Source: a virus. Taken from it: DNA of 39,549 nucleotides. The position numbers and the translations under genes are program-made. Positions 1 to 39,549 of the stretch are shown piece by piece. The stretch is from the IMG/VR virus record IMGVR_UViG_3300036761_001737, positions 1 through 39,549 of that record; one strand, written 5' to 3'. Under the pieces are notes generated by a model. The model ran no database searches and was not told the DNA's origin. It saw only the letters and a list, made by a program, of their open reading frames with translations. The first letter of the stretch is position 1; every line of letters begins with the position of its first letter.

Positions 1-152
1 GGCATTGGTGTATTGGTTTTTTTCTTTGCATCGCCACAACATCATAGCTACATCGGACTCCTGGGCGACGAAGGAACTATCACGTATGTCATCGTAATTA
101 GGTTCCCGGTCGTTTGGGGTCTTTTTCATGTGGCAGGCCAAAAATATAACCA
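1..152. repeat. Terminal overlap of circular genome, copy 1
   Basis: Bases 1-152 are the same as 39398-39549 except C127 versus A39524. The overlap lies inside the helicase gene and keeps its frame, so the window is a circular or circularly permuted molecule read slightly more than once. The mismatch changes helicase residue 173 from Met to Ile. Confidence 0.95.
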
Positions 153-645
153 CCTCATGCCTGATGGCCAACTGTTTCAGCCCTCGTATGACTGCGCCTA
201 TTTCCAGGCTGGTATTTTTCATCCGGCCCAGGTCGAGCAGGTAATGCAGATGGTCTATAAATACGGCCTTAACCGACGTTTTGTCCTTTGCAGCCTTGAT
301 GCATTCACCTATCCACGGCAGGGAATGTCCCTGTAACTCTTCCGGGAGGTAGAATAGGGGTAATTTGGGAAACCGGTTGAATAGTTGTCTTGGTGGTAGC
401 TCGTAGGTGAACCATAGACTATAAATTTCGCTTTCCTCAAGGAAATTATTTGTAAGGGTTTGGAAAAAAAGGCTTTTACCGTGCTTTGTGGGACCGGATA
501 ATACTATCAACTCCCCTACCTCAAATCCATCCAAGGCAAGATCGAGGCTTGGAATAAACGATCTCAGTTTTAGAGTTTGGTCTTCGTCCTGGGTTTGTAG
601 CCGGTTGCGATATTCGTAGCTGGATATTATTAGGGGGTTTGCCAT
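1..645 (-). CDS. DnaB/RecA-type replicative helicase, N-terminal part (continues at 39278-39549)
   Basis: ATP-driven ring helicase core that would unwind DNA at the fork. The start ATG is at 645, preceded by AGGAAGGAG and overlapping the upstream gene by 16 bases. The reading frame is open to base 1 and continues without a break at the other window end, giving 254 aa on the circle. A Walker A motif, GPTKHGKS, lies at residues 51-58, and a Walker B-like stretch (AVFIDHLHYL) follows about 80 residues later. Bacterial DnaB is roughly 450 aa; only the RecA-like core is present and the N-terminal primase-interaction domain is missing, as in many phage SF4 helicases. It follows a DUF1376 initiator, so the pair probably starts replication and recruits host polymerase. 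DnaB versus other RecA-fold ATPase is not settled by sequence alone. Confidence 0.85.
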   Translation of the reverse strand, partial: MANPLIISSYEYRNRLQTQDEDQTLKLRSFIPSLDLALDGFEVGELIVLSGPTKHGKSLFFQTLTNNFLEESEIYSLWFTYELPPRQLFNRFPKLPLFYLPEELQGHSLPWIGECIKAAKDKTSVKAVFIDHLHYLLDLGRMKNTSLEIGAVIRGLKQLAIRHEVVIFLACHMKKTPNDREPNYDDIRDSSFVAQESDVAMMLWRCKEKNQYTNA

Positions 646-1322
646 TTGGTATTATCTCCTTCCTGGGTTGTGGGGTTGTCGTCTTCCCAGCCCTTAGCTG
701 CCAGCCACGTGGCCGGGTATGGTATGTACTGGCCGTTGTTTTTTTGCCAATCCGGGGATTGTTTGGCTTTTTGGATTGAGGTTAGCATTGTTTGTAATAG
801 AGTTTGATCGGGTTTCAGTTTTGCCCATGCTTTTTCAGCCTGGCCTTTACTTTTTTTTCTGGGATATGCTTGCCAAAATTGAGCGAATAGCTCAAGGGTT
901 TTTTCTTTTGATGAAGATGAAGATGAAGATGGTGATGGTAAGGGTTGACCGCCGGGTTGACCCACGGGTTGACCGCCGGGTTGTTGTTTAGTCTGTCTTG
1001 CCTCCACCCCTAATTTTGATTTAATTTGTTGATTCTCAATAAACTTTCTTCTTTTTTGCAATTCGATTTCGGCCCGATGGTTGTAAATCCGGCCATTTTC
1101 TTCTTTAAAAAACCTTTCGACTATTAAAATCACCGCTTTTTGCTCATCTTGGGTAAATGCCCGGCATATACGATACAACCGGGTTCGGTCGGCGGGCATA
1201 TTGCCATCGGAGACGAAATAATGATCCAATAGCCGCCTATAAGCGCCATCTTCCAGCATAGACAAGTCCGGCGTATCACGCAGATAGTCCCCAGGATACC
1301 ACGGATAATATGGATCACCCAT
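630..1322 (-). CDS. DUF1376 phage replication initiation protein
   Basis: 230-aa protein, probably the origin-binding or helicase-loading initiator. The N-terminus (residues 5-75) has the DUF1376 pattern: WYPGDYLRDT, LSMLEDGAYRRLLDHYF and a later VERFF. A low-complexity linker follows (Gln/Gly/Pro repeats, then seven Ser). The C-terminal part, FWQAYPRKKSKGQAEKAW through YIPYPATWLAAKGWEDD, is typical of phage O-like replication proteins. The start ATG at 1322 has AAGGA upstream. It overlaps the helicase start by 16 bases, the usual initiator-helicase pairing. Function is inferred from the family and the neighbour. Confidence 0.85.
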   Translation of the reverse strand: MGDPYYPWYPGDYLRDTPDLSMLEDGAYRRLLDHYFVSDGNMPADRTRLYRICRAFTQDEQKAVILIVERFFKEENGRIYNHRAEIELQKRRKFIENQQIKSKLGVEARQTKQQPGGQPVGQPGGQPLPSPSSSSSSSKEKTLELFAQFWQAYPRKKSKGQAEKAWAKLKPDQTLLQTMLTSIQKAKQSPDWQKNNGQYIPYPATWLAAKGWEDDNPTTQEGDNTKWQTP

Positions 1323-1334
1323 ACAGACAGATCC

Positions 1335-1454
1335 TTATTCTGACCAGATTTTTATTACACGGTCAAATTCAACGGACGCGGAATCACCATTGATATGGAC
1401 AGCTTCGAGCAGACGTCCATGTATGGTATCCAGTGTTTCTGTTTTTTCAGACAT
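1335..1454 (-). CDS. 39-aa hypothetical protein, first gene of leftward operon
   Basis: Short ORF beginning MSEKTETLDTIHGRLL, with AGAAAGGAAAATA directly before its ATG. It ends 12 bases before the DUF1376 start and is the first gene after the leftward promoter. It is acidic and probably helical. No family recognised. The ribosome site and tight spacing argue that it is translated. Confidence 0.5.
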   Translation of the reverse strand: MSEKTETLDTIHGRLLEAVHINGDSASVEFDRVIKIWSE

Positions 1455-1602
1455 TATTTTCCTTTCTGGGACTTTTCCGGGGGATGTTGAAATAGGGCGA
1501 CCGGCAGCGAGGACACATAACGGGAGATATGACGCGGGCCTGCCAGGTATATTTGCATCTGAGGCATGTTATAATTTTTGGTTGTGGTTTCATCACATCT
1601 AT

Positions 1603-1631
1603 TGTATATAATAGTAGGACACGCATGTCAA
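1603..1631 (-). promoter_or_regulatory. Leftward sigma70 promoter (TTGACA-17-TATACA)
   Basis: On the minus strand a perfect -35 TTGACA (1631-1626) is followed by a 17-base spacer and TATACA (1608-1603). It would start the transcript of the 39-aa ORF, the DUF1376 initiator and the helicase. The nearest operator-like copy lies 44 bases upstream. Confidence 0.7.
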
Positions 1632-1674
1632 CAAAAATCTCAGCCTAATGGCCGACGCCCGCAAAAAGGTTGGA

Positions 1675-1802
1675 GTATAAAAATTAATACCGACTATCTA
1701 TAACCCATTGAAATCAGGGTATTATTTTTTGTACTTTGGCATTTTCCCGGAAACCATAATAATATTATATAGTTAGGTCATTTTGAGTATTAATTTTTGT
1801 AC
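1675..1802. promoter_or_regulatory. Three copies of a 16-bp operator-like motif
   Basis: Consensus GTATTAWTTTTTRTAC occurs at 1675-1690 (inverted), 1719-1734 and 1787-1802. Each copy is an imperfect inverted repeat of a GTAYWAA-type half site, as expected for a dimeric repressor. The copies lie between the leftward promoter and the first rightward gene. A possible binder is the XRE protein at 6445-6630; that link is inference. Confidence 0.6.
1736..1765 (+). promoter_or_regulatory. Possible rightward early promoter (weak)
   Basis: TTGGCA at 1736-1741 is followed after 18 bases by TAATAT at 1760-1765. The second operator copy ends two bases upstream of this -35 and the third lies about 20 bases after the -10, so a repressor there could control it. 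The match to consensus is modest. Confidence 0.35.
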
Positions 1803-1981
1803 CCAAACCAAGGCTCCGATAGCGCAATATGCGCCCTGCTCAAGCGCAAGCATAATTTTTCTTGCCTTACTCCCACGTGGTTTTGCGGGGGTTATGGCTA
1901 AACTTTTTTGGGGTAAATGGTGAGTTTGGCACGGCGGTTGCTTATACAATAGGCGAGCAAAAAAAACAGGAGGGCAAAAAA

Positions 1982-2275
1982 ATGAGAGAAAAAATAGAAA
2001 TCATCGTAACCAGGCATCCGGGCCTGGTGGAATATCTCCGCGAGATTGGACTCGCGGACGAAAGTACTCAGGTTGTGGCACATGCCACGCCTGAGGTGGT
2101 GAAGGGGAGGCATGTTTGCGGCGTGCTTCCTCACTCGCTGTCTTGTCTGACGGCGAGTTTCACAGAAATTCCCCTCACCCTCCCCCAGGAGTTGCGGGGG
2201 GCTGAACTATCCCTGGCTCAGGTCAGGGAATTTGCCGGAAGCCCGGTAACGTACCGGGTGGAGGTGGTGACATGA
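1982..2275 (+). CDS. Csx16-like protein (Cas_VVA1548 family), putative type III CRISPR antagonist
   Basis: 97-aa protein, first gene of the rightward early operon. AGGAGG ahead of the ATG at 1982 fixes the start; an upstream ATG at 1862 lacks such a site. It shows the Csx16/VVA1548 pattern nearly end to end: IVTRHPG at residues 8-14, GVLPHSL at 47-53 and IPLTLPQELRGAELS at 63-77. As I recall, Csx16 has recently been grouped with type III CRISPR ancillary proteins that bind or cleave cyclic oligoadenylates (ring nucleases). There is no cas gene here, so in a phage it would most simply switch off cOA signalling, as the unrelated viral ring nuclease AcrIII-1 does. The family call is strong; the anti-CRISPR role is inference. 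It overlaps the next gene by ATGA. Confidence 0.8.
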   Translation: MREKIEIIVTRHPGLVEYLREIGLADESTQVVAHATPEVVKGRHVCGVLPHSLSCLTASFTEIPLTLPQELRGAELSLAQVREFAGSPVTYRVEVVT

Positions 2276-2793
2276 GGGCCGACGATATTTATATCCCGGG
2301 CGATATAGCCCGGAAACACGGGGTTGACTGCCCCGGAGACTATCTGACTGTGGATGCAGATAGTCTGATGGCCCGATCGCTCACAGATGGCGATCGTTTC
2401 GGGATAAAACAGGGAGAGCCGATCCAGCTCTCCCGGAACCTCCTGGATATGCTATTCCAGGAAAAAACCCTCCGGGACGAGGAGAGAGCTCGGAGGGAGG
2501 CTGAGGCCGCGGCTCGTCTCGCAGCGGCCAGGGCACGGGTATGCCCTCACTGCGGACAGCCCGGATGTGGGGGGGCGTGCATGGAGGGGAGCGACGAGCC
2601 CGAATATCCGTTCTCCTGCTCGATCTGCGGGGCGGGGTATGTGTCAGCCCGGCCCGCAATAGCCGGGGCATATATATGCCCCAAATGTAATCCGGGGACC
2701 GCAACCTGCGGCCTCTGCGGGCGGACAACCCGCATGGATTATTACGTGGTGGAGGGGTTGCCCCTTTGCTCTCGATGCGCCAGGAAGCTATAG
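2272..2793 (+). CDS. Multi-zinc-ribbon hypothetical protein
   Basis: 173 aa, translationally coupled to the Csx16-like gene through an ATGA overlap. The first 75 residues look globular. An Ala/Arg/Glu-rich helix (about 75-88) leads into a Cys-rich half with CPHC, CSIC, CPKC, CGLC and CSRC pairs, enough for two or three zinc ribbons. Known relatives are not recognised. Zinc ribbons of this kind bind nucleic acid or protein. The coupling suggests that it works with, or at the same time as, the Csx16-like product. Confidence 0.75.
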   Translation: MRADDIYIPGDIARKHGVDCPGDYLTVDADSLMARSLTDGDRFGIKQGEPIQLSRNLLDMLFQEKTLRDEERARREAEAAARLAAARARVCPHCGQPGCGGACMEGSDEPEYPFSCSICGAGYVSARPAIAGAYICPKCNPGTATCGLCGRTTRMDYYVVEGLPLCSRCARKL

Positions 2794-2850
2794 GTCGCAG
2801 AGAAGTAGCACAGTTGCCCCGGCGGTCGCAATCCCCTCATCATCGGGTCA

Positions 2851-2994
2851 ATGGTTCCTTCAATGACGAAAGAAGAGTATGATAAGTTAGGCTCGCCACG
2901 AATTACCGGGGCTCACAGGAGAGTGCCTAATAGCTCCAGCGGCCAGCAGGCCAGAGTCGAGAGAGCAGGGACCCCGCCGAACCCGGAAAATTGA
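2851..2994 (+). CDS. Doubtful 47-aa ORF
   Basis: An open frame starting MVPSMTKEEYDKLG sits in the 238-base gap before the RadC-like gene. The N-terminus reads like a real protein (TKEEYDKLGSPRITG), but neither ATG (2851 or 2863) has a good ribosome site and the end is Pro/Gly/Ser-rich. It could be a remnant or untranslated leader. Confidence 0.3.
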   Translation: MVPSMTKEEYDKLGSPRITGAHRRVPNSSSGQQARVERAGTPPNPEN

Positions 2995-3031
2995 GCGGGC
3001 TTCCTAAATCAAAACAAAACCAGGAGGGCGA

Positions 3032-3484
3032 ATGAACACCTACAAGGTCAACGTGTACAAACTCCACATAGTAAGGGATTCGGATGTTACGGTTATCACC
3101 CCGCAACATAACCTTTCCACGCCCGCGGCGGCGGCGGATATAATCCGGTCATACCTGGCCGGATCCGACCGGGAGCATTTCGTCGTGGTAATGATGTCCA
3201 CAAAAAACCAAGTAATCGGACTGAACACAGTCTCAGTAGGACACCTTTCCGGTGCCCTGGTCCATCCCAGAGAAGTGTTCAAGGCGGCAATAATTGCCAA
3301 TGCTCATAGCATAATTATTGCCCATAACCATCCATCGGGAGATCCTCATCCTTCTCAAGAGGATGCCAATATTACAGACATAATCCAAAAAGCCGGAGAA
3401 TTATTACAGATCCGGCTACTGGATCATATAATCATTGGGGAGAATGACTATTATTCTTTTAAGAACGACGGGAAACTAGACTAA
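3032..3484 (+). CDS. RadC-like JAB/MPN metalloprotein
   Basis: 150 aa, close to the RadC domain length. It has the complete JAMM signature: Glu81 (PREVF), then H98-x-H100-x7-S108-x2-D111 in AHNHPSGDPHPSQED. This coordinates a metal in MPN+ proteins. Despite the name, RadC-family proteins have no settled role in repair; mobile-element versions are often near anti-restriction or recombination genes. AGGAGG lies before the ATG at 3032. All metal ligands are intact, so it is probably active as a hydrolase; the substrate is unknown. Confidence 0.85.
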   Translation: MNTYKVNVYKLHIVRDSDVTVITPQHNLSTPAAAADIIRSYLAGSDREHFVVVMMSTKNQVIGLNTVSVGHLSGALVHPREVFKAAIIANAHSIIIAHNHPSGDPHPSQEDANITDIIQKAGELLQIRLLDHIIIGENDYYSFKNDGKLD

Positions 3485-3504
3485 AAACAAGGAGGATTAA
3501 AATC

Positions 3505-3588
3505 ATGATGTTTATTTTTGGGTTTGTTATCGGAGTTATATGCACAGTATTGTTTTCCCTGGCCGTTACAAAAAATTATCCCGATTAG
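3505..3588 (+). CDS. 27-aa single-pass membrane peptide
   Basis: Begins MMFIFGFVIGVICTVLF and is almost entirely one hydrophobic helix with a short polar tail (TKNYPD). AAGGAGGATT precedes the ATG at 3505, and its stop codon lies within the next gene's AGGAGG. Such phage micropeptides often act at the inner membrane; no family can be assigned. Confidence 0.6.
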   Translation: MMFIFGFVIGVICTVLFSLAVTKNYPD

Positions 3589-3598
3589 GAGGAAATCA

Positions 3599-3835
3599 AT
3601 GTACAAAATTAAATGTGCCTGGTGCAGAGAGACACTCTGCACCGAAGAAGAAAAAAAGAGGGAGATATTAAAGAACTGCCTTCGAAGTTTTTACAGGAAC
3701 CGGCACGGAAACCATAATATATATAAGAAAACGAAAAAGAGACCAATACCGATGACCTCAAACCACGGAAGATATTGTCAGATAATCCGAGGGTATATAG
3801 CCAAGCTAAGAAATATCAAAACCACAGGCCGATAA
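3599..3835 (+). CDS. 78-aa basic protein with CxxC motif
   Basis: Starts MYKIKCAWCRETLC with AGGAGG immediately upstream. The N-terminal CAWC plus Cys14 resembles half a zinc finger; the rest is rich in Lys, Arg and His, suggesting nucleic-acid binding. No partner or family recognised. Confidence 0.6.
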   Translation: MYKIKCAWCRETLCTEEEKKREILKNCLRSFYRNRHGNHNIYKKTKKRPIPMTSNHGRYCQIIRGYIAKLRNIKTTGR

Positions 3836-3860
3836 TAATCGGGTTGTGGGAGGAGGCAAA

Positions 3861-4142
3861 ATGATGATGGATGTACGACAGAAAATCTGGGCTGGAATTG
3901 CAGACATGCTGGCCGGGCATAATACCAATGATGACAAACGATTTCGGCGCGGCCAGGATATTGTCAAGCTGGCGTTGGATACTATACCATCTCCCTGGAT
4001 TGATCCCGATCTATTGTGGGAGTTGCACCAGGCGGGGGTTGAAATGTGTGAGACCGCAATACCGGAACTGGACGTCAGAGCTTTTTTGCAGGTCAGAGAA
4101 CGTTTCCAGATCGCGCTCAGTAAAATCAGAGGAGAACAATAA
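3861..4142 (+). CDS. 93-aa hypothetical protein
   Basis: The start is chosen at the first of three ATG-type codons because GGAGGAGG lies 3-10 bases upstream. The protein (MMMDVRQKIWAGIADMLAG...) is mostly helical with no cysteine motif or membrane segment. It overlaps the next gene by one base (TAATG), so translation is coupled. No family recognised. Confidence 0.65.
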   Translation: MMMDVRQKIWAGIADMLAGHNTNDDKRFRRGQDIVKLALDTIPSPWIDPDLLWELHQAGVEMCETAIPELDVRAFLQVRERFQIALSKIRGEQ

Positions 4143-4405
4143 TGCCAAAAATAGTTGATGCAAAAAAGATCGCAGACAGGATTATAACCAAACACAAACA
4201 AGCCGTTACAGCCGCACGCAGCGGAGAGCAATCTGACACATGGAAAAGGGTGGACGAGGGCATGACGTGTATGGCCGAAGTGTTCCGCATTTCCGGCCAG
4301 ATACTGCGGCTGTTTACAATCCGGCTGTTCATGTCCGCGCTGAGGGCTGTCCACGCGGGAATCACTACCTTTTTTATGGAAATGGGGAGGGATTTGGACC
4401 TATGA
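4142..4405 (+). CDS. 87-aa hypothetical protein
   Basis: Begins MPKIVDAKKIADRIITKHKQ; helical, with a charged first half and a hydrophobic segment (FRISGQILRLFTIRLFMSAL, about residues 48-67). Coupled at both ends: TAATG with the previous gene and ATGA with the next. The middle segment could be amphipathic or membrane-associated. Function unknown. Confidence 0.6.
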   Translation: MPKIVDAKKIADRIITKHKQAVTAARSGEQSDTWKRVDEGMTCMAEVFRISGQILRLFTIRLFMSALRAVHAGITTFFMEMGRDLDL

Positions 4406-5064
4406 AATTATACAAACTTACCGACAAAAACGACCAGACCCACGGCGGCTGTCAATGGGGAGAAAACGTAACCATAAAAACCAGCGGAAAAGGCCCGCTG
4501 TGCGGCCCCGGGTGGACACATTGGTATGCCCACCCGTTACTCGCAGTTCTCCTGAATCCTATCCACGGGTGTTTTGACCTGGAAATAGCCCATTTATGGG
4601 AGGGAGAGGGGGATATTGGGGAAACCGATCGCGGTCTAAAGGTAGGGTGCGCATCCGGAACTACCCTGACACGTGTCCCCTTGCCGGTAGTCACACTGGA
4701 ACAGCGCGTTACGTTCGCGATTTTGTGCGCGCTGGAGGTCTATCAGGTCCCTGAATTCGTGGCCTGGGCCGAAAAATGGCTAAAAAATAAGGATCGGGCT
4801 GCTGAGGCTGCTGCTTGGGCTGCTGAGGCTGCTGCTGGGGCTGCTTGGGTTGCTGCTGGGGCTGCTACTGGGGCTGCTTGGGTTGCTGCTGGGGCTGCTT
4901 GGGCTGCTGAGGCTGCTGCTTGGGCTGCTGGGGCTGCTGCTGGGGCTGCTTGGGTTGCTGCCAAGGCTGCTGCCAGGGCTGCTGAGGCTGCTGCTTGGGC
5001 TGCTGAAATTGATTTAATACATTTAGCCGTAAAAGCCGTTGATTATCCAATGGAGGAGCTATGA
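4402..5064 (+). CDS. Phage DUF7666-like protein with alanine/tryptophan repeat tail
   Basis: 220 aa. Residues 1-130 match a small domain common in phage early regions (KLTDKN..T.GG.QWGENV, GPGWTHWYAHPLLAVLLNPIHG, ILCALEVY) whose function is unknown. Residues 133-201 are an Ala-rich run built of AAEAAAWAA and AAGAAWVAA units, ending in a short C-terminal helix. The ATG at 4402 overlaps the previous stop (ATGA) and has GGGAGGGA upstream. The repeat would form a long helix with Trp on one side, perhaps for membrane or self-association. Family placement is from memory. Confidence 0.75.
   Translation: MKLYKLTDKNDQTHGGCQWGENVTIKTSGKGPLCGPGWTHWYAHPLLAVLLNPIHGCFDLEIAHLWEGEGDIGETDRGLKVGCASGTTLTRVPLPVVTLEQRVTFAILCALEVYQVPEFVAWAEKWLKNKDRAAEAAAWAAEAAAGAAWVAAGAATGAAWVAAGAAWAAEAAAWAAGAAAGAAWVAAKAAARAAEAAAWAAEIDLIHLAVKAVDYPMEEL
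4798..5004 (+). repeat. GCT-rich microsatellite-like coding repeat
   Basis: Near-perfect units of the form GCTGCTGGGGCTGCTTGG and GCTGAGGCTGCTGCTTGG, all in one frame, encode the Ala/Trp tail of the protein at 4402. Almost only GCT is used for Ala, so the tract probably grew recently by slippage or unequal recombination and may vary in length between isolates. Confidence 0.9.
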
Positions 5065-5582
5065 AACTATACGACGCCCAGGCCATAGCCGAGCGAGTAA
5101 GAGACGAATTAGTTCCATGCTGCGACCCGGATCGGTGTTGCATAGCCGGGTCAATTCGCAGAAAAAGGCCAGACGTAGGAGACATTGAACTTGTCGTAAT
5201 CCCTAAAACAATCCCTAGCGGGATGTTCCGGGATATGGCTGAACGGGAACCAGGTTTTATTCGTGTCGTAAATCGGTGGTTTGCCGTGAAAGGCAACGCC
5301 ATGACAGGCCGATATACTCAGCGAGTATTGCCGGAAGGCATTAAATTAGATTTGTTTATGGCCACACCTGATAATTTTGGATTGCTGATGGCCATCCGTA
5401 CTGGCAGTGCGGAATATAGTCACCAGGTATTGGCCAAGGGCTGGAGACGCCTGGGCTATGAATCCAAGGGCGGCATCCTCTGGAAAGACGGGCAGCCAAC
5501 CTATATCCGCACAGAACAGGAATTGTTTGATTTGCTCGGCATACTTTGGTTAGAACCAGAATTAAGGGAGATTAAAAAGTGA
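5061..5582 (+). CDS. Minimal DNA polymerase X/beta-type nucleotidyltransferase
   Basis: 173 aa with the Pol beta superfamily palm signature: AGSIRRKRP (29-37), GDIELVV (40-46, candidate metal ligands D41 and E43) and KLDLFM (third acidic residue D97), followed by the thumb-like NFGLLMAIRTGSAEYS. Bacterial PolX is over 500 aa with an 8-kDa domain and a PHP exonuclease; both are absent. It may fill gaps, add nucleotides to ends or modify another molecule. The DxE in place of the usual DxD is notable. Coupled to the previous gene by ATGA. Confidence 0.75.
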   Translation: MKLYDAQAIAERVRDELVPCCDPDRCCIAGSIRRKRPDVGDIELVVIPKTIPSGMFRDMAEREPGFIRVVNRWFAVKGNAMTGRYTQRVLPEGIKLDLFMATPDNFGLLMAIRTGSAEYSHQVLAKGWRRLGYESKGGILWKDGQPTYIRTEQELFDLLGILWLEPELREIKK

Positions 5583-5633
5583 AAAGAAAAAAAGTTATTT
5601 GCTTCCTTAAACGCATTGAAGAAGGGGGAGAAA

Positions 5634-6158
5634 ATGCTTGATGATCCGTTCCTTTGTTTGCTGCATAATTGTACCCTCAGCCGCGCCGCTTGCGAGAAAC
5701 GGCGCAATATCGACACGGTAACAACCTGGGCTACGAGATTGCAGATATATTGCAATCTATGCCGCAACCCGGAAATAACTCCGCAGGAACAACCCTCACG
5801 GTTAAGATTAGATATAGCGACGAGACGCAAAAAAACAACGACCCAATCCAGGGGGAAATATCATGTAACAAATCCTATGTTGACCTGCTGGAAATGCCGG
5901 AAAAAATATCCACGGGAGATTATGATAAAACAAAAATCTGGCAATAACCATATCTGCCCTGACTGCGACGCGCAAATTCGGAAACGCAAAAAGCCCGCTG
6001 ACTATGATGGTCTGGCAGAATGGAAATGCGCGAAATGCGGACATGACAGAACCCGTGAAGAATATTATCGGTCCGATTTGCAGACATGCAAAAGGTGTAG
6101 AAGCATGATGGCAAATAGATGGCAAAAAGAAAAAAGAAAAAAGAATAATAATTCTTGA
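5634..6158 (+). CDS. Cys-rich zinc-binding protein
   Basis: 174 aa; the start is chosen at 5634 because GGGGGAG lies 5 bases before the ATG. Cysteine pairs fall in three groups: CNLC near residue 65, CWKC with CPDC, and CAKC with CKRC in the C-terminal half, then a Lys/Arg-rich tail. It resembles tandem zinc ribbons of phage DNA- or RNA-binding proteins. The C-terminal half looks like a separate module, so a fusion is possible. No specific function assigned. Confidence 0.65.
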   Translation: MLDDPFLCLLHNCTLSRAACEKRRNIDTVTTWATRLQIYCNLCRNPEITPQEQPSRLRLDIATRRKKTTTQSRGKYHVTNPMLTCWKCRKKYPREIMIKQKSGNNHICPDCDAQIRKRKKPADYDGLAEWKCAKCGHDRTREEYYRSDLQTCKRCRSMMANRWQKEKRKKNNNS

Positions 6159-6183
6159 CAACGCAACACATGGTGGATATAAT
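6155..6183 (+). promoter_or_regulatory. Perfect consensus sigma70 promoter
   Basis: TTGACA (6155-6160), a 17-base spacer, then TATAAT (6178-6183). This exact -35/spacer/-10 match should give strong factor-independent transcription starting near 6190, ahead of the gene at 6207. The -35 begins inside the stop region of the previous gene. Confidence 0.85.
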
Positions 6184-6206
6184 GAGAGACACCCGGGAGA
6201 TAAATA

Positions 6207-6461
6207 ATGGCGATAGTATTTGACTCAGTGAGCATCAAAGGGTTACGGTTAGCTCATTTCGAGCAGCTACAAGCTTATCTTGATTGGGTGGAAGCGATCG
6301 GCGAGCGCTATGGTCAGGGCATATATGGAAACAATCCTAAACAATTTGGGAAACGACACGCGGAGCTTGCAGAATGGCTTGCAGGCATCCTAGAATATGC
6401 TGCAAGTCCGGACGTGATTATACCCATACAGAGGAAGATAAAAAATGAACGCGAAACTTAA
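6207..6461 (+). CDS. 84-aa hypothetical protein
   Basis: First gene after the consensus promoter, with GGGAGATAAATA before its ATG. The protein (MAIVFDSVSIKGLRLAHFEQ...) is mixed helical and soluble. It overlaps the XRE gene by 17 bases. Its position suggests a co-regulated partner of that regulator; no family recognised. Confidence 0.65.
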   Translation: MAIVFDSVSIKGLRLAHFEQLQAYLDWVEAIGERYGQGIYGNNPKQFGKRHAELAEWLAGILEYAASPDVIIPIQRKIKNERET

Positions 6462-6630
6462 AATCGCCATTATTACATCCGGTAAACACCAGTACGAAAT
6501 TGCCTCCCTGGCCGGGATGTCGGAAAACTATCTGACGCAGATAGTCACGGGTAGAATCAAGCCCAGTAAAAATGAACAAAAGAAACTTGAGAAAATTCTC
6601 AAAACCAAGGAAATATTCGATGATTTATGA
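6445..6630 (+). CDS. XRE/Cro-like HTH regulator
   Basis: 61 aa, the size of Cro-type proteins. A helix-turn-helix lies at about residues 16-36 (QYEIASLAGMSENYLTQIVTG), followed by RIKPSKNEQKKLEKIL, the usual XRE ending. No dimerisation or peptidase domain is attached. Being read from the strongest promoter in the window, it is a good candidate to bind the three operators at 1675-1802, though that is inference. Confidence 0.75.
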   Translation: MNAKLKIAIITSGKHQYEIASLAGMSENYLTQIVTGRIKPSKNEQKKLEKILKTKEIFDDL

Positions 6631-6904
6631 TGCACACAATTGCATGCTCAACGAGCCGCGTGTTTGCGAAGCTTGCCACGCAAAGGTAAAAAAGGAATTG
6701 GCTGAGGCATTGGCCGTGATCGCGGGCCTCAGGAAGGAACAAAAAAAGATGGAAAACATAGAAAATGGTATGCTGGCAGCAGGCCCTTGCCGCTATTGTG
6801 GAGACTGGACATCTTCGTCAGATGGGACATGCCCAGATTGTATCGAGGATATAAGGATCGCCGAGGTATTAGAGGCGAAAGAGGAAAAACAATGCCTAAA
6901 ATAA
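6620..6904 (+). CDS. 94-aa zinc-finger hypothetical protein
   Basis: The start ATG at 6620 has AAGGAAA upstream and overlaps the XRE gene by 11 bases. Cys pairs are CEAC near the N-terminus and CRYC...CPDC near residues 56-72, separated by a charged helix. The arrangement suggests a zinc ribbon on a coiled stalk. Unknown function. Confidence 0.6.
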   Translation: MIYDAHNCMLNEPRVCEACHAKVKKELAEALAVIAGLRKEQKKMENIENGMLAAGPCRYCGDWTSSSDGTCPDCIEDIRIAEVLEAKEEKQCLK

Positions 6905-7233
6905 AATTCAGCCATGTCTATCAAAAATTACTTGATCAGCACGGGAAATCGATTGAAACAGCCGTCCTTCTTGGCGTCCACAATATACGCCTGGAAGAGC
7001 AACATCAAACATTTCTAGACTACGACACGGATAACGGCGTTTTACAGATGCCCGATAGAGGAGAATATCTGATGTTGTTATTTCTGAAACCTGCCTATAA
7101 AAACCTATTTACGACCCTGAGATACGCAACGCCGGAAAAAGAAGAATATTATCGAAATTTAATCGGACAAAAATTCGAGATTGTTTTGATTAAGGAGGAG
7201 GAGAAGGATGATCCAGGGAACCGTATCATATAA
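6892..7233 (+). CDS. 113-aa hypothetical protein
   Basis: Begins MPKIKFSHVYQKLLDQHG; GAGGAAAA precedes the ATG, which overlaps the previous gene by 13 bases. Mixed alpha/beta content, no cysteines or membrane segment. Similar unclassified proteins occur beside recombination genes in phages. It overlaps the next gene by 26 bases. Confidence 0.6.
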   Translation: MPKIKFSHVYQKLLDQHGKSIETAVLLGVHNIRLEEQHQTFLDYDTDNGVLQMPDRGEYLMLLFLKPAYKNLFTTLRYATPEKEEYYRNLIGQKFEIVLIKEEEKDDPGNRII

Positions 7234-7630
7234 GCCCTTGAAGGGCGGATATATTGCAGTTGAACTAGAGGTTGAGGACACGTTAGCAAACCGGCTGGCA
7301 TTGGCCCTATTGCATAAAACTATGGGGTCTTTGTTCTCACAGCAGGAGCTTGACGCCATGCCGCAATTACCGGCTGACCAGGTCACTGAACTGGATTTGG
7401 CTGAATTAGTGCAAATGGCCGACCGGCTGTTTTCGAGATTACTGAAATTGAAATATCCGAAAACCGATGACATACCAATTATTTCTATAAATACGGATGA
7501 TGTTAAAAATACGGCTGAAGCCTTGACTGCTCCCGATGAAATCCCAGCTACCCATAATGCCAATAAGGCATTTTGTTTTTCTTTAGTAGATATTCCGGCG
7601 CCGGAGAATGAGTTTTACGGGGAGAAATGA
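7208..7630 (+). CDS. 140-aa hypothetical protein
   Basis: Starts MIQGTVSYKPLKGGYIAVELEVED after a run of AGGAGGAGGAG. The N-terminal half looks like a small alpha/beta domain; the C-terminal third is acidic and probably flexible. It lies immediately upstream of the DUF1351-like and nuclease genes, so a recombination or single-strand DNA role is plausible but not shown. Confidence 0.55.
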   Translation: MIQGTVSYKPLKGGYIAVELEVEDTLANRLALALLHKTMGSLFSQQELDAMPQLPADQVTELDLAELVQMADRLFSRLLKLKYPKTDDIPIISINTDDVKNTAEALTAPDEIPATHNANKAFCFSLVDIPAPENEFYGEK

Positions 7631-7667
7631 TTTTGTCCGCAACACTAGAAAAAAAGGAGTCAATACA

Positions 7668-8666
7668 ATGGCACAAATCATCGTAGAATACAGCATAACT
7701 GAAGCAGCACTAGCAGAAATGAAGTCAATGTATATGGGGTTGAAAGTATTGAGCCTTGATGATGAGAAGGGATTTAAGGCCGTACATTCTGCCCGGATGA
7801 TCGTCAAGGGAAAGCGGATTGAAGTTGAAAAAAGACGCAAAGAACTCAAGGCGGATGCCTTAGAATATGGGAAAAAGGTAGATTCCGAAGCCAAGAAAAT
7901 ATTCGCTTTGCTTGAGCCCATTGAAGACCACCTAACAAATGAAGAAGAAAAAGTAACAAAAGAAAAAGACCGCATCCGGGCCGAACAAGAAGCAAATGAA
8001 AAAGCTAAAATCGAAAGGCGTGTCAATGCACTGTTTCAATATGGTATTATTCTGTCTTTTGCGGATGTTCAGGCAATGACAGATGAAGAATTCCAGAAAA
8101 AACTCGCTTTGACCGCTTCTATTTATGAAACCGAACAGACGAGAATTGCTGAAGAAAGGCACCGCATAGAAGAGGAGCAGTTCGCGCTAAAAAAAGTCCA
8201 AGAGGAAGAGAATATCCGTCTTGAGAAAATCAGACAAGAGCAGGCGATAGAAAGGGAAAAAATTGAGACTATCCGCAAAGAACAAGAAGAAGCCAATCGA
8301 AAAATTGAAACTGAAAAGAAAGCGTTGGAGGATGCCAGGCAGGCAGAAGAGAAACGCATAGAACGAGAGGCATTTGAAAAGCAAGCTTTTGAGAATGCTC
8401 GTATTCAGGCCGAAAAAGAAACTCGCGAAAAGATAGACCGTGAAGCCAGAGAAAAGAAAGAAAGGGAAGAACATGAGGCGGCTGAACAGGAACGGCAAGA
8501 ATCTCTAAAACCAGATAAAGAAAAGCTGATTGTTTGGGCAGGTTGGTTGGTTCCTAAATCATTGCCGCAAGTATCTAATTCCAAAGCGCAAGATATCGTC
8601 ATTAATGCCAATAAAGCCCTGCATAAACTAAGCGAGCAAATAATCAAACAAGCAAGGGAATTATAG
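7668..8666 (+). CDS. DUF1351-like long coiled-coil protein
   Basis: 332 aa; AAGGAGT before the ATG at 7668 sets the start. Residues 1-110 follow the DUF1351 pattern (short beta segment, then KRIEVEKRRKELKADALEYG and later KKIFALLEPIEDHL). Residues 140-290 are almost continuous coiled coil of EE/KK/QE repeats. The last 50 residues are a small globular end. In phages such proteins lie next to single-strand annealing and RecB-like genes and probably act as a scaffold or partner for them. The nuclease gene follows after three bases. Confidence 0.65.
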   Translation: MAQIIVEYSITEAALAEMKSMYMGLKVLSLDDEKGFKAVHSARMIVKGKRIEVEKRRKELKADALEYGKKVDSEAKKIFALLEPIEDHLTNEEEKVTKEKDRIRAEQEANEKAKIERRVNALFQYGIILSFADVQAMTDEEFQKKLALTASIYETEQTRIAEERHRIEEEQFALKKVQEEENIRLEKIRQEQAIEREKIETIRKEQEEANRKIETEKKALEDARQAEEKRIEREAFEKQAFENARIQAEKETREKIDREAREKKEREEHEAAEQERQESLKPDKEKLIVWAGWLVPKSLPQVSNSKAQDIVINANKALHKLSEQIIKQAREL

Positions 8667-8669
8667 CCG

Positions 8670-10820
8670 GTGCCGTCTAAGTATTTTATATGCCCTGATA
8701 GAGAGCGGATCGAAATTGCAGATTGTCTGAAAGAAGGCGGCTGTCGTTGTCGTTTTGGTTCCCGTTGCGCATCGCGGTCATATCTTAATCTTATATCCAG
8801 AGAAAGACATTGGACAGGCAAGCCTTCAACGACGCAGCTTATATCCGGGACGCTTTGCGCCTTTTTAAAACTTACAAGGGATTATGCCATATATCCTGAC
8901 AACCGGGCTTTTATGGTGCATGGGAGTGTAGGCCATGCCAAACTAGAAGCCGCTGGAGATGAGTACTCATTATTGGAGGAAAAATTTGAAGGAGATGATA
9001 CCGATATAACCGGAATAGCGGATATTCTGGAGATAGAAAGCGGGCATCTTATTTTGGCGGACACAAAAACATCCGGATCTTTCAAGGTGGCAAAAGCCCT
9101 GGGATTCTATGTGGATGATGAACCGACAGGAGAATTTTATAAGTCCGGCAAGCGCAAGGGAGAAGAGAAAACCAGGAAAATCCTGAAGCGTGATGATAGC
9201 CGGATTGACCGTTGGGAATGGGAATTACAACTGAACAAATATCGCATGGAGTTTGAGAAGAGGGGGTTCAAGCCCGATGAATTAAAAATACAATGTATTG
9301 TGAGGGACGGCAATACATACATAGCCCGCAGCCGTGGGGTCTTCCGTAATATTTATTATTTCAATATTCCCTTTCTGCCCGATGCAGAGGTCGTGGCTTA
9401 TTTTGACTACAAAAAAAAGGCGCTACTCAGTGCGTTAAAACAAGGATATTGGAATGAGATATGCACGGCTAAGGAAAATTGGGACGGCCTGAAATGCCGG
9501 AATTATTGCGAGGTAGCGGAGTTTTGCCAATATGGTAAATATCTGAAACAGGAAAAGGAGCTTGAAGACATGGCAATAAAAGGATTGTCCGAGATAAGAA
9601 GACTACCCAGGTTAGGCAAGATACGACTTGGAATCAAAAAGAAAACAGCCGCAGGGAAGGAATATCCGTCAGAGGTTGATTATTTTATTCTTGACCCGCA
9701 GACGCCGTCAGAACTAGAGAATCAAAAAATATTGGATGAGTTCACTGGTCTTTATGGTGAGAATCCAAAGAGCATAAAAATCATGTTTCCTGTGGCAAAC
9801 CCGGAAGTTTATTTTCCGCAATTCTATAAGCGTTACGGAAGTTCTGCCAGCCTGAAATGCAAGGGCGATGGGATAGAAGCTTCCTGTGGCGTTGACGCTT
9901 TCACGGAAGGATTAGAACGAATCGGCACGAACGAGCTGGGCCTTCCCAGAGTAAAATGCTCAGGAAAAGAATGTCTTTATTACAAAAAAAAGGAATGCAC
10001 CGAGGTAGGGGTATTACAAATTCTTTTGCCTGAACTTCCAGGGGCCGGGGTATGGCAGATAACCACAGGATCATTTCATTCCATCGTGAATCTTAATTCC
10101 TGCATTGACTATATCGCTACGGTTTGTGGGCGAGCACACATGATACCGCTGACACTGGAACGCAGGGCACAGGAAATAACCTATGAAGGTAAAAAATCCA
10201 AGCATTATATCCTGCATATCAACATGGATTTCAAGTTAGCCGACCTGCAAAGATTCGCCATGATCGAACCGACAAAAATGTTGCTCGAATTGCCGCTGCC
10301 TGAAAGCGAAAAAGAAGATATTCTATTCGGACAAAATGCACCGATAGACATAGTCCCACAGGCTGTTACGGATAAGACATTACCTCCATTACCGCCACAG
10401 GAACCCAAACAACCCCTTGCCGATCCCTCAACCGAGTTTTTCACTACTATACAAAACATCCTTGATGTAACCTATAAGGAAGGTACAGACAAGAAGACGG
10501 GCAAGCCCTGGACAAAATACACCATCACGGACGGCCAAAAAGCCATCTATAGCACATTTGATAAGAAGCTAGCCACCATTGCCAAGGAAGCTAAGGAAAG
10601 TGGCGTGCGGGCCGAATTAGGCTACGAGAAGGGTAAGTATGGGAATGATTTGAAAACGGTCGAATTGGTAGAGTTTCCAGGCAGAGAGCCAACCCCCCAG
10701 CCAGACATTCCATGCCCGAAAGACCCCCAATTACCCGCATCCCCGTTTGTCTGCGCTGCATGCAGCGAACGAGATGGATGTGACATAGCTAAATCGGCCA
10801 TGCATAAAGGATTGATATGA
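8670..10820 (+). CDS. Cas4/RecB-like PD-(D/E)XK nuclease fused to gp3-like domain and C-terminal domain
   Basis: 716 aa with a GTG start at 8670. Residues 1-290 are a Cas4/AddB-like nuclease: H89, D118, the D131-x-K133 core in LADTKTS, the Q187-x3-Y191 motif, and Fe-S type cysteines C63, C276, C280 and C286. Residues 300-535 resemble the phage gp3-like family named after the phiC31 recombination directionality factor, including C430/C435/C443 and GVWQITTGSFHSI. Residues 590-670 look like a small OB-type domain; C695, C698 and C704 end the chain. It probably resects DNA ends and handles single strands during phage recombination. The three-part fusion is unusual. The nuclease call is firm, the others moderate. 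Confidence 0.8.
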   Translation: MPSKYFICPDRERIEIADCLKEGGCRCRFGSRCASRSYLNLISRERHWTGKPSTTQLISGTLCAFLKLTRDYAIYPDNRAFMVHGSVGHAKLEAAGDEYSLLEEKFEGDDTDITGIADILEIESGHLILADTKTSGSFKVAKALGFYVDDEPTGEFYKSGKRKGEEKTRKILKRDDSRIDRWEWELQLNKYRMEFEKRGFKPDELKIQCIVRDGNTYIARSRGVFRNIYYFNIPFLPDAEVVAYFDYKKKALLSALKQGYWNEICTAKENWDGLKCRNYCEVAEFCQYGKYLKQEKELEDMAIKGLSEIRRLPRLGKIRLGIKKKTAAGKEYPSEVDYFILDPQTPSELENQKILDEFTGLYGENPKSIKIMFPVANPEVYFPQFYKRYGSSASLKCKGDGIEASCGVDAFTEGLERIGTNELGLPRVKCSGKECLYYKKKECTEVGVLQILLPELPGAGVWQITTGSFHSIVNLNSCIDYIATVCGRAHMIPLTLERRAQEITYEGKKSKHYILHINMDFKLADLQRFAMIEPTKMLLELPLPESEKEDILFGQNAPIDIVPQAVTDKTLPPLPPQEPKQPLADPSTEFFTTIQNILDVTYKEGTDKKTGKPWTKYTITDGQKAIYSTFDKKLATIAKEAKESGVRAELGYEKGKYGNDLKTVELVEFPGREPTPQPDIPCPKDPQLPASPFVCAACSERDGCDIAKSAMHKGLI

Positions 10821-10906
10821 AAGCAAAACTGAAATTGTACGTATGGACAGAATTCAGCCCGGACTACACATCTGGATTAGGCCGAGAGGCCAAAGGAGAA
10901 CCATGA
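10817..10906 (+). CDS. 29-aa ORF, probably a truncated phage protein
   Basis: Overlaps the nuclease stop (ATGA) and the next start (ATGA). The product (MKAKLKLYVWTEFSPDYTSG...) resembles only the N-terminus of a longer phage family that begins with a YVWT..DYT-type motif. It stops after 29 residues, so it may be cut short just before the cassette region. Coupling on both sides suggests that it is still translated. Confidence 0.4.
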   Translation: MKAKLKLYVWTEFSPDYTSGLGREAKGEP

Positions 10907-11142
10907 AAGGCTTAAATGACTTGATTCTGAACGAAGCCACTATGATTGAGGCCGTGCAGTTTTGGCTTGACTCGAAGATGGTACTGCTAGCGCCAAAGGT
11001 GGTGGGCGTAAAGGTAAATTCGGATAGCTATTCCCTGGCATTCAGGGTTTCTCTCGATGCTGATGCGGACAGAACGGACCCACAACGTCGTACACTAACG
11101 CCGGAAATCAGCGGCCCGTGGAACACGGGTACGCTGGATTGA
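10903..11142 (+). CDS. 79-aa hypothetical protein
   Basis: The ATG at 10903 has AAAGGAGAA upstream and overlaps the preceding stop. Residues 5-55 (LNDLILNEATMIEAVQFWLDS...) look like a small alpha/beta domain; similar short phage proteins have no known role. The C-terminal 15 residues are encoded by the first attC-like repeat (11093-11152), so the gene end was probably shaped by cassette insertion. Confidence 0.55.
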   Translation: MKGLNDLILNEATMIEAVQFWLDSKMVLLAPKVVGVKVNSDSYSLAFRVSLDADADRTDPQRRTLTPEISGPWNTGTLD

Positions 11143-11152
11143 TTTGTTATCA
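11093..11152. repeat. attC-like site 0
   Basis: Imperfect stem: CAGCG (11109-11113) with CGCTG (11132-11136), and CCCGTG (11115-11120) with CACGGG (11124-11129), the right arm carrying an extra base. Core-like ends are CACTAAC on the left and GTTATCA on the right. The right core, GTTATCAC at 11146-11153, is complementary to GTGATAAC at the far end of the next unit. The weakest of the five sites. Confidence 0.5.
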
Positions 11153-11163
11153 CGGAGGTTAAT

Positions 11164-11337
11164 ATGAATAAAGATATTTTGGCATTAAGGCTGCGTGACG
11201 CCATAGCGGATAAAGAGTGGTGTATTGCCAGGGCCAATAATGATGTAGCCAAGTACGGAGAATGGCAATGTGACTGGAGCTTATGGATGAAAGAATGCCA
11301 GGATTGCATAGAATTAATTCTCCGCGAATTGGAGTGA
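11164..11337 (+). CDS. 57-aa cassette-borne hypothetical protein
   Basis: Starts MNKDILALRLRDAIADKEWC, with GGAGG upstream. A short helical, Trp- and Cys-containing protein with no recognised family. Its unit is bounded by GTTATCAC (11146) and GTGATAAC (11334-11341), which contains the stop codon, as is usual when a gene ends inside an attC site. Confidence 0.65.
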   Translation: MNKDILALRLRDAIADKEWCIARANNDVAKYGEWQCDWSLWMKECQDCIELILRELE

Positions 11338-11396
11338 TAACGCCCCGCTTCAAACTGCGAGCGGGACGCGAGCTAGTTTGCAAGCGGTTGTTGGAC
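11334..11396. repeat. attC-like site 1
   Basis: Left core GTGATAAC (11334-11341); arms CCGCTTCAAACT (11345-11356) and AGTTTGCAAGCGG (11375-11387), which pair completely except for one extra G in the right arm; right core GTTGGAC (11390-11396), a perfect GTTRRRY. The single unpaired base is the hallmark of folded attC sites. Confidence 0.7.
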
Positions 11397-11406
11397 GGGA
11401 GGAAAT

Positions 11407-11664
11407 ATGCCACTGAGAATCACAGTTGAGTTGATACCGCGTGGATTGGAAGCCGACAAGCGAAGGGTGGCCGTTGTGGAAATCCGTAACGATGGCACGG
11501 GTACGCACGAACAGGGCAACTATGACGTTAGCGCGGAAGGCGATTGCATGGGAGGATGGGACTCGTTCTTCTCTGGCAAGGTGCGCGGCGTGAAGCGCGG
11601 CGACTACCTCGACCAGGCGATTGACTGTCTGAGGGTTCTTCATACGTCCAACGAAAAAAGTTAA
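11407..11664 (+). CDS. 85-aa cassette-borne hypothetical protein
   Basis: GGGAGGAAAT precedes the ATG at 11407. The protein (MPLRITVELIPRGLEADKRR...) has a beta-rich pattern, including a VAVVEIRNDGTGT strand pair, and no known family that I recognise. The last codons (HTSNEKS) are encoded by the left core of attC-like site 2. Similar small beta proteins occur in environmental integron cassettes, but that is a general resemblance only. Confidence 0.7.
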   Translation: MPLRITVELIPRGLEADKRRVAVVEIRNDGTGTHEQGNYDVSAEGDCMGGWDSFFSGKVRGVKRGDYLDQAIDCLRVLHTSNEKS

Positions 11665-11706
11665 GCGGCCCGACGCAGTCGGGTCCGCTTGAACGAGGGG
11701 TTAGGC
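11646..11706. repeat. attC-like site 2 (best preserved)
   Basis: Left core GTCCAAC (11646-11652) and right core GTTAGGC (11700-11706) both fit RYYYAAC/GTTRRRY exactly. Arms TTAAGCGG-CCCGAC (11661-11674) and GTCGGG-T-CCGCTTGAA (11678-11693) pair around a GCA loop, leaving a bulged T and an extrahelical G. By the usual position of that G the plus strand is the recombining (bottom) strand. Confidence 0.8.
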
Positions 11707-11735
11707 CGCAGATTACACCCAAAAAAGGAGCAGAA

Positions 11736-12113
11736 ATGGACACTTACAAACTCTGTAAAGCGATTCGACGCCGGATTGTGAACCGCGCCGCCGAAGTTAT
11801 GAACTACACCAGTTGGAGCGATGACTTTGCTGCCAAGAAAATTCGATCCATTCCTACCGCCATCTTGAGCGATGAGAACTTTCAGCCGATCCGAGTTGAG
11901 GAACTTACCGCCGAGCAAATGGACGATCTTGGGTTTGGTTCTTGGTCTGAGGAAAACCCGATCCGGTTGATTCCGCTTTGGCTGTTTCCTTTCCTGCCCG
12001 AAGAGATCAACTGCGGCTGCATTGACGGCGAAAGCGGAACGCTCAAGAAATCGGAGATGGACAACGATCATCGTTTTGGCTGCCTTGCTTACGGTGTGAT
12101 GCCTGCGGTCTAA
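11736..12113 (+). CDS. 125-aa cassette-borne hypothetical protein
   Basis: AAAAAAGGAG lies before the ATG at 11736. The protein (MDTYKLCKAIRRRIVNRAAEVM...) is soluble and mixed alpha/beta, with PIRLIPLWLFPFLPEEINCG and GCIDGESG segments. Base composition is higher in GC than in neighbouring phage genes, consistent with acquisition. The TAA stop lies in the left core of attC-like site 3. No family recognised. Confidence 0.7.
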   Translation: MDTYKLCKAIRRRIVNRAAEVMNYTSWSDDFAAKKIRSIPTAILSDENFQPIRVEELTAEQMDDLGFGSWSEENPIRLIPLWLFPFLPEEINCGCIDGESGTLKKSEMDNDHRFGCLAYGVMPAV

Positions 12114-12194
12114 ACGTTATTTTAACCTGCCGCGCCACGGCAGATGATTGATGCGACCGCGCTGCTCGCGGTCAGGTTGAAAATTTGGTTAGCC
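12109..12194. repeat. attC-like site 3 (longest)
   Basis: The left end TGCGGTCTAAAC (12104-12115) nearly mirrors GTTAGGCCGCA at the start of its unit (11700). Arms are TTTTAACCTG (12120-12129) and CAGGTTGAAAA (12173-12183), again with one extra G on the right; the right core is GTTAGCC (12188-12194). The longer central part holds its own hairpin, GACCGC with GCGGTC. Confidence 0.7.
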
Positions 12195-12206
12195 TGGAGA
12201 AATTAA

Positions 12207-12731
12207 ATGAAATTATTGGTTAATGTTTTCGGAGCACCTAAGTCAGGGAAAACCACGATGATGGCATCTATCACCGCGTTTTTAAAATTACACGACATAA
12301 AGTGTGAGATGGCGGCTGATTATCCTAAAGAGATTCTATATGAGGAGCGTTTTTCTTTATTGAAGCGTCAGTTATATATTCTGGCAAAACAGGAAAAACG
12401 AATATACGACTTGTATAAGTTTTCGGATGTGGTGATTACAGATTGCCCCATACTGCACAGCATTGTTTACAATCACGACGAATATAGGACACTTCACCCT
12501 TTCGTTGTGGAGCTGCATGAGTCCTATAATAATCTGAACATCATAATGGAGAGAACCAAGCAACCTGATTATGGATGTTTTAAAATTTTTACTCCGGACC
12601 AAATAAGACAAATAGAAGTAGAAATACTGCAAGTTGTGTCGAAATACGAACATCATATTTTGACACAAGAAAAGGAGTCTATTGGTAAGGCAATAGACAT
12701 TGTAGCAAAAACACTAAACATCGAGGTGTAA
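12207..12731 (+). CDS. P-loop nucleotide kinase-like ATPase (NadR/AAA_28 type)
   Basis: 174 aa with Walker A GAPKSGKTT at residues 9-17, an AADYPKE segment (36-42) and a VVITDCPIL Walker B-like strand with D79. This is the pattern of phage and NadR-type small-molecule or nucleotide kinases, and the 174-aa size fits a single kinase domain. CTGGAGAAATTAA precedes the ATG. Its stop is two bases before the radical-SAM-like gene, both inside one attC-bounded unit, so the two probably act on the same small molecule or nucleotide. The substrate cannot be read from sequence. Confidence 0.75.
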   Translation: MKLLVNVFGAPKSGKTTMMASITAFLKLHDIKCEMAADYPKEILYEERFSLLKRQLYILAKQEKRIYDLYKFSDVVITDCPILHSIVYNHDEYRTLHPFVVELHESYNNLNIIMERTKQPDYGCFKIFTPDQIRQIEVEILQVVSKYEHHILTQEKESIGKAIDIVAKTLNIEV

Positions 12732-12733
12732 AC

Positions 12734-13591
12734 ATGGAACATGTTGAGAGGGTAATGATTTTTATTGAATTAGTAAAAGGTTGCTCAAATACTGCTTGTC
12801 CGTCGTATAAAACATTGTGTGCCCGGACTGATGATCAAGCGACACAGTTCATGACAAAAGACACCCTCAGTAATATTATTGATGACGTTCTCTCAAATCA
12901 AGAGAAACTGGAGTCGATTGGTCGTGTGGATATATGGGCTTACGGATGCGGCGACACCCTATTGCATCCTGATCTTGATGATATGGCTGAGTTGTTGAGT
13001 TTGATACCTTTTAAAAAGACTGTAGCGGTTGATTCCAATTGCTGGAGAGACAATAGTGGATGGGGCAATGTGCTCTCGCCCGTAGTACTTTTTAAAGAGG
13101 GTGCTTTTGGTCCCGCCACTCTAATTGAAACAGCAAAAAAATGGACACAGAATTTTAGTAGTCCTAGGTTTGGGTTTATCCTTAAAACTCTGACCCCTGA
13201 AATTCTTACATTGATGCGGTCGATCGAGCCTTGGTGGAACTACCCATTCGTAAAAGCTCGATCATTTCATTATGTTCCGCTAGGGGCGGAGTTGAGTCTT
13301 AATCAATTAAAAGAGGCTGTACGGCCAGATATAGTGATCGATAGTAACATTAACATTGAAAATATAGGATGCACCGACAAAAAAGCGATCCGTGTAATGT
13401 ATCGAGTTGATGGAACAACCAGACGGTGTTTAGTGTCAGGATTGACTAAAGGAGGATTATCCAACTATCTTACTGGCGACTTATCTGATTGTGCAGAATG
13501 TTTCCCACACATGGGTGGAGAACAAATCCTTGTGTATCCACAAAAAGTTTTACGGATGCAAAAAGCGAGATGTGTCAGCGATAAAGGCTAA
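12734..13591 (+). CDS. Radical-SAM-like protein with atypical cysteine spacing
   Basis: 285 aa. After a first beta strand (MIFIELVKG) come C17, C22 and C29, where radical SAM enzymes bind their 4Fe-4S cluster, but spaced Cx4Cx6C rather than Cx3Cx2C. WAYGCGDTLLHPDLDDM (69-84) strongly resembles the radical SAM GGEPLLHPDL segment. C-terminal cysteines C232, C253 and C256 recall a SPASM-type auxiliary cluster. It may be a divergent active enzyme or a relative that lost the cluster. The stop codon lies in the left core of attC-like site 4. It is paired with the kinase upstream. Confidence 0.6.
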   Translation: MEHVERVMIFIELVKGCSNTACPSYKTLCARTDDQATQFMTKDTLSNIIDDVLSNQEKLESIGRVDIWAYGCGDTLLHPDLDDMAELLSLIPFKKTVAVDSNCWRDNSGWGNVLSPVVLFKEGAFGPATLIETAKKWTQNFSSPRFGFILKTLTPEILTLMRSIEPWWNYPFVKARSFHYVPLGAELSLNQLKEAVRPDIVIDSNINIENIGCTDKKAIRVMYRVDGTTRRCLVSGLTKGGLSNYLTGDLSDCAECFPHMGGEQILVYPQKVLRMQKARCVSDKG

Positions 13592-13634
13592 CGCGGAATT
13601 GACGCTCTTTGTAGCGTCGAATGACTGGTTAGTA
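13586..13634. repeat. attC-like site 4
   Basis: Left end AGGCTAAC (13585-13592), the exact complement of GTTAGCCT at the start of its own unit (12188). Arms ATTGACGCT (13598-13606) and AGCGTCGAAT (13613-13622) pair with one extra G on the right. The right core-like sequence is GTTAGTA (13628-13634). No matching end for a following unit was found. Confidence 0.7.
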
Positions 13635-13650
13635 TTTTCGGAGGTTGGGT

Positions 13651-13890
13651 ATGAACACAGGGCAAGGGTATGGATGGGCCTCTTTGAGTCAATGGGATTT
13701 TCCCCCGGCTGATGCACACGTTGAATATAAAGCCATTGAGACGGCATTGAGCAAAGGAACTTGTCGATTCATGTTGGTAAACCGTATTGACCAAGGAGAA
13801 GGAGTTCTTCGTTGCGAATATGTCAAGAAGCATACCGTAACTCCTGAAATATTGGAATCAGCAGGAGAAATTCAACGCGGAATTGAGTGA
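13651..13890 (+). CDS. 79-aa hypothetical protein after last attC-like site
   Basis: GGAGGTTGGGT precedes the ATG at 13651. The product (MNTGQGYGWASLSQWDFPPA...) has a compact alpha/beta pattern with C37 and C54. It looks like the gene of a fifth cassette whose right boundary is degraded or absent; a weak hairpin (GAGTGA with TCACTC, 13885-13904) follows its stop. No family recognised. Confidence 0.6.
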   Translation: MNTGQGYGWASLSQWDFPPADAHVEYKAIETALSKGTCRFMLVNRIDQGEGVLRCEYVKKHTVTPEILESAGEIQRGIE

Positions 13891-13919
13891 TGCCGTACTC
13901 ACTCAGAAAGGATAATGAA

Positions 13920-13976
13920 ATGGATAAAGATACAGACTCAGAAAAGTCACTTGGAATGGTGATGTCACAACCATGA
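13920..13976 (+). CDS. Possible 18-aa leader peptide
   Basis: ATG at 13920 with AAAGGATAATGA upstream; product MDKDTDSEKSLGMVMSQP. It overlaps the Cys-rich gene by ATGA, so it may serve mainly to couple that gene's translation. Too short to judge by content. Confidence 0.3.
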   Translation: MDKDTDSEKSLGMVMSQP

Positions 13977-14104
13977 AATGTAAAGACGCAAAATGTAAGG
14001 AAGGGAAAGAACTTTGCTGTCTTGAATGTAAAAAATATCCTAAATGCAAAGATATATGGAAGTGTGATTTATCCGCGCCGAAACCGGAATGCTATCAATA
14101 TTAG
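13973..14104 (+). CDS. 43-aa cysteine-rich protein
   Basis: MKCKDAKCKEGKELCCLECK... has eight cysteines in 43 residues, including CCLEC and later KCKDIWKC, enough for a treble-clef or two small zinc knuckles. Its start overlaps the preceding stop. Similar tiny phage proteins are thought to bind zinc and nucleic acid; no specific role is known. Confidence 0.6.
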   Translation: MKCKDAKCKEGKELCCLECKKYPKCKDIWKCDLSAPKPECYQY

Positions 14105-14125
14105 AATGGGGAATTGGAGGGACGA

Positions 14126-14383
14126 ATGATGAATTGTCCTAATTGCAGGGGATATGGGAAATCACAAGGGTTTTATGTTACGCCCGATCGGACTGAACTT
14201 CCCTGTCCAATTTGCAATGGGACGGGAAAACTTCCCGCTGATATTATCTATGATCCTGCGCGAGGCCAAAAGTTAAAGGCGGAACGCGTGGACAAAGAGA
14301 TAACATTGCGCCAATATTGCAAAGATTTGGGGCTGGATGCTCAGGAAAGGGCTGAACAAGAAAGGGGTTTTTTCCGGCCATGA
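14126..14383 (+). CDS. DnaJ-type zinc finger fused to XRE-like segment
   Basis: 85 aa; GGAGG five bases before the ATG at 14126. The N-terminal half has two DnaJ-like CxxCxGxG-type motifs (CPNCRGYG with C4/C7; CPICNGTG with C27/C30). The C-terminal half, GQKLKAERVDKEITLRQYCKDLGLDA..AEQERGFFRP, matches the phage XRE pattern of arginine-led helix, TLR-yC, GLD and ERG..P. It may be a small regulator. Last gene of the rightward operon. Confidence 0.65.
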   Translation: MMNCPNCRGYGKSQGFYVTPDRTELPCPICNGTGKLPADIIYDPARGQKLKAERVDKEITLRQYCKDLGLDAQERAEQERGFFRP

Positions 14384-14458
14384 CAGAGATCACCACGAAC
14401 GTCGCAATATGAGAGATCCAAGTATAAATACTGACAGTTCAATTTAAAAATGTATCAG

Positions 14459-14887
14459 CTAAACAGCCTTTTTATGGAACCATTCTTTTGGAACCGGCAC
14501 GGCTTGGTCATCTGTCTGCCAGACACGGTTCACACGCGAAAGATATATTTTGTATCCATGGACACGGAAAAACCATAACGTTTTTTTACCATTAGCTGGG
14601 TCTGGCGTTTGGACCAGTTGCAGCAATAAAACTGTATCGGTATTATGCCATGGAATATCTTCCAGTTTCCGTCTGCGTTGCCTGACAGCCTCGGCTTGTC
14701 CCGCTGTGACTTGGATATAGACATGACTGCCATCAACTTTTTTCCCCACCACATCAGAGCAAAAATAATCCACCGATTGCCATTGGGTGCGGATAGCCTT
14801 CCTGGTTACCACGCAACCAATGGACATAGCGTAATGCACTCCCGCAATTTCTGCCCTACCCCTCATGTATTTAGCGTTTTGTTTCAA
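14459..14887 (-). CDS. Possible PD-(D/E)XK-type nuclease
   Basis: 142 aa. TTG start at 14887 with TAGGAG eight bases upstream; the next in-frame ATG has no ribosome site. The core QSVDYFCSDVVGKK...HVYIQVTAGQ (37-64), followed by a run of Arg (69-73), resembles small nuclease-like proteins where Q-x-T or E-x-K follows the catalytic Asp strand. It is followed by VLLLQLV and WFFRVHGYKIYL strands. Weak evidence for catalysis, since the usual Glu is Gln59. It follows the gene at 14891 by three bases and is convergent with the early operon. Confidence 0.45.
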   Translation of the reverse strand: MKQNAKYMRGRAEIAGVHYAMSIGCVVTRKAIRTQWQSVDYFCSDVVGKKVDGSHVYIQVTAGQAEAVRQRRRKLEDIPWHNTDTVLLLQLVQTPDPANGKKTLWFFRVHGYKIYLSRVNRVWQTDDQAVPVPKEWFHKKAV

Positions 14888-14890
14888 TAA

Positions 14891-15232
14891 TCAAACTCCT
14901 AACCCTTTTGCGGCAACATCAATTCTCTCCCTGAACATGGCATATTCCAAGATCAGGTAATTGATTTCGTCACCAAACTTCTCATCCAACATAGCAATGG
15001 TTGGCAGCTTCCCGTCCTTCAAATCTTCCAGCATATCAACCAGGGAAACGCTGTGCTTCTCTTTCATGCCGACAAGAGCTTGAATAGGGTCACATCCTAG
15101 ACGGCGACCAGCCACGACAAAGTTGTGGAACCTATCGCCGTTTCTACTGTACTCCATCGCTTTCTTGGTCAAGACATTAGTGGTCTTGGTTTGCAGTTCT
15201 TTGACTATTTCTGAAAATCGTTCCGGGGTCAT
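14891..15232 (-). CDS. Conserved phage hypothetical (MazG/Nmad1-like helical protein)
   Basis: 113 aa, with the start at 15232 chosen for AAGGACA upstream; a longer start at 15268 lacks one. The pattern KAMEYSRNGDRFHNFVVAGR, GMKEKHSVSLVDMLEDL and EKFGDEINYLILEYAMF is common in phage proteins and recalls all-helical nucleotide-binding folds such as MazG or the Nmad1/DUF1599 group. The conserved K-EY, KH and EK-GDEINY residues could bind a metal-nucleotide, but activity is unproven. Confidence 0.6.
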   Translation of the reverse strand: MTPERFSEIVKELQTKTTNVLTKKAMEYSRNGDRFHNFVVAGRRLGCDPIQALVGMKEKHSVSLVDMLEDLKDGKLPTIAMLDEKFGDEINYLILEYAMFRERIDVAAKGLGV

Positions 15233-15254
15233 GATATTGTCCTTAATCCCCGGG

Positions 15255-15298
15255 GGTGACAGGGACATTTTTATTTTCTGCCTGTCGCCTTTTTTTTT
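15255..15298 (+). terminator. Rho-independent terminator, plus strand
   Basis: Stem GGTGACAGG (15255-15263) and CCTGTCGCC (15281-15289), with one G-T type mismatch, followed by nine T (15290-15298). It faces rightward, although the nearest plus-strand gene ends at 14383, so early transcripts probably run antisense through two genes before stopping here. Confidence 0.75.
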
Positions 15299-15570
15299 AA
15301 TTCTTTAAAAGCTTCTTTTTTTAAAAGACTCTTAAGATATTACACCCTAGATTCAAAAAGAGTTCCCGAATTCAAAGAAGAGCAAAAAACATGCCAATTT
15401 TTTAGAAATATTACACCCTGAGTTCGTTTTGCCATCTGGAGTTTATTTTAAGTTGCTATCTCCGTATAGGCGTTATCCCCGCAACTTGTGAATCCCGTCG
15501 TTTCTCTCAGTTTAGACGGTATTCGTGCGCCTCTCAAAGATTATATCTCTGTGGCACGCCACTTGATATA
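15269..15570. other. Non-coding stretch upstream of minus-strand gene pair
   Basis: AT-rich DNA without a gene. It holds direct repeats of ATATTACACCCT at 15337-15348 and 15408-15419 (71 bases apart; on the minus strand AGGGTGTAATAT, resembling paired operators or -10 regions), a 7-bp inverted repeat AAGTTGC/GCAACTT at 15450-15456/15481-15487, and a CCGTC/GACGG hairpin near 15494-15519. It probably contains the promoter for the genes at 15232 and 14887. Confidence 0.5.
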
Positions 15571-15576
15571 GTCTTT
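15536..15576. repeat. 41-bp near-palindrome
   Basis: Arms AAAGATTATATC (15536-15547) and GATATAGTCTTT (15565-15576) match at 11 of 12 positions, with an inner pair GTGGC/GCCAC (15551-15555/15558-15562). It has no adjacent run of eight T on either side and lies just beyond the terminator of RNA copy A. Candidate protein-binding or recombination site. Confidence 0.65.
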
Positions 15577-15613
15577 AAAAAGCAAAAGCCCCAGCAGAGT
15601 TAACTGCTGAGGC
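15573..15613 (-). terminator. Terminator of small RNA copy A
   Basis: Minus-strand hairpin with arms 15604-15613 and 15588-15597 (GCCTCAGCAG with CTGCTGGGGC), followed by TTTTGCTTTTT. GC-rich stem and T-rich tail fit intrinsic termination. Confidence 0.75.
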
Positions 15614-15712
15614 GTTAAGCAAGGGGGCAGGGTAGTTAGGCCTGCTGAAGACACAAATTTGGGTATTATTATTTACCAGGTTACTAGCCTGCATTGTCTT
15701 CCCCTTTGTGTT
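15580..15712 (-). ncRNA. Structured small RNA, copy A
   Basis: About 130 bases read leftward from its own promoter to its own terminator. Outer stem CACAAA/TTTGTG (15705-15710/15652-15657); hairpin CAGG/CCTG (15688-15691/15677-15680); conserved ATACCCAAATTTGTG; then hairpin GCAGG/CCTGC (15641-15645/15627-15631) with a CTAACTACC-like loop. Copy B keeps the same plan although most other bases differ, and two stems change on both sides. A coding reading is unlikely. Confidence 0.65.
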
Positions 15713-15741
15713 CTTCTATCATGAAGCTATTATACTGTCAA
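15713..15741 (-). promoter_or_regulatory. Promoter of small RNA copy A
   Basis: Minus-strand TTGACA (15741-15736); 17 bases on is TAGAAG (15718-15713). A TATAAT also lies at 15734-15729, right after the TTGACA, so the real -10 is uncertain. With the first choice, transcription would begin at the CACAAAGG stem. Confidence 0.6.
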
Positions 15742-15764
15742 GAAAAAAATGGTTGCACCAGCGA

Positions 15765-15900
15765 CACCAAAAGCAAAAGCCCCTGACATTACTGCCAAGG
15801 GCTTTCTGAGGAGCACGTGCGGGTGGTAAGTCCGCTAAGGCACAAATTTGGGTATTCAGTGTGAGGGTACCACTCCTCATTGCTACGTCTCCTTTGTGTT
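15765..15900 (-). ncRNA. Structured small RNA, copy B
   Basis: Tandem copy of the unit at 15580. Outer stem CACAAA/TTTGTG (15893-15898/15841-15846) is unchanged; the next hairpin is GAGG/CCTC (15875-15878/15863-15866) where copy A has CAGG/CCTG; the third is GCGG/CCGC (15832-15835/15819-15822) where copy A has GCAGG/CCTGC. These paired changes support RNA structure. A 63-codon ORF spans it but runs through the terminator and the next promoter, so it is not taken as a gene. Confidence 0.65.
15766..15805 (-). terminator. Terminator of small RNA copy B
   Basis: Minus-strand arms AAAGCCC (15805-15799) and GGGCTTT (15782-15776), with further TTGGCA/TGTCAG pairing inside, followed by TTTTGCTTTTGG. 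It separates copy B from the promoter of copy A. Confidence 0.7.
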
Positions 15901-15929
15901 TTTGTATCATAAAGCTATTATGCTGTCAA
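15901..15929 (-). promoter_or_regulatory. Promoter of small RNA copy B
   Basis: TTGACA (15929-15924), 17 bases, TACAAA (15906-15901). The block from the T-run through CTTGACAG to AACACAAAGG is nearly identical to that of copy A; CATAAT (15922-15917) replaces the TATAAT of copy A. Confidence 0.6.
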
Positions 15930-15930
15930 G

Positions 15931-15960
15931 AAAAAAATGGATTAAGCCGTTTTAATATCC
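15931..15960 (-). terminator. Probable terminator of late operon
   Basis: Minus strand: GGATATTAA and TTAATCC (15960-15952/15945-15939) with one bulged base, then A and seven T. It includes the stop codon of the last late gene. The stem is AT-rich, so termination may be partial and let late transcripts into the small RNAs. Confidence 0.5.
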
Positions 15961-16209
15961 CATTTCACGTAAAAACATGGTTTTAACGACCTCGATTAGA
16001 GCCATGCATTCGCTCATACTCATACCGGATTGGCTGAACCCCACCGTATAGTTGCCGTTTTTGGCATCGAGTTTTATAAGTAAAGCCTTGTCAAATTCTC
16101 CATTAATAATAGTTTCATCTTCAAGAGCATCTTGAAGCATCTGCTGGACCGTCCAGTGATCGCCATTCTGGGTCTTATCGCTGATGTAGGCTATCTTATT
16201 CTGTTTCAT
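15952..16209 (-). CDS. 85-aa hypothetical protein, last late gene
   Basis: MKQNKIAYISDKTQNGDHW... is soluble, with a beta-rich middle (KALLIKLDAKNGNYTVGFS) and a C-terminal helix. It overlaps the membrane-protein gene by ATGA, so the two are co-translated. The position beside the likely lysis region allows a lysis-related role, but no motif supports it. Confidence 0.65.
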   Translation of the reverse strand: MKQNKIAYISDKTQNGDHWTVQQMLQDALEDETIINGEFDKALLIKLDAKNGNYTVGFSQSGMSMSECMALIEVVKTMFLREMGY

Positions 16210-16493
16210 TTTTTCCCTCGAATTTCGTTTATCACCAAGTCATTCAGTTTTTCCATCTTGCGGTTGGTATCATCCAATGACCGATATATCAACCCCTGCA
16301 TAATAGCCGTAAAGGCGAAAATGGCGGCTATTACCCAGATAAACAACGTCCAACTTACCTTAGTCTTAGAATCTTTCCACAGAGATTCAAGCGTTCCCTC
16401 CGGTCGGCGCAATTCATCCTGTTTCCCCTTAATGGCTTCAATATCTTTTTCTATCCCAATATAAGTGGGATATGTTTTCTGTTCCATTAGCAT
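16206..16493 (-). CDS. 95-aa single-pass membrane protein, holin candidate
   Basis: The start at 16493 follows AAAAAGGACATA. Residues 10-45 form a charged helix (IEKDIEAIKGKQDELRR), one membrane span lies at about 47-70 (SWTLFIWVIAAIFAFTAIMQGLIY), and the tail is basic. The plan of cytoplasmic coiled coil plus one span resembles XhlA-type accessory lysis proteins and class III holins. The holin role is inferred from topology and position. Confidence 0.55.
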   Translation of the reverse strand: MLMEQKTYPTYIGIEKDIEAIKGKQDELRRPEGTLESLWKDSKTKVSWTLFIWVIAAIFAFTAIMQGLIYRSLDDTNRKMEKLNDLVINEIRGKK

Positions 16494-16508
16494 TATGTCC
16501 TTTTTAGT

Positions 16509-16994
16509 TTAATCACTCTTAACCATCCGAAACATAAACTTTAGTTGTCCTTTATACAAAAACTTACCAACCCAGGTATTTGGCAATCCATGGGCCTGTT
16601 TTATAAGATCAACAACCTTGACGTCATCATATTCCAGACTTGTCGCATCATCTTTTGAGTTATAGATGACTCTAAATCCCAACATAGGAATCTCATATTT
16701 CTCTATGGCGGCCCTCCATGGAGATTTGGGTAGTTTGGTAACCCATGCCGGGAAGTTCTTGCCACGGCCCCCTATGATGCGTTTAGTGAGGATGTGCATA
16801 TCGTCGATATAAACCTTATATTCGCCATCCCCGGGCGCCACATTGATTCCTTCGGAGTACATCACATTCAGCTCGTCGTTTAATATCATGATAATCCTCC
16901 TTAAGTTTTTGTAGACTTTGTTCGTATTGCCAATATCTTCCAGCGCAGCCCGGGCCAGTCTATATATTTTGGTATTGACAGATTCAAACATCAT
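16509..16994 (-). CDS. 161-aa hypothetical with possible internal start at 16889
   Basis: ATG at 16994 overlaps the previous stop by ATGA and gives 161 aa (MMFESVNTKIYRLARAALED...). A second in-frame ATG at 16889 has AAGGAGG at ideal distance and would give 126 aa, so two products are possible. The body (GEYKVYIDDMHILTKRI...NTWVGKFLYKGQLKFMFRM) is alpha/beta and unrecognised. As no endolysin was found nearby, this gene should be considered, but it lacks known lysozyme or amidase residues. Confidence 0.55.
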   Translation of the reverse strand: MMFESVNTKIYRLARAALEDIGNTNKVYKNLRRIIMILNDELNVMYSEGINVAPGDGEYKVYIDDMHILTKRIIGGRGKNFPAWVTKLPKSPWRAAIEKYEIPMLGFRVIYNSKDDATSLEYDDVKVVDLIKQAHGLPNTWVGKFLYKGQLKFMFRMVKSD

Positions 16995-17149
16995 CCCACA
17001 CCTAGCATCATAAGATGTTGCGCGCCTCCGGTAGGCGGGGCCGGAGGCGTGGCTAAATATAGCAGCCAACTTAGCCCATTATCCCAGTAGGCATCAAGAG
17101 GAGCGGAATATTCCGGCTGAATCAATATATCCTGATCGTCATAGGCCAT
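16991..17149 (-). CDS. 52-aa hypothetical protein
   Basis: MAYDDQDILIQPEYSAPLDAY begins one base inside the previous stop (TAATG), and its own stop overlaps the next start (ATGA). Trp- and Pro-rich, with LSWLLYLATPPAPPTGG. Tight coupling on both sides supports translation. Confidence 0.55.
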   Translation of the reverse strand: MAYDDQDILIQPEYSAPLDAYWDNGLSWLLYLATPPAPPTGGAQHLMMLGVG

Positions 17150-17433
17150 TATATCGTACCTAATTCAACTATCGCAATCGCTTCTACCACTTCAAGTATT
17201 GCAATTTGTTTTTCAATTTGTTTTTTCTGCTCCTTGAGTATTCCAATAGGACTATTCGGATTCTCAGGCCACGTCACTTTTAACGCATTAATAGCTTCAA
17301 GATCAGTATCAAACCAATGCCACCCTGCAACGGGATATGTATATTCCGCCCGACCTGTTTTTGATAAACTATAACCCGGACCATCTATAAACTTGGCTGT
17401 GGCCAGAACGCCATTTTCGTTTTTATAGAACAT
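17149..17433 (-). CDS. 94-aa protein downstream of tail fibre, possible fibre chaperone
   Basis: MFYKNENGVLATAKFIDGPGY... has an aromatic N-terminal half (AGWHWFDTDLEAINAL) and a C-terminal helix (ILKEQKKQIEKQIAILEVVEAIA). It starts three bases after the fibre stop. Small fibre-assembly chaperones often have this position and a C-terminal coiled coil; the role is inferred. Confidence 0.55.
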   Translation of the reverse strand: MFYKNENGVLATAKFIDGPGYSLSKTGRAEYTYPVAGWHWFDTDLEAINALKVTWPENPNSPIGILKEQKKQIEKQIAILEVVEAIAIVELGTI

Positions 17434-17436
17434 TTT

Positions 17437-19314
17437 TTACCCCGTAACTGCCCAGCCTTTAAGCAGGGCTGTGTTTGTTTTTAAATCTCGATAAGCCAGC
17501 GTGTTCGTTCCGGTTGATGTTGCCGGACGACTTAGCGTCACGCTGACATCGGGGTCAATCACCGCTACCGTTGCCTTATATCGTAATGTACCAGAACCGT
17601 CTGTAACTAAATTGATAGCAGCCCCCCCCGATGTCAGGGCAACCTGGAATGTATTTGCCGCCGCACCAACCACATAATATATTTTATTGATGGTAATGCC
17701 GGTCGTGGTCACGATGGTGGCAAAAGACACCTCATCATTATTAGACAAACCATGTGCTGCAAGGTTAACAGTATCTCCAGCATCCGTGAATGTAACCGCA
17801 ATAGCGGTCGTAGAAGGAGTCCCGACGCCGGTAACTTGCATTCCAACGACAATGCCTGCTGTGCTTGCCATTGTTACAGTCAGGCTTCCTGCGGTGGTAT
17901 TGCCACTTAGAGAAACGGGCGTCACTGCCCCCCAGTTTGTGCTGATAGTGAAGGCTAACCCCGTCGTGTTTGAGGTACCAAGATTATCAATAATAGCTTG
18001 AAGAGCCGATTGTGATAACTTGCAAGATGCGTAAGAAAGGGCATATCGGGGGCCTGATATTGTGCCCGTTTGAAGAGAATAGCATAAGTTGAACATAGTG
18101 CTAAAATCAGTCCCAGCAGCTGTATTCAGCAGCGGTATGGTTTGAAGGGAATAGCAATTGTAGAACATAGAGGTGAAGTTAGTCCCCGCAGCTGTATTCA
18201 GCAGTGGTATTGTTTGGAGGGAAGAGCAAGCGTAGAACATTTGGGTGAAGTTAGTCCCAGACGCTGTATTCAATAGTGGTATTGTTTGGAGGGAAGAGCA
18301 AGCGTAGAACATAGCGGTAAAGTTAGTACCCGCAGCCGTGTTCAACAGTGGTATGGTTTGAAGGGAATAGCAAGCGTTGAACATATAGGTGAAGTTAGTC
18401 CCCGCAGCTGTATTCAGCAGTGGTATTGTTTGGAGAGAATAGCATAAGTAGAACATAGAGTTGAAGTTAGTCCCAGACGCTGTATTCAACAGCGGTATAG
18501 TCTGAAGAGAATAACAAGCGTAGAACATAGAGCTGAAGTTAGTCCCAGACGCCGTATTCAACAGTGGTATGGTTTGAAGGGAATAGCAATTGTTGAACAT
18601 AGAGCTGAAGTTAGTCCCAGACGCCGTATTCAACAGTGGTATGGTTTGAAGGGAATAGCAATTGTTGAACATATAGTTGAAGTTAGTTACGGTTCCCGTT
18701 GAGGCAGTGATATTGCCCAGGCTGGAACAGCCATTAAATAAATAACTGGCTGATGTTATGGCGACGCTGAGAATATTAACTTGCTCCAAGTCTCGAAAAG
18801 AGATCACTTGCGTTGAACTCCCGGCAGTCTGCGAACCAATGAGCAAGCTGGTTATAAGCGAACCTGCTATCGCAATGTCAAGAAAACCACTTGCATACAG
18901 GTTTAAACCCGACTGGTTGTGTATCCGATGCAGGTTGAGTGTGGTTAAATTTTGTCCTGATTGCGGGGTTACGGTGACAATGGCCTGCTTATAGCCTCGT
19001 TCAGTCAATGTGCCGTCAAATGCAGCATTAGTATAATTATACGTGCGATAGGCGACAACCCCAGATGCAACGTTTTCCGGCGCTGAGCCATCGCCCCAGT
19101 CCACCGTATAATTCCCCGCCGCCGATAAGGCGAGGAAGTTGGAATCGGGATAAACAGCATGTAGTCCAACAAATTTCTGATCGGTGCTAACTATAGAGGG
19201 CAGCGCCAGCCAGTCAGCAGGACGAGTCCACGGTGCAAGAATAGCGCCAAGGCCACGAACGGTGCTGAGTCGCTTATTTTGCAATACCCGGCCATAAACA
19301 TTGGTTATGCTCAT
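17437..19314 (-). CDS. Tail fibre/receptor-binding protein with BspA-like (DUF285) repeats
   Basis: 625 aa. Residues about 55-85 include a PKD-like YTVDWGDGSAP. From about 205 to 425 there are nine 24-residue units of the form NFxxMFxxCxSLQTIPLLNTAxGT, the BspA/DUF285 leucine-rich type. A beta-rich region (SGNTTAGSLTVTMAS...VAVIDPDVSVTLSRPA) ends the chain. Differences between units cluster at the x positions after NF, MF and C, on one face of the solenoid, as expected for a binding surface. It probably contacts the host. The start overlaps the preceding gene by ATGA. Confidence 0.8.
   Translation of the reverse strand: MSITNVYGRVLQNKRLSTVRGLGAILAPWTRPADWLALPSIVSTDQKFVGLHAVYPDSNFLALSAAGNYTVDWGDGSAPENVASGVVAYRTYNYTNAAFDGTLTERGYKQAIVTVTPQSGQNLTTLNLHRIHNQSGLNLYASGFLDIAIAGSLITSLLIGSQTAGSSTQVISFRDLEQVNILSVAITSASYLFNGCSSLGNITASTGTVTNFNYMFNNCYSLQTIPLLNTASGTNFSSMFNNCYSLQTIPLLNTASGTNFSSMFYACYSLQTIPLLNTASGTNFNSMFYLCYSLQTIPLLNTAAGTNFTYMFNACYSLQTIPLLNTAAGTNFTAMFYACSSLQTIPLLNTASGTNFTQMFYACSSLQTIPLLNTAAGTNFTSMFYNCYSLQTIPLLNTAAGTDFSTMFNLCYSLQTGTISGPRYALSYASCKLSQSALQAIIDNLGTSNTTGLAFTISTNWGAVTPVSLSGNTTAGSLTVTMASTAGIVVGMQVTGVGTPSTTAIAVTFTDAGDTVNLAAHGLSNNDEVSFATIVTTTGITINKIYYVVGAAANTFQVALTSGGAAINLVTDGSGTLRYKATVAVIDPDVSVTLSRPATSTGTNTLAYRDLKTNTALLKGWAVTG
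18043..18690 (-). repeat. Nine 72-bp coding repeats in tail fibre
   Basis: Tandem units of 72 bases encode the 24-residue BspA-like repeats. Neighbouring units are over 85 percent alike by eye, with differences grouped in a few codons. Such arrays change length by recombination. Confidence 0.85.
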
Positions 19315-19637
19315 GTAACCTCCGAGCCAAATAAACCAAAGGATACATTGGCTGTACCTGCATAAACAGACACAACATCAGCCGCCCCAAGTGTAACACC
19401 TAGCGTCAAAAATACTGTATCGTATTGATTTACGCTGGCATCATAGACATTGTAATGCTTAGCCTCAACGGCTGCCCCGGCGGGTCTTACGGCAACCCGA
19501 AAGGTCGTGGAGACACCCTGGTTACAGACAGATAGCGTTGAGCAGACCGCTTGTGTAACGGCTGGCACAGTATAAAGAGTCGTCAGCGTGGTTGCCGCTG
19601 GAATAACCTGTCCGAGAACCTTATATGTCGCTGCCAT
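19311..19637 (-). CDS. 108-aa tail structural protein
   Basis: MAATYKVLGQVIPAATTLTTLYTVPAV... is beta-rich, with alternating hydrophobic and small residues and a YNVYDASVNQYDTVFLTLG segment, typical of small tail or decoration proteins in environmental podophages. It overlaps the fibre gene by four bases. Confidence 0.65.
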   Translation of the reverse strand: MAATYKVLGQVIPAATTLTTLYTVPAVTQAVCSTLSVCNQGVSTTFRVAVRPAGAAVEAKHYNVYDASVNQYDTVFLTLGVTLGAADVVSVYAGTANVSFGLFGSEVT

Positions 19638-19639
19638 AT

Positions 19640-20053
19640 TTATGCCTCCTTATAGTATTGCACTAATCCGCTCACCTGAACAGCGGCAGAGTTGGTTATA
19701 TTAAAGGCCTCGTTTATAGCGGTTTCCAGTGGATAATTAGAAGGGAAATTCCTGACTAACCCCCTTGGTTCATTGGTTCCGCCATAATCGTAAGGGCCGC
19801 TAAACGCAGTTGCTCCATGTTTCAGGGTGATGTTGGTTTCTCCGCCTACAACCAAGTCATAGCTTATTATCTTGATTTTATTAGTAGCATCGGCGGCTAT
19901 TATCTCATGAGTAGCAGCAGTATTGAAATTGATGGCCACAGAAAGAACTGTTTTCGTGTTCCCCCCCACCTTACTATAGGCATGTCCCCCTGCTATCGTA
20001 AGATCGGATTCCTGGACAGGGTCATGGATTTTGACAGGCAAAATATCGGGCAT
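19640..20053 (-). CDS. 137-aa tail or decoration protein
   Basis: MPDILPVKIHDPVQESDLTIAGG... is beta-rich (KIKIISYDLVVGGETNITLKHG, FNITNSAAVQVSGLVQYYKE), similar in style to small structural proteins found in pairs before tail fibres. It is two bases from the 108-aa gene with GGAGGCATAAAT between. No exact family assigned. Confidence 0.65.
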   Translation of the reverse strand: MPDILPVKIHDPVQESDLTIAGGHAYSKVGGNTKTVLSVAINFNTAATHEIIAADATNKIKIISYDLVVGGETNITLKHGATAFSGPYDYGGTNEPRGLVRNFPSNYPLETAINEAFNITNSAAVQVSGLVQYYKEA

Positions 20054-20057
20054 AGGG

Positions 20058-20909
20058 TTAGTCCTCCAGTTCTTTCAATTTAAGATCAAGTTTCTTTTTG
20101 GCCCTAGTATATGTCTTCCAGTTCGTCTCCAGATCCGCTTCACGTTTCAGGATTTCATCCCATTTAGGCTTGAGTTCCTCTTCTTTTAGTCTAATCATGT
20201 CTTCACGCATTTTCACTTCCGTAATGCGCGTCTCAAGACCGTTCAGCCGTTCAGCCAAGGCTGTAGATGTGTTGGCAAGCATGTCCTGTAGCTCTTCCAG
20301 TTTGGTTGTTTGGGCCTTCATCTCGCTTATTCTATCCGCACAGGATTTCTCGAAAGCCGCCCGATCATCTGCAAGGGCTTGTTTCTGGACAGTCAATTCA
20401 GCCAGCCCGTCTTTCCATCGTTTTTTCACACTAGCCGCAGCCGCAAGTTCCTGAGAAAGCCATTCCTTCTGTTGCACAATATCGGCGGCCTTTTGTCCCA
20501 GGGCTTCTTCCAAGGCCTGTAACTCGTTCCTGATAGCTTCCCTGCGGGCATTAAGTTCCTTGCCTTTATCTTCGGCCTCGGCCATAATCAGGGCAATGTA
20601 CTTATCGGCGGCTTTCTTTTGGCTTTCAAGGTCGGCTTGTATTTCAGGAATAGTATCTTTTCGGGCATTAAGCTCATCGGTTACTCTGGCATATTCAGCG
20701 CGGGCTTCGGTTATCAGACCTTCAAGTCTGGCCTGTTCAGGAGCATATTGATTTTGCACGTTAGTTAATTCTGTAAGCACAATATCCCTAGCTTTTTGTA
20801 ACCGTTCAATCTCTTCCGGCAATTTAAGGATATTACGTTGAGCTTCCAGTTGAGCAATTTCGGTTCGTAATCCATCTGTATTGACGTTTAAACTTGAGAT
20901 ATGCGGCAT
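20058..20909 (-). CDS. 283-aa coiled-coil structural protein
   Basis: The start at 20909 has AAGGAG eight bases upstream. Nearly the whole protein is predicted coiled coil by eye (EIAQLEAQRNILKLPEEIERL, LEELQDMLANTSTALAERLN). It lies between ejection proteins and tail genes and may form a stalk or a chaperone for them. Not recognised beyond the coiled coil. Confidence 0.65.
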   Translation of the reverse strand: MPHISSLNVNTDGLRTEIAQLEAQRNILKLPEEIERLQKARDIVLTELTNVQNQYAPEQARLEGLITEARAEYARVTDELNARKDTIPEIQADLESQKKAADKYIALIMAEAEDKGKELNARREAIRNELQALEEALGQKAADIVQQKEWLSQELAAAASVKKRWKDGLAELTVQKQALADDRAAFEKSCADRISEMKAQTTKLEELQDMLANTSTALAERLNGLETRITEVKMREDMIRLKEEELKPKWDEILKREADLETNWKTYTRAKKKLDLKLKELED

Positions 20910-20921
20910 ATTCACTTCTCC

Positions 20922-21371
20922 TTATCCTAAGACTGGTCTAACCATAAAGGTTATTTTAACATCTCCTGTAGGCCCCGCTAATTTAGCCACAACGCTTCGA
21001 TTACAGAGACTGGTATATATTATCTTTATATCCTCACATCTATAAGGAATTTCAAGCCCAGTTAATTCGGAATAATATTGATTGGCCCCCCCAATTTGTC
21101 TTTCGACCGTTACCGGCATAGTGACATGAGACAGAAAGCTATCTGTATTAAGATCAGTGTTATTATAATTCCCGGATTGCCAGAAAAAAACGTCCCATTC
21201 TAAGAGTTGCTTAGATTGTATCGCTATTCCTACTATGAAAATTTCATTGTAAACCCGATGAAAATCAGGGATAGGGATTGCCTCGTCTTTTTTGGCATTT
21301 TGAACGATTTCGTCCGTAAAATGCAAATCCTTATTTGTGCTGATATACTGTATCGGTAGCATATTTGTCAT
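20922..21371 (-). CDS. 149-aa virion-associated hypothetical
   Basis: The ATG at 21371 has GGAGGATT upstream and overlaps the large ejection gene by 41 bases. MTNMLPIQYISTNKDLHFTDE... shows a beta-sandwich-like pattern and no membrane span. Similar roughly 150-aa proteins occur in this place in P22-like environmental phages; function unknown. Confidence 0.6.
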   Translation of the reverse strand: MTNMLPIQYISTNKDLHFTDEIVQNAKKDEAIPIPDFHRVYNEIFIVGIAIQSKQLLEWDVFFWQSGNYNNTDLNTDSFLSHVTMPVTVERQIGGANQYYSELTGLEIPYRCEDIKIIYTSLCNRSVVAKLAGPTGDVKITFMVRPVLG

Positions 21372-23802
21372 CTGAATCCTCCGTTTTTGATTTGATTTCT
21401 TTTCCTGTTTCATAGGATATAAGTGTCATCAAACGATTAAAATTATTTATCTTTTCAGGCGTTATACCTGTTTTGAATGAAACAAAATTGGCCGCATATT
21501 CAGGATCAAACATCATGCGCCTCATATATTCATTAATGTGGCGGGTAGAATTTTTCGAGAATGCGTCCCGGATGCTTTTAATAAGATAGAAACGGCCTGC
21601 CCTTGCTCCACCCGCGCCCGCAAGAATATTAAATAAATTTTCAACAGTATCTGATCCGCCGCCTATCGGAGATTTAGCAGTCCTGGCCAGAGTCTGATAA
21701 GCATTCCAGACATCATAAATTGCCTTAATCTTTTGTGGCTCATCTTTATAGATTATTCTAATGGCAGAACTATATTTTCCCAAATTATTGGTTAATTTAG
21801 CCACAGATTTTACAAATTCCACTTCATCCACAGTTTCCGCCCCAACGGTTTGAAAGAATTCCGGCGCGGTAGATTCAGTTTCTTTCATTAAGTTTTCCGC
21901 GAATGCCTTTTTAAATCCAGCAGTGGCTGCTTTATTATCTTTTACTTTATTCAAAAGTTGCTGCGCTGTCGCAGCATAATTCCCGCTTCCTTTGAATGCT
22001 TTTTTTACCAAATCATTCACATCAGCTTCGAGAATTTTATTTGCCACAGATTTATTGAACACGTCTAAATTCTTCTCGGCAAACTCTAATCCACGTCTTT
22101 TCATCACAATATCTTTGAACTCATCAAATAGTCCTAATTTTTTCAACTTACCGGCATTTTCATAAAGCCATTGGGCAGCTCTTTTGGTTGTTATCTCACC
22201 TCTCGGATTAAGAAAATCAAACTGATAATAATCACGCATGCTATCTCTGGCTATATTTTTGTCTCCAACGGCTTTAACAAAATCATCGATTCCGTCCAAT
22301 CCATCAAATTTACTCGCTATATTAGCCATTCCTATTCTTGTTTCTTCTCCCCTAACGCCTTTGGCCAAGACCTCCGCAACGGTGCCTTGTTTGTATTTAG
22401 AAGCGTATTCTTTATAAAATGAACTTGCCGTTCTATATAAATCTCCTGCCTTTCCTGATTCTCCGGATAATGAATCAATGGTATTTTCTATCCCATCCTG
22501 TATCATTTTAAGTCTTCTGATATATTGGGTATTGGGCACGGCGGAACCCTGGACGGTTCTTATCTCAGAAAGAATAGTGCTTCTTAATTTTCTTAATTGT
22601 TGGAATGCCAGTGGTTTAGTTCCATTTTCGGTTATTTCTTTTAGTCCGGTTACAAGTTTTGATGGAATATTAGTGGATTTTTCAACTATTGGATCAAAAT
22701 CAGTAAGCACATCATCCAATGTCTTATTGAGAATATCGGTCTTAATCTTTATATCCGGTATTTTATTATATAATGCGGTCGCTTTTGTTCTTGCGATCTT
22801 TTGTCCTTCTGATAATAATCCATAAATTTTCCTACCAATACTTTGTTCATCAAGATGATGTGATAATCTGGCAACTTCCGTATCAACTGTCTGTTGTGTT
22901 TGTTTTACGGTGGTTTCTAATACTCCTTTTTCTCTGCCCAATGCCTTAACAAATTCTTCCGGTTTACCAATTCCTGCTCCTGTAACTTTACTTGCGTAAT
23001 AATCTTCGAGGGCTTTATTGGCGACTGCTCTTTGTTGCTGAGACAGCGTTGCTCCGCCGCCTCTTGCTAATGATCTTTCAAGCATTATAGCATCGGCATC
23101 ATTGGTTATCTGTCCATAAGACAACTTTAATCTTGGGATTCTTTCTTCCAATTCCTTAGCCGCTTCTATGTTTTCCAATATCTGTGGAGAACCTTCTGCC
23201 TTGGCTTTAAGTTCTGTGAATCTTTTAAGGGCTTCTGCTTTCATTCCTTTTTCGGTAACCGGCGGTATTCCTAATTTTCCTCCAATCCATTTTGCTGCTT
23301 TAGCTCCTCCACGCACGGCGCCGATAGCGATTTGTCCGACCGCTTGTCCGGCCATTTCGGAGGCCGCCCCTGTTGCAATTTCTTTTCCTGATCTAATTAA
23401 TTGTTCTGGAACTTGTTCTAAAAACGGCATCGGAGATTCTTCACCAACACCAACCATTCCTTCTGCTATTCTATATGCCTGTTTTGCTCCGGCATAACCA
23501 AGCCCAGCTCCTACCGGAGCGCCCATAGCCGCGCCGAAAATACCACCAAAAGGCAATCCCGCGGCAGCACCTACAATCCCTCCTGCCGTTAATCCTGCCG
23601 CTTCTATAACCGGTTCAGCTATCGGCTTCACCCATTTTTGATAAAAAGACGGTTCCTCGGTTTTAATCTCATCAACCAAAGAAGTTGGTTTGGGCTTGGC
23701 ATATATCTCCTGGGGAGCAATAACCTTGCCGGTAATGGCAGATACGGAACGGGTTGCTTTCATGCCTTGATCTTCTGCTTTTATCTCGTCAAGCAATCCC
23801 AT
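21331..23802 (-). CDS. Large ejection (internal virion) protein with glycine-zipper segment
   Basis: 823 aa; the ATG at 23802 has GGCGGGATATTAA before it. Residues about 70-115 form a Gly/Ala-rich membrane-active segment (GGIVGAAAGLPFGGIFGAAMG...), then long helices to the end. P22 gp16/gp20-type and T7 gp16-type ejection proteins use such segments to cross the host envelope ahead of the DNA. No lytic transglycosylase motif was seen. Function is inferred from architecture and its place after two other ejection candidates. Confidence 0.7.
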   Translation of the reverse strand: MGLLDEIKAEDQGMKATRSVSAITGKVIAPQEIYAKPKPTSLVDEIKTEEPSFYQKWVKPIAEPVIEAAGLTAGGIVGAAAGLPFGGIFGAAMGAPVGAGLGYAGAKQAYRIAEGMVGVGEESPMPFLEQVPEQLIRSGKEIATGAASEMAGQAVGQIAIGAVRGGAKAAKWIGGKLGIPPVTEKGMKAEALKRFTELKAKAEGSPQILENIEAAKELEERIPRLKLSYGQITNDADAIMLERSLARGGGATLSQQQRAVANKALEDYYASKVTGAGIGKPEEFVKALGREKGVLETTVKQTQQTVDTEVARLSHHLDEQSIGRKIYGLLSEGQKIARTKATALYNKIPDIKIKTDILNKTLDDVLTDFDPIVEKSTNIPSKLVTGLKEITENGTKPLAFQQLRKLRSTILSEIRTVQGSAVPNTQYIRRLKMIQDGIENTIDSLSGESGKAGDLYRTASSFYKEYASKYKQGTVAEVLAKGVRGEETRIGMANIASKFDGLDGIDDFVKAVGDKNIARDSMRDYYQFDFLNPRGEITTKRAAQWLYENAGKLKKLGLFDEFKDIVMKRRGLEFAEKNLDVFNKSVANKILEADVNDLVKKAFKGSGNYAATAQQLLNKVKDNKAATAGFKKAFAENLMKETESTAPEFFQTVGAETVDEVEFVKSVAKLTNNLGKYSSAIRIIYKDEPQKIKAIYDVWNAYQTLARTAKSPIGGGSDTVENLFNILAGAGGARAGRFYLIKSIRDAFSKNSTRHINEYMRRMMFDPEYAANFVSFKTGITPEKINNFNRLMTLISYETGKEIKSKTEDSDDKYATDTVYQHK

Positions 23803-23803
23803 T

Positions 23804-25216
23804 TTAATATCCCGCCTGTCTTTCAACTTCTCTTAATTCTTCTTCCGTCCAGTTCCCTTCCAGTCCAGAAGCAGACATCAGAGATCTCATTCTTTTTTTT
23901 GCGTCTTCTCTGTTTTTTGCAGTTTTGAGATAAGATACTGCCCGGGAAATATCTCTTGTTGGTTCTTTTGTTGGTTTAACTACATTTCCTGGTTCAATAC
24001 CTGCTGAGCCTGCATAATCACGATATTGATTAGCTATTTCATTATATTTGCGGTCATAAACCTCTTTAAATTTACCGGCCATTGTCATAATTGTCTGTCG
24101 TGTATCAGGTTCAAGTCTTCCACCTTTAAACACCCTTGCCATCGCAGCTCTCGCTCTATCCAAAATTGCCATATCCTGAGGAGTTCTTATATATTCTGAC
24201 TCTCTTACCACAGACTGAGGATCGGTCATTTTATTATAAAGCGTAACCAACGCCTGATCTACCGCCACGAAATTTTTGGTCGTTTTAGATTCCTTAAATG
24301 CTTCTTGCATTACATTATATTTGGTTGTTACATCGCGATAATCCTTGACAGGTTGAAGCGCGTTGAATTCTTTTCTCAGACTCATGGCAAACTTCTGATC
24401 TCCTTTTATATTCCTCCCTATGTCCCCCCTCTCCCTGATTCTAGCTGCTTCTAATGTAGCCGCTGTAGTTGCACTTATTTCTTGTTTTTTCCCTTCTATT
24501 GCCATTTTTTCTTTGACAATAGTCTCGGGTGTCAGTTTCCCCAGGGAGAATCTTTCTCCAGTAGCGCTATTTACCTCAAACCATTCTCCTGTATCCGGGT
24601 CTTGCATCCTGACCATAAGCTCTTTATTTCTCGCCCGCAATTTCCCCTGTTCATTCTTCATGGCATTGGCTATTTTTGTCCGTTCATCTATCAGAGCGTT
24701 ATATTGGGCCTCCAGCGATTGCCTTTGTTCAGGCTTCATTTTGCCGGAGATTTCAGGATCGGCAAACTGTGATTTTATGGCGTCTATGCCTTTATTGAGA
24801 TTATTTGTCTTGATTGTGCCTAATTCAATATTAAACACAGGGTCTTGGCTGAATGTTTGGAAAAGTTCTGTCCCTTTTCCACGCTGTATATAATCAACCC
24901 CCCCGATATTTTCGACATGCAACAATGTCTTCTCTTTAAATAGTTTATGTTCTTCCGGTGTTGTAAATCCGATTCTCGACAATGTTTCATCGATAGGTAC
25001 CAGAGCTGTGTTCTTCTCTGCTTGTTCTACCTGAACTTTAAACAGTCTATCTTGCATCTCCGCCTGATCTTTTTGAATTTGTAATTGTGCGGCTTGATTA
25101 GCTTCAACTGCGGCGCGATGCCGTTGTTCTCCGGCATATTCCATCAGTTTCATGCCTGTGGAAAGCGCTTGTCCCGTTGTCTGGTTTAACCCTGTCCAAA
25201 ATCCCACGTTACCCAT
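23804..25216 (-). CDS. Ejection protein, helical
   Basis: 470 aa starting MGNVGFWTGLNQTTGQALSTG, with GGGAGG upstream. Long Gln/Glu/Lys-rich helices (residues 30-80 and 150-330), no catalytic motif. It is one base from the next ejection gene. By position and composition it is the second of three internal proteins delivered into the host, like P22 gp7/gp20/gp16. Confidence 0.65.
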   Translation of the reverse strand: MGNVGFWTGLNQTTGQALSTGMKLMEYAGEQRHRAAVEANQAAQLQIQKDQAEMQDRLFKVQVEQAEKNTALVPIDETLSRIGFTTPEEHKLFKEKTLLHVENIGGVDYIQRGKGTELFQTFSQDPVFNIELGTIKTNNLNKGIDAIKSQFADPEISGKMKPEQRQSLEAQYNALIDERTKIANAMKNEQGKLRARNKELMVRMQDPDTGEWFEVNSATGERFSLGKLTPETIVKEKMAIEGKKQEISATTAATLEAARIRERGDIGRNIKGDQKFAMSLRKEFNALQPVKDYRDVTTKYNVMQEAFKESKTTKNFVAVDQALVTLYNKMTDPQSVVRESEYIRTPQDMAILDRARAAMARVFKGGRLEPDTRQTIMTMAGKFKEVYDRKYNEIANQYRDYAGSAGIEPGNVVKPTKEPTRDISRAVSYLKTAKNREDAKKRMRSLMSASGLEGNWTEEELREVERQAGY

Positions 25217-25217
25217 A

Positions 25218-26567
25218 TTAATATACCTCCCCATTCTTCCGTACATATTGAGGTAAAATCATTCCAATGGTCTTAATCGTTGCCAAAAATAATTTTGATA
25301 CCAAAATAGAAGATAATTCAGGCAATTCCTTTTTAAGCCCAAGCCGATATTCTCCATAATCAACAAGCGAATCCACAAGGATTTTCTTGACATGCTTTCT
25401 CGTTTTTTCGTTACGTTCCAATATTGGCGTGATTTTGTCGGCCAATGCGTAATAGCCCCTGAGTTGATCCGCATCGAGGAATCTGGCCCGATATTGACGG
25501 GTAATTTCCACTTCCGGAGAATGTCTACTAGTGCAAGCTGTCACAATAATACATTTACCACCCGTTATAGTTTTGAAAATTGATCCCACTACACTTTCAA
25601 CGCCATGGGCAATCTGTTCTTCAACCCTGGATACTTCTCTTCCCACATTGCTTATTTCCTTAATACCCGTAAGATTGCCAAGATATTTAGTGCTAAGATT
25701 CAAAGCGCCGGTCACTGGAGTTTGGAGTACAGTCCCGACATCCGAACCGAACCAACCCTTATCAGCTCCGATCTTACCTGTTTGTCTTACACCTTCATAA
25801 AGGGCTACATAAGGAGCTGCGGTTGCTGCGGTTGCCCATAATCCGCCAGTTCCCGTGGCGGCCGCAGTAGTTACAGGTATAGTGGCACCAATTCCCGTGG
25901 CGGCCGCAGTAGTTGCAGCAGTAGTTGCAGGCACAGTGGCGGCCGCAGTAGTTACAGGTATAGTGGCACCAATCGCTGCTTTTGCTCCCCATAATCCTGC
26001 CGCCTTGCCTCCATAATAAATCAACGGAGCTGCGGTTGCTATATTGCCGAGAGCGCCGACCATTCCCATAGTCGTCTGCGCTTTAAGCCCTTTTTGTTGT
26101 AATTCTCGATTCAACCCCGCTTCTTCTGTCGCAGATGCAAGACCTCTCGCGTATTGGCTTTCACCCTGTGCCTGAGATTGTGTAAATTGTTCTCCTTGCT
26201 GTGCCAGGGATTTTATGAATTGTTCTCTTTGCTGTGCCTGAGATGCTGTCGTAGATGCAAGACTTCTCGCGTATTGGCTTTCACCCTGTGCCTGAGATTG
26301 TGTAAATTGTTTTCCTTGCTGTGCCTGAGATGCTGTCGTAGATGCAAGACTTCTCGCGTATTGGCTTTCACCCTGTGCCTGAGATTTTTCAAATTGTTCT
26401 CTTTGCTGTGCCAGGGATTCCACAAACTGTCTGGCTTGCATTCCCCGTGCCTCTCTGCCGGGGATTAATCCATATTCCTGTTCTAATCGTTCCAACTCAT
26501 AAAGCAAAGCAGGATCGATAGAATATCGTTTCCCCAATGCTCTTCTTTGTCCCCATGATACAGCCAT
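25218..26567 (-). CDS. Ejection protein with Gln-rich repeats and CFI-box-like C-terminus
   Basis: 449 aa; AAAGGAGATAAAA before the ATG. Residues 45-150 hold about 30-residue repeats containing SQAQGESQYARSLAS. Residues 155-260 are Ala/Gly/Thr-rich hydrophobic, with repeats of ATIPVTTAAAT, likely membrane-active. Near residue 340 CIIVTACTSRHSPEVEITRQ and the following arginines resemble the CFI-box C-terminal domain of bacterial secreted proteins. Probably the first internal protein of the ejection set; the CFI-box role is unknown. Confidence 0.65.
   Translation of the reverse strand: MAVSWGQRRALGKRYSIDPALLYELERLEQEYGLIPGREARGMQARQFVESLAQQREQFEKSQAQGESQYARSLASTTASQAQQGKQFTQSQAQGESQYARSLASTTASQAQQREQFIKSLAQQGEQFTQSQAQGESQYARGLASATEEAGLNRELQQKGLKAQTTMGMVGALGNIATAAPLIYYGGKAAGLWGAKAAIGATIPVTTAAATVPATTAATTAAATGIGATIPVTTAAATGTGGLWATAATAAPYVALYEGVRQTGKIGADKGWFGSDVGTVLQTPVTGALNLSTKYLGNLTGIKEISNVGREVSRVEEQIAHGVESVVGSIFKTITGGKCIIVTACTSRHSPEVEITRQYRARFLDADQLRGYYALADKITPILERNEKTRKHVKKILVDSLVDYGEYRLGLKKELPELSSILVSKLFLATIKTIGMILPQYVRKNGEVY
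25830..25990 (-). repeat. Coding repeats in Ala/Thr-rich segment
   Basis: Units containing GGCGGCCGCAGTAGTT and GGTATAGTGGCACCAAT recur within 160 bases, encoding repeated GATIPVTTAAAT-type stretches. High identity suggests recent duplication. Confidence 0.7.
26145..26425 (-). repeat. Tandem coding repeats of about 90 bp
   Basis: Three near-identical units sharing CTCGCGTATTGGCTTTCACC and flanking sequence encode the SQAQGESQYARSLAS repeats of the ejection protein. A length-variable array is likely. Confidence 0.8.
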
Positions 26568-26578
26568 TTTTATCTCCT

Positions 26579-29119
26579 TTAATCCTGTTTCGTCACATGA
26601 TGGGCGACCACCAACGCAACCGGCTCACATCCTATCGAACCGCTGTCCGCCGTCATTTGCGTCTTGAAAGAATGGAAGTAATTATCCAATTTTTCATTAA
26701 TAACTGGTTGCGCTATCCTATAACCGCTATTTGTGGGGGACAGGGTATGTTCCGTCCCTATATTCGCCATGTCGCCATAATGCGTCAACGTAATATTTTC
26801 AGCAAGCACCGAAGTTTTGGCAACACTCAATAATCTTATGCGGTCTATCTGTGTCTGCACTCCCAGCCCGCCAAGCGGAATGTCCCCGGTATGAAATTCG
26901 TATTCTATATCTTTGCCATCAAAATCCGTTCCATTTTCAAGCCGGTGCATCTTGCCATTATCCAGAAATCCATAATTATAGGCATTGCCATTGGTATCAT
27001 GCACCAACAATAAAGATTGAAGAGCATTGTCTATCCCGCGATAGATCTGGAACCATTTATTTCTTTTTATATCATAGACAAGTTCCGTATTAAGCAGGGT
27101 CGCCGAAGCGCCGGAGGCGAACAGCCAGTGATAGGTTTGATTCACTGGGTCTATTTCTCCGACCGAACTTCCTATCATCGCAGCGTTTATGCAACGAGAG
27201 TCCGCTTTATTAAAATACGCGCCAATCTCTCCATGAATAGGTACCGGGGTGCGGCCATCGCTCATAAATATACCATCAGCCCCCTGCCAGATCGCAAGGG
27301 TGCGATTTATCCCGGCCCCGGCCTCAGCATTAAGATTAATGATCTTCAGCGTAAGCGGCGCGGGACATCCGATATTTGAAGACAAAAGGAATGTGTTATT
27401 TTCCCATTGGTCTATTTCCTGCCCAGCCATGACCCATGTCTCATTATCTTTGAACATCAACACCAAGGCATAAAGCGATGATCCGAATTGACTGAATAAT
27501 CCTATACCACAGTTTAATTCCCCCTCTTCTCCAAAATAAATTTCCACGGAATCATCCCCATTATAGACTTGTGGCATATATTTCCCGGAACAGATAATTT
27601 TATTCTTTACCCCGGACATATCGGCGCACAGCAAAACCCGCCCTTGCGTGAATACCGGAAATTTATAATACGTAAGTTCTTTTTGCGCTGTTATCCCTCC
27701 GACATAATTCACCCGAACGGAAGCGTCCAACGCTTGACTGAATCGCACTCTATAAAAATATAGCGGAGGGCTGTTTGACACAATTTTAGTGGTTTCTCCT
27801 GAATATGCGCTATTATTCCATGAAATAACCCCCGGTTTGGCCAAAGAAACGCTCCCATCAGAGGTTCCATCCGTTATTGTTCCAACCGTTGTAAAGGCCG
27901 TTCCGTTCCAATAGTCTATGCTGGCCACAGTACCGGCAGTGCTGTTTGTATATTCAGCCGGGATATTAAAATATATAGCTATTTGCTTTTCGGAAAACCC
28001 TATCTCCAAGCAATTATTAGGGCTTGAAAATAACGGAAGGCTGCTTAGATCGGAATAGGTCGTAACGTCTGTGCTGTAATAATCGTCTTTAAGGACGTTT
28101 AAAGTGTTATCTAAGTACGTCGTAGTTTTCTTAAAAAATCTCAGTACATCACGATATACCCCATCCCACAAATCTACTATTTTCTGGAAGGGCGCATCGA
28201 GGGTAACATACGATACCGTCGCATTCCCAGCGGCAATGGCGAATTGATACCAATACAGAGAATATCCCTCCAGATATAAAGGTTTGGCGGTTGTTTCGGT
28301 TGAAATAAATGCTATTGGCCCGGTTTTGGCTAATGTTTTTCCACCAACGGAAGTATTGTCAACGATTTCCATGTCTGTCCATGCAGAACCATTCCAATAT
28401 TTCCCGGTCATGGCGGCAACCGTTACGTTCGGACTTGCCACATACATTTTTATTCTTTGCAAGGGCAGGGGAGCTCCAACGAGAAAATACAGGGCGGAAC
28501 CGCCGATCGTCGCTATATTCGCGGCATCCGTTTTGGTATTTGAGATTATCGGGGAATAATCGATTGGATTAGTGGGCGCGCCACCATTAGGAATCGCCGC
28601 TGTCGATGTTATAAAGGCCCCGCATCGGGATTCATTCCCTCCCCAGATATAAGTACTTATTCCATTGCAAAAGATTACCCTGCCATCCGAGTCATCACAA
28701 AAAAACCCCGTGGCATTGCCGATATTGCTCAAAATATTGCTGAAATCTCCCACATTCGGAATCGACGTTGTATTGTCAAAAATAGCGGAGTTGTTGAAAC
28801 CGTTGCTGAACCTTTGCGCGAGGATATGAGTTTCGGCTGGTTGAGATTTAACAAAATGGAAAGCATTTTTAGTAATGAGAAATGTTTTCTGGCTACCCCA
28901 GGTATCGGAATTACCCCAGGTATCGGAATTACCCCAGCTATCGGTATCGTTACTATCCACCCCACCAATCTTCGTCATCCCCTGAATCCCGCGCAGATGC
29001 GTATCCGTATAGCGGAAATTTTTTAGAGATTGGAAATTATCCCCGATAGTCGCAGGTTCATTAGTGGTAAAATTACCGGTGAGCAGGATGGATTTATGTT
29101 GAGTGCGGGGATCAGGCAT
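26579..29119 (-). CDS. Large tail hub / gp10-like DNA-stabilisation protein
   Basis: 846 aa, about twice P22 gp10 (472 aa). The N-terminus (SLKNFRYTDTHLRGIQGMTKIGG) recalls the opening of gp10-type proteins that state a path through a beta-propeller. Many beta segments follow, with WQGADGIFMSDGRTPVPIHGE and YDIKRNKWFQIYRG near the C-terminus, typical of propeller blades. It probably closes the portal channel or forms the tail hub. A short SWGNSDTWGNSDTW repeat lies near residue 62. The gp10 link is moderate. Confidence 0.6.
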   Translation of the reverse strand: MPDPRTQHKSILLTGNFTTNEPATIGDNFQSLKNFRYTDTHLRGIQGMTKIGGVDSNDTDSWGNSDTWGNSDTWGSQKTFLITKNAFHFVKSQPAETHILAQRFSNGFNNSAIFDNTTSIPNVGDFSNILSNIGNATGFFCDDSDGRVIFCNGISTYIWGGNESRCGAFITSTAAIPNGGAPTNPIDYSPIISNTKTDAANIATIGGSALYFLVGAPLPLQRIKMYVASPNVTVAAMTGKYWNGSAWTDMEIVDNTSVGGKTLAKTGPIAFISTETTAKPLYLEGYSLYWYQFAIAAGNATVSYVTLDAPFQKIVDLWDGVYRDVLRFFKKTTTYLDNTLNVLKDDYYSTDVTTYSDLSSLPLFSSPNNCLEIGFSEKQIAIYFNIPAEYTNSTAGTVASIDYWNGTAFTTVGTITDGTSDGSVSLAKPGVISWNNSAYSGETTKIVSNSPPLYFYRVRFSQALDASVRVNYVGGITAQKELTYYKFPVFTQGRVLLCADMSGVKNKIICSGKYMPQVYNGDDSVEIYFGEEGELNCGIGLFSQFGSSLYALVLMFKDNETWVMAGQEIDQWENNTFLLSSNIGCPAPLTLKIINLNAEAGAGINRTLAIWQGADGIFMSDGRTPVPIHGEIGAYFNKADSRCINAAMIGSSVGEIDPVNQTYHWLFASGASATLLNTELVYDIKRNKWFQIYRGIDNALQSLLLVHDTNGNAYNYGFLDNGKMHRLENGTDFDGKDIEYEFHTGDIPLGGLGVQTQIDRIRLLSVAKTSVLAENITLTHYGDMANIGTEHTLSPTNSGYRIAQPVINEKLDNYFHSFKTQMTADSGSIGCEPVALVVAHHVTKQD

Positions 29120-29125
29120 TTAATA

Positions 29126-29470
29126 TTACTCTGAACTGTTTTCTGTTATTTCCTTTATATTCCTTGTATTCACTCCCATAGCATGCAAGGCTGGATATTC
29201 AGCCATGCGCTCAACTATGGCACAAGTCAGATTAGCCAGGCGATCTACGTTATTTCTCTGCTGTTCCTGTGCCTGCTGTATCCCTATCATGCGATTGTAT
29301 AAGTCCATTATTGCAAGTCTGGTGCTGATTGGCGCACACTCTTTAATCTGCTTCTCGATTTTTTTATCTTCAGATACCCATCTCCCATATTGAAAATGCG
29401 GACATTCTTCCGGGTTATCGCTGAAGGTCTTCCAGAATTTACAATCAGGGAAAGTGCAGGTATTTTCCAT
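29126..29470 (-). CDS. 114-aa Cys-containing hypothetical protein
   Basis: ATG at 29470 with AAAGGATTAAA upstream. The N-terminus MENTCTFPDCKFWKTF...EECPHF has four Cys/His-rich positions, possibly zinc-binding, followed by a long helix (TRLAIMDLYNRMIGIQQAQ). It lies between tail genes; role unknown. Confidence 0.55.
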   Translation of the reverse strand: MENTCTFPDCKFWKTFSDNPEECPHFQYGRWVSEDKKIEKQIKECAPISTRLAIMDLYNRMIGIQQAQEQQRNNVDRLANLTCAIVERMAEYPALHAMGVNTRNIKEITENSSE

Positions 29471-29472
29471 TT

Positions 29473-30081
29473 TTAATCCTTTTTCGCCAGAATCACGCAA
29501 TAGGCAGCTGGCCGCCATGCAGGAGTATGTGTTATTCCTGTTGTCGAAGGTGCACTTGTTGTAACTGATGATGTATTTGGGGGATAACGTACTGCTCCAC
29601 CACCATAATTATCGTTATATGTTCCATATGTTCCTGACCATGTATGTGTATGAGAATCAGCGGCTAGTCCGCTTATTGTCCATGTGCCTGTGCTGTGTAC
29701 TGTGCCGCCCGTCTGTCCTCCAGCCCCGGAACCCTTGGTTACAAAAAGGAGTTTATCGTCAAGGGTCGTCTGGATAGTCCAGCCGGTAGGGGCGGTGTTT
29801 TGATAGAATGGCAAGATCGCAGCATTGGTAGCAAACTCCGATGCAATTAAAGATTCATCCCAATTTCCACCGGTAGAATAATCATCCGGCCTGATGGTTC
29901 TGGGCCTGGTGGCGGTATTCTCGGGATTTGTGCCTGCCGAATTATAAACAAAATATGACAATATCCCGCTAACGGAGCATATTCCCCTATCCCCCGTCGC
30001 AAGGACAGTCACGGATAAGAGATCCAGGGCCCTTTCCCCGCCGCCGGTTAACGCATTGCAATTATAGACTTTAAAAGCCAT
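29473..30081 (-). CDS. Tail-collar-like structural protein
   Basis: 202 aa. The C-terminal half has the tail-collar pattern: FYQNTAPTGWTIQTTLDDKLLFVTKG, SHTHTWSGTY and a final TPAWRPAAYCVILAKKD. The His-x-His motif in such domains binds metal at the fibre tip. The N-terminal half (NALTGGGERALDLLSV) is a separate small domain shared with phage particle proteins. Probably a short tail fibre or a plug at the connector. Confidence 0.75.
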   Translation of the reverse strand: MAFKVYNCNALTGGGERALDLLSVTVLATGDRGICSVSGILSYFVYNSAGTNPENTATRPRTIRPDDYSTGGNWDESLIASEFATNAAILPFYQNTAPTGWTIQTTLDDKLLFVTKGSGAGGQTGGTVHSTGTWTISGLAADSHTHTWSGTYGTYNDNYGGGAVRYPPNTSSVTTSAPSTTGITHTPAWRPAAYCVILAKKD

Positions 30082-30093
30082 CTTCAGTCTCCT

Positions 30094-30780
30094 TTAGGTG
30101 CCAGTTTCGATGTTGGCGCAATAATTACCATTAAAAATATCAAACCTTGCCTTAGCCGGAGGCTTTAATGAGGCGTTCAGGCTGCCGATTGCATCCCGTG
30201 TCCGTATCGCATGGGCATGAACTGTTGTATTTATTACTCTATCCCAATCCTCGGCAAGTGCTACCGCCAGATTGTAAATGAAAAATTCCTTATATTCAAA
30301 CGGAAGCGTTACTTCGGTAGTTGTAGCCGGAAATTCAGTGAAGTTTTTTAGAAATTCAAAATAAGCGTTATAGGCATAGTCCGGGGCGGCATTGAAAATT
30401 ATCTTTGCCCACGGATATTCAGGCAAAAAATATAATCCAGTTGGTATGGAAGAAGCGTTCTTATCGGAAATCCGGTTATAATCAACCGGAGACATGATGG
30501 CGACTGGATAATCCGTGCCATCTGAATCCCGAAGATAGCAATTCAGCACCATAAGCGGTCTAACTGTATTCCATTGGCCTGAACTGCCGATCGTGTATTC
30601 ATAATTCGCTACAGTTAACGCGAATATTTCACGTACTGCCACGGGAGGAAACATTTCCGCCCCCATAAGACTTATCATATTATTTAAAGATTTCAACGCG
30701 CTTGCAGTTTGAGTGGCAGTAGAATCATTTACGCCTATCTTAAGAAATGCCGCCGTTATTAGATCGCCTGCAGTGCTCAT
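30094..30780 (-). CDS. P22 gp4-like head-to-tail connector
   Basis: 228 aa. The N-terminus MSTAGDLITAAFLKIGVNDS...ALKSLNNMI is characteristic of the P22 gp4 tail accessory factor family, and the middle keeps PVDYNRISDKN and LPFEYKEFFIYNLAVALA. It would form a ring under the portal that ends packaging and receives the tail. Longer than P22 gp4 (166 aa). Confidence 0.75.
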   Translation of the reverse strand: MSTAGDLITAAFLKIGVNDSTATQTASALKSLNNMISLMGAEMFPPVAVREIFALTVANYEYTIGSSGQWNTVRPLMVLNCYLRDSDGTDYPVAIMSPVDYNRISDKNASSIPTGLYFLPEYPWAKIIFNAAPDYAYNAYFEFLKNFTEFPATTTEVTLPFEYKEFFIYNLAVALAEDWDRVINTTVHAHAIRTRDAIGSLNASLKPPAKARFDIFNGNYCANIETGT

Positions 30781-30783
30781 AAG

Positions 30784-32037
30784 TTATCCTTTTTTAACCA
30801 TCCATGATGAATCAGGGAAAAGCCGTATATTGTCTTTGCCGAATATTTCATCAACTGCCTGTATTACTCCTTCATACGCATGATTATAATCATGCCCGGC
30901 TATTATCCCGTTCAGCTTGACTTTTGGCAGCCATTTAACAATATCTTCTTTCACATAATCATATTCATGGTTGCCGTCGATATATACAAAATCAAAAAAA
31001 CTATCAGAAAAACGATTTACAGCTTGCATGGAAGTTTCGCGTATTTTATGCACCAGCGTTTTAAATGTTGCTATCCGTTTATCAAATAACTGTTCCACAA
31101 CATCCATATTATCAAGAGGCAATTCATTATAATCTACATTGGATTCCCAGGGATCGATTGAATATATTTCTTTAAACTTGCCGCATTTATTGAAAAATTC
31201 GGTCGATTCTCCGGTATAACAGCCTATTTCAGCCATTACGCCGTTTTCACAATCAAATGAAGAAAGCAATGGGGCTAAAGATAAGACGGGTAAATGTCTC
31301 ATTTTCGTGATGCGATCTATTTTCCCCTGGGCTTCATTAATCCCGCCAGGACGTTTTTTCAAATATTCATGAAAATTACCCGGATACCCGATTTCACCTT
31401 CATAATGAATTAAATCTATATCAGGGATAAGCCAGATTTGACCTCCAAGTCCAGTCCATAAATCACAAAAGGCATAATCTTCGCCAATCCATCTATGATT
31501 CCGGACTCCTTGTGGGAAGAAATCATGAGCAATATTGATTTTTTCCCCATTTTTCAATCCATAATAAGCGAGGTCTGGATACCCTTCGCTAATCTTTGTA
31601 AAAACTACCCGGTTTATCCTTAGGAATCCTGTTTGCACCCTGCTTGCCAAAATACATCCGTCATCACGGGTTAACGCCACCCGATGCGGCCCAACATGGA
31701 TTCTTACAGGATATTCTTCTTCATCAGATTTTAAACGATAGGCCCCGGCCACAACATCTCCGGGCGTTTCAATGAGTCTAAGCAAATCTTTCGCTTTGTA
31801 TTCTATGTCATCAGCCACAAAAATAAAAATAGCGCATTTAGACTTTAGAAATTGCGATACCAAATCATTCCGTGCCTTTTGAATATAAGGGTCTTGCCAT
31901 GCGATGCCATGACAAGGAGAATATCCGTGTTGTTTTAACAACTCCACTGCGCCCTTAAGTGAAGACCAGAACTGTTTACATTCTGGTCTTCTATAAAGGT
32001 GAAGTGCAAAAAAAACGTTTTTGTTATTTCCTTCCAT
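30784..32037 (-). CDS. GT-A-like glycosyltransferase fused to class I methyltransferase
   Basis: 417 aa, starting at ATG 32037 directly after the previous stop. Residues 1-240 resemble phage GT-A-type domains (ARNDLVSQFLKSKCAIFIFVADDIEY with the DD acid pair, then DVVAGAYRLKSD). Residues 265-417 are a Methyltransf_24/FkbM-like fold: MAEIGCYTGES motif I, YSIDPW, FDFVYIDGNHEYDYVKEDI and GIIAGHDY. It lies between coat and connector genes, suggesting that it modifies virion proteins or host surface sugars. Both domain calls are by motif. Confidence 0.7.
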   Translation of the reverse strand: MEGNNKNVFFALHLYRRPECKQFWSSLKGAVELLKQHGYSPCHGIAWQDPYIQKARNDLVSQFLKSKCAIFIFVADDIEYKAKDLLRLIETPGDVVAGAYRLKSDEEEYPVRIHVGPHRVALTRDDGCILASRVQTGFLRINRVVFTKISEGYPDLAYYGLKNGEKINIAHDFFPQGVRNHRWIGEDYAFCDLWTGLGGQIWLIPDIDLIHYEGEIGYPGNFHEYLKKRPGGINEAQGKIDRITKMRHLPVLSLAPLLSSFDCENGVMAEIGCYTGESTEFFNKCGKFKEIYSIDPWESNVDYNELPLDNMDVVEQLFDKRIATFKTLVHKIRETSMQAVNRFSDSFFDFVYIDGNHEYDYVKEDIVKWLPKVKLNGIIAGHDYNHAYEGVIQAVDEIFGKDNIRLFPDSSWMVKKG

Positions 32038-32038
32038 C

Positions 32039-32278
32039 TTACGCGGATGCCTGTATCCCAATATCGCTTAAATCATCAAGCAGGGTATTAAATTTCGTGC
32101 CTAATGAGTTAAGCTCTGCAAGTATCGTTGAAAACGTCGTACCGGCAGCGGTGCTGATGTCAGCTATTGTAGCTGCCTGAGACACTGCCGTCCCGCCGTA
32201 AAGATGGATTTTTTCCGTGGTTCCGCTTACAACGCCGGTTCCATCCGGTTGCCCTGTGCCTAAAACTTCTATTGCCAT
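32039..32278 (-). CDS. 79-aa hypothetical next to coat gene
   Basis: MAIEVLGTGQPDGTGVVSGTTEK... is Gly/Thr-rich then helical (FSTILAELNSLGTKFNTLLDDL). GGAGGAAAAACA precedes the ATG. A head decoration or capsid-stabilising role is possible from position; no family known. Confidence 0.6.
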   Translation of the reverse strand: MAIEVLGTGQPDGTGVVSGTTEKIHLYGGTAVSQAATIADISTAAGTTFSTILAELNSLGTKFNTLLDDLSDIGIQASA

Positions 32279-32334
32279 TTTGTTTTTCCTCCTAATGATT
32301 ATTGTTGACTAAAATATCATTTAAACCCAACTAC

Positions 32335-33582
32335 TTAACCTCTAACCCGAACAGCCCAGGCCGGCTGGATGGTCTTAAACCCGAATAAGACATCAATCCT
32401 GGAAGGGAATTTATCGTTAACAATATCATTACCCCTCCACAGTCTCATCGCAATGCCTTCGATATTGGCGCTGGACATCCTTGCCCCGGGGTCTTTATAA
32501 AGATCAGCGGTTACAAACGTAAAGGCATCCCGATGATAGGCAAGATTCTGCGGATATACTGCGTCCTGAAGACCGGAACCACCAGCAGCAACATAGACAA
32601 CTGCTTTGGCGCCTGTTGATGCAATTGAAATATTCTGTTTTACACCTGAAGCCCAAGGTGTGGGAGATACGGCTAAAACAGCAGCACCCCCGGCATCACT
32701 GGTATTTGCCGTTGTAACCGTCCACTGTTGCAGATGCGAATATTTCTGTTTGGTCTCTGAATTAACCGCATAAACATCGGCTACCGTAAAAATATCGCCA
32801 GCAAGGAATGTTTTTGCATTGTTGCCGCCTGATATTGTGATTGTCGCCGTGCCATTGACAAAACCACCTGTCGGAACAGTTACAGTACCCGTTATCGTAG
32901 TAATAGAACTCGCATCGACTCTTGAACCATTAGTATGGTTCGGAACCATATTAGATTCCCACCATTTCATACCGGCAGCCTGGCCGATATATCCTTCAGC
33001 AAATGCTTTTTCCAGTTCGCTTGCCTTATGGAAATAGCTTGACATAGAAGCAACCGTCGCCGCCATTGCCAAAGAATCCATTAAGACATGCCTATCGCTT
33101 TCTGGGGCCAGTCCTTGGGAAAGCTTAACACCACCATTTAAAACAGCGGCCAATGATGCCGGAGTCGTCGCTGGAGTGCCGGACAGGTTATAAACATCTT
33201 TGTAAACACCAGCCAGAACAGTATATTCCACTATTGCCGCAAGTTTGCTCATGGCTGGATCAAGGACTCTGGTATCAAACTCATCTATGGACATCGTGGC
33301 TTCCAGTGAAGAAAAATTCATCGCCACATGCTTTTGTGTGGCAACCGTAAGTGTCTGAGTCGTCTCGGTCGTATCCTGGACATTCATCACGGCTCCATCA
33401 GTCACTTCATAGTCATTCGGGTCTCTAATAAGCAAAGTACCCCCGTTTTTTGCGCCCTCCACGGCAAACCTGGCATCATACTGTCTATTGATTGTCTTTA
33501 CGAATTTCAACTTATTGTGAAATGATGCCAGGGCCTTTCTCACAATATCCCCATCTTTTAGGGTTTTCCATGTATTAGCCAT
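32335..33582 (-). CDS. Major coat protein, P22 gp5-like
   Basis: 415 aa, near P22 gp5 (430 aa). Features are MANTWKTLKDGDIVRKALASFHN, FAVEGAKNGGTLLIRDPNDYEV and the helical EFDTRVLDPAMSKLA. The inserted beta-rich region at about 240-340 corresponds to the accessory domain seen in P22-like coats. Forms the HK97-fold capsid with the upstream scaffold. Confidence 0.85.
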   Translation of the reverse strand: MANTWKTLKDGDIVRKALASFHNKLKFVKTINRQYDARFAVEGAKNGGTLLIRDPNDYEVTDGAVMNVQDTTETTQTLTVATQKHVAMNFSSLEATMSIDEFDTRVLDPAMSKLAAIVEYTVLAGVYKDVYNLSGTPATTPASLAAVLNGGVKLSQGLAPESDRHVLMDSLAMAATVASMSSYFHKASELEKAFAEGYIGQAAGMKWWESNMVPNHTNGSRVDASSITTITGTVTVPTGGFVNGTATITISGGNNAKTFLAGDIFTVADVYAVNSETKQKYSHLQQWTVTTANTSDAGGAAVLAVSPTPWASGVKQNISIASTGAKAVVYVAAGGSGLQDAVYPQNLAYHRDAFTFVTADLYKDPGARMSSANIEGIAMRLWRGNDIVNDKFPSRIDVLFGFKTIQPAWAVRVRG

Positions 33583-33593
33583 CTTAATTCTCC

Positions 33594-34418
33594 TTATTTC
33601 ATTGAATTAGAAATTTTTTGTGATTTTTTTTGTTTTTCGTATTCCCACCATTCCTCATCCGACATTTTGGATGTGTCTTTTTCTCCGACTCCTCCTGTTA
33701 TGCCCACTGGTTTGATTGGCGACGGCGCCCCGGGAACTTTTTTGGTCTTTTGGGCAAGAAGGAATTGCGTTTCCAGTTTGCCAAGCTCAAAAACTTGCAT
33801 TAGGGGAGGCATCTTGCGGATTTTTTCGGCTGTATCCCAATTTTCAGGGCGTCCGAGATAATAAGCAATCTGCGGTCCGCTTTCACTACGGAAAAGCACA
33901 TCCCGCATTATGGGGCTAAAAACCGGAGCTTCAATGACTTCGTCAAAATCTTCATATTCAGCCCGAAAGGCGTTTGCCCGCTGGTTAAAATTATGCGTTA
34001 CTTGTTGTCGTTCCTCTTGCTGCTTGACATTTTGATTCACTATTTCCTTCTTGGTTTCATACCAAGCAAATAGGGCGTCTTCATATTCCGTCACCGTCTC
34101 GAATTGGTACATTTCCGGCCTTGCAGTCAATCCATCGTTAGGAAACGCGGATTGAGCGGGTGATGGCGCGGATTCTTCTTCTTTACTAAGCGCGACCTTC
34201 TTCCAATACTCCTTTTCCCGTTCTTCCTGGCGTCTTAGCCGTGTAATTTCGTCGATTCGTTCCTGGGCTGTTTTCTTTTTTGGTTCAGCCGGGGAGGGCG
34301 TTTCAACCGGAGATTCTTCAACTTTGGTCTCATCAGTTTCAGACAATGCTTCTTCCGCAGGCGTTTCAACCTGAATTTCTTCCGCGACTTCCGCCGGTAC
34401 TATTTCTTCATTTTCCAT
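33594..34418 (-). CDS. Scaffolding-like protein
   Basis: 274 aa, acidic N-terminus (EEIVPAEVAEEIQVETPAEE), coiled helices in the middle (RIDEITRLRRQEEREKEYWK) and a basic C-terminus (EKQKKSQKISNSMK), the charge pattern of P22 scaffold, which binds coat with its basic end. It lies between portal and coat as expected. Confidence 0.75.
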   Translation of the reverse strand: MENEEIVPAEVAEEIQVETPAEEALSETDETKVEESPVETPSPAEPKKKTAQERIDEITRLRRQEEREKEYWKKVALSKEEESAPSPAQSAFPNDGLTARPEMYQFETVTEYEDALFAWYETKKEIVNQNVKQQEERQQVTHNFNQRANAFRAEYEDFDEVIEAPVFSPIMRDVLFRSESGPQIAYYLGRPENWDTAEKIRKMPPLMQVFELGKLETQFLLAQKTKKVPGAPSPIKPVGITGGVGEKDTSKMSDEEWWEYEKQKKSQKISNSMK

Positions 34419-34481
34419 TTTGTTCTCCTTTGCGCCTTTCTGGCGAATGTAATGCTCTCCTAAGAGTGGGTAATTTTATAT

Positions 34482-36212
34482 TCAAGGTTGGGGTGATTCC
34501 CCTGGTGCGCCTGGTTGCTGCGCTGACTGGATTGCTTTCTTTATTTCGCCATATATTTCATCTGCTCCAGGCCAATCACTATATTTAAAAATCAAGGGGG
34601 CTATTACCGAAGCTAACTGCGGGGCATATTGCATACTCTGAATCATCATATCTACCATTTCTTGACGTTTTGACCCATAAGACGCGCCTGTAGTAGCTAT
34701 CAGATCGAATTTCCCCACCGAAAGATCATTCTGTATTACAATTTCTCCCTCTCTTCCAAGCGCTGGTCTATTGAGCTCTACGAGTGTTTCTTCCCCGGTT
34801 TCATTCATGATTCTCTCTGTTCGCGGGGTATCATAAATTTTGGGAATCAAGTCAATCAGTTGTCTTCCGCCATAAATTATAGCTCTGGTCAGATTATCAA
34901 CAAATGTATAAGTGCCCTTATCCGATTGATTGATCCGGGCGATAATAGCCTTTCCGCTGCGCTCGTTAGATGCCTCCCCTTTGGATGATTCATAGCGGCC
35001 TAGATGATCTTCGATATCAAATGCAGTTGATTGCATCATGGTAATAATACCGGCGGGGATTTGACTTTGTGGCTCTCTGGAGGGTTTTTGCAGTCCGGCA
35101 ATAGCCTTATATCTAATGAACATTCTATTCACCCGGTGCGCCTCTTCCCATTCTCGTTCAAATCCTTGTATTTGTCTATGATCGACGATAAACGGCATTT
35201 TCGGAGTCAATGCCACTGCTTCCGTGGCTGCCGTACCCCAGTAATTGTACATTTGTTGCGGATCTTTAGCTCCACGAATCAGCGATAGATAATGCCTTTG
35301 GCCATCAACAACTATTTCATCTCCGAATACCGGGATAACGGGAATATATTTACCCGGCCACGTGGATTCTTCCAATATTTCCACCCCGTTGGTTTTGTAC
35401 CATTTGATAATATAGGTTTCAACGTCTCTTTCCCGCACGATTTCCCCGCCGAGTTCTTTAATGGCCGGGATAGTCATTTTATTATCCACCGGAATAACTT
35501 CCCCGGTTTTCAGCATGACCAGTTTTTTTAGCATTGATTCTTTTTTAAAATATTCCGCTATTCTCACCTTGTCATGCTGCAGCCAATCTCCCAGAAGAAT
35601 CTTTGACGCAGACGAAAAGCTTATAATATCAGATTTCGGATAACGTTTTTTATAATCATCCTGATTAATCATATCCTCGATAAAACAATACCGGGCATCT
35701 TCCATCTCGAATTCTACGGCATAGGGATCAAGGTGAATGGACAGGGGATTGATTATCCGCTTGATAAAAATATCTTGTTCAAAGCTATTATCATCTGAAA
35801 AATCGGTTGTAATGCGAAAATATCCGATAGACCCGCTTATGGCGTACATATATGCCGTATCATACGCGATCTCAGCGGAAGATAAATATTCTATCTTCCT
35901 TATAAGCCCGTTATAAAGCTCCGCCTTTATCACATCGGCCCTATCATCCACCGGAATAACCTTCATCCGTGGCCGGTTCATTTTCATGTCGCCGCGTAAT
36001 TGTCTTATAAATTTTTGAAGTTTATTAAGGGTTAGAACGGGCCTGTCGTCTTTGGCCCGGTCAGCTTTTATTTTCTCCGGCCATTGCCCGGAATCAACAT
36101 CATAGACGAACTTTATATCGTGGGAGGCCTGTTTATAAATATCGGACCATCCATCGACGGCTTCCTTATAATTATCTTGAATCTCTTTTAAAAAATCTTC
36201 GTCTTTACCCAT
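34482..36212 (-). CDS. P22-like portal protein
   Basis: 576 aa, shorter than P22 gp1 (725 aa). The N-terminus GWSDIYKQASHDIKFVYDVDSGQWP and RPVLTLNKLQKFIRQLRGDMKMNRPRMK... is diagnostic of the P22 portal family. Makes the 12-mer at the packaging vertex. Starts immediately after the terminase stop (TAAATG). Confidence 0.88.
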   Translation of the reverse strand: MGKDEDFLKEIQDNYKEAVDGWSDIYKQASHDIKFVYDVDSGQWPEKIKADRAKDDRPVLTLNKLQKFIRQLRGDMKMNRPRMKVIPVDDRADVIKAELYNGLIRKIEYLSSAEIAYDTAYMYAISGSIGYFRITTDFSDDNSFEQDIFIKRIINPLSIHLDPYAVEFEMEDARYCFIEDMINQDDYKKRYPKSDIISFSSASKILLGDWLQHDKVRIAEYFKKESMLKKLVMLKTGEVIPVDNKMTIPAIKELGGEIVRERDVETYIIKWYKTNGVEILEESTWPGKYIPVIPVFGDEIVVDGQRHYLSLIRGAKDPQQMYNYWGTAATEAVALTPKMPFIVDHRQIQGFEREWEEAHRVNRMFIRYKAIAGLQKPSREPQSQIPAGIITMMQSTAFDIEDHLGRYESSKGEASNERSGKAIIARINQSDKGTYTFVDNLTRAIIYGGRQLIDLIPKIYDTPRTERIMNETGEETLVELNRPALGREGEIVIQNDLSVGKFDLIATTGASYGSKRQEMVDMMIQSMQYAPQLASVIAPLIFKYSDWPGADEIYGEIKKAIQSAQQPGAPGESPQP

Positions 36213-37829
36213 TTATCTTCCCATCCATCCATGTGTTGTTTGTTGTATCAACGGCAATGGATTAACCGTATAATTTTGATAACTTGCTCCAGTAAGCGTA
36301 TATCTATACCAATTTTCCATAAAATGTTCGCTGCAATCTTTGGAAGGTTTGCCGTTATCGTCAAATACCCATCTTCGAACTTCATATAAATGCCGTTCAC
36401 AATCATTAAAAATATAACAGGTCGGTAATTTGTTGGGACCTCTGAGCCATGATTTGATGTTTCTAATGCCCGAATCCTTGTCTTTAGACGCCACATGAAG
36501 AGTTATGCCATGTTCCGCCAATTTCTCTCCGATAATAGAAAAAGCATCTTTAATGTTTGACCCAAGCATATTTCGTATATAGGCAGTATCACCCTTGCTC
36601 AGTGGATCAATAAAAGCGTCTTCAATCCTCCAACCCATAGCTATTTTCTTTCTGATAATATCATCCGCGATGCCTCCGGCAGATATATTATCCCATGTTT
36701 CCTTAATGCAATAATGAATGTCTTGTTTATTAACCACCCAAAAGCTTATGGCTTGCGGGATAGAAAGATGAAAATCAATCATTGCGGTCACCGGCCAATC
36801 TACGGGAACCATAAAAGGTTCGATAATGTGAATATTATCATCAAATTCCTTAAGCACCCGGCCCACCAGGGACTTAAACTGGCCAAATATTCTAGGAGGA
36901 ACATCATCAGGGTCTATGTCTTTAATAAATTTTAAAATCTTTAGTTTGCTGATCAATTCATGTTTGTCTCCGTCCACGATTTTTTCTAAATAATGTTCCG
37001 CCCGGTACCCCTTGTCACTTACTGGGGTTTGTTGTTCCTTATTATCATATAAAAGCAGACTGAAATATTGCCTGGCTTGCGTGGTATTAAGTCCTATAGT
37101 TTGCAATATATTCACGTCGTCCCTCAATAATTCAGGATTATCTGTTATTTTCAGTCCATCTATTATGCCTATATCCTTCCGTCCACTAAGCACAATATCG
37201 TCCAAAATCCATGCTTCTTTCAACGGGGTCAGGGTCATTACCGTCTTTCCACTATCCAGTAAAAGCCCCCGGCTCATCGCAATATGCTTACTCTTCGGCG
37301 GCGGTTCATCCTCTAAAACCCCCTGAATCCTGAATGATTCAAATAAATCATCTTCCTGCGTATAACACATTATTGTCAGCGTACTCTTATTATGCCATTC
37401 CCAAAAAAACTCCACGCCCTGCTCATTCTTTTTGGTTTGGTACCAACCCTCCGGCGCCCATCTCTTTAATTCCGGCACTATCGTACGGCCAATATGCACC
37501 TTCCAATCTTCTCCAGTAACTAAAATATCCACCGGCGGCTTGATCCCCAAAGAAGATTCCCGGTAATAAAACCCCCCTTGTTCCACCGCACCCGGGGAAT
37601 CTTTACTCACCACATTCCACGGCTCATATCCGAGTACCCAGGAAATAACTATATTAACCCCTAATGCAGATTTTCCTATCTTGTTGCTGGATATTATCGC
37701 CGTGGTATTTTTCCGCCGTATTTCCCTTAATGCCCTCTCCTGCCAAGGGTATGGATCAAAAAAGAAACAACGATATTTTGTCTTCTTCTCCTCTAATCTC
37801 GCCCTTAATTCTTCTTCAGTTTTTTCCAT
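36213..37829 (-). CDS. Terminase large subunit
   Basis: 538 aa from the ATG at 37829 (a TTG four codons earlier is possible). ATPase: Walker A-like ISSNKIGKSA at about residues 46-55, preceded by FFFDPYPWQERALREI. The RNase H-like nuclease half begins near VTAMIDFHLSIPQAIS and ends with a DAFIDPLSKGD motif. Pumps and cuts DNA with the portal. Whether packaging is headful or at cos is not shown. Confidence 0.85.
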   Translation of the reverse strand: MEKTEEELRARLEEKKTKYRCFFFDPYPWQERALREIRRKNTTAIISSNKIGKSALGVNIVISWVLGYEPWNVVSKDSPGAVEQGGFYYRESSLGIKPPVDILVTGEDWKVHIGRTIVPELKRWAPEGWYQTKKNEQGVEFFWEWHNKSTLTIMCYTQEDDLFESFRIQGVLEDEPPPKSKHIAMSRGLLLDSGKTVMTLTPLKEAWILDDIVLSGRKDIGIIDGLKITDNPELLRDDVNILQTIGLNTTQARQYFSLLLYDNKEQQTPVSDKGYRAEHYLEKIVDGDKHELISKLKILKFIKDIDPDDVPPRIFGQFKSLVGRVLKEFDDNIHIIEPFMVPVDWPVTAMIDFHLSIPQAISFWVVNKQDIHYCIKETWDNISAGGIADDIIRKKIAMGWRIEDAFIDPLSKGDTAYIRNMLGSNIKDAFSIIGEKLAEHGITLHVASKDKDSGIRNIKSWLRGPNKLPTCYIFNDCERHLYEVRRWVFDDNGKPSKDCSEHFMENWYRYTLTGASYQNYTVNPLPLIQQTTHGWMGR

Positions 37830-37854
37830 AACAAAATCCAACCGTCATTCGCGG

Positions 37855-38028
37855 TCATAATTTTTTCCCACCAGAACTCTTTAATCTCTTCTTCCCCTTA
37901 CTCCCCTTCGGCCTGCCAGGACGCCCCTTCTTTAAAAACTCATACTCATGCCTCAATAAAACCTGCCCTAGCTCTTTAACAGCATCCTCAAGATCAATCA
38001 CACGCTCCTGCCATGTCTTGATACCCAT
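37855..38028 (-). CDS. 57-aa protein with AT-hook-like basic tail
   Basis: MGIKTWQERVIDLEDAVKELG... has an N-terminal helix then GRPGRPKGSKGKKRLK, close to the AT-hook core GRP flanked by Lys/Arg. It ends 25 bases before the terminase start, so it may bind DNA at the packaging site. AGAGAG is the only ribosome-like site. Confidence 0.55.
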   Translation of the reverse strand: MGIKTWQERVIDLEDAVKELGQVLLRHEYEFLKKGRPGRPKGSKGKKRLKSSGGKKL

Positions 38029-38363
38029 TTCCCATTACTCTCTAAATCGCTCAAAATACCGTTTTAAACGGTATGCGTTTTTAAACGTGGCCTTACTTAT
38101 CTAAACAATAAAAATTGATTGTAGGTATATCCTCGTTCCATTTTGATGGCAAAATAACCCTTATGTGAGACATCTTTTGTTTTTCTCGTAAATTAGAGAG
38201 GATAACAAAAATATATAAAATTTAAAAAATGACCTGTGCCCCCCTCTACTCTCAGGTAAGATCGGAGCTGAAGAACTATATATTGGCAGTCCCGATACAC
38301 CAACCAGGGTATGATAATGAGTATTATGTAAACTTTGTAAATATCTCATGTAATATCAACCAC
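38029..38363. other. 335-base non-coding gap at terminase genes
   Basis: Between the HTH gene and the basic 57-aa gene. Contains two palindromes (38056-38087) and AT-rich tracts; the one open frame across it has no ribosome site. Candidate region for a packaging (pac/cos) site or a late-gene operator. Confidence 0.45.
38056..38087. promoter_or_regulatory. Paired palindromes at terminase genes
   Basis: ATACCGTTTTAAACGGTAT (38056-38074) has perfect 9-bp arms around one T; one base later CGTTTTTAAACG (38076-38087) repeats the CGTTT/AAACG core. Spacing suggests two adjacent dimer sites just upstream of the 57-aa gene. Confidence 0.65.
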
Positions 38364-38843
38364 TTATAATATATCAGTAATGTCGATACCATCGGCTCCT
38401 TTGGTTTTGGTGCTAATCGTGCTACAATTTATCTCGATCGTGCTACTTTGTAAATTTCTCAATGCCTCCAAATCGGCATGGAGAGTCGCTACAATAGCGG
38501 TAGTCTGTCCCCTCTCTAGCCTCTCTTTATCATACAGAATACCTGCCATCAATACCAGATCACGGGCACCGGCTTTTTTCAAACAGTCAACCGTCAACAG
38601 GTCCATAATCTCCGACTGTTTCCACGCGAACAGATCAGCCCGTAACGTCTTGAAATTATTGAGTCTTGGGCGGGAATACCCCGAATCTAGCAGTCTCATG
38701 GTAATCGCAGAGCGTGACACGCCTGTTAGCGTTGCGATGTCCTGATGGGTTAACCCCTGGTTAACATAGGCAATGATATCGGCGAGTGGTACTGGAGGTT
38801 TGCGATGTTTTACGGCTGGAGGTGGGGCAGTTGGTTGGGGCAT
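38364..38843 (-). CDS. HTH protein, small terminase subunit candidate
   Basis: 159 aa. After a Pro-rich start, residues 19-55 form a resolvase-like HTH (VPLADIIAYVNQGLTHQDIA, then GVSRSAITMRLL). The middle helices (KKAGARDLVLMAGILYDKERLERGQ) match phage small-terminase-like proteins. It is the first gene after the 38.87-kb promoter and precedes the terminase by one small gene, so it probably recognises the packaging site. Confidence 0.65.
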   Translation of the reverse strand: MPQPTAPPPAVKHRKPPVPLADIIAYVNQGLTHQDIATLTGVSRSAITMRLLDSGYSRPRLNNFKTLRADLFAWKQSEIMDLLTVDCLKKAGARDLVLMAGILYDKERLERGQTTAIVATLHADLEALRNLQSSTIEINCSTISTKTKGADGIDITDIL

Positions 38844-38852
38844 AATGACCCA

Positions 38853-38881
38853 TCTGTAGCAGGTTAGTTAAGGGGTGTCAA
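38853..38881 (-). promoter_or_regulatory. Promoter ahead of late operon (TTGACA-17-TACAGA)
   Basis: Minus-strand TTGACA (38881-38876), 17 bases, TACAGA (38858-38853). Perfect -35 and weak -10, so activation or moderate strength is likely. The start would lie only a few bases from the HTH gene's ATG. Confidence 0.55.
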
Positions 38882-39006
38882 GCTCAAAATTACTGAAGAA
38901 AAGAAGAACCTTGTGATCTCCGCTAGGAAGCGATGAGTATTACAAGGGCGCGCAGTAGTTGAGCTCGAGGGGCTTGCCTTTATTTGTAGTGGACTTTTGG
39001 CATGAG

Positions 39007-39315
39007 CTACAGTGTTTGGTCATTTTTTCGTTGTAATTCCAATATCTTGTCTCTAACTATTTGTTTCAGTCCGGTATTTTCCCCGGTATTTGAGATGTGG
39101 ATTAATAGTTTCTGCCTGAACATCCTGGATAGAGATTCTCCGATGCTATGGAATCCGGATCCTTGTTTATGCCTCCAGCGCAGCTTTGAGGTTTCAGCAA
39201 TATTGTCTTCGATGTCCCGGCAATCTTGTTGTTCCCAGGCATCGAGGTATTTCCATATATCAACCCATTTATCGAGTTCAGACCGTTGAGATTGGGGAAG
39301 TGATGGCTCGTTCAT
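39007..39315 (-). CDS. 102-aa hypothetical after helicase
   Basis: AAGGAGGG before the ATG at 39315; overlaps the helicase end by 38 bases. MNEPSLPQSQRSELDKWVDIW... is helical and charged, with Trp-rich DKWVDIWKYLDAWEQQ. It may be a helicase loader or accessory factor by position only. Confidence 0.65.
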   Translation of the reverse strand: MNEPSLPQSQRSELDKWVDIWKYLDAWEQQDCRDIEDNIAETSKLRWRHKQGSGFHSIGESLSRMFRQKLLIHISNTGENTGLKQIVRDKILELQRKNDQTL

Positions 39316-39549
39316 AAAGTAGTCCCTCCTTTTTTTCTAATGGGATAATCTTTTCGAATATGCCGGTTCGCCTGGACGTTTCGATCTTGAGCTTCGCGGC
39401 ATTGGTGTATTGGTTTTTTTCTTTGCATCGCCACAACATCATAGCTACATCGGACTCCTGGGCGACGAAGGAACTATCACGTATGTCATCGTAATTAGGT
39501 TCCCGGTCGTTTGGGGTCTTTTTAATGTGGCAGGCCAAAAATATAACCA
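39278..39549 (-). CDS. Helicase, C-terminal part (joined to 1-645)
   Basis: Continues the frame of the helicase at 1-645; stop at 39278. Contains ACHIKKTPNDREPNYDDIRD and SSFVAQESDVAMMLWR, the conserved DnaB/RecA region with a Q-type residue followed by a Asp-rich strand, then a C-terminal TGIFEKIIPLEKKEG arginine-finger-side segment. Confidence 0.85.
   Translation of the reverse strand, partial: VIFLACHIKKTPNDREPNYDDIRDSSFVAQESDVAMMLWRCKEKNQYTNAAKLKIETSRRTGIFEKIIPLEKKEGLLYERAITSPISTV
39398..39549. repeat. Terminal overlap of circular genome, copy 2
   Basis: Repeats bases 1-152 with one substitution (A39524 for C127). See copy 1. Confidence 0.95.

Follow-up and report, generated by a model that had tools for sequence, protein, structure and literature searches.

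In bacterial integrons a cassette is usually laid out as a gene followed by the R'' end of its attC site, with the 3' end of the gene typically, though not absolutely, at R''; cleavage within the cores follows the established G|TT rule. To our knowledge the source of integron cassettes, and the route by which a gene becomes one, is held to be an open question. The choice of strand in integrons aligns the cassette with the Pc promoter (PMC8946536).

Phages also carry CALINs, clusters of two or more attC sites close together with no integron integrase nearby. A survey of 10,705 phage genomes found 17 CALINs and three complete integrons, the CALINs including those of MW202573, TJE1 and PH101, and five of the six phage-borne attC sites tested were recombined by IntI1 (Qi et al. 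2023, PMC9892861).

Here we describe a further member of the phage CALINs, in virus record IMGVR_UViG_3300036761_001737; the window is this whole record of 39,549 bases. Positions 11093–13634 are very probably a CALIN of four cassettes inserted into a founder attC site (left core A plus hairpin E) in a P22-like phage: five attC sites lie within 2.5 kb and IntI is absent from the record, which is thus not a complete integron. An initial annotation made from the letters of this DNA had proposed an integron-style cassette array, a proposal borne out by a covariance model, the bacterial register of the sites, a ring of core sequences and the recurrence of two of the genes in cassette-like form elsewhere. 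Its view that phage-borne attC arrays are very rare has to be read against the 17 CALINs and three complete integrons among 10,705 phage genomes already published (PMC9892861).

Like the published phage CALINs, this is an attC array with small genes and no integrase in a tailed phage, and it shares a reversed layout with MW202573. It differs from PH101, which looks reversed but has weak sites (16 bits), and from TJE1, which is canonical, in having four clean cassettes and a recognisable founder site. In the text of the survey paper (PMC9892861) 'orientation' and 'direction' occur only for vector design, in a cited title, and for genes or attC sites among themselves; we did not find gene direction relative to attC discussed there, and the reversed polarity is the new part. 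Class 1 integron cassettes (aadA, cmlA and catB types) have the same GTTRRRY/RYYYAAC cores, unpaired base and AA|C cleavage rule, but are canonical in the arrays scored, are expressed from Pc and carry resistance cargo. The sedentary chromosomal integrons of Verrucomicrobiota, a phylum with IntI in 108 of 388 genomes, share the attC register and cores and contributed sites to our model; unlike the present array they have an IntI gene, and bacterial cassettes are mostly canonical, toward R'' (54 of 61, class 1 included).

Phage setting and attC sites

The record is a metagenomic contig in which end repeats were not detected. Its phage setting is secure: a minus-strand morphogenesis block has PHROG matches to terminase, P22-type portal, scaffold and coat, which makes it a P22-like tailed phage, and portal, terminase and coat are 60–67% identical to their counterparts in other viral contigs. 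In a plus-strand early block, several of whose genes have no family, lies a gene of 716 aa whose product has a recombination-directionality-factor-like domain (∼69% identity to a gene of another viral contig). Directly past this gene, at 11.1–13.6 kb and near the 3' end of the early block, lie the five hairpins. Judged by the portal protein, MW202573 (39%) is the closest annotated relative. No attC match was found, within the loci searched, in a 40.1-kb record with a portal 64% identical (G001), and possession of the array is therefore not constant across this phage group. Verrucomicrobiota were considered as host after a homologue of one cassette gene turned up in a Verrucomicrobiales MAG, and were set aside, a distant portal match (27%) being found in just one of 388 genomes.

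attC sites were sought with a covariance model with explicit structure (R1), used in place of a hand-made hairpin finder that had detected one of the five sites. R1 was built from 18 aligned attC sites, all bacterial, taken from class 1 integrons on plasmids (L045–L048) and from regions beside IntI genes in Verrucomicrobiota genomes. In the 39.5-kb record it gave five matches, all on the minus strand and in one 2.5-kb stretch, with 24–36 bits and E from 4.3e-6 to 1.6e-3, E-values that are rough owing to short calibration; the next-best match in the record had 9.4 bits, and on the plus strand the five sites gave no match up to E 10. The bacterial integron regions gave 109 matches, the best sites exceeding 50 bits. 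Among 32 other loci (434 kb in all, drawn largely from further viral contigs and in one case from a bacterial MAG) there were five matches with E ≤1: three in MW202573, one in L026, part of record G007 (34.7 bits in a local covariance-model search), and one in the MAG contig L005. By their context we judged none of these to be false. Because a model made from bacterial sites alone gives low E-values here, and no match across the 434 kb was judged false, the five sites are beyond chance.

The five inverted repeats with attC hallmarks that the initial annotation had listed are thus all present where it placed them, and the bacterial-trained model accepts every one. RYYYAAC and GTTRRRY cores (R'' and R') surround an imperfect hairpin in each. 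Model alignments and folds agree in placing an unpaired base at top-strand (minus) position 16 in all five, and by eye each keeps the bacterial register, with A at 18, A at 23 and C before R' (CGTT); read on the minus strand, each runs AAC, eight bases, unpaired C or G, any base, A. An extra base on the plus-strand right arm, earlier given as G throughout, is there in all five sites; it is G in A, C, D and E but C in B.

Features of the array, with positions in the window (bits and E-values from model R1)
Feature	Position	Strand	Remarks
attC site A; cassette 1 hairpin	11093..11152	-	35.9 bits, E 4.3e-6; DNA-parameter fold
attC site B; cassette 2 hairpin	11335..11396	-	24.3 bits, E 0.0016
attC site C; cassette 3 hairpin	11646..11706	-	24.5 bits, E 0.0014
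attC site D; cassette 4 hairpin	12109..12194	-	25.4 bits, E 0.00087
attC site E; hairpin and right core of inferred founder site	13586..13634	-	27.9 bits, E 0.00025
Cassette 1	11099..11340	+	242 bp; C + hairpin A + GTTATCAC + SD + gene + TGATAA; G|TT rule
Cassette 2	11341..11651	+	311 bp; G|TT rule on cores
Cassette 3	11652..12114	+	463 bp; G|TT rule on cores
Cassette 4	12115..13591	+	1477 bp, two genes; G|TT rule on cores
Gene 0	10903..11142	+	79 aa; last 16 codons TLTPEISGPWNTGTLD encoded by attC site A
Cassette 1 gene	11164..11337	+	57 aa; no known family
Cassette 2 gene	11407..11664	+	85 aa; 54% homologue in L094
Cassette 3 gene	11736..12113	+	125 aa; phrog_6726
Cassette 4 gene a	12207..12731	+	174 aa; P-loop NTPase / nucleotide-kinase-like
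Cassette 4 gene b	12734..13591	+	285 aa; no family
Gene after founder site	13651..13890	+	79 aa; SD GGAGG just past right core E

Core ring and gene direction

The right core of one site recurs as the left core of the next. The match is exact over 8 nt between A and B (GTTATCAC), B and C (GTTGGACG) and D and E (GTTAGCCT); C and D differ by one indel and one change (GTTAGGCCGCA / GTTTAGACCGCA). The right core of E in turn matches the left core of A in seven of eight positions (GTTAGTAT / GTTAGTGT), closing the ring. Among the 120 possible pairings of cores the pairing of neighbours has the highest match count. That units begin and end with their own complementary sequence, as proposed before, is thus confirmed for three exact 8-mers and one pair with an indel; the E–A closure had been missed.

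Such a closed ring is what four cassettes inserted into one founder site would leave as a footprint. Cassette boundaries were set by applying the G|TT rule to the matched cores. Removing the four cassettes joins the left core of site A (CACTAAC, ending at 11099), the left half of the founder site with the minus strand as its top strand, to hairpin E, and the cores of the joined site pair (ACTAAC/GTTAGT). Where five gene units had been counted, there are four complete cassettes and the founder site: two genes share unit 4, and unit 5 lacks a second boundary.

The genes run against their sites. All four cassettes are reversed, with genes on the plus strand and attC sites on the minus strand, such that each gene lies downstream of its own attC, starts past R'' and stops at R', its 3' end abutting the recombination point; none of the four is oriented toward its own attC. 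With five of five sites scored on the minus strand and the genes on the plus, the model supports the initial annotation, which had taken the plus strand as the one that would recombine and the genes as opposite to the usual direction. It had further placed the stops of the plus-strand ORFs inside or at the left cores, which holds for units 1, 3 and 4, but the unit 2 ORF extends ∼12 nt into site C.

Scored in the same way, bacterial cassettes (class 1 included) gave 54 canonical, 7 reversed and 20 unclear, or 7 reversed of 61. Among phages, MW202573 (our L030) has four reversed cassettes; its three matches with E ≤1 and two weaker ones are all on the minus strand, every annotated gene of the stretch is on the plus strand, and the unit ends are self-complementary. 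PH101 looks reversed, its two matches (16.3 and 15.6 bits) being weak and opposite to the genes, and TJE1 and L026 are canonical. Not all phage arrays are reversed, then, although every cassette of this one is. A Fisher test (P 8e-7) was set aside, since cassettes within an array are not independent and eight reversed phage cassettes had been entered by hand.

Since the strand chosen sets how a cassette lines up with Pc, capture by a standard integron would leave these ones antisense to that promoter. They look suited to phage genomes, or the direction in which phages transcribe or replicate may have kept them there.

Cassette genes and their relatives

On the plus strand each cassette reads hairpin, right core, Shine-Dalgarno, gene, stop codon. 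A purine-rich ribosome-binding site lies within about 15–20 nt past the core in units 1, 2 and 4 and for the gene after site E, and ∼30 nt past it in unit 3; this placement is well suited to the translation of a long phage transcript. On the minus strand, too, ORFs (97 and 136 aa) span units 2 and 3, where homology nevertheless favours the plus-strand genes as the probable coding ones. The G+C of the genes in cassettes 1 to 4 is 42, 56, 51 and 40%, differences that fit the expectation of separate acquisitions. We also note that gene 0, upstream of the array, reads through the whole of site A.

Two of the cassette genes recur beside attC or attC-like sites in other genomes. A homologue of the cassette 3 gene (63%) in viral contig L002 is flanked by GTTAGGCCAAA and TTTGGCCTAAC, and another (67%), in the Verrucomicrobiales MAG contig L005, adjoins an attC on the opposite strand. 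In L003, L004 and L007 homologues stand as ordinary phage genes, and such hairpins were not seen there; the gene is likewise an ordinary one in many enterobacterial phages, and more distant homologues occur in 180 phage records. The cassette 2 gene has its homologue (54%) in viral contig L094 directly past a reversed attC-like hairpin, whose half-site is identical to that of site A at 16 of 17 bases. The L002 and L094 sites, at 11.1 and 9.6 bits, are attC-like by eye, not by the model. A 20-nt half-site pattern common to site A and L094 matched ten stretches of the viral collection; one was the L094 contig itself, and the other nine were rejected because they seem to be a single coding sequence with no relation to attC.

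The first gene of cassette 4 has weak matches to AAA_28 (sub-threshold) and to phrog_2107 thymidylate kinase. For the second an AlphaFold single-sequence model had pLDDT 38.8, and no fold search was based on it. Relatives of the two proteins were not found in the viral-contig scans.

Proposed movement of the cassettes and competing readings

Profiles TIGR02249 and PF00589 found no IntI or other recognisable tyrosine recombinase in the record, as the initial annotation had said of integron integrase. Because neither is encoded, the enzyme must be external to the record, and the integrase of the host or of a co-resident element is the likely agent. Such an integrase, supplied in trans, would cut the folded plus strand (the attC bottom strand), and cassettes would pass between attC sites in the phage and those in host DNA, in the past and perhaps still. 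Phage read-through transcription would then express the genes, each from its own ribosome-binding site. The phage may benefit, as an array of this kind would let it exchange its early genes unit by unit. A close relative with a differing cassette set was not found, and exchange is therefore read from the footprint only.

That same result, with the absence of an integrase from the record and site scores (24–36 bits) below those of the best bacterial sites (>50 bits), would suit an array of genuine attC sites captured once from a bacterial integron and now inert in the phage. We think this unlikely, though it is the most serious competitor: decay is slight, with an 8-nt core match in three of four units and unpaired bases kept at every site, all the genes point the reversed way, which those of bacterial donor arrays mostly do not (54 canonical against 7 reversed), and cassette genes 2 and 3 recur by reversed attC-like sites in other genomes. 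Nor does uniform reversal sit well with an assembly chimera of a bacterial integron fragment and a phage contig, a worry raised by the metagenomic origin and the undetected end repeats. The upstream gene reads through the first cassette's attC, the cassette 3 gene belongs to a phage protein family, and MW202573, a related phage recorded as circular, shares this arrangement beside early genes; we consider a chimera highly improbable.

Equally improbable in our view is that an unrelated, unrecognised recombinase of phage or host, likewise using folded hairpins, moved attC-like cassettes. The lack of a recognisable IntI or tyrosine recombinase and the early genes without a family would leave room for one, but a model of attC sites linked to IntI accommodates the present ones without adjustment, and in a published assay IntI1 recombined attC sites from other phages (PMC9892861). 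Hardly credible is the notion that the hairpins serve to terminate transcription or to direct RNA processing between phage genes, with the core complementarity a coincidence. They do sit between plus-strand genes and would fold in RNA (the fold was computed with DNA parameters), but none of the five was among the terminator-like sites of a scan, and the fixed position of the unpaired base, the CGTT/AAC cores and the cyclic core identity would go unexplained. The reading as integron cassettes is supported by the covariance model, the structural register, the core ring and the cassette-like copies of two genes elsewhere.

A broader idea, which we offer tentatively and would sooner doubt than accept, is that phages keep and trade a pool of reversed cassettes of their own, built, with their order of hairpin, ribosome-binding site and gene, for read-through transcription by the phage rather than for Pc, in which cassettes would be born from ordinary phage genes and host integrases would be only the tool. 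Its basis is two or three arrays; if true, phages would be a birthplace of cassettes. The phrog_6726 family is seen in both states, as a plain gene (several phages) and, bounded by attC, as a cassette (two viral records and one bacterial MAG), which opens the step from gene to cassette to study. The MW202573 array holds methyltransferase genes, and by our reading of its sequence so does the DNA beside the L026 site, which makes DNA modification a plausible theme.

The array boundary and its cassette-like relatives

The gene that precedes the attC array takes its last 16 codons from attC site A, so that insertion of a cassette at the founder site (the inferred original attC, made up of the left core of site A and the hairpin of site E) would alter the C-terminus of its protein. 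The start (1-640) of L005, a contig of a Verrucomicrobiales MAG, is a cassette-like unit that carries a gene of a phage family in reversed polarity; a search for IntI in the MAG holding this contig gave nothing above cut-off. On the viral contig L002, at 4790-5470, the ORF upstream of the cassette 3 homologue looks by eye to be shortened, ending GIAFDTAALARCGC, and is possibly a phage gene broken by cassette insertion.

Proteins of cassette 4 and of the remaining phage genome

For the protein of the second gene in cassette 4 (4b), the family search returned no assignment and the predicted fold was not usable; its cysteine pattern, CSNTACPSYKTLC and CAEC, is reminiscent of metal-cluster enzymes.

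The Csx16 match covers residues 48-133 of its protein. One survey of 28,114 phage genomes (PMC12409355) recorded Csx16, a cA4 ring nuclease, in only 2 of them. For the phage, the protein encoded here is a candidate countermeasure against type III CRISPR signalling. In the late block of minus-strand morphogenesis genes, the methyltransferase domain lies in the C-terminal part of a protein that is common to related phages.

Proteins and genes discussed, with window coordinates
Feature	Position	Strand	Remarks
Gene preceding array	10903-11142	+	runs through attC site A
Cassette 4b protein, 285 aa	12734-13591	+	
Csx16-matching protein, 137 aa	1862-2275	+	PF09652 4.5e-17; PADLOC Csx16 4e-17
Late-block protein, 425 aa	30784-32061	-	PF13578; adjoins coat gene
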